From a virus, in IMG/VR virus record IMGVR_UViG_3300021356_000148, positions 1 to 25,799 of that record: a DNA stretch of 25,799 nt, one strand, 5' to 3'. This document shows, in pieces, positions 1 to 25,799 of the stretch. The position numbers and the translations under genes were made by a program. Within the stretch, counting starts at the first letter, position 1. Each line of letters opens with the position of its first letter. The notes beneath the pieces were generated by a model, which was not told where the DNA came from, ran no database searches, and saw nothing but the letters and a program-made list of their open reading frames with translations.

Positions 1-3000
1 CCAGTTAAAGTAGCAGTAATTGTTCCAGCAGAGAAATTACCTGAACTATCTCTTATTACTGGAGCTGATGCTGTATTTGTAGATAAGAATTGTGATTGTT
101 GATAATAGAAATTATTAAGATTTCTTTCTCCTACAGCAGTGACATGACCATTTGAATCAATTGTGATATCTTCTACGACTGTACCATTATTATTACCACC
201 GAATGTACCATTTATTGTTGAGGTATCATCATGAGCAATTGTTATTGTATCACCACTTACTGATGTTGATATTGCATTTCCACCAGTAATTGTAAGTGTA
301 TCTTCATTTGCACTTGCAACTGCGCTTCCGGAATCACTATTAAATGTTCTATAGAATAATTGTGATGAACCTCTATCGGTATTTGTATATGTAACTGTAA
401 ATGTGCTACCACCTAATCCTGTTACAGCTTCAGATAATCCTGAACCTGCAGCAAAAACAAGATTTTTACCACTACCAAAATCAGTTCCTTCGATTTGTGC
501 TTGTCCCAGAGTTGCTTCAGATAATATTAATGAACCATCTGCTTCCCATTGATCAGTTGAATAATTATATACGATTGAGTGCGCACCTGTAACTCCAGAA
601 GCAACACCACTTGGACTTGTAATTGGACCAACTTCTAAACCAAATCCACCTGAACTTGGTTCTGAACTTAAATTGTTTCCTGCAAGTACTAATGTATCTT
701 CAACTTCTAATGTTGTTGTATTTAATATTGTCTCTGTACCATTAACTGTGAGATCACCTGTTATTGTTAGGTCACCAGCAATTGATACTGTATCTGTTGT
801 AGCATTACCAAGAACGGTATTACCATTTACATTTAGATTATTTGTAATTGTAACATTATTTGGTAATCCAATTGTAACTGCTGCAGTTTCTGAACCAGAA
901 CCTGTTACTTCGATTTCATTTGTTGTACCAGCAATTGTTGCTACATAATTACCTGTTGTTTTTGTTCCGAGAGCGATGGCATTGTCCTGAACATCATTAA
1001 CATCAACACTAATTGTGGTATTACCTAAATTAGTAATTGTACCAGAACCTGTAACATCACCTGTGAATGTAAGTGTTGGGTCATTAACATTAACATCAAA
1101 ATTCTGATTTGTTGAATCCCAATTTACTTGAATGCCTGCTTCGTCATTATTTGCAAATAAATCTTTTGCATTATAGAATGTTACAATATCCTGAGGGTCA
1201 CTGATTGTTGCACCTGTTTCTGTTACACCTAATAATTGTAAAGCTCTGTGACCTAAGTTGTTTGATACTTGGTTTTCATTCCATTGTAATTTAATATCTT
1301 GTGAACCACTGTAATCTGTTCTTTCCCAGAATAAACCTCTTTGAGCATTATTAGATGAGAATTCTATAAATGCTGTTGCAAATGAAACTTGAGAACCAGC
1401 TCCACCACCAACGATTAATGAACCTTCAGTAATATCTAAAGTTGAACCTGATTCAATTGTAAAGGTTTTATTTCCATCATATGATATATCGCTTTGAATT
1501 GTTTGTTCAGAACTTGATGTTATATTAAGCTTACCAGCATTTAATTCATTAACAGCACCTGATAAAGTTGATGCTGTAGTTGTTAATGATGCTGCGCCTT
1601 GTTTTAAATCTAATTCATTAATTGCTGTAACAAGACTTGTGGCTGATGTTGTAAGATTTCCAACTGTTCCAATATCAGATTCATGTTCATTTATCGCGCC
1701 AAGTACATCTTGTGCTGTAGTATTTAGTGAACCAATATCTAATGTACCAGCAATTACTGTATTACCAGTAGATGAAGCAACTGTAAATTTATCTGTATTA
1801 ATATCAAAGTTACCATCAATACCAACTGCACTTGCAAATGCACCAGTACCTGATACTTCTAAGTTTGTATTTAAATCTGTTGTTGTACCATTGACTATAA
1901 GATTCCCACCTATTGTGGTATTTGTATCAAAGGTAACAATTCCATCTACATCAAGTGTACCATCAATTTGAGTATTACCTGATGCTGCAACAACATTAAA
2001 TTTAGATAACCCAACTTCAAAGTTACCATCTACATCTAGTGTTCCTTCAACAACTAAATTATTATTAAATGTAGCATTAGTATCATTTGCTGTTAAAAAG
2101 ATATTTGAACCATTTGATTTTAATTGTAATTGACCACTTGCATTTGTAAGTCTACCATATTCTGAACCGGCATCTTTTAATATAACATCTTCACCATCAG
2201 CATCTAATATAATATCAGCATTTGAATCTAATGTAAATTGACCTGATGTAACGATAAAATTATTTGTGCCGGCTGATATTTCATATGTTGAAGCATCAAA
2301 TACTGCTTCAATTTCATTTACTGCTGAAGTAAGATTTGTTGCAACAGTTGTTAGATTTTCTGTAACGCCAACATCATCTTGTAATTCGTTAACTGAAGCA
2401 ACCAAGTCCATTGAGAATATTTTAATATCATCATTTGCTGATGCTTCGTTATTTAATTCAATTGCTACTCCATAACTTGTTGCTTTAGCTATAATATCAG
2501 CATGGTCAATTGCATCAATGTCATCATCAGTTGAGCCACCAAGTAATCTTATTTTTGCAGTAGCACTAAAACTACTATTAACACCTTGTGAAATTTTAAA
2601 TAATAATTCCGTTGATGTTGCTTTTAATACTATACCATACCAGTTTGAACTACTTGTGACTGCTGATTGTGTTGATAATTGTGAACCATTTTGGTATACA
2701 TATGAACCTTCAGTATATTTAGAAACATCTGGACTATTTGAAAGAGCGACTGATGCAACATAATTAGGTACGTGGAATCCACCTTCTAATAAATTTTGAG
2801 AAAGTTCTGTTCCATTTTTATAAACTCTTACTACACCAATATCAAAAGATTCTGCTTCTACTCTGACTACGTTTGCACTTGCAATAGTTGAAGTATTATT
2901 TGAATCAGCAATATCAGTTGCTGTTAAATCTTCTGAAGCATTAAATGTACCAGATGAATTTTTAACTAATATTTTTTCTTGATTTATTACAGATTCTATA

Positions 3001-3326
3001 GTTGCACTATATCCACCTGTCTGTGATATTGTATTACCATTAACAAAGTATTGTCCAATAGTTGGTGAATCAACAAGAATAATATAACCGGCAGTATTGT
3101 CCAAAGACTCTTCTGGTTTTACTTCAAACCTTACAGCCTTGGAATCATCATCAGTATCTTTAAATATAAAATCACCTGCTGATACATCTACATAATTATA
3201 TGTTTTATCAGAAAGATTACTATTTAACTGTTCGTTATCTCCAAGATGTAAAGAGACATCATTCGTCTTTTGACGAAATTGTTCTAGTGTATCGGATTTA
3301 TATACTCTTGTTTCTTTATTTGCCAT
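1..3326 (-). CDS. Tail fibre protein, C-terminus cut off by window edge
   Basis: The frame is open from the ATG at 3326 to base 1 (1108 complete codons) without a stop, so the C-terminus is missing. The N-terminus reads MANKETRVYKSDTLEQFRQK, probably the virion-attachment end. The body is rich in Asn, Thr, Gly, Ser and Asp with short beta-repeats. A motif of the form LTTxAxxLxxAxNEL occurs near residues 318, 554 and 580, with GNLIVNGTTTDLN and ITGDLTVNGTETILN strands between about 440 and 880. The last visible residues, RDSSGNFSAGTITATLTG (1091-1108), match a repeat common in marine phage tail fibres. The role is inferred to be host-receptor binding as the distal gene of the baseplate block. 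Its ATG overlaps the upstream stop as TAATG, and a purine-rich AAAGGG lies about 13 bases upstream. Structural class is well supported; the receptor cannot be predicted. Confidence 0.8.
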   Translation of the reverse strand, partial: MANKETRVYKSDTLEQFRQKTNDVSLHLGDNEQLNSNLSDKTYNYVDVSAGDFIFKDTDDDSKAVRFEVKPEESLDNTAGYIILVDSPTIGQYFVNGNTISQTGGYSATIESVINQEKILVKNSSGTFNASEDLTATDIADSNNTSTIASANVVRVEAESFDIGVVRVYKNGTELSQNLLEGGFHVPNYVASVALSNSPDVSKYTEGSYVYQNGSQLSTQSAVTSSSNWYGIVLKATSTELLFKISQGVNSSFSATAKIRLLGGSTDDDIDAIDHADIIAKATSYGVAIELNNEASANDDIKIFSMDLVASVNELQDDVGVTENLTTVATNLTSAVNEIEAVFDASTYEISAGTNNFIVTSGQFTLDSNADIILDADGEDVILKDAGSEYGRLTNASGQLQLKSNGSNIFLTANDTNATFNNNLVVEGTLDVDGNFEVGLSKFNVVAASGNTQIDGTLDVDGIVTFDTNTTIGGNLIVNGTTTDLNTNLEVSGTGAFASAVGIDGNFDINTDKFTVASSTGNTVIAGTLDIGSLNTTAQDVLGAINEHESDIGTVGNLTTSATSLVTAINELDLKQGAASLTTTASTLSGAVNELNAGKLNITSSSEQTIQSDISYDGNKTFTIESGSTLDITEGSLIVGGGAGSQVSFATAFIEFSSNNAQRGLFWERTDYSGSQDIKLQWNENQVSNNLGHRALQLLGVTETGATISDPQDIVTFYNAKDLFANNDEAGIQVNWDSTNQNFDVNVNDPTLTFTGDVTGSGTITNLGNTTISVDVNDVQDNAIALGTKTTGNYVATIAGTTNEIEVTGSGSETAAVTIGLPNNVTITNNLNVNGNTVLGNATTDTVSIAGDLTITGDLTVNGTETILNTTTLEVEDTLVLAGNNLSSEPSSGGFGLEVGPITSPSGVASGVTGAHSIVYNYSTDQWEADGSLILSEATLGQAQIEGTDFGSGKNLVFAAGSGLSEAVTGLGGSTFTVTYTNTDRGSSQLFYRTFNSDSGSAVASANEDTLTITGGNAISTSVSGDTITIAHDDTSTINGTFGGNNNGTVVEDITIDSNGHVTAVGERNLNNFYYQQSQFLSTNTASAPVIRDSSGNFSAGTITATLT

Positions 3327-3526
3327 TATTTTTTACTCAACCCTTTTATTAGTTTTTTAAGTTCTGCAACATCTTTTTCAAGTTGCAAAATCTTTTCATC
3401 TTTTTCCTTATCTAATTTCATTTGTGCTCGCCTAGCAGAAAATGCATTAGTATTAGTATTTATAACTGCTCCACTAGAAGTATCTTTTTCTAAATCAGGA
3501 TAATCAATTATTTTCTTTCTTGCCAT
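3326..3526 (-). CDS. Small coiled-coil virion or assembly protein, unknown function
   Basis: A 66-residue basic protein. The N-terminal half (MARKKIIDYPDLEKD, then an Asn/Thr stretch) looks extended. Residues about 34-62 form a charged heptad pattern ending in LQLEKDVAELKKLIKGL, which predicts a coiled coil. There is no signal peptide or membrane segment. It lies 7 bases after the 1786-aa structural gene and its stop overlaps the fibre ATG by one base, so it is probably co-translated with both. By position it could be a fibre-attachment adaptor or a trimerisation chaperone for the fibre; this is inference from context. The same kind of small gene sits between peripheral baseplate and fibre genes in related marine phages, from memory. 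The ribosome-binding site is weak (AGGTAA). Confidence 0.7.
   Translation of the reverse strand: MARKKIIDYPDLEKDTSSGAVINTNTNAFSARRAQMKLDKEKDEKILQLEKDVAELKKLIKGLSKK
3457..3464 (-). promoter_or_regulatory. Possible internal late promoter box
   Basis: An exact TATAAATA on the minus strand inside the 66-aa gene, about 130 bases before the fibre start. Read by T4 late-promoter geometry (box at -13 to -6), transcription would start near 3451. It also encodes part of the protein, and at this AT content several such octamers are expected by chance, so it is only a candidate for a separate fibre transcript. Confidence 0.25.
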
Positions 3527-3533
3527 AATTTAC

Positions 3534-6500
3534 CTATGTTGCGCAAATTGCTCTAAAGTCTTTAATGATCGGTGGTAATGAACTAATTGTAGATTTCATT
3601 ACGATCTTAAACTGTATAGCACCAATTAAATCTGTTGGATTAATATCAAATCTTACCTCGCTAAATCTTGTAGCATTTGTTGGAATTGCGCCTGAACCAT
3701 TTACTGCTGGATCAACATGATCCCATGCTTCTTTTGATATATCTTCATCACCTGTAGTAAATCTGTAATATAATTCTACATTAGCATTTCCTGGTTTAAG
3801 AACATTCATATAAACAGTTGCTACATCAGCTTGTTCATTAAGTTCTATTTTCTTAGTTATATATTTAGCAAGTTCTGGACCACCTGATACAACTTCTTCC
3901 GCAGTTACTGCGCCATCTGAACTTACAATATTTTGTACAGTATTAAGTGATAATCTACTCATGTCTATAACAGGTGATAATGCTTCATCTGTTGTAGAAA
4001 GTACAGCTCTTAAATTAAATGATTTACCACCAACTTCCTCTGATTCATCTATTGAAGAACAAATAAGTTGTGGTCTATCAAAGTACACATTTTTATTTGG
4101 TAATATTTCATATTCAGAAGTTGTTGCGTATGGAGTTTCTGTTCCATCTAAACTTTTACCAGTAACTCCTGATGCGTAAAATTTAATTGATGTTCCAGGT
4201 ACTTGTAAGTTTTGTACGTTTGGATAATATACATCAATGTGTCTATTTTCAGTAGCCTTTGCTCCTGTTCCACCAGCATAACCAGTACTTGTTGCATTTG
4301 TCCCTACATCAATTGTATATGTATCATGAGTAAATGCAGTAATATTATGAGTACCATTTAGAGCTGTATGTGCTATATTACCACCATATGTTCCTGATGC
4401 TACATCAGAAATTGTTACATTTGCAGAGGTACTATACATACCATGATTTTTATGAGATACAACTACGTTACTAGAACTATTTGTAAAGAAGAATGGATTT
4501 GCTCCTAATTTCTTCTTAGGTAATACATCATTTGTAAAGTTGATTGTATGATCTGATGTATTAAATGAACATCTATTTAATTTAAATTTAAGATCTTTTG
4601 ATTGTTCTGCTGTCCATGTTGAAGCATTTGCTGAACTAAAGAATACACCACCATACGGCTGCTTAACAATTCTTTTTGTTACATCAGTTAAATCTTGTCC
4701 ACCCATTTCAGCAACGTATACTTCATAATTATCACACATAGAAGTTACAACAATTGCATATTCAGTATCTTGTGAAAGATAAACTGGATAATCAAAAGCA
4801 AAGTTAGTTGCAGCATCTGCATTACCAAATCCATTATTTGCATTTGCATCTGATGGTAAGTTAATTGAACCAGGATATAAAATCTTATCAGCACCTGGTA
4901 CTATTCTTTGAGTTGGATAACCATTCTTGGTTGTTCTAATTGTAACTCTGACTGGTATCGATGCATCTGCTCTTCTGAAATATAAATCAACTGAGTTAAC
5001 AAATATACCGCCTGCTTTATCTACAAGGAATGTTTCTGCAACTGGGTCAACCCATTCAGTTGTTTCTGATACTTCAGTATCCACAATAACTCTATCTTCT
5101 CTTACTTCAGATGTTACAAGTCTTGGTACTTTTGTTGAAACTATTTTTTCTTCTAAAGTTTCTAACATACCTTGTGCATGATATTGTGCTTCAGCATATG
5201 TTGTTTCGTTATTCTTATTATTTGTACTACTATCTGTAAGTCTAAACTCTCTTGCACCTGTAGCAAATTTTAATGCAGCGTTTCTTGGTATAATAAATGA
5301 ACCTTCAACTACACCAGACGCATCAGTGATTAAAGCTCCTGCTGAATCAGGGTGAGATGTTGAACCCTCAAATGTATCAATATTATTTTGATCGGTAAAT
5401 TCTACAAAAGTATCTTCTCTTACATAACTTGATACATCTGCGCCATCAAAGAAAGCATAAACTTGAGTATTTGGTTTTAATAATTGCGCTTTAAAATGTA
5501 TTTCTCTTGATCTGATAAATGGTATAAAGTTAACTTCAACAACCTTAACACCATCTGATTTAGTAATAGTATCAAATGTTAAATCTGTATTAATACCTGA
5601 TCTTGATTGATTTGAAGTTGTAGTAGTTGTGATTGTAGTATTTACTTGTTGAGCACCACCTCCAAATAAATTACCTTGATTATCAATATCTCTAAATTCT
5701 GGTTCTCCATCTAACCACCAGAATTGATTTATTCTATTTCGATTACCTGTAAATTCTTGATCAGATTGAACATCTACTCCAGCCCAGTTTGTTTCCCATT
5801 CGTTCCAAACTGTTCCAAGTATACCTTCTTCCTCAGCCATTTTCTTAAACTGTTCATATTGTTCTGAATCATCAATAATGACTGGTGGTCTTACATCTAC
5901 TTCTTTCCATTCGTCAGTATCAGGTGAAAGTTCAATTGTTCCAGCCCAACTAAATACTGCATATGGATTTACATTTGAGAATATAGATGAATATGGCTGA
6001 TTAACATAGTTTGTTTCTGTAAATGGTAATGTTACAATTGATTTACTTTTTAAAGCTTTACCACCTGTACCATTTGTTTCACCAGCTTTTCTAATAAGAT
6101 TTACGTTTCTTTCATCAAATTTTGGTCTTAAATGTCCTTTACGTCTATCTACAGAAGCTGCATAATCTACATTACCACTATCTCCTATACCATGACCTTT
6201 AAAGCTATCAACAATAAATCCATTCTTAAGTCTTTCAGTACTGCCGTCCATGATTTGAGTACTTGCAGCACTTTGTTCTAATAATGAAAGTGAAGTAAAG
6301 TATTCTAAATTTTTAACACGTTTTTCGATTTTACCGATATCACGCATTGTATATCGTTTATTATCGACAATAACTGGTTTTACATCTGATGTACTAAACA
6401 CATAAGGCTTTAATCTTAAATCATATATTGCCATTGCGTCATCTGGTATTTCAGGTGATACTGGATTTTCTGAAGGAACACCTTCAACAGTTTTAAATTC

Positions 6501-8894
6501 ACCTGCTCTTGTAACAATTAATTTATCGATTCTCGGTAAATAATGAGTAACGTCTACTGTAAACAGTGAACTATCAGCTGGAATGTCTGAAGTTTGAGCT
6601 GTACCACCATCAAAACCTGTACCAGCATCGTTTACTCTTGGTCTAAAGTCTAAACAATCTCTTAATTCATGGTAACCATTGATACCATTAAAGCTCGGTA
6701 TATCTTCGTAAGCTACATCATTTGGATTATATGAATCAACTGAGAAATAATCTCCTACACCATGAGTAAAGAAATCAAAGGTAACGTCAATTGCACCAGG
6801 ATCAGATTGTCCTGGTTTTAGAACTACTTTTCCTAATCCATAAAAATTATCTCTTTGACCATTGTCAAGATAAAATTTACTTTTAACGTCAGCACCATTC
6901 GCGTCAGTAATTGTTTTAACTTTATAAATGTCTGCTTTACCAAGAGATACAGCATTTGCTATACCATCAACAGTCCCTAATGTTTCACCTGAAACTGAAC
7001 CATCTGTTTGTAATTGTTTTGATTTTTCACCAGCCGCGCTTTTTTGAACATTTGCAATAAATACAATTTTTTCAGATCCACTTGGTGTTTGACCATTCAC
7101 AGTTGTAAATGTAATTTCATCCCCATTTATTGTTGGACTTACGCTTGTATCAATATGAACTTCTACATCAGTACCTGAAGCATCACCACTTGTTGGAACA
7201 ATTGCAGCAACTACATCATTATCTGCAAAAGTACCACTACCTAAAGTCATTGTTAAATCACCAGCAGCTGTTTCTAATAATTGTTTTGTTGTATATGATG
7301 CAATTGTTAAGTCTTGATTTGGAGCAGGTCTTCGTAATGTATCGACTGCTGTATATGGTAATTTATAAACTAAAGTATTAAAAGATCCATCAAATGTATC
7401 TGTTCCATCTAAATCAGCTTGGAATTTTACTGTTCCACCGGGTCCACCGTCATCCCATTGTAAACTTACAACAGAACTAAAATTACCTGATGTCATTTGA
7501 ACATCAAAGATATAAAGTCTTAATTCTGAACCAACATATTCAAGACCTCTTGCTCTACATGTACCAACTATAGATCCGCCACCTTCAGTTGCATTATGTA
7601 AATTAATAGTGTCATATGTATTAATATCTGGCATACCAACTGGATCAGGTGTTGACGTTTTTAGTTTAACATAGTTACCCAATCTTATTGTGGTTGGATC
7701 AGAACCTATAAATTTTGTATCGTTTACAGCATCTCTTGGTTTATCTATTTCAACATATTTTGTATTAATATTTTCTACTCTAAATCCTTTTACATATCCA
7801 ACATTTGGTTCAATACCAATTGCTAATTTATCAGCATCTCCACCATTTCCTGATGTTAAATAACCATTGTTACTTCCATCGTCTAAATGTTCACGGATAT
7901 TTAATTGATATGGATTTAATGAATAGTCACCTGATTCTTCATATGTTCTTTTTGCTAATCTCTTTGTAAGCTCTGTATCTAAATTTTTATCTGTTTTGTC
8001 TGCTGTTGGTTTACCGTCTTCAACAGTAAGCAATGTTATCATACTATCTTCAGTACGATTTGCTAAATTAGGATCTTGTTTTACAAGCTCTGTTGATATT
8101 TTATATCGATCAGCACCTGGAGCTGAAAAGTTTGGTGTGCCTTGTGCATTATCTACTAGATCACTATCTGCGTCTGATGTGATTGTTGATTCAGTGACTT
8201 TTAAACCAACAATATAATTTGGTGTATTTGTATATTTGTCTAAGATTAAAGAACCAGCTGGTACAAATACAAATGAACCAGCAATAAAATAAACACCTTC
8301 TTCGATTGATACTACTGAACCTAAACCTACTGGGCTAGTAATTGATGAGGCAGTGTTACTTCCATCAATATTGGAACCACCACCAACCATACCATAAGCA
8401 GGTGTAGATGCATCTGAAACAAATTCTTCTCCAGCAACAAATTTTTGTACTGTTCTATTTGTATCACCTGATTCTAAATATTCAATATAAAGTGTATTAG
8501 GATCTGAGTTTTCTGAAGCAATAACAGCTTTAACTTCTGCAACAACTTGATTTGTTGTATTTGCTGTACCAGTAATTTTTGTACCAACAAAATCTGATAG
8601 GTAATTATCTGTATTTAATGCACCTTGTGTTGAGTGAGTAAAATCAGATTCTATTTTTATAAAATCATAATTAACATTTAATGTAGCTTTACCATTTATA
8701 ACTCTTGAACCATCTTTAAATGCAAATTGACCATGACGATCTATTTGAGCTTGTAACGCAGTTTGTAATTGAGTTAATTCTCTTGCCTGTACTGCATAAC
8801 CTGGTTTAAATAAAATTCTATGATAATTTTTTGCTTCATCAAAATCATCATAGTAAGGTGCTACGTTATAATTTTTTACTACTGTTGTTGCCAT
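3534..8894 (-). CDS. Giant peripheral baseplate/structural protein, DUF4815 type
   Basis: A 1786-residue protein. The N-terminus (NVAPYYDDFDEAKNYHRILF, then PGYAVQARELTQLQTALQ) matches my memory of the DUF4815 structural proteins of marine T4-like phages. A short helical segment NLEYFTSLSLLEQSA lies near residue 860. From about 1210 come elements also seen in that family: REFRLTDSSTNNKNNETTY, then DPVAETFLVDKAGGIFVNSV (about 1280), YEVYVAEMGG (about 1390) and NASTWTAEQSKDLKFKL (about 1425). The C-terminal ~95 residues look like a separate beta domain. No enzymatic motif is visible. Position after gp8 and before the fibre matches the gp9/gp10/gp11 place in T4, so a role linking wedge to fibres is likely but inferred. 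It has a strong Shine-Dalgarno (AGGA, 7 bases before the ATG). Confidence 0.8.
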   Translation of the reverse strand: MATTVVKNYNVAPYYDDFDEAKNYHRILFKPGYAVQARELTQLQTALQAQIDRHGQFAFKDGSRVINGKATLNVNYDFIKIESDFTHSTQGALNTDNYLSDFVGTKITGTANTTNQVVAEVKAVIASENSDPNTLYIEYLESGDTNRTVQKFVAGEEFVSDASTPAYGMVGGGSNIDGSNTASSITSPVGLGSVVSIEEGVYFIAGSFVFVPAGSLILDKYTNTPNYIVGLKVTESTITSDADSDLVDNAQGTPNFSAPGADRYKISTELVKQDPNLANRTEDSMITLLTVEDGKPTADKTDKNLDTELTKRLAKRTYEESGDYSLNPYQLNIREHLDDGSNNGYLTSGNGGDADKLAIGIEPNVGYVKGFRVENINTKYVEIDKPRDAVNDTKFIGSDPTTIRLGNYVKLKTSTPDPVGMPDINTYDTINLHNATEGGGSIVGTCRARGLEYVGSELRLYIFDVQMTSGNFSSVVSLQWDDGGPGGTVKFQADLDGTDTFDGSFNTLVYKLPYTAVDTLRRPAPNQDLTIASYTTKQLLETAAGDLTMTLGSGTFADNDVVAAIVPTSGDASGTDVEVHIDTSVSPTINGDEITFTTVNGQTPSGSEKIVFIANVQKSAAGEKSKQLQTDGSVSGETLGTVDGIANAVSLGKADIYKVKTITDANGADVKSKFYLDNGQRDNFYGLGKVVLKPGQSDPGAIDVTFDFFTHGVGDYFSVDSYNPNDVAYEDIPSFNGINGYHELRDCLDFRPRVNDAGTGFDGGTAQTSDIPADSSLFTVDVTHYLPRIDKLIVTRAGEFKTVEGVPSENPVSPEIPDDAMAIYDLRLKPYVFSTSDVKPVIVDNKRYTMRDIGKIEKRVKNLEYFTSLSLLEQSAASTQIMDGSTERLKNGFIVDSFKGHGIGDSGNVDYAASVDRRKGHLRPKFDERNVNLIRKAGETNGTGGKALKSKSIVTLPFTETNYVNQPYSSIFSNVNPYAVFSWAGTIELSPDTDEWKEVDVRPPVIIDDSEQYEQFKKMAEEEGILGTVWNEWETNWAGVDVQSDQEFTGNRNRINQFWWLDGEPEFRDIDNQGNLFGGGAQQVNTTITTTTTSNQSRSGINTDLTFDTITKSDGVKVVEVNFIPFIRSREIHFKAQLLKPNTQVYAFFDGADVSSYVREDTFVEFTDQNNIDTFEGSTSHPDSAGALITDASGVVEGSFIIPRNAALKFATGAREFRLTDSSTNNKNNETTYAEAQYHAQGMLETLEEKIVSTKVPRLVTSEVREDRVIVDTEVSETTEWVDPVAETFLVDKAGGIFVNSVDLYFRRADASIPVRVTIRTTKNGYPTQRIVPGADKILYPGSINLPSDANANNGFGNADAATNFAFDYPVYLSQDTEYAIVVTSMCDNYEVYVAEMGGQDLTDVTKRIVKQPYGGVFFSSANASTWTAEQSKDLKFKLNRCSFNTSDHTINFTNDVLPKKKLGANPFFFTNSSSNVVVSHKNHGMYSTSANVTISDVASGTYGGNIAHTALNGTHNITAFTHDTYTIDVGTNATSTGYAGGTGAKATENRHIDVYYPNVQNLQVPGTSIKFYASGVTGKSLDGTETPYATTSEYEILPNKNVYFDRPQLICSSIDESEEVGGKSFNLRAVLSTTDEALSPVIDMSRLSLNTVQNIVSSDGAVTAEEVVSGGPELAKYITKKIELNEQADVATVYMNVLKPGNANVELYYRFTTGDEDISKEAWDHVDPAVNGSGAIPTNATRFSEVRFDINPTDLIGAIQFKIVMKSTISSLPPIIKDFRAICAT

Positions 8895-8905
8895 AAATTT
8901 TTCCT
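8895..8905 (-). promoter_or_regulatory. Strong ribosome-binding site of the 1786-aa gene
   Basis: The minus strand reads AGGAAAAATTT directly before the ATG. This is nearly identical, with the same 7-base spacing, to the gp48 leader (AGGAAAAATCT before its ATG at 21125). The shared leader fixes both starts. Confidence 0.6.
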
Positions 8906-8915
8906 ATAAATTATA

Positions 8916-10499
8916 TTAGAATTCTAATATAACTTTAATATCTTCAATCTGTGTTGTTGTTCTATTAATTGGGTCTCTATTTTCTAAGAATAATATTTGA
9001 CCACTTGATCTATCAACTTCTGGATTACCAAGTGCATTAGAACTTTCTAATGCTCCAGCAGTATTAGATGTTTGTCCAGTAATTGTTTCTCCATTTTCGA
9101 ATGGAGTATATCCTGTTTTACTATTTTGATGATAGTAAATATAACCAGTATCTGAATCTATTTCTACGATATATGCTTGAGCTCCTGATGTTCCACCAAC
9201 AATTAATTCATCAACAGAATAATCACTAATATCAACCGATGATACAAAGTCTAAATAGTTTAATGCTTTTAATGTATCAGCTGAAGCAATTGAACCAGCT
9301 AAAGGAACTGCGTTATAAACTCTTGGTTCTTTTATTAATGTGATTTGTCTAAAATCGTTCCCTGTAGTTAAATCAGCGTCTGATGCACCAAGTAATTGTA
9401 CATTAAGTGATAAGAAGAAACCACCAAGTTCTGCTCTTGGGTCAACACCATGTCCACCTTTTGGAGCAATCACAGCTCTTGCAGTAGCATCTGAACCACC
9501 GCCACCAGAAATTACAACATCAGCTACAGTATAATTAGTACCTTTGCCTGTAATATTAATTGCTGTTACTTCACCATCAGAAACATCACATGTTGCTGTG
9601 GCTCCTGTTCCATCACCAGTAATTGTAACTAAGTTTAAACCTGTTCCATCTGTATATCCTGTTCCACCTGCTGTTATTTCTATTCTTTCAATACCTGCTG
9701 CAGTTGCAGAATCTCTTGATGCTTTTTGGTTAAGATACTGAGCAAAATCTGCTTCAGTTAAAGATGCTTCAGCAGCTGCATCTGTTGCAAAAGCAAAGGT
9801 AAGTATATCTCCAGCTGTAAAGGTTGAAGGAGCTGAAACTGTAAGTGTATTACCATTTATTGCGGAAACTGTTGTTGAACCGCCGTTGATTGCCATACCT
9901 ACTGTAATATCAGGATTTGAATCAGTAAGAGTCACTGTAGTAATTGAAGATGTAGTGGCAGCTACGACTCCTTCTGTACCAAGTGATACTGTTTTTACTG
10001 GCATATAACTATTTGTTAAGAATTTTTCAGCATCAGCAACGGCTACTGTATACATGTATTTCCATATATATCCGTCTGATTCTGCTTGTGGATCTGTTAA
10101 TGTTTGAGTTGGTTGGATAGTAGAACCTGCTCCACCTTTTTTGATACATTTATATACCTTAAACTCTGAAGTGATTACATAAAATGATTTATCAAAAATG
10201 CTTCCGTCGTTTGAATCCCATTCATCGTATACTCTATTTGATGTCCAGGTATATCTGTCTACTACATGAGAAAGATCAGCTGATGCTATCTTTTTCATAC
10301 CTATAAGGTTTTCTCTTGCTTCCCCTAAATCGTCTAAGTGGTCATTAGGTGTAAATGGAGTCGTATCAGTCGTATCAGAAGTCGTTAATGACCAAACATC
10401 TGATTTACCAATAGCTACATATACACTACTATTTGCCACGTCATCTTTAAAGTTATTAGCATTTAAAACTCTAAAATTTGATGTTACTATTGCTGCCAT
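8916..10499 (-). CDS. 8: Baseplate wedge protein gp8
   Basis: 527 residues against about 334 in T4 gp8. The N-terminal half carries the gp8 pattern: IVTSNFRVLNANNF at the start, then SSVYVAIGKSDVWS, FYVITSEFKVYKCIKK and ESDGYIWKYMYTV (about 140-155), matching T4 gp8's IVTSKFR, ITFGRSEPWS, VYRCLD and DGYVWEYLFEI. The extra length is mostly an insertion between about residues 170 and 345, which includes a Gly/Thr-rich beta-repeat (GGTGYTDG, then GDGTGATATC; about 270-341) also found in gp53 and the gp7-position protein. The conserved C-terminal half includes DPRAELGGFFLSLNVQL and a final IEDIKVILEF. gp8 dimers are part of the (gp6)2-gp7-gp8 wedge in T4. The gene has an AAGGA ribosome-binding site and a late promoter box 47 bases upstream. 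Confidence 0.88.
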   Translation of the reverse strand: MAAIVTSNFRVLNANNFKDDVANSSVYVAIGKSDVWSLTTSDTTDTTPFTPNDHLDDLGEARENLIGMKKIASADLSHVVDRYTWTSNRVYDEWDSNDGSIFDKSFYVITSEFKVYKCIKKGGAGSTIQPTQTLTDPQAESDGYIWKYMYTVAVADAEKFLTNSYMPVKTVSLGTEGVVAATTSSITTVTLTDSNPDITVGMAINGGSTTVSAINGNTLTVSAPSTFTAGDILTFAFATDAAAEASLTEADFAQYLNQKASRDSATAAGIERIEITAGGTGYTDGTGLNLVTITGDGTGATATCDVSDGEVTAINITGKGTNYTVADVVISGGGGSDATARAVIAPKGGHGVDPRAELGGFFLSLNVQLLGASDADLTTGNDFRQITLIKEPRVYNAVPLAGSIASADTLKALNYLDFVSSVDISDYSVDELIVGGTSGAQAYIVEIDSDTGYIYYHQNSKTGYTPFENGETITGQTSNTAGALESSNALGNPEVDRSSGQILFLENRDPINRTTTQIEDIKVILEF

Positions 10500-10510
10500 A
10501 TTAGTTTCCT

Positions 10511-13500
10511 TTATTCAATGTGCACGTTTGCACTTGTATTATAGTTATTTATAACAGTTGAGTCGATAGTTTGTAATGTATTGTCTCCTAAAAACTCAAT
10601 TGTTTGATTAGTATTGTAAAGTCGAGAACTCGTAAAGAAATTCTCAGTACCTTTTCTTTGTCTATAACCATTATTTATTATGGTTCTAAAGTTAGGATTT
10701 CTGACTTGCACTACATGTTCCTCAACCTTTTTATCCGCTACTGGAGTTTGTTGAGTAATTGTAAAGTCTGGATTATGATCTGGGTCTAAAGGACTATCTA
10801 ATAAAGTATCCTTTGCCTCATCGAATCTTTGTCCATCATAAAGAGTATAACCTCTTAAAGAACCTGAACTTTGTTTTGGATTTATTGATGTTCTAGTAAT
10901 TGGTTTTACGTTATTATGATTTGCATGAATAATTAATGTTTCAACTTGATCTGCTACTCTCTGTTCGTTATGAACGGCGCTATTTAATCTTACAGTTGGA
11001 TCGAAACTATAACCATTACCAGCATTACTAATTGTTACACCATTAATTTCACTAGGGTTTAAAAAAGCAAATGCTTGTGCACCTGTTCCTGTGCCACCAG
11101 ATGTATTAAATGTAATTGTAGGATTTTCTCTATAACCAGAACCAGAATGAATTACCTTTGCACTAATAATTTTACCATTTAATATTTCTATTGATGCTCT
11201 TGGATAATCATATTTCATTTCAATTGAAACATTATCAATATAAACTATTCCGTCATTACCATCACCTTGAATTCCTATATAATCAGCATTTGTTGGAATT
11301 GTTGTTGATATATCATATTCAAATTCATAATCTGCCCAATCTGTAGTTAAATTATTTCTTTGCCAACCTGAATTACCATATTGACTTGTTGAATAGGCCA
11401 TTTCAAAAAATGTTGCACCATTTGATAAATCAGCTTTTGCTCTAACTTTGACCTTTACAGTATTATTTGCAAGCCTTTCAGTAAAATCAGGATTACCTAA
11501 TTCTAATTTATAAGCAACACCTCCAACAATTCCACTTGAATCTGTGTCAAGTGCACTTGTTTGAATTTTTAATGATTGTGACCCTGTATCTACCTCAGAT
11601 GTTTCTACTGATGCAGTGTGTGTTCCATTGTCAGTAGTTATAACCCAGGTATTAAGAGCAAATTGACTACCACCAGTAACTAGAGAAAAATTCTCATAGT
11701 CCTCTGTAAAAAATGGAGATGCTGTATATGTATTAGCTGGTTGAGAGAAAAATAATCTTGTGTTAGATGGATAATTAAAGCCAGGATTTAAAATATCTAT
11801 TTGCGATATTGATGTAGGTTCTAATAAAAATTTTGCTTGAGCAGTAACATTAGTTGGTAAAGGATTACCATCTGTATCTGTAGCATCAGGTTCTGAAAAA
11901 GCAATTTCAGGATTTTTTCTATATGTTTTATCTGCAAGACCAAATATATCTACTGAAGCCAATGTACCAGCATTTGGATTTGCTGCTGCAGTTGCAAAAA
12001 GAGCAGACCAACCTCCACCATTATCACTAATTGTAATATTATCACCATCTAATCTTCCATCAGAATCAATTGCAATAGTTGCAACTGGTAAATTACCACT
12101 ACCTAATGATTGTTCAATACCACTGAATGATATTGCTGGAGCAGTTGCATATCCATAACCAGGTTCAACAACTGTAATAGATTCTAGCTCACCATCAGTT
12201 TTTGATAAAGTAATTGTTGCAGTCTCACCAGTAAATCCGTGATCTGATCCATTACCAACTGAAGTAATATCAATTTCTGGTCCGCCTTCTGTATCTGATA
12301 GTTTTACTTCATTATTTGAATTATATACAATAAAATATTGTTGACCTGTAACTAAACCACCTATTGCTAATAATCCGCCTGAATCATAAGTAACTCTTGA
12401 GCCTATAGGTAATGCTGCTGCTTCTAGTGCTGTTAATTTTATTGTATTATCTGCTATATTTACAGTACCTATATTAGCTACTTCGGCCAATGATCCATCA
12501 AAGACTATTCTTGGTGGAGCTGCTACAGTACCTGCTGGAACATTATAGTCTTTACCACCATCAGAAATTGTTAGTGCTGTAACAGAACCATTTGCAATTG
12601 TTGATGTTATTGTTGCAGTTGTAAATCCAGATGGAGTACCAGAATCTGTTGTTGTAATTGTTGGAGCTGCTAAATAACCACTTCCACCATCAGTAATTGT
12701 AAATCCACTGATTACACCATTTTTTAATCCAAGAGAAAGAGTACCTGATTTATGTACCTTTGCAATAGTTGATGGCAAGAATTGAGATGCAAACATTTGT
12801 ACAAGTAATGGAATATCTTCCGGTCCTATTACACCAGGTTGATCGTCTGGCATAGAAGCTCTGTTCAGAGCAGCAGTTAATGTTTCATCAACTAATTCTA
12901 AGAAGATTAATATTTCTGCAAAATAAATAAATCCAGCAGGATGAACTAATTTGTCAAATGCAAATTCCCAATCAGATAAATTTTTACCTGTTTTAATTAA
13001 GTAACTAAATCTTTGATATCTTAAACTGTCATGAATTTTAATATTATCTGATAAGAAACCTTTATTATCTAGATAAGTACCTCTTGGTACAAAAGTAATA
13101 TTAGTATCAGCATCTAATTTTATATAACGAACTAATTCATGATTTGAAAGAGTTCCTACACCTGTTAAACTAATTACAGATCCACCTTGAGTAGCCGAAA
13201 GTTTTATATTATTACCAGATCTTGCTACGACAAAATAATCATCTCCATCAGTTAATCCACCAATTTGAGTTCCTCCAGTAGGAACATTATATGTCAGTTT
13301 TGTATTTACTGGATATTTTGCTACTTCTTCAGTTGAAAGTTTAATTGAATTATTTGTTGTGTCTATATTATCGGCATCACTACCATCAAAAAGAGTTGCC
13401 TTTGGTCTTGAAACAGTAATTGTAGTACCATTAATTGCTGTAACTCTAATATCATCTGTTTTTGTATAGGTTGTACCTACAACTAATTTTGATGAGAGTT

Positions 13501-14884
13501 TAATTGCATCGTTTTCTTGTTTAATTACTAAAGTTGAAGTATTATTTACTGCAGTCGACAAAGCGGCATCAATATCATTTGGTTGATCCCATGTTCCTGA
13601 TGAAGGTACTAATGTTTCATTAAATGGAAATTCAACTTCTACAGTATCATTAAATAATAATCTAAAAAAGATTTCAATAGAATCTGAGCTACCTCTTAAT
13701 CTATAAAAATCGATAATTCTTTTATAGAGGTTTCTTTTATTTACTGTAACGTCTCTTGGAACCGCAGCTGCAATTTCTTTTTGCATAAGTTCCAAATAAT
13801 TAAGCTCATTACGATCAATATCCATCGCCTCTTCAATTTTATTCATAACCCATGAAGGACCTGGACCTACCCAATATTTTACAATTGTTGTAAGCTTAGC
13901 TGTATAGTTATTAAAAGAACCTAATCCATTTACAGTAAAAGTTTTACCTATTTCAGATGTTGAATCCGCTAGTGTACCTGGTAAGTCATTACCATTTGTA
14001 ATTGCTACATTAATATCGCTTAAAGGTATTGACATTGTTGCTGCAACACCTCTTATTTTATGTAAATTACTTGTACCTACACCAGTCAATGTTACAGGAG
14101 TTCCACCTGATGAAAGAGAAAGTTGAACGCCTTCATTTGTTTGAGTTACTACATAATACTGTTGATTATCTTGTAATCCACCAATTGCTGTGCCATCACC
14201 TGCATCGTATTGAACTAATGTACCTACTGGTAAAGCATTAACTTGAAATGCTGAAAGTTTTAATTGATTATTAGATGAAACGACTGCTGTAGCAGCAGCA
14301 TTACTTCCATCGCCCGTAATTGTAATTGTTGGTGCTGAACCAGAATATCCATTACCAGGATTTGTAATCGTAATACTTGTAATTGAACCACCTTCTATTA
14401 CAGCAGTACCAGTTGCTGTAACTCCTATAGGAGGAGCTGAAAAAGTAACAGTAGCTGTTGTATATCCACTACCAGTATTTGTCATTGTAACTTCAGTTAC
14501 CTTACCTACATCTACAATACTATTACTTGAACCATCAAATGTAAATTCAGCTGGTGAAACACCTGTAGGCGACGTAAGAACTAGAGTTGAATTGGCTCCA
14601 GTTTCATCTGTAAAAAACTGATCATTTTCATTATCTGGATCTGGTATTCTAAATCTTGCAACATCATCTAACACTATATCTTCAAATGATTCTGTTTCCT
14701 GATATATGAACTCGTCCATATTCATAAATGTATAATATGCATTTAAGAAATTTTCTAAACGAGCTCTGTCTGAAAGTATTGCTTCAGGAATTAACTGATC
14801 AAGTCTGAGATCTTCCTTTGTCTCATGCAAGGATGAATTATCTTGCTCAACAATATTAGGTGATAATGATGTTTTATGTGCCAT
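10511..14884 (-). CDS. 7: Giant baseplate wedge protein in the gp7 position
   Basis: 1457 residues (T4 gp7 has 1032), lying between gp6 and gp8 exactly where gene 7 sits in T4. The sequence similarity to T4 gp7 that I can see is weak, so the name rests on position. A helical core at about 356-428 contains NELNYLELMQKEI, PRDVTVNKRNLYKRI and FYRLRGSSDSIEIFFRLLF. Around it are inserted modules: GSGY-type beta-repeats at about 127-201, 724-783, 897-922, 1028-1048 and 1235-1302; three copies of a ~75-residue IGGL/YFVV repeat at about 205-275, 509-583 and 811-883; and a carbohydrate-binding-like jelly roll at about 1058-1226. The C-terminal ~145 residues are non-repetitive (GYRQRKGTENFF). Its ATG overlaps the gp6 stop as TAATG, with no strong ribosome-binding site, so translation probably depends on gp6. 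Confidence 0.75.
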   Translation of the reverse strand: MAHKTSLSPNIVEQDNSSLHETKEDLRLDQLIPEAILSDRARLENFLNAYYTFMNMDEFIYQETESFEDIVLDDVARFRIPDPDNENDQFFTDETGANSTLVLTSPTGVSPAEFTFDGSSNSIVDVGKVTEVTMTNTGSGYTTATVTFSAPPIGVTATGTAVIEGGSITSITITNPGNGYSGSAPTITITGDGSNAAATAVVSSNNQLKLSAFQVNALPVGTLVQYDAGDGTAIGGLQDNQQYYVVTQTNEGVQLSLSSGGTPVTLTGVGTSNLHKIRGVAATMSIPLSDINVAITNGNDLPGTLADSTSEIGKTFTVNGLGSFNNYTAKLTTIVKYWVGPGPSWVMNKIEEAMDIDRNELNYLELMQKEIAAAVPRDVTVNKRNLYKRIIDFYRLRGSSDSIEIFFRLLFNDTVEVEFPFNETLVPSSGTWDQPNDIDAALSTAVNNTSTLVIKQENDAIKLSSKLVVGTTYTKTDDIRVTAINGTTITVSRPKATLFDGSDADNIDTTNNSIKLSTEEVAKYPVNTKLTYNVPTGGTQIGGLTDGDDYFVVARSGNNIKLSATQGGSVISLTGVGTLSNHELVRYIKLDADTNITFVPRGTYLDNKGFLSDNIKIHDSLRYQRFSYLIKTGKNLSDWEFAFDKLVHPAGFIYFAEILIFLELVDETLTAALNRASMPDDQPGVIGPEDIPLLVQMFASQFLPSTIAKVHKSGTLSLGLKNGVISGFTITDGGSGYLAAPTITTTDSGTPSGFTTATITSTIANGSVTALTISDGGKDYNVPAGTVAAPPRIVFDGSLAEVANIGTVNIADNTIKLTALEAAALPIGSRVTYDSGGLLAIGGLVTGQQYFIVYNSNNEVKLSDTEGGPEIDITSVGNGSDHGFTGETATITLSKTDGELESITVVEPGYGYATAPAISFSGIEQSLGSGNLPVATIAIDSDGRLDGDNITISDNGGGWSALFATAAANPNAGTLASVDIFGLADKTYRKNPEIAFSEPDATDTDGNPLPTNVTAQAKFLLEPTSISQIDILNPGFNYPSNTRLFFSQPANTYTASPFFTEDYENFSLVTGGSQFALNTWVITTDNGTHTASVETSEVDTGSQSLKIQTSALDTDSSGIVGGVAYKLELGNPDFTERLANNTVKVKVRAKADLSNGATFFEMAYSTSQYGNSGWQRNNLTTDWADYEFEYDISTTIPTNADYIGIQGDGNDGIVYIDNVSIEMKYDYPRASIEILNGKIISAKVIHSGSGYRENPTITFNTSGGTGTGAQAFAFLNPSEINGVTISNAGNGYSFDPTVRLNSAVHNEQRVADQVETLIIHANHNNVKPITRTSINPKQSSGSLRGYTLYDGQRFDEAKDTLLDSPLDPDHNPDFTITQQTPVADKKVEEHVVQVRNPNFRTIINNGYRQRKGTENFFTSSRLYNTNQTIEFLGDNTLQTIDSTVINNYNTSANVHIE
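10546..10553 (-). promoter_or_regulatory. Late promoter box for gp8
   Basis: An exact minus-strand TATAAATA within the last codons of the gp7-position gene. T4 geometry would put the transcript start near 10540, giving a leader of about 40 bases that contains the gp8 AAGGA ribosome-binding site. Confidence 0.6.
11205..11713 (-). other. Carbohydrate-binding-like jelly-roll domain inside the gp7-position protein
   Basis: Residues about 1058-1226 read like a CBM4/9-type jelly roll. There is an opening FFTEDYENFSL, then SQSLKIQTSAL, a central strand VKVKVRAKADLSNGATFFEM, then WADYEFEYDI, and the closing pattern DYIGIQGDGNDGIVYIDNVS. The final 'IDNVSIE' strand and the preceding 'W..YEF' strand are the hallmarks. 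Glycan binding is an inference from the fold; no ligand residue can be assigned. Confidence 0.5.
12235..12455 (-). repeat. IGGL/YFVV protein module, copy 3
   Basis: Encodes about residues 811-883 of the gp7-position protein. Landmarks are DNTIKLT, VTYDSGGLLAIGGL, QYFIVYNS, VKLSDTEGG and ITSVGNG. This is the most diverged copy. Edges are approximate. Confidence 0.65.
13130..13360 (-). repeat. IGGL/YFVV protein module, copy 2
   Basis: Encodes about residues 509-583 of the gp7-position protein. Landmarks are NNSIKLS, LTYNVPTGGTQIGGL, DYFVVARS, IKLSATQGG and LTGVGT. Edges are approximate. Confidence 0.7.
14053..14280 (-). repeat. IGGL/YFVV protein module, copy 1
   Basis: Encodes about residues 205-275 of the gp7-position protein. 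Landmarks are LKLSAF, VQYDAGDGTAIGGL, YYVVTQ, VQLSLSSGG and LTGVGT. Aligns by eye with the copies at 13130-13360 and 12235-12455. Edges are approximate. Confidence 0.7.
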
Positions 14885-16752
14885 TATTTAAATCTTGGTG
14901 TATTTGTATAATTAATAGATCCTGAAGAACCAGCTGTTGCAATTGTATCGATTTCAGGTGTAATTGTTACAAAGTCATTATCGATTGAAATTAACTGATC
15001 TCTTTTTGGAGCTAAATCTAAAGTATTAGGTGTTACTGTAATTTTAATTTGACTTGTATCATTTGGTCTAAAACTATTTAAAGTAATTTTACCAATTGCA
15101 GGTTCAATTAAACCAGCATCGTTATTTACAATAACATTATTATTATCTACAATTTTATAGATTATTACTTTTCTATTTGTTGAACCTACAATTGCAAGAT
15201 CTCCAAAATAATATTTTCCTGTTGGATCTGTAGCAAGTCCAAAAGCTGATGATTCAATTGTGTAATCACTTGTTGATTGTGATGTATAAATTGGTCCTAC
15301 ATATGTGAGTGTAAAGTTTTGTAGAGCCATGTTACCATTTGCATCTAAAATTGGTGTAATGTATTTAAACATTCTTGGCCTTACAATTGTATTTAATACT
15401 GCAGGATCTGCCGTATCAATTGCTCTTGTTAATTGTGAATGCCTAAACACACCATCAAATTTATTTAGGTTATTAAAATTATAATCTGATATTGTATCTC
15501 TTACAACTGATTGTAATTCAACTGAACTTCTGTCTGTTAAGTTTGGATTATATTTAAAGAAACAATCTATTTCTAAATGTGTAAAGTTTGGATCGACAAT
15601 CTCAGGAGTAATTGATACTACATTCTTACCTTTTAATATTGCTCCTGTAATATCATTTTTTTCTGATACTGTAAGTGAAGAAGCAAGCAATGGTTTAATT
15701 GCGATATAAACTTTTCCGTAATCGGGTGGATCGTTATCTTCACCGCCCCATGTTGATATTGAATCTACATTTGAAAATTCTTTTTTGATAATTGCTGAAT
15801 AATCTTCAGATGTTACAGCTCTGTTTTGAGTTGTAAATGTTAATGGTGCGTTAAATCGAATTGATTCTAATGTTTCGGCTTCAACTCCACCAGATGAATT
15901 TGATACTGTAGTTACAGTAATATTTCCATATCCTGCAATATTATCTATCATTGAGAATGTAGTTGCATTATTACTTTCTTCACCTTCAGTAATAATATAG
16001 TCAATTGTTACAATATTATTATTTGTTGGCTTTTTACCAGTTACACCATCACCAAAATATGCTTCATAATAACCAGCAGAATTTTCTTGTAAATAATAAA
16101 CTTTACTTGTAGAATCAATATTTCTTAAAGATTCAAACTTAGTGTATATATCAAACGAGGTTGATTCTTCGTTCTCCTGTACACGTACGCGTAGAGTAGA
16201 AGTATCTGCGTTAAAATCAGAGAGTTGAAATTTCTGATTTTCAATATCATTATCAACTCTATATTTTAATTCTCTAAATGTACCTTCAGCAATTACAACA
16301 TTAGGAAATGTATATACATTATTAATTAAGGTTGCTTGTTGTGTTTCTAAAACTACATATTGAAATTCTTCACCACCCACTGTAGTTTTTAATTTTGTAC
16401 CTCTTGTAAGTTCTAAAACAGTTGGTTTAGTTCCTACTTCACTTGCAACGTTTACAGATAAGTTTACAGTTGCTCTTGGAGATAATACTGATCGTGGAAC
16501 ATAACCAAGAAGTTTTGCTCTTGTTACAACATTACCACGAATTTGAGCTGAATCTAAAAATGCTTCGTTCAATGAATAGTGAGCATTCAAAGCATTATAG
16601 TGAGTATTATATGCTAAGACATCTAATAACACACTTAAACCAGATCCTTCAAAATCATAATCATTAAATTCTGATTGCTGTTTTAAAAAGTTCTTTAAAT
16701 TTTGTTTAATTTCCGGAAAATCGAGTTCTGTTACGTTAAGATTACTTGCCAT
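14884..16752 (-). CDS. 6: Baseplate wedge protein gp6
   Basis: 622 residues, close to T4 gp6 (660). The conserved N-terminal region is clear: FPEIKQNLKNFLKQQSEF, DYDFEGSGLSVLLDVLAYNT, HYNALNAHYSLNEAFLDSA and RAKLLGYVPRSVLSPRA (about 12-90). This is the signature of gp6 and of the related baseplate J-like proteins. A mid-protein segment (FNAPLTFTTQNRAVTSEDY, about 305-323) is also typical of that superfamily. In T4, gp6 dimers form the inner wedge ring and join gp25, gp53 and gp7; the neighbours here fit that complex. The gene starts one base after the gp25 stop. Its AGAAGG ribosome-binding site lies inside the gp25 coding end, so the two are likely coupled. Confidence 0.92.
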   Translation of the reverse strand: MASNLNVTELDFPEIKQNLKNFLKQQSEFNDYDFEGSGLSVLLDVLAYNTHYNALNAHYSLNEAFLDSAQIRGNVVTRAKLLGYVPRSVLSPRATVNLSVNVASEVGTKPTVLELTRGTKLKTTVGGEEFQYVVLETQQATLINNVYTFPNVVIAEGTFRELKYRVDNDIENQKFQLSDFNADTSTLRVRVQENEESTSFDIYTKFESLRNIDSTSKVYYLQENSAGYYEAYFGDGVTGKKPTNNNIVTIDYIITEGEESNNATTFSMIDNIAGYGNITVTTVSNSSGGVEAETLESIRFNAPLTFTTQNRAVTSEDYSAIIKKEFSNVDSISTWGGEDNDPPDYGKVYIAIKPLLASSLTVSEKNDITGAILKGKNVVSITPEIVDPNFTHLEIDCFFKYNPNLTDRSSVELQSVVRDTISDYNFNNLNKFDGVFRHSQLTRAIDTADPAVLNTIVRPRMFKYITPILDANGNMALQNFTLTYVGPIYTSQSTSDYTIESSAFGLATDPTGKYYFGDLAIVGSTNRKVIIYKIVDNNNVIVNNDAGLIEPAIGKITLNSFRPNDTSQIKITVTPNTLDLAPKRDQLISIDNDFVTITPEIDTIATAGSSGSINYTNTPRFK

Positions 16753-16753
16753 T

Positions 16754-17203
16754 TTACTTTAACCTTCTTAATATTATTTCAACACTTTGATTAGTATCAA
16801 ATTCTTTTATTTTAAAATTTACCAATATTTTATATGCATTTTGATCAGGTAAATCATTTATAATTAATTGTCTTATAGCAACTCTTGGTTCATATTTTTT
16901 TATAACTCTTTTGATATTTTCTTTTATTGAAATCTCTGTTATTGCATCAGCCGGTTCAAATAAAAGTCCTCTAAGGTTAGCTCCTTTATCTTGTGAAAAA
17001 GGTCTTTCATAAAAATTGCTTACTAATAAATTTTTTACAGCATTTTTAATAGCTACATCATCTTTTAAAGGCACAATATCTTTTCTAATTGGATGTGGTA
17101 TAAAATTTAAATCTAAATCTTTAAATTGTTTTTTACGAGAAACAACTTTCGCCTTTGAAAGATCTCCAGTAATTGATTTATCTGATTGTATTAAACTTGC
17201 CAT
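16754..17203 (-). CDS. 25: Baseplate wedge protein gp25
   Basis: 149 residues against 132 in T4. This is the GPW/gp25 family: FIPHPIRKDIVPLKDDVAIK, then AVKNLLVSNFYERPF, and the diagnostic YEPRVAIRQLII with the EPR motif near residue 112. The family forms the conserved inner baseplate core next to the sheath initiator end, homologous to type VI secretion TssE. The gene sits in its usual place between gp5 and gp6. No Shine-Dalgarno is visible before the ATG. Instead an exact late promoter box ends 5 bases upstream, so a transcript from it would begin at or beside the ATG. Confidence 0.93.
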   Translation of the reverse strand: MASLIQSDKSITGDLSKAKVVSRKKQFKDLDLNFIPHPIRKDIVPLKDDVAIKNAVKNLLVSNFYERPFSQDKGANLRGLLFEPADAITEISIKENIKRVIKKYEPRVAIRQLIINDLPDQNAYKILVNFKIKEFDTNQSVEIILRRLK

Positions 17204-17208
17204 ATTAC

Positions 17209-17216
17209 TATTTATA
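17209..17216 (-). promoter_or_regulatory. Late promoter box abutting gp25
   Basis: A minus-strand TATAAATA lies wholly within the 18-base gap between gp5 and gp25, followed by GTAAT and the ATG. With T4 spacing (-13 to -6), +1 falls on the A of the ATG at 17203. The gap holds little else, so the promoter looks deliberate. Confidence 0.65.
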
Positions 17217-17221
17217 CTCTA

Positions 17222-17926
17222 TTAAGTGATGGATTCATCAGGAATCGATGTTAGTTGTTGCGCAGGTGTTGGTGATGTAGCTCCACCAGTTCCTGGTACT
17301 TCAATATGCTTATGAGTTGCTAATGTTGGAGCGTTACCAGCATCAGTTGATACATCACCTGTTGAATGCGTTGTACCATTCACTCTTAAATTACCATGAA
17401 TCGTAGTATTACCTGTTATATCAACTGTAGTATTTGATGCGTTAACAAATACTGTTCCATCAGCTGCAATATTAATTGTTGTGCCTGTTTTATGTTCTAT
17501 ATTAATTTTTTCTGAACCTGAGGTATTATCTAATTCTATTTTGTGACCAGCTTCAGTTTTATGTACTTTATTTGTAGGTGGATTTTTTTGAGCTTCAGTT
17601 GGTATATCTAATACACCATCTGTTTTAGTTGCTATAGAGCCCATTATAATAGGATCTTGTCCACTTGAACCATCTCTAAAGAATCCAACAACAAAAGAAC
17701 CTACCACTAATTCATGATTTGAACCTATACCTTTAAATGAAGCAGATGTTGAAGGCATCATCACTGTTGCCCAAGGCAAATCACTTGTTTTTAAAATGCC
17801 GGTATCATCTGTATGCCACCCATGACATCGCACTTTTACACGATTAAGTTTTTCTGGATCGTTAATATCTTCAACTATGGCAGTAAACCAAGCAAAGTCA
17901 CCACCTATAAACATATCATTCTTCAC
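17222..17926 (-). CDS. 5: Baseplate central spike gp5, without lysozyme domain
   Basis: 234 residues, much shorter than T4 gp5 (575). The N-terminal OB-fold is clear: DFAWFTAIVEDINDPEKLNR, VKVRCHGWHTDD, LPWATVMMPSTSASFKGIG and GFFRDGSSGQDPIIMGSI (about 10-105), aligning with T4 gp5's WFVGVVEDRMDP, LPWMSV and ITSAAMSGIG. After a linker it goes directly into a short beta-helix (about 140-195: INIAADGTVFVNAS, VDITGNTTIHGNLRVNG), as in gp5C/VgrG needles. There is no glycosidase segment between them. Near the end is THKHIEVPG, an HxH that in other phage spikes binds a metal at the tip; metal binding here is inferred. Overlaps the upstream hub gene by 11 bases. Confidence 0.88.
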   Translation of the reverse strand: MKNDMFIGGDFAWFTAIVEDINDPEKLNRVKVRCHGWHTDDTGILKTSDLPWATVMMPSTSASFKGIGSNHELVVGSFVVGFFRDGSSGQDPIIMGSIATKTDGVLDIPTEAQKNPPTNKVHKTEAGHKIELDNTSGSEKINIEHKTGTTINIAADGTVFVNASNTTVDITGNTTIHGNLRVNGTTHSTGDVSTDAGNAPTLATHKHIEVPGTGGATSPTPAQQLTSIPDESIT

Positions 17927-19253
17927 TTACTTTTTCCCTATTAATTTTTACTATTTTATCTACACTTTCAATAAATGAATCTTTTTTGAGTAGAGCTTTT
18001 ATAAAATAACCTTTACTTGTAAACGTATGTGTCTTACTTAATAAAAGATAATTACCAGATATATATTGATCTTTTGGATCTTCATATCCATCAGCACCAA
18101 CTCTTTGAATATTTAAGTCTAGTATAGCTCCAAGTTCTAAATCAAAATCACCTGCAATTGTAATTTCTTTTGTTAGAGCATTTAAATTTTGCAGTCTAGA
18201 ATTTGCTTCAAGATTGCCTTGGCCAAAATCATTGTGATAATTAGATTGATTTCCAAAGGCTAAACTATTTTTTGATATAAAATAATTTTTTACATCTGGC
18301 ATTTCATTTATTTTTCTATCCATAAATTTTATATTATCAGAAAAAGATTTTTTATCATTTAATTGTTTATTTTTATTTTCAACTAAAGTAAATGATGATT
18401 TATCAGTAACTTTATTTGATATATCAACATTAAATGCTTGAGAACTATATACACCTGATGAACTAGATTTTAATTTTGATATTTTAAAATCAGAAGATAA
18501 TGATCTTATTTTTCTTAACTCTTCATTAAATGCAACAATTGGATCTGATTGTGCTGATAAATCTTCTCTTGTAAAAGGATTGTTATTGTATTCAGCATAT
18601 ACATCTTGAGCTAATAATTCTTTATATGATTTAAATTTTATTTTACCTTGAATAGTTTCATAAAAAAAGAAAGGTGTTCCATCATCATGACAATTTTCTA
18701 ATAACCAATTGATTGCATATAATGGTTTTACTCTTGTAAATATACCTTTACCAACTCCTGTAGCACTACTTATATCTAATTTATCTTTTGAAATTTTTAA
18801 ATTTGTTTTACAAATATTTTCAATAGTTTTGCCATAAGAGCCTTGAAATGGAGCGACTAAAGTAATATATTGATTATTATAAACATGCTCAGATACACAT
18901 TTTAAATTATATGCGTGAGATCCAGCTTTTGTTCTAGAATAATTATTAATTTCTGCAATATACAATTTTAATGAGTATTCTTTTTCTTCACCTTTTAATT
19001 GTTTTCTTGTAATAATAATTTCTATTTTTTCATTACCATTTAATTTAAAAGCTTCTATTAAACTTACAGCATCAATGATTGATATATCTGCGCTAATACT
19101 ATTTTTTAATAAGCTCTCTTGAATTGTTAAAGTTGATATAAGATTACTAATATCAATAAATTGATTTTTATCATTTAAATTCGAATATAACTTCACTTCA
19201 TTAATTTGAAATGCAGTGGCAAAAGAACTTGTATTACTCTGATAATTAAGCAT
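17916..19253 (-). CDS. 27: Baseplate hub protein, gp27-like
   Basis: 445 residues (T4 gp27 is 391). The N-terminus carries a tail-hub beta-barrel pattern (ISNLISTLTIQESLLKNSIS, ADISIIDAVSLIEAF). This is followed by KLYIAEINNY, YNLKCVSEHVYNN and the typical hub segment AINWLLENCHDDGTPFFFYE with GKIKFKSYKELL (about 175-215). The C-terminal half is Lys/Ser/Asn-rich. It is encoded immediately before gp5 with an 11-base overlap, as expected for a hub that forms a 3:3 complex with the spike, and it overlaps gp53 by 8 bases on the other side. The gp27 name rests on fold-type motifs and position rather than on close identity to T4. Confidence 0.72.
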   Translation of the reverse strand: MLNYQSNTSSFATAFQINEVKLYSNLNDKNQFIDISNLISTLTIQESLLKNSISADISIIDAVSLIEAFKLNGNEKIEIIITRKQLKGEEKEYSLKLYIAEINNYSRTKAGSHAYNLKCVSEHVYNNQYITLVAPFQGSYGKTIENICKTNLKISKDKLDISSATGVGKGIFTRVKPLYAINWLLENCHDDGTPFFFYETIQGKIKFKSYKELLAQDVYAEYNNNPFTREDLSAQSDPIVAFNEELRKIRSLSSDFKISKLKSSSSGVYSSQAFNVDISNKVTDKSSFTLVENKNKQLNDKKSFSDNIKFMDRKINEMPDVKNYFISKNSLAFGNQSNYHNDFGQGNLEANSRLQNLNALTKEITIAGDFDLELGAILDLNIQRVGADGYEDPKDQYISGNYLLLSKTHTFTSKGYFIKALLKKDSFIESVDKIVKINREKVSEE

Positions 19254-20295
19254 TTATTGATTTTTTAAACTTGTCAACGAATTGACCAATATAATTAGGA
19301 TCTACATATCTTATTTTCGATCTTTCTTCATTCAGTTCAAATTCATGATCGCGGTACGTTTGATATGCTAAATCAGATTCTGCTACACCTCCTGGTATGA
19401 AAATAGCATTTGTTTCAGGTCTTTTTTCATCAGGCCATAATATTGCTCTAGCTGTTGCTCCACTTCCTCCACCACCTGTAATAGTTACAGTGACATTTTT
19501 ATGGCCAACTCCTGCTGCACCAATATTAATACTTACAACTCTTCCATCAGCTATAGTTGCAGTAGCAGTAGCTAATGTACTACCATCACTGGTAATAGTA
19601 ACGGTTGGTTCAGATGTATAATTAGAACCACTATTTGTAATTATAATTTCTTTTACTGATCTGGTTCCATGATTTTCATTATAGTAATAATATGGAGCAT
19701 CAGCGTATTTAAATGCTTGATATGTTGAAACCGTATCGCTTGATGTTGCACCTGTAATTTGTTCAGTTGTATTTTGAATTAATGTTGGGTCACCAATAAA
19801 TGCACCTGTAACATTTTGTATGACCAATTGATTCATATCAATATCTTTTTTAGTCAGTGTTCCTGTTGCTCCAGAATCAGCTCCAGTAATTGTTTCACCT
19901 AACTGAAATTTTCCTACAATACTATCTTGAATACCAGTTACTAAACCATCTGAATTATGAATAAGAACAGGATTGGTTGTAATAGCATAACCTTCATATT
20001 CTTTTTCAATATATTCTTGTAAAGCTTCTTGACTCATTGGCCATGCTCGATATCCATCATGTAAAAAATCATTTACAACAAAAAATGTCCAATAAAAATC
20101 TGGGTTATTATATAATCTACGTGATACGATATCTGGCCTTTCACCATTTTTTATTTCATAAAACTTATAGGCTGAATAATTATCTAAAAAAGTTGGTAAT
20201 GGTCTTACACCTCTAAATATATCGACCATATTTTGTTTTATACCTGATCTTCTAAAATCATATTCTACTTTTGGAAATTGTTTAAAAAATGCCAT
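19246..20295 (-). CDS. 53: Baseplate wedge protein gp53
   Basis: 349 residues against 196 in T4. The N-terminal ~110 residues match gp53: FPKVEYDFRRSGIKQNMVDI, PTFLDNYSAYKFYEIKNGER, then PDIVSRRLYNNPDFYWTFFV and a trailing WPMSQEALQEY. This parallels T4's YYIKGSPRPEEIANAIYGNP, QLYWVLL and TSQEA (a LysM-like clamp segment). The extra length is an internal beta-rich insert: GATGTLTKKD at about 140-150, and a GSNYTSEPTVTI plus GGGGSGATARAI repeat at about 218-288. This last repeat is of the same family as the inserts in gp8 and the gp7-position protein. The C-terminus ends DPNYIGQFVDKFKKSI. The ATG overlaps the gp48 stop as TAATG. gp53 clamps gp6/gp25 wedges in T4. Confidence 0.88.
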   Translation of the reverse strand: MAFFKQFPKVEYDFRRSGIKQNMVDIFRGVRPLPTFLDNYSAYKFYEIKNGERPDIVSRRLYNNPDFYWTFFVVNDFLHDGYRAWPMSQEALQEYIEKEYEGYAITTNPVLIHNSDGLVTGIQDSIVGKFQLGETITGADSGATGTLTKKDIDMNQLVIQNVTGAFIGDPTLIQNTTEQITGATSSDTVSTYQAFKYADAPYYYYNENHGTRSVKEIIITNSGSNYTSEPTVTITSDGSTLATATATIADGRVVSINIGAAGVGHKNVTVTITGGGGSGATARAILWPDEKRPETNAIFIPGGVAESDLAYQTYRDHEFELNEERSKIRYVDPNYIGQFVDKFKKSINA

Positions 20296-21125
20296 TATCC
20301 TTCTCCTTCATCAATAATTTTTTGTGGAGCATCATTACCAGGATAATCTTCTCCATATAAATCTTCTCTTACAAGTGATTTAGTTTCTGTAAATGTTAAT
20401 TCCATATCCAATTCTACAGGAGCTCCTTCTCTATGAAATGTATTTCCAGTAGGATTATAAGTTGTATTAAGATTTGTAAGATAACATGGTTTAATTATCG
20501 GCATGTGTAAATTTTCTTCTTTTCCATTATAAAATTTTAAATGAAATATTGCCGGATATTGCAATGCTAAAACTCCAACTCTATCAGGATACATATAATT
20601 TCTAAAAACATTTATAATTTGTTTTGCTATTTCTGATTCTTTTGCTGATTCAGATATAAATTTAAATGAAAAAGAAAATGTTCTTACTGTTGGTCCTTCA
20701 TAAGTAATTAGTGTGTTAGGATTTAATGCAACTCCTGATTCTAATAAACCAAGTCTTCTTTTTTCATCTATATTAAAGAATCCACCAGTTAAATTATCTA
20801 AATCTGAACTAAATTGTCCTATAGTTGCTGCACCACCAATTAATAAGTCTTGCTGTGAAAATGTACTTGAAGAACTACCACCAGTTACACGATCTAATAA
20901 TAATTTTGCACCTTGACCAGAAATTCCTAAATCTAAATTTGTATAGTTTTGTCCATCGCCTACAGAAATTCCTATTGGCATATAAGTGTGTATACAATAT
21001 GGTCTTATTGTTCCACTTTCAGATGAATTATCTCTTTCTTCAACAGTAATACGCATATGAGCATGACCTTCGTCTACGTATCTTCCTAATTCATCTGGAA
21101 ATCGTAAAATTTTTTCTTCTAACAT
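20295..21125 (-). CDS. 48: Baseplate tail-tube cap gp48
   Basis: 276 residues. The central and C-terminal parts show the gp48 pattern as known from T4-like phages: LITYEGPTVRTFSFSFKFIS (about 137-156), a helix of the form IAKQIINVFRNYMYP, then LALQYPAIFHLKFYNGKEEN, PIIKPCYLTNLNTTYNPTGN and PVELDMELTFTETKSLVRED. The N-terminal region has a Gly/Ser-rich loop (TGGSSSSTF). In T4, gp48 binds the hub and, with gp54, starts tube polymerisation; here it is the first gene of the leftward baseplate operon. It has a clear AGGA ribosome-binding site and its own late promoter box 37 bases upstream. Confidence 0.85.
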   Translation of the reverse strand: MLEEKILRFPDELGRYVDEGHAHMRITVEERDNSSESGTIRPYCIHTYMPIGISVGDGQNYTNLDLGISGQGAKLLLDRVTGGSSSSTFSQQDLLIGGAATIGQFSSDLDNLTGGFFNIDEKRRLGLLESGVALNPNTLITYEGPTVRTFSFSFKFISESAKESEIAKQIINVFRNYMYPDRVGVLALQYPAIFHLKFYNGKEENLHMPIIKPCYLTNLNTTYNPTGNTFHREGAPVELDMELTFTETKSLVREDLYGEDYPGNDAPQKIIDEGEG

Positions 21126-21137
21126 AGATTTTTCCTG

Positions 21138-21145
21138 TATAAATA
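21138..21145 (+). promoter_or_regulatory. Late promoter box for the rightward operon (gp4)
   Basis: An exact plus-strand TATAAATA. The predicted start is near 21151, with a leader of about 18 A/T-rich bases and no Shine-Dalgarno before the gp4 ATG. It lies downstream of the facing gp48 promoter's predicted start. Confidence 0.65.
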
Positions 21146-21161
21146 AAATAAACTATACTGT

Positions 21162-21169
21162 TATTTATA
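21162..21169 (-). promoter_or_regulatory. Late promoter box for the leftward baseplate operon (gp48)
   Basis: An exact minus-strand TATAAATA, whose last base overlaps the A of the gp4 start codon on the other strand. The predicted start is near 21156, with a leader of about 31 bases containing the AGGA site at 21133-21136. It faces the gp4 box at 21138-21145. Confidence 0.65.
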
Positions 21170-21609
21170 TGAGTTATAAAGGAAGATACACATTAAAAAA
21201 ACCAGACAAATATGCTGGTGACGCTAAGAAAGTAATATATCGTTCTCTCTGGGAACGAAATACATTTCGATGGTGTGAAAACAATCCAAAGGTAAAACTC
21301 TGGAACTCAGAAGAGGTCGTAGTGCCCTACGTATCGTCCGTAGATAAGAAACTTCATAGGTATTATGTTGATTTATTAATACAAATGGAGAACAAACAGA
21401 CATATCTTATTGAAATTAAACCTAAAAAAGAAACAGTTCCACCTAAAAAGCGATCTCGCAAAACAAAAAAGTTTATCAATGAACAGTTAACCTATATCAA
21501 AAACAATGATAAATGGGAAGCTGCCAATAAGTTTGCCGAACATAATGGGTGGAAGTTTCAAGTGTGGACAGAAGAAACTTTAAAGAATCTCGGCATCAAA
21601 GTACTGTAA
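21169..21609 (+). CDS. 4: Head completion protein gp4 (nuclease-like fold)
   Basis: 146 residues, matching T4 gp4 (about 150). The pattern is that of the gp4/gp50 head completion family: VIYRSLWERNTFRWCENNPK (about 22-42), VKLWNSEEVVVPYVSS, then RYYVDLLIQM and TYLIEIKPKKE. The spaced residues E30, D68 and E82-x-K84 resemble the catalytic layout of TnsA/restriction-type endonucleases. Whether it cuts DNA is unknown; in T4 it is needed to finish filled heads before tail joining. The C-terminal half is Lys-rich (VPPKKRSRKTKKF). It begins the rightward block, has no Shine-Dalgarno, and depends on a late promoter 24 bases upstream. A head gene leading a tail-assembly block is normal for this phage group. 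Confidence 0.88.
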   Translation: MSYKGRYTLKKPDKYAGDAKKVIYRSLWERNTFRWCENNPKVKLWNSEEVVVPYVSSVDKKLHRYYVDLLIQMENKQTYLIEIKPKKETVPPKKRSRKTKKFINEQLTYIKNNDKWEAANKFAEHNGWKFQVWTEETLKNLGIKVL

Positions 21610-21615
21610 ATTTCT

Positions 21616-21623
21616 TATAAATA
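21616..21623 (+). promoter_or_regulatory. Late promoter box abutting the 196-aa gene
   Basis: TATAAATA lies in the 20-base gap after gp4, followed by GTTTAT and the ATG at 21630. With T4 geometry the transcript would start at about 21629, leaving a leader of one base. Confidence 0.65.
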
Positions 21624-21629
21624 GTTTAT

Positions 21630-22220
21630 ATGGCAAGCTTATTCGATCAATTACAAGCGCAAGCATTTAGAGCTGGAATAACTGCGAGAACTAAAAGATC
21701 TCGTAATTGGTTTCAAAAAAAGGTCCAAGAACTACAAATGCCAAGTAGACAGGCTCTTTTAAGAGACTCAGCTTTAGAAAGAACAACGCGTAATATTCGT
21801 GGTAATATGTATATGTATTTCTACGATCCAAAGCATAAGGAAACTCTACCATACTATGATAGATTTCCATTGACAATAATGGTTGATACAGCACCAAAAG
21901 GTTTTTACGGTTTAAATTTACATTATTTAAATTATGGAGTACGTGCAAGATTTTTAGATGAACTTATGGGACTTGCTCCTAAGAATGTAAAAGATACTAC
22001 AAGATTAATTAAACTCAGATACGATCTTTTACAAAGTGTAAGAAAATATAAAGAATTCAAACCATGTTTTAAACATTACTTAGGTGAACATGTTGCATCA
22101 AGAATCGCAAGAGTTCCAATGACAGATTGGGAGATTGCAATATTTTTACCAGTAGAACAATTTAAGAAAAAGAGTAAGACTTCAGTTTGGCAAGAAAGTC
22201 TTAAAATTGCGAGAAGCTAA
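21630..22220 (+). CDS. Conserved T4-like phage protein, function not assigned
   Basis: 196 residues, no signal peptide or membrane segment. The N-terminal part is basic and helical (RTKRSRNWFQKKVQELQMPS). The central segment is strikingly aromatic: MYMYFYDPKHKETLPYYDRF, PLTIMVDTAPKGFYGLNLHY, then LNYGVRARFLDELMGL (about 58-115). I recall close relatives of this segment as an unnamed protein next to gp4 and tail genes in marine T4-like phages, so it is probably a conserved assembly or structural protein. I cannot place it as gp2, gp26 or gp28 with any confidence. The first ATG is chosen because the N-terminal helix looks conserved, although there is no Shine-Dalgarno. A late promoter box lies 6 bases upstream. 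Its stop overlaps the next ATG as TAATG. Confidence 0.75.
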   Translation: MASLFDQLQAQAFRAGITARTKRSRNWFQKKVQELQMPSRQALLRDSALERTTRNIRGNMYMYFYDPKHKETLPYYDRFPLTIMVDTAPKGFYGLNLHYLNYGVRARFLDELMGLAPKNVKDTTRLIKLRYDLLQSVRKYKEFKPCFKHYLGEHVASRIARVPMTDWEIAIFLPVEQFKKKSKTSVWQESLKIARS

Positions 22221-22861
22221 TGGCAAGTATAGATACATTAAAATCGACAATATCAAAAAAAGGTGGATTAGCAAAAGGTAATAGATTCAATGTAATCTTT
22301 ACTCCACCAACTCAATCGTTATTAAATTTAAATCCAGAAACATTAGTAGGATCTTTATTATCTGGAACATTTAGTGTTCAAAATTTAATTAGCGATCCAA
22401 GAGATATATCACTATTATGTCAAAGCGCGCAATTACCAGGAAGACAAATAAGTACAATTGATTATCAAGCGCATAAACAAGCGGTTCCAATACCTTACAC
22501 TGTAATCAATGAAGACGTACAACTTAAGTTTTTACTTACAAACGATTATTATATGAAAATATTATTTGATAATTGGGAATCAGCTATTATTGATGTACCT
22601 AATTATAAAATAGGATATAAAAAAGATTTTTCAACTGATGTAGTAATACAACAATTAAATGAAAAAAATGTACCAGTATACGGAGTGAAATTAGAAAACG
22701 CATTTCCAACTACTGTTACAGCAATAGAACTTGATAATAGTGCTGAAAATACAGTACAAGAATTGAGTGTGACATTAAGTTATGATAACTTTGTACCAGA
22801 AGGGCCTGTGAGTAGTACTGGCAGCGCTCTTCGACAGGCTTCAAGGTTACTTGGAATTTAA
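22220..22861 (+). CDS. Tail-tube-fold protein, gp19/gp54-like
   Basis: 213 residues. The pattern is that of the T4 tube family: an opening strand GNRFNVIFTPP (about 20-31), LLCQSAQLPGRQISTIDYQA (corresponding to T4 gp19's CKATALPAG region), VPIPYTVINEDVQLKFLLTN, a helix containing YYMKILFDNWESAI, and a late PVYGVKLENAFPTTVTAIEL followed by VQELSVTLSYDNFVPEG. The main tube gene gp19 normally lies with the sheath gene gp18, which is not here. Its place among hub-assembly genes makes a tube-initiator role like gp54 more likely, but this is inference. Translation is coupled to the upstream gene. The last ~20 codons are unusually GC-rich. Confidence 0.75.
   Translation: MASIDTLKSTISKKGGLAKGNRFNVIFTPPTQSLLNLNPETLVGSLLSGTFSVQNLISDPRDISLLCQSAQLPGRQISTIDYQAHKQAVPIPYTVINEDVQLKFLLTNDYYMKILFDNWESAIIDVPNYKIGYKKDFSTDVVIQQLNEKNVPVYGVKLENAFPTTVTAIELDNSAENTVQELSVTLSYDNFVPEGPVSSTGSALRQASRLLGI
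22804..22839 (+). other. Potential hairpin in the GC-rich 3' end of the tube-like gene
   Basis: GCCTGT at 22804-22809 pairs with ACAGGC at 22834-22839 around a 24-base loop. A G-T wobble outside could add one pair. It lies 37 bases before the next gene and has no T-run, so it is not an intrinsic terminator. It may be chance or an RNA-processing site. Confidence 0.25.
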
Positions 22862-22875
22862 AATAGGAGAATAAA

Positions 22876-23592
22876 ATGGCGTTACCGCGATTGAATACCC
22901 CAAAGTATAAGGTAAAATTACCTTCTACTGGAAAGGAAATTAGTATGAGACCATTTTTGGTCAAAGAAGAAAAGATTTTAATGATTGCTTTAGAGTCTCA
23001 AGATGTTGAACAAATATCTGAAGCTGTAAAAAATATCATTATGTCTTGTTATGGATTAGATGATTTATCAGAACTTACAGGTTTTGATATTGAATATCTT
23101 TTCCTACAATTACGTGCTAAGTCTGTAGGTGAAATAATAAGCTTACAAACTAAGTGCCAAGATGAAAAATGTGGTGGAGTTACTCCACTTGAAATTAATA
23201 TAGATGATATTGAAATAATTAATAAAGAACAAGAAAGAACTCTATTACTTGATGACGATTCAGGTGTAGGTGTAACTTTAAATTATCCATCTTTAGAAAG
23301 CATTGCTAAGCTAGATTTAAGCGAAGAAAGCAAAGTAATAGATGTTATAATGTCTTTAATTGTTGAATGTATTGATACTATATTTGATAATGATAATGTA
23401 TATGATGCACAAAGCGAAGGTAAAGATGAAATACTTGCTTTCTTAGAAAGTTTAAGTAGTGAGCAGTTTGGAAAGGTTCAAAGATTTTTTCAAGAAGCTC
23501 CAGCAGTATACTATAAACAAGATGTTAGTTGTGTAAAATGTAATAATGAAAACACAATAGAACTAAGAGGGCTTAATAATTTTTTTACGTAA
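22876..23592 (+). CDS. 26: gp26-family baseplate hub/tail assembly protein (short product)
   Basis: 238 residues. The N-terminus (LPRLNTPKYKVKLPSTGKEI, then RPFLVKEEKILMIALESQD) and the helical segment DLSELTGFDIEYLFLQLRAK are typical of the T4 gp26/gp51 baseplate family (Pfam T4_baseplate, from memory). Four cysteines, C94-x4-C99 and C219-x2-C222, suggest a zinc site tying the middle to the C-terminus. Good AGGAGA ribosome-binding site. The frame ends LNNFFT-stop, with a seven-T run at 23580-23586 immediately before the last sense codon. A -1 shift on that run would join 237 residues of this protein to a further 68, giving about 305 residues. In T4 these proteins help build the baseplate hub; here it lies before a tape-measure-like gene, as tail-assembly chaperones do. 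Confidence 0.82.
   Translation: MALPRLNTPKYKVKLPSTGKEISMRPFLVKEEKILMIALESQDVEQISEAVKNIIMSCYGLDDLSELTGFDIEYLFLQLRAKSVGEIISLQTKCQDEKCGGVTPLEINIDDIEIINKEQERTLLLDDDSGVGVTLNYPSLESIAKLDLSEESKVIDVIMSLIVECIDTIFDNDNVYDAQSEGKDEILAFLESLSSEQFGKVQRFFQEAPAVYYKQDVSCVKCNNENTIELRGLNNFFT
23580..23586 (+). other. Candidate -1 ribosomal frameshift site (T TTT TTT)
   Basis: In the gp26 frame the heptamer falls as T TTT TTT, the canonical X XXY YYZ register. The -1 frame has a TAA at 23577-23579, and the zero frame stops at 23590-23592. The two frames therefore overlap over only about 10 bases, and the slippery heptamer fills most of that window. Confidence 0.7.
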
Positions 23593-23792
23593 GCCTATCG
23601 CATGAGAGTCTGAAAAACTATTATCAGACAAACTTTGCGTTAGTGCAACATCATAAGTATAGTTTAACTGAAATAGAGGATATGATTCCTTGGGAAAGAG
23701 AAATATATTTAGCTCTTTTACAAGATCATATACAAAGAGAAAATGAACAAATACAAGCCGCTAAGCGAGCGAATAATAGAAGGAGAAGATAA
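23580..23792 (+). CDS. 51: gp51-like C-terminal extension, probably made by -1 frameshift from gp26
   Basis: The -1 frame opens at 23580 and reads YVSLSHESLKNYYQ from 23586, then TNFALVQHHKYSLTEIEDMI and PWEREIYLALLQDHIQ, ending in a basic AAKRANNRRRR (68 residues after the slip). The SLTEIEDMIPWEREIY core resembles, from memory, the short gp51-type hub-assembly protein annotated in marine T4-like phages. The frame has no ATG, GTG or TTG before this core and no Shine-Dalgarno. The first GTG (23643) and the ATG in EDMIPWE would cut into it. Expression by frameshift from the gp26 gene is therefore the simplest reading. Its TAA overlaps the next ATG (TAATG). An alternative is a homopolymer sequencing error splitting a simple fusion gene. 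Confidence 0.7.
   Translation, partial: FFYVSLSHESLKNYYQTNFALVQHHKYSLTEIEDMIPWEREIYLALLQDHIQRENEQIQAAKRANNRRRR
23608..23629 (+). other. Hairpin downstream of the frameshift site
   Basis: GTCTGA (23608-23613) and TCAGAC (23624-23629) form a perfect 6-bp stem with a 10-base loop. It starts about 21 bases after the slippery run, further than the usual 5-9 bases for a stimulator, so its role is doubtful. Confidence 0.35.
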
Positions 23793-24169
23793 TGGCTGAA
23801 GGACAAGACAACAGCAGAAATGAAGTTGAAATAGATTTAGATAAGTATATGGCTTTAATCGATAAACTCGATCAAGCTGAAGATACTATTAAAGATATGC
23901 AATTGGAAGCAGCCGAAGCGAAGAAAAGACTTGCTCCACCAAAAAGAAAATTCATGGACATCTTTTTAGATGATAATGATGTAAACGAAAAAGCAATTAT
24001 AGGTTTTATATCATTCTTTCTCATGACAGTCTTTGGTGTATGTGATTTAATTACAGCATTTATGGGACAAGACTTAGTTATCTCTGATACAATTTATACA
24101 TCATTTGTTGTTGTGACACTTGGTGCATTTGGTATTAGTGAGGCTGGAAGAGCTTTCGGCGGAAAATAG
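23792..24169 (+). CDS. Two-helix membrane protein with cytoplasmic coiled coil; holin-like or tail-related
   Basis: 125 residues. Residues 12-48 are a charged helix (EVEIDLDKYMALIDKLDQAE, then DTIKDMQLEAAEAKKRL) that predicts a coiled coil, followed by a PPKRK basic turn. Two hydrophobic segments follow: about 68-91 (AIIGFISFFLMTVFGVCDLI) and about 100-116 (TIYTSFVVVTLGAFGIS). The small size, two membrane helices and basic junction suit a holin-like protein. However, it lies between a tail-assembly chaperone and the tape measure, and no endolysin is next to it, so it may be a minor tail or membrane-interacting protein. Strong ribosome-binding site (AAGGAGA); its ATG overlaps the gp51-like stop. 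Confidence 0.7.
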   Translation: MAEGQDNSRNEVEIDLDKYMALIDKLDQAEDTIKDMQLEAAEAKKRLAPPKRKFMDIFLDDNDVNEKAIIGFISFFLMTVFGVCDLITAFMGQDLVISDTIYTSFVVVTLGAFGISEAGRAFGGK

Positions 24170-24180
24170 GAAAGAGTTAA

Positions 24181-25799
24181 ATGGCAGAAGACGATAAAAG
24201 AGACGCTGATAAGCAGCGTAGAGGTCTTAAGAGAAACAATCAAGAATCTACTCAAAGTGGAGGTATTTCTTCGTTAACAGCTTTAATGGAGGCTAATAAT
24301 AAGTCTGCATCTGAAGTTGAAAAGGATGGAAGAAATACAAGAAGACATTTATTAGAAATTAAAAAATTAAATGTCGAAATGCTTAATGTACAAAAAAGTA
24401 CGTTATTAGGTTTTGAAAAGTTTTTTGAAATTATGGACACTCGTGATCTTCAAGGCCAAGAAGAATCAAGTGAAAGATTAACTCTCTTTCAAGAAATAAA
24501 AGATTCACTATCAAAAATTGCTGATAATACTGCCTCTACAGGAGGTGGAGATGGAGGTAATAGACGTGGTGGTGGATTCTTAAGTGGTTTAGGTGTAGGA
24601 GCTATAGGAGCTGTTGGTGGAATTGCAACACTCGGTTTAGCTATACCAGCATTCTTTGGCGCAATGCAAGCTGGTGAATATGGCTTAGACGCTTTAAATA
24701 CAAATTTTAATTTTGAAAATATCAAAAAAGCTGCTTTAGGATTTACAGATATAATAACAGAAATTCCAAAAGAAGGTTTAATTACACTCGGTGGATTACT
24801 TGCTGTCGCAACCTTTAGTGGTAATCCATTAAAGACTGCACTTGGATTTTCATTACTTGGTGCTGCAATACCTGGTTTCTTTGGTGGTTTACAAGTTGGT
24901 GAATATGGTCTAAGTGCTTTAAATGCAGATTTTAATTTCGAAAATATTAAAAAAGCTGTTGCAGGGTTTGTTGGAGTAATAGGAGAAGTACCAAATAGTT
25001 TAGATGGTGCAAAAGTCGCCGGTCTTCTAGGAGTGGGAATTTTACTTGGTGCAACAAAAGGAGTTAAAGGAGCAGGAGGCGTTGCAGCAGGAATGGCAGC
25101 AATGGGACTTGGTATTTCTGGTTTCTTTGGTGGTTTTGCATTAGGTGAATACGCTATTAGTAAATTAGGTGATATTGATTACACAGGAATTAAATCTGCT
25201 GTAAGTAATTTTGATGAAACAATACAAAGTATGTCAGGTGAAGGCGAAGCAAAATTTATTGCTTTACTCGGTGCAGGAGGTCTTTTAGGAGTTTTAGGTG
25301 GAGTTGGAAAATCATTTAATGTAGCAGCATCTATGACAGCTCTTGGTGCAGGTATTGGTGGTTTCTTTACGGGTTTTGCTGGAATGGCAAAACTTGGTGG
25401 TATGATTGGTGTAGATGGTTCTAATGCAAAAACTTTATTGACTAACTTTAGTGAAGGTATTGCTGCTCTAGATCAAAACGCGTTTAAATCATTAGCTGCA
25501 GTAATGGCCATAGCTGGAGTTGCTGCATTATTTGGTGGTGCTGGAGCTGTTGCAGTTGGAATAGGTTCAGCACTTATTGGCGTAATAGGAGCAGGTATTG
25601 CATCGTTTTTCGTTGCATTTGATGGCATGGCTGCTTTAGGTGGTGTTTTAGGAGTAAATGGTAGTTCAACTAAATTATTAATGTCTAATCTTGCAGATGG
25701 TCTTAATGCTTTAGGTACAGTAAATGTAGGTGAGAGTAGTATGAAAGCCGTTGCAGGTGGTTTAATGGCTTTAGGTCCAGCATTACTAGTATTTTTAGG
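24181..25799 (+). CDS. Tape-measure-like hydrophobic repeat protein, 3' end outside window
   Basis: The frame is open from the ATG at 24181 to the window edge (539 complete codons). Residues 1-125 are hydrophilic and helical (KDGRNTRRHLLEIKKLNVEM), followed by a Gly-rich hinge (GGGDGGNRRGGG, about 121-132). From about 135 onward the protein is strongly hydrophobic and Gly/Ala-rich, with about 75-82-residue repeats centred on a xxGFFGG-type core followed by GEYGL-like residues. Length, helical repeats, hydrophobicity and position right after the frameshifting chaperone-like gene fit a tail tape measure. In T4 that role is gp29, but I see no convincing gp29 identity. Good AGGAAAGAG ribosome-binding site, 11 bases after the preceding stop. 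Membrane insertion of the repeats during DNA entry is possible but inferred. Confidence 0.75.
   Translation, partial: MAEDDKRDADKQRRGLKRNNQESTQSGGISSLTALMEANNKSASEVEKDGRNTRRHLLEIKKLNVEMLNVQKSTLLGFEKFFEIMDTRDLQGQEESSERLTLFQEIKDSLSKIADNTASTGGGDGGNRRGGGFLSGLGVGAIGAVGGIATLGLAIPAFFGAMQAGEYGLDALNTNFNFENIKKAALGFTDIITEIPKEGLITLGGLLAVATFSGNPLKTALGFSLLGAAIPGFFGGLQVGEYGLSALNADFNFENIKKAVAGFVGVIGEVPNSLDGAKVAGLLGVGILLGATKGVKGAGGVAAGMAAMGLGISGFFGGFALGEYAISKLGDIDYTGIKSAVSNFDETIQSMSGEGEAKFIALLGAGGLLGVLGGVGKSFNVAASMTALGAGIGGFFTGFAGMAKLGGMIGVDGSNAKTLLTNFSEGIAALDQNAFKSLAAVMAIAGVAALFGGAGAVAVGIGSALIGVIGAGIASFFVAFDGMAALGGVLGVNGSSTKLLMSNLADGLNALGTVNVGESSMKAVAGGLMALGPALLVFL
24643..25799 (+). repeat. Tandem ~80-residue protein repeats in the tape-measure-like gene
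   Basis: Repeat cores are at residues 155 (IPAFFG), 230 (IPGFFG), 312 (ISGFFG), 392 (IGGFFT) and 473 (IASFFV), so spacings are 75, 82, 80 and 81. The first two units are closest, sharing GEYGL, DALN/SALN and NFNFENIKKA. The array continues past the window. Confidence 0.8.

Follow-up and report, generated by a model that had tools for sequence, protein, structure and literature searches.

How is a conserved coding sequence translated that overlaps the end of a gp26-family gene in the -1 frame and has no usable start of its own? The question is raised by the 25.8-kb record fragment analysed (25,799 nucleotides at full length, below called the window), which on direct reading carries on its plus strand a gp26-family ORF of 238 aa at 22876-23592. 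The phage, a marine T4-like one, very probably draws two tail assembly chaperones, one short and one long, from these frames by programmed -1 ribosomal frameshifting; slippage itself, and its rate at the junction, we infer from sequence.

Reading frames at the gp26 junction

The 3' end of gp26 reads AAT TTT TTT ACG TAA at 23578-23592, giving a protein that ends NNF-FT-stop. The slippery heptamer, T TTT TTT in X XXY YYZ register, occupies 23580-23586 (+), a TAA at 23577-23579 (+) shuts the -1 frame directly 5' of it, and the zero-frame stop TAA at 23590-23592 (+) follows 3 nt 3' of it. The -1 frame downstream of the slip, FFYVSLSHESLK..., encodes a domain (TAC-C, 23587-23789, +) without a usable start codon that is recognized by phrog_634 and by the T-domain profile; it comprises 68 codons counted from the TAC at 23586 and ends at TAA 23790-23792. 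The first-pass annotation, made from the letters of the window, had given the NNFFT ending, the heptamer and its register, the upstream TAA and the 68 residues exactly as direct reading has them, and its short and long products of 238 and about 305 aa agree with the ORF and with the predicted fusion of 237 + 68 = 305 aa.

On the proposed mechanism most ribosomes would complete gp26 to yield the 238-aa short form, TAC-N, while a smaller share, their P and A sites occupied by TTT TTT, would move back by one base on T TTT TTT, read on in the -1 frame and add the 68-residue C-terminal domain to yield a TAC-NC of 305 aa. The slip rate would probably be increased by an RNA hairpin downstream and perhaps by the Shine-Dalgarno-like AGAGGG upstream. 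If lambda gpG/gpGT is a guide, the tape measure protein may be coated by the N-domains and joined to the long form through the C-domain while the tail tube is assembled.

A run of seven Ts also invites the explanation that the true gene is a plain fusion misread by sequencing or assembly, or that the tail is a decayed remnant, homopolymer runs being error-prone in some chemistries. The eighth T that a plain fusion would need, a point raised by the first-pass annotation, is not there: an independent, nearly identical contig (L004, gp26 98% identical) also has seven Ts, and the -1 relation is general among relatives not of the T4 type. An error of this kind is hardly credible, given the identical -1 relation in independent metagenomes and cultured phage genomes, the junctions with six Ts and a C, and the strong conservation of the tail domain.

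The gp26 body, the C-terminal domain and their T4 counterparts

The short form (TAC-N, 22876-23592, +) is identified as a tail assembly chaperone from PF12322 (E 3e-62), from the gp26 family phrog_150 (E 5e-67) and from an AlphaFold2 model. The phrog_150 profile runs on across the junction, with gp26 on profile positions 5-233 and the tail on 233-279, and the tail in addition matches phrog_634, "baseplate hub assembly catalyst" (E 1.1e-27). Because of this match and of the continuation of phrog_150 into it, the -1 tail is, on profile homology, genuine coding sequence.

Phage T4 itself distributes the same parts differently. T4 gp26 is matched by PF12322 over its whole length and by phrog_150 to position 235, the C-domain being absent; T4 gp51 is matched by PF12322 over residues 1-201 and by phrog_150 over 13-280, and its C-terminus is a phrog_634 domain (residues 147-246, E 1.2e-23). 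In 12 T4-type loci the T-domain profile has its match, in frame, at the C-terminal end of gp51, and comparison of the gp26-family and T4-type gp51 profiles gives a probability of 96.9 (E 1.6e-10) with an alignment that ends at the FF junction. T4 gp51 being a gp26-like body with the C-domain in frame and T4 gp26 the body only, the two are, to judge from these profile matches, the long and the short chaperone, encoded by two divergent genes. The label "gp51-like" once given to the tail thus holds for its homology to T4 gp51, but only with regard to the C-terminal domain, and T4 itself uses two genes. In one T4-type locus (L225, at ~2861) gp51 is interrupted by a frame break halfway through the N-domain, away from slippery sites, the probable cause being an error of sequencing or a genuine indel.

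The gp26 model has a pLDDT of 87.3, and a fold search of the PDB placed the HK97 tail assembly chaperone 2ob9 at the top by probability (0.60), a match that is weak at E 1.5 (TM by target 0.49, rmsd 4.0); matches in the viral library were other gp26 proteins. The model of T4-type gp51 has its sole very-low-confidence segment at 206-210, just past the junction, and separate helices thereafter. Sequence searches of solved structures with the gp26 and T4-type gp51 profiles, and a fold search of T4-type gp51 against the PDB, returned nothing relevant. Function of gp26/gp51 as tail assembly chaperones is strongly suggested by homology together with synteny.

Conservation of the slippery heptamer

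IMG/VR scans and annotated phages yielded 226 loci, including as L001 the stretch of the window itself, and the tail domain lies in the -1 frame of gp26 in 214 of the 214 loci other than those with a T4-type gp51. Among 168 distinct junctions the in-register heptamer is present in 152 and missing from 16, all 16 of which match Ackermannviridae gp26 best. The proposed check on relatives, whether the heptamer is kept, therefore came out in favor of the frameshift: T TTT TTY with the tail in -1 stands in 152/152 distinct canonical, non-Ackermannviridae junctions, as TTTTTTT in 62 and as TTTTTTC in 90, and the zero-frame stop falls exactly one codon past it (10 nt from the heptamer start), as in the window, in 120 of them. 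The heptamer-bearing junctions include those of the Kyanoviridae isolates P-SSM2, S-T4 and Mosig, Straboviridae of Vibrio, Aeromonas and Cronobacter, and phages of Caulobacter, Rhizobium, Stenotrophomonas, Delftia and Nitratidesulfovibrio. The outcomes named beforehand as contrary, a plain fusion or the lack of a slippery run, are absent from the 152 canonical junctions but do occur in outgroups, and only there: in T4-type phages gp51 is a gene of its own that encodes the fusion in frame, and the Ackermannviridae are without the canonical heptamer.

When the 152 heptamer junctions are grouped into 113 clusters at 80% aa identity, NNT TTT is observed in 113/113 clusters against 48.3 expected from each gene's own synonymous codon usage. 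The nominal log10 p of about -49 assumes independent clusters and is overstated by kinship, although the direction is not in doubt. Even GC-rich phages retain the slippery codons, e.g. TCT TTT TTC in L048, where the expected probability is 0.018. On these codon comparisons the slippery codons are under selection and kept against codon usage. The junction arrangement is neither chance nor sequencing error.

The seven consecutive Ts of the window would also suit slippage of RNA polymerase on the T run, by which mixed mRNAs would give an identical fusion product. However, in 90 of the 152 junctions the run stops at six Ts and a C follows, which favors slippage of tandem tRNA-Phe but is ill suited to slippage during transcription, and the strict codon register of the run, like the downstream hairpin, fits translation better; a polymerase origin is accordingly very improbable.

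Start codons in the -1 frame

The C-domain might instead be translated on its own as a small protein, with ribosomes either initiating internally or terminating and reinitiating at the stop of gp26. Some relatives do have an ATG close to that stop, the gp51 of P-SSM2 is annotated from 2 nt after gp26, and stop and start overlap at the gp26 end in Cr30, QD01, PhiW-14 and Ps15. In the window, however, the first ATG, GTG or TTG of the -1 frame is the GTG at 23643, which lies inside the conserved core and has no Shine-Dalgarno-like sequence seen upstream of it, much as the first-pass annotation had said in describing a frame that lacks both start and ribosome-binding site. The check it proposed, whether the missing start is kept in relatives, also came out in favor of the frameshift: a start-type codon within the first 12 codons after the heptamer occurs in 43/152 junctions, against 49% of equal gp26 blocks. 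Because they are rarer past the heptamer than in gp26, and starts near the junction are thus not enriched, there is, on codon counts, no selection for an independent C-domain start. Separate initiation would moreover leave the invariant heptamer unexplained, and in T4-type phages the C-domain exists only fused to a gp26-like body; we give this explanation very little weight beside programmed -1 frameshifting.

RNA elements around the heptamer

RNA downstream of the heptamer is predicted to be more stable than same-frame synonymous-codon shuffles, with a mean z of -1.70 over 112 clusters, 66% of which fall below -1. For the segment 23587-23660 of the window the MFE is -17.8 kcal/mol (z -3.42), and the predicted fold is an extended stem-loop at 23593-23646 (+) that starts 6 nt after the heptamer and encloses a smaller hairpin. 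The enclosed hairpin, at 23606-23631 (+) with arms 23606-23615 and 23622-23631, emerges from the clade alignment by covariation, and its core pairs GTCTGA (23608-23613) with TCAGAC (23624-23629). Among the 29 sequences of the window's clade, A1 (alignment columns 27-36/43-52), double-changed cells number 36, where shuffles give 12.3, and the covariation score is 0.367, with no slid version above 0.171; in several of the pairs the third position of one codon is matched with the first position of another, CTN/TTR leucine switches among them. The covarying hairpin begins ~21 nt past the heptamer, further than is usual for a stimulator. The outer stem of the extended stem-loop, which would give the standard spacing, was considered as a conserved element and rejected for want of covariation support.

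In the sister group the hairpin of the window's clade is unsupported and was rejected as an element there, another hairpin taking its place, namely a weakly supported GCCTCT/AGAGGC stem that begins 6 nt after the heptamer. An Rfam search of the junction gave only sub-threshold chance matches.

Upstream, 7 nt before the heptamer, the Shine-Dalgarno-like AGAGGG at 23567-23572 (+) is a possible, weakly supported stimulator, put forward from the position of its AGG and from anti-Shine-Dalgarno pairing. An AGG begins 12 or 13 nt upstream of the heptamer in 101/113 clusters, a position dictated in part by the protein motif [KRE]G. Anti-Shine-Dalgarno pairing exceeds that of synonymous shuffles over all clusters (Wilcoxon p 2e-6); at the window junction alone it is not significant against synonymous shuffles (p ~0.5). 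The downstream hairpin probably raises the slip rate, and the upstream AGAGGG perhaps does so as well. Taken together, the conserved heptamer and -1 frame, the scarcer start codons, the selected codons and the stable predicted RNA folds support the original reading of the locus as a programmed -1 frameshift.

Genes downstream of the junction

The frameshift had been placed just ahead of the tape measure gene, and a putative tape measure does lie downstream, but as the second ORF. The first is a conserved ORF of 125 aa at 23792-24169 (+), with relatives in 43 loci, which starts at 23792 in a TAATG overlap, is preceded by AAGGAGAAGA and gave no family match in profile searches. It has a hydrophobic stretch in its second half and is kept in the window's clade. 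The long ORF at 24181-25797 (+), cut by the window end, is on position and length taken as the putative tape measure: its positional counterparts, complete in close relatives, measure 557-670 aa, near the length of T4 gp29 (590 aa). Comparison with T4 gp29 and with the tape measure annotated in Cr30 detected no homology, and profile searches gave no family match. Near-repeats of ~70-100 residues in this ORF (FFGAMQAGEYGLDALNTNFNFENIKKA... / FFGGLQVGEYGLSALNADFNFENIKKA...) suggest that its length varies through duplication of repeats.

Relation to known systems

The slippery heptamer of lambda is G GGA AAG. The arrangement at the window resembles that of lambda gpG/gpGT in having two frames ahead of a tape measure gene, here a putative one, a -1 slip on a heptamer, here a predicted one, and a short and an extended chaperone; unlike lambda, the window has T TTT TTT, and its 125-aa ORF separates the chaperone from the putative tape measure. 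T4 gp26 and gp51 resemble the window locus in that both match PF12322 and phrog_150 and that gp51 carries the C-domain of the window, but in T4 these are two divergent genes with an in-frame fusion and no frameshift, whereas the tail in the window is in -1. By inspection, no second gp26-like ORF is found among the ORFs of at least 60 aa in the 25.8-kb fragment. The chaperone locus of Vandenendeviridae/Andersonviridae (phage Adele, PMC12846349) is alike in arrangement, with a conserved -1 frame that opens at a T-rich site and a tail routinely annotated as a separate hypothetical gene, but its motif is GTTTTT and the phage family is a different one.

The first-pass annotation had known of no such system established for T4-like phages. 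One is on record: the tail assembly chaperones of T4-like phages were identified by Vladimirov, Gautam and Davidson (Virology 2022;566:9-15), as cited in PMC10885494 and PMC12846349. The former paper (PRFect) cites that work for T4-like phages with one short and one fused long chaperone gene, and the latter for polyT -1 frameshift signals in the TAC-N genes of T4-like phages. As represented in these citing papers, the principle has been known for T4-like phages since 2022, and the present system is of the same kind. No frameshift account specific to cyanophage or pelagiphage gp26/gp51 was found in the open-access literature. New in the present analysis are the breadth in marine phages, the covarying hairpin and the divergent Ackermannviridae junction.

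The Ackermannviridae junction and a possible evolution of the signal

In the Ackermannviridae and relatives (L089, L093, L096, L100, L199-L216) there is no X XXY YYZ heptamer and the C-domain is still in -1. All 16 distinct junctions of this type read T TTC NNN stop, mostly ATT TTC ATT TAA, and most are without a start codon right at the stop, which suggests, on junction sequence, a reduced, single-tRNA slippage site. The putative stimulator also differs between lineages: in the window's clade it is the covarying hairpin at ~21 nt, and in the sister group the GCCTCT/AGAGGC hairpin at 6 nt. A possible, if doubtful, evolutionary reading is that the frameshift was ancestral in T4-like phages, that the Ts are fixed while the stimulator turns over by clade, and that two lineages left the canonical signal, the T4-type phages by duplication and fusion and the Ackermannviridae by reduction to T TTC NNN stop. 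If true, T TTC NNN stop would imply single-tRNA -1 slippage in the Ackermannviridae.

Annotation of the locus

Deposited "gp51" often begins at whatever codon is available, or is omitted. The S-T4 gp51 annotation begins ~50 nt late, the annotated C-domain of Mosig is a 45-codon ORF, and in Aeromonas AS-szw and Cronobacter S13 the C-domain is left unannotated. Among deposited records it is also found truncated, called "hypothetical protein" or missing, e.g. in L003, L085, L090, L094 and L100. The fusion is matched in 788 phage records, and in 623 of these the match covers 80% or more of it.

Because a system of this kind had been reported from T4-like phages in 2022, according to the papers that cite that work, the gain here is one of breadth and detail and not of new principle. 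The comparative set drawn from these loci is a large resource for frameshift sites and RNA stimulators, and the reading is corrected for a locus in hundreds of phage genomes, many marine ones of which mis-annotate it as two genes. In marine T4-like phages, gp26 and "gp51", which carry the annotations baseplate hub protein and hub assembly catalyst, would be a single chaperone gene with two forms.
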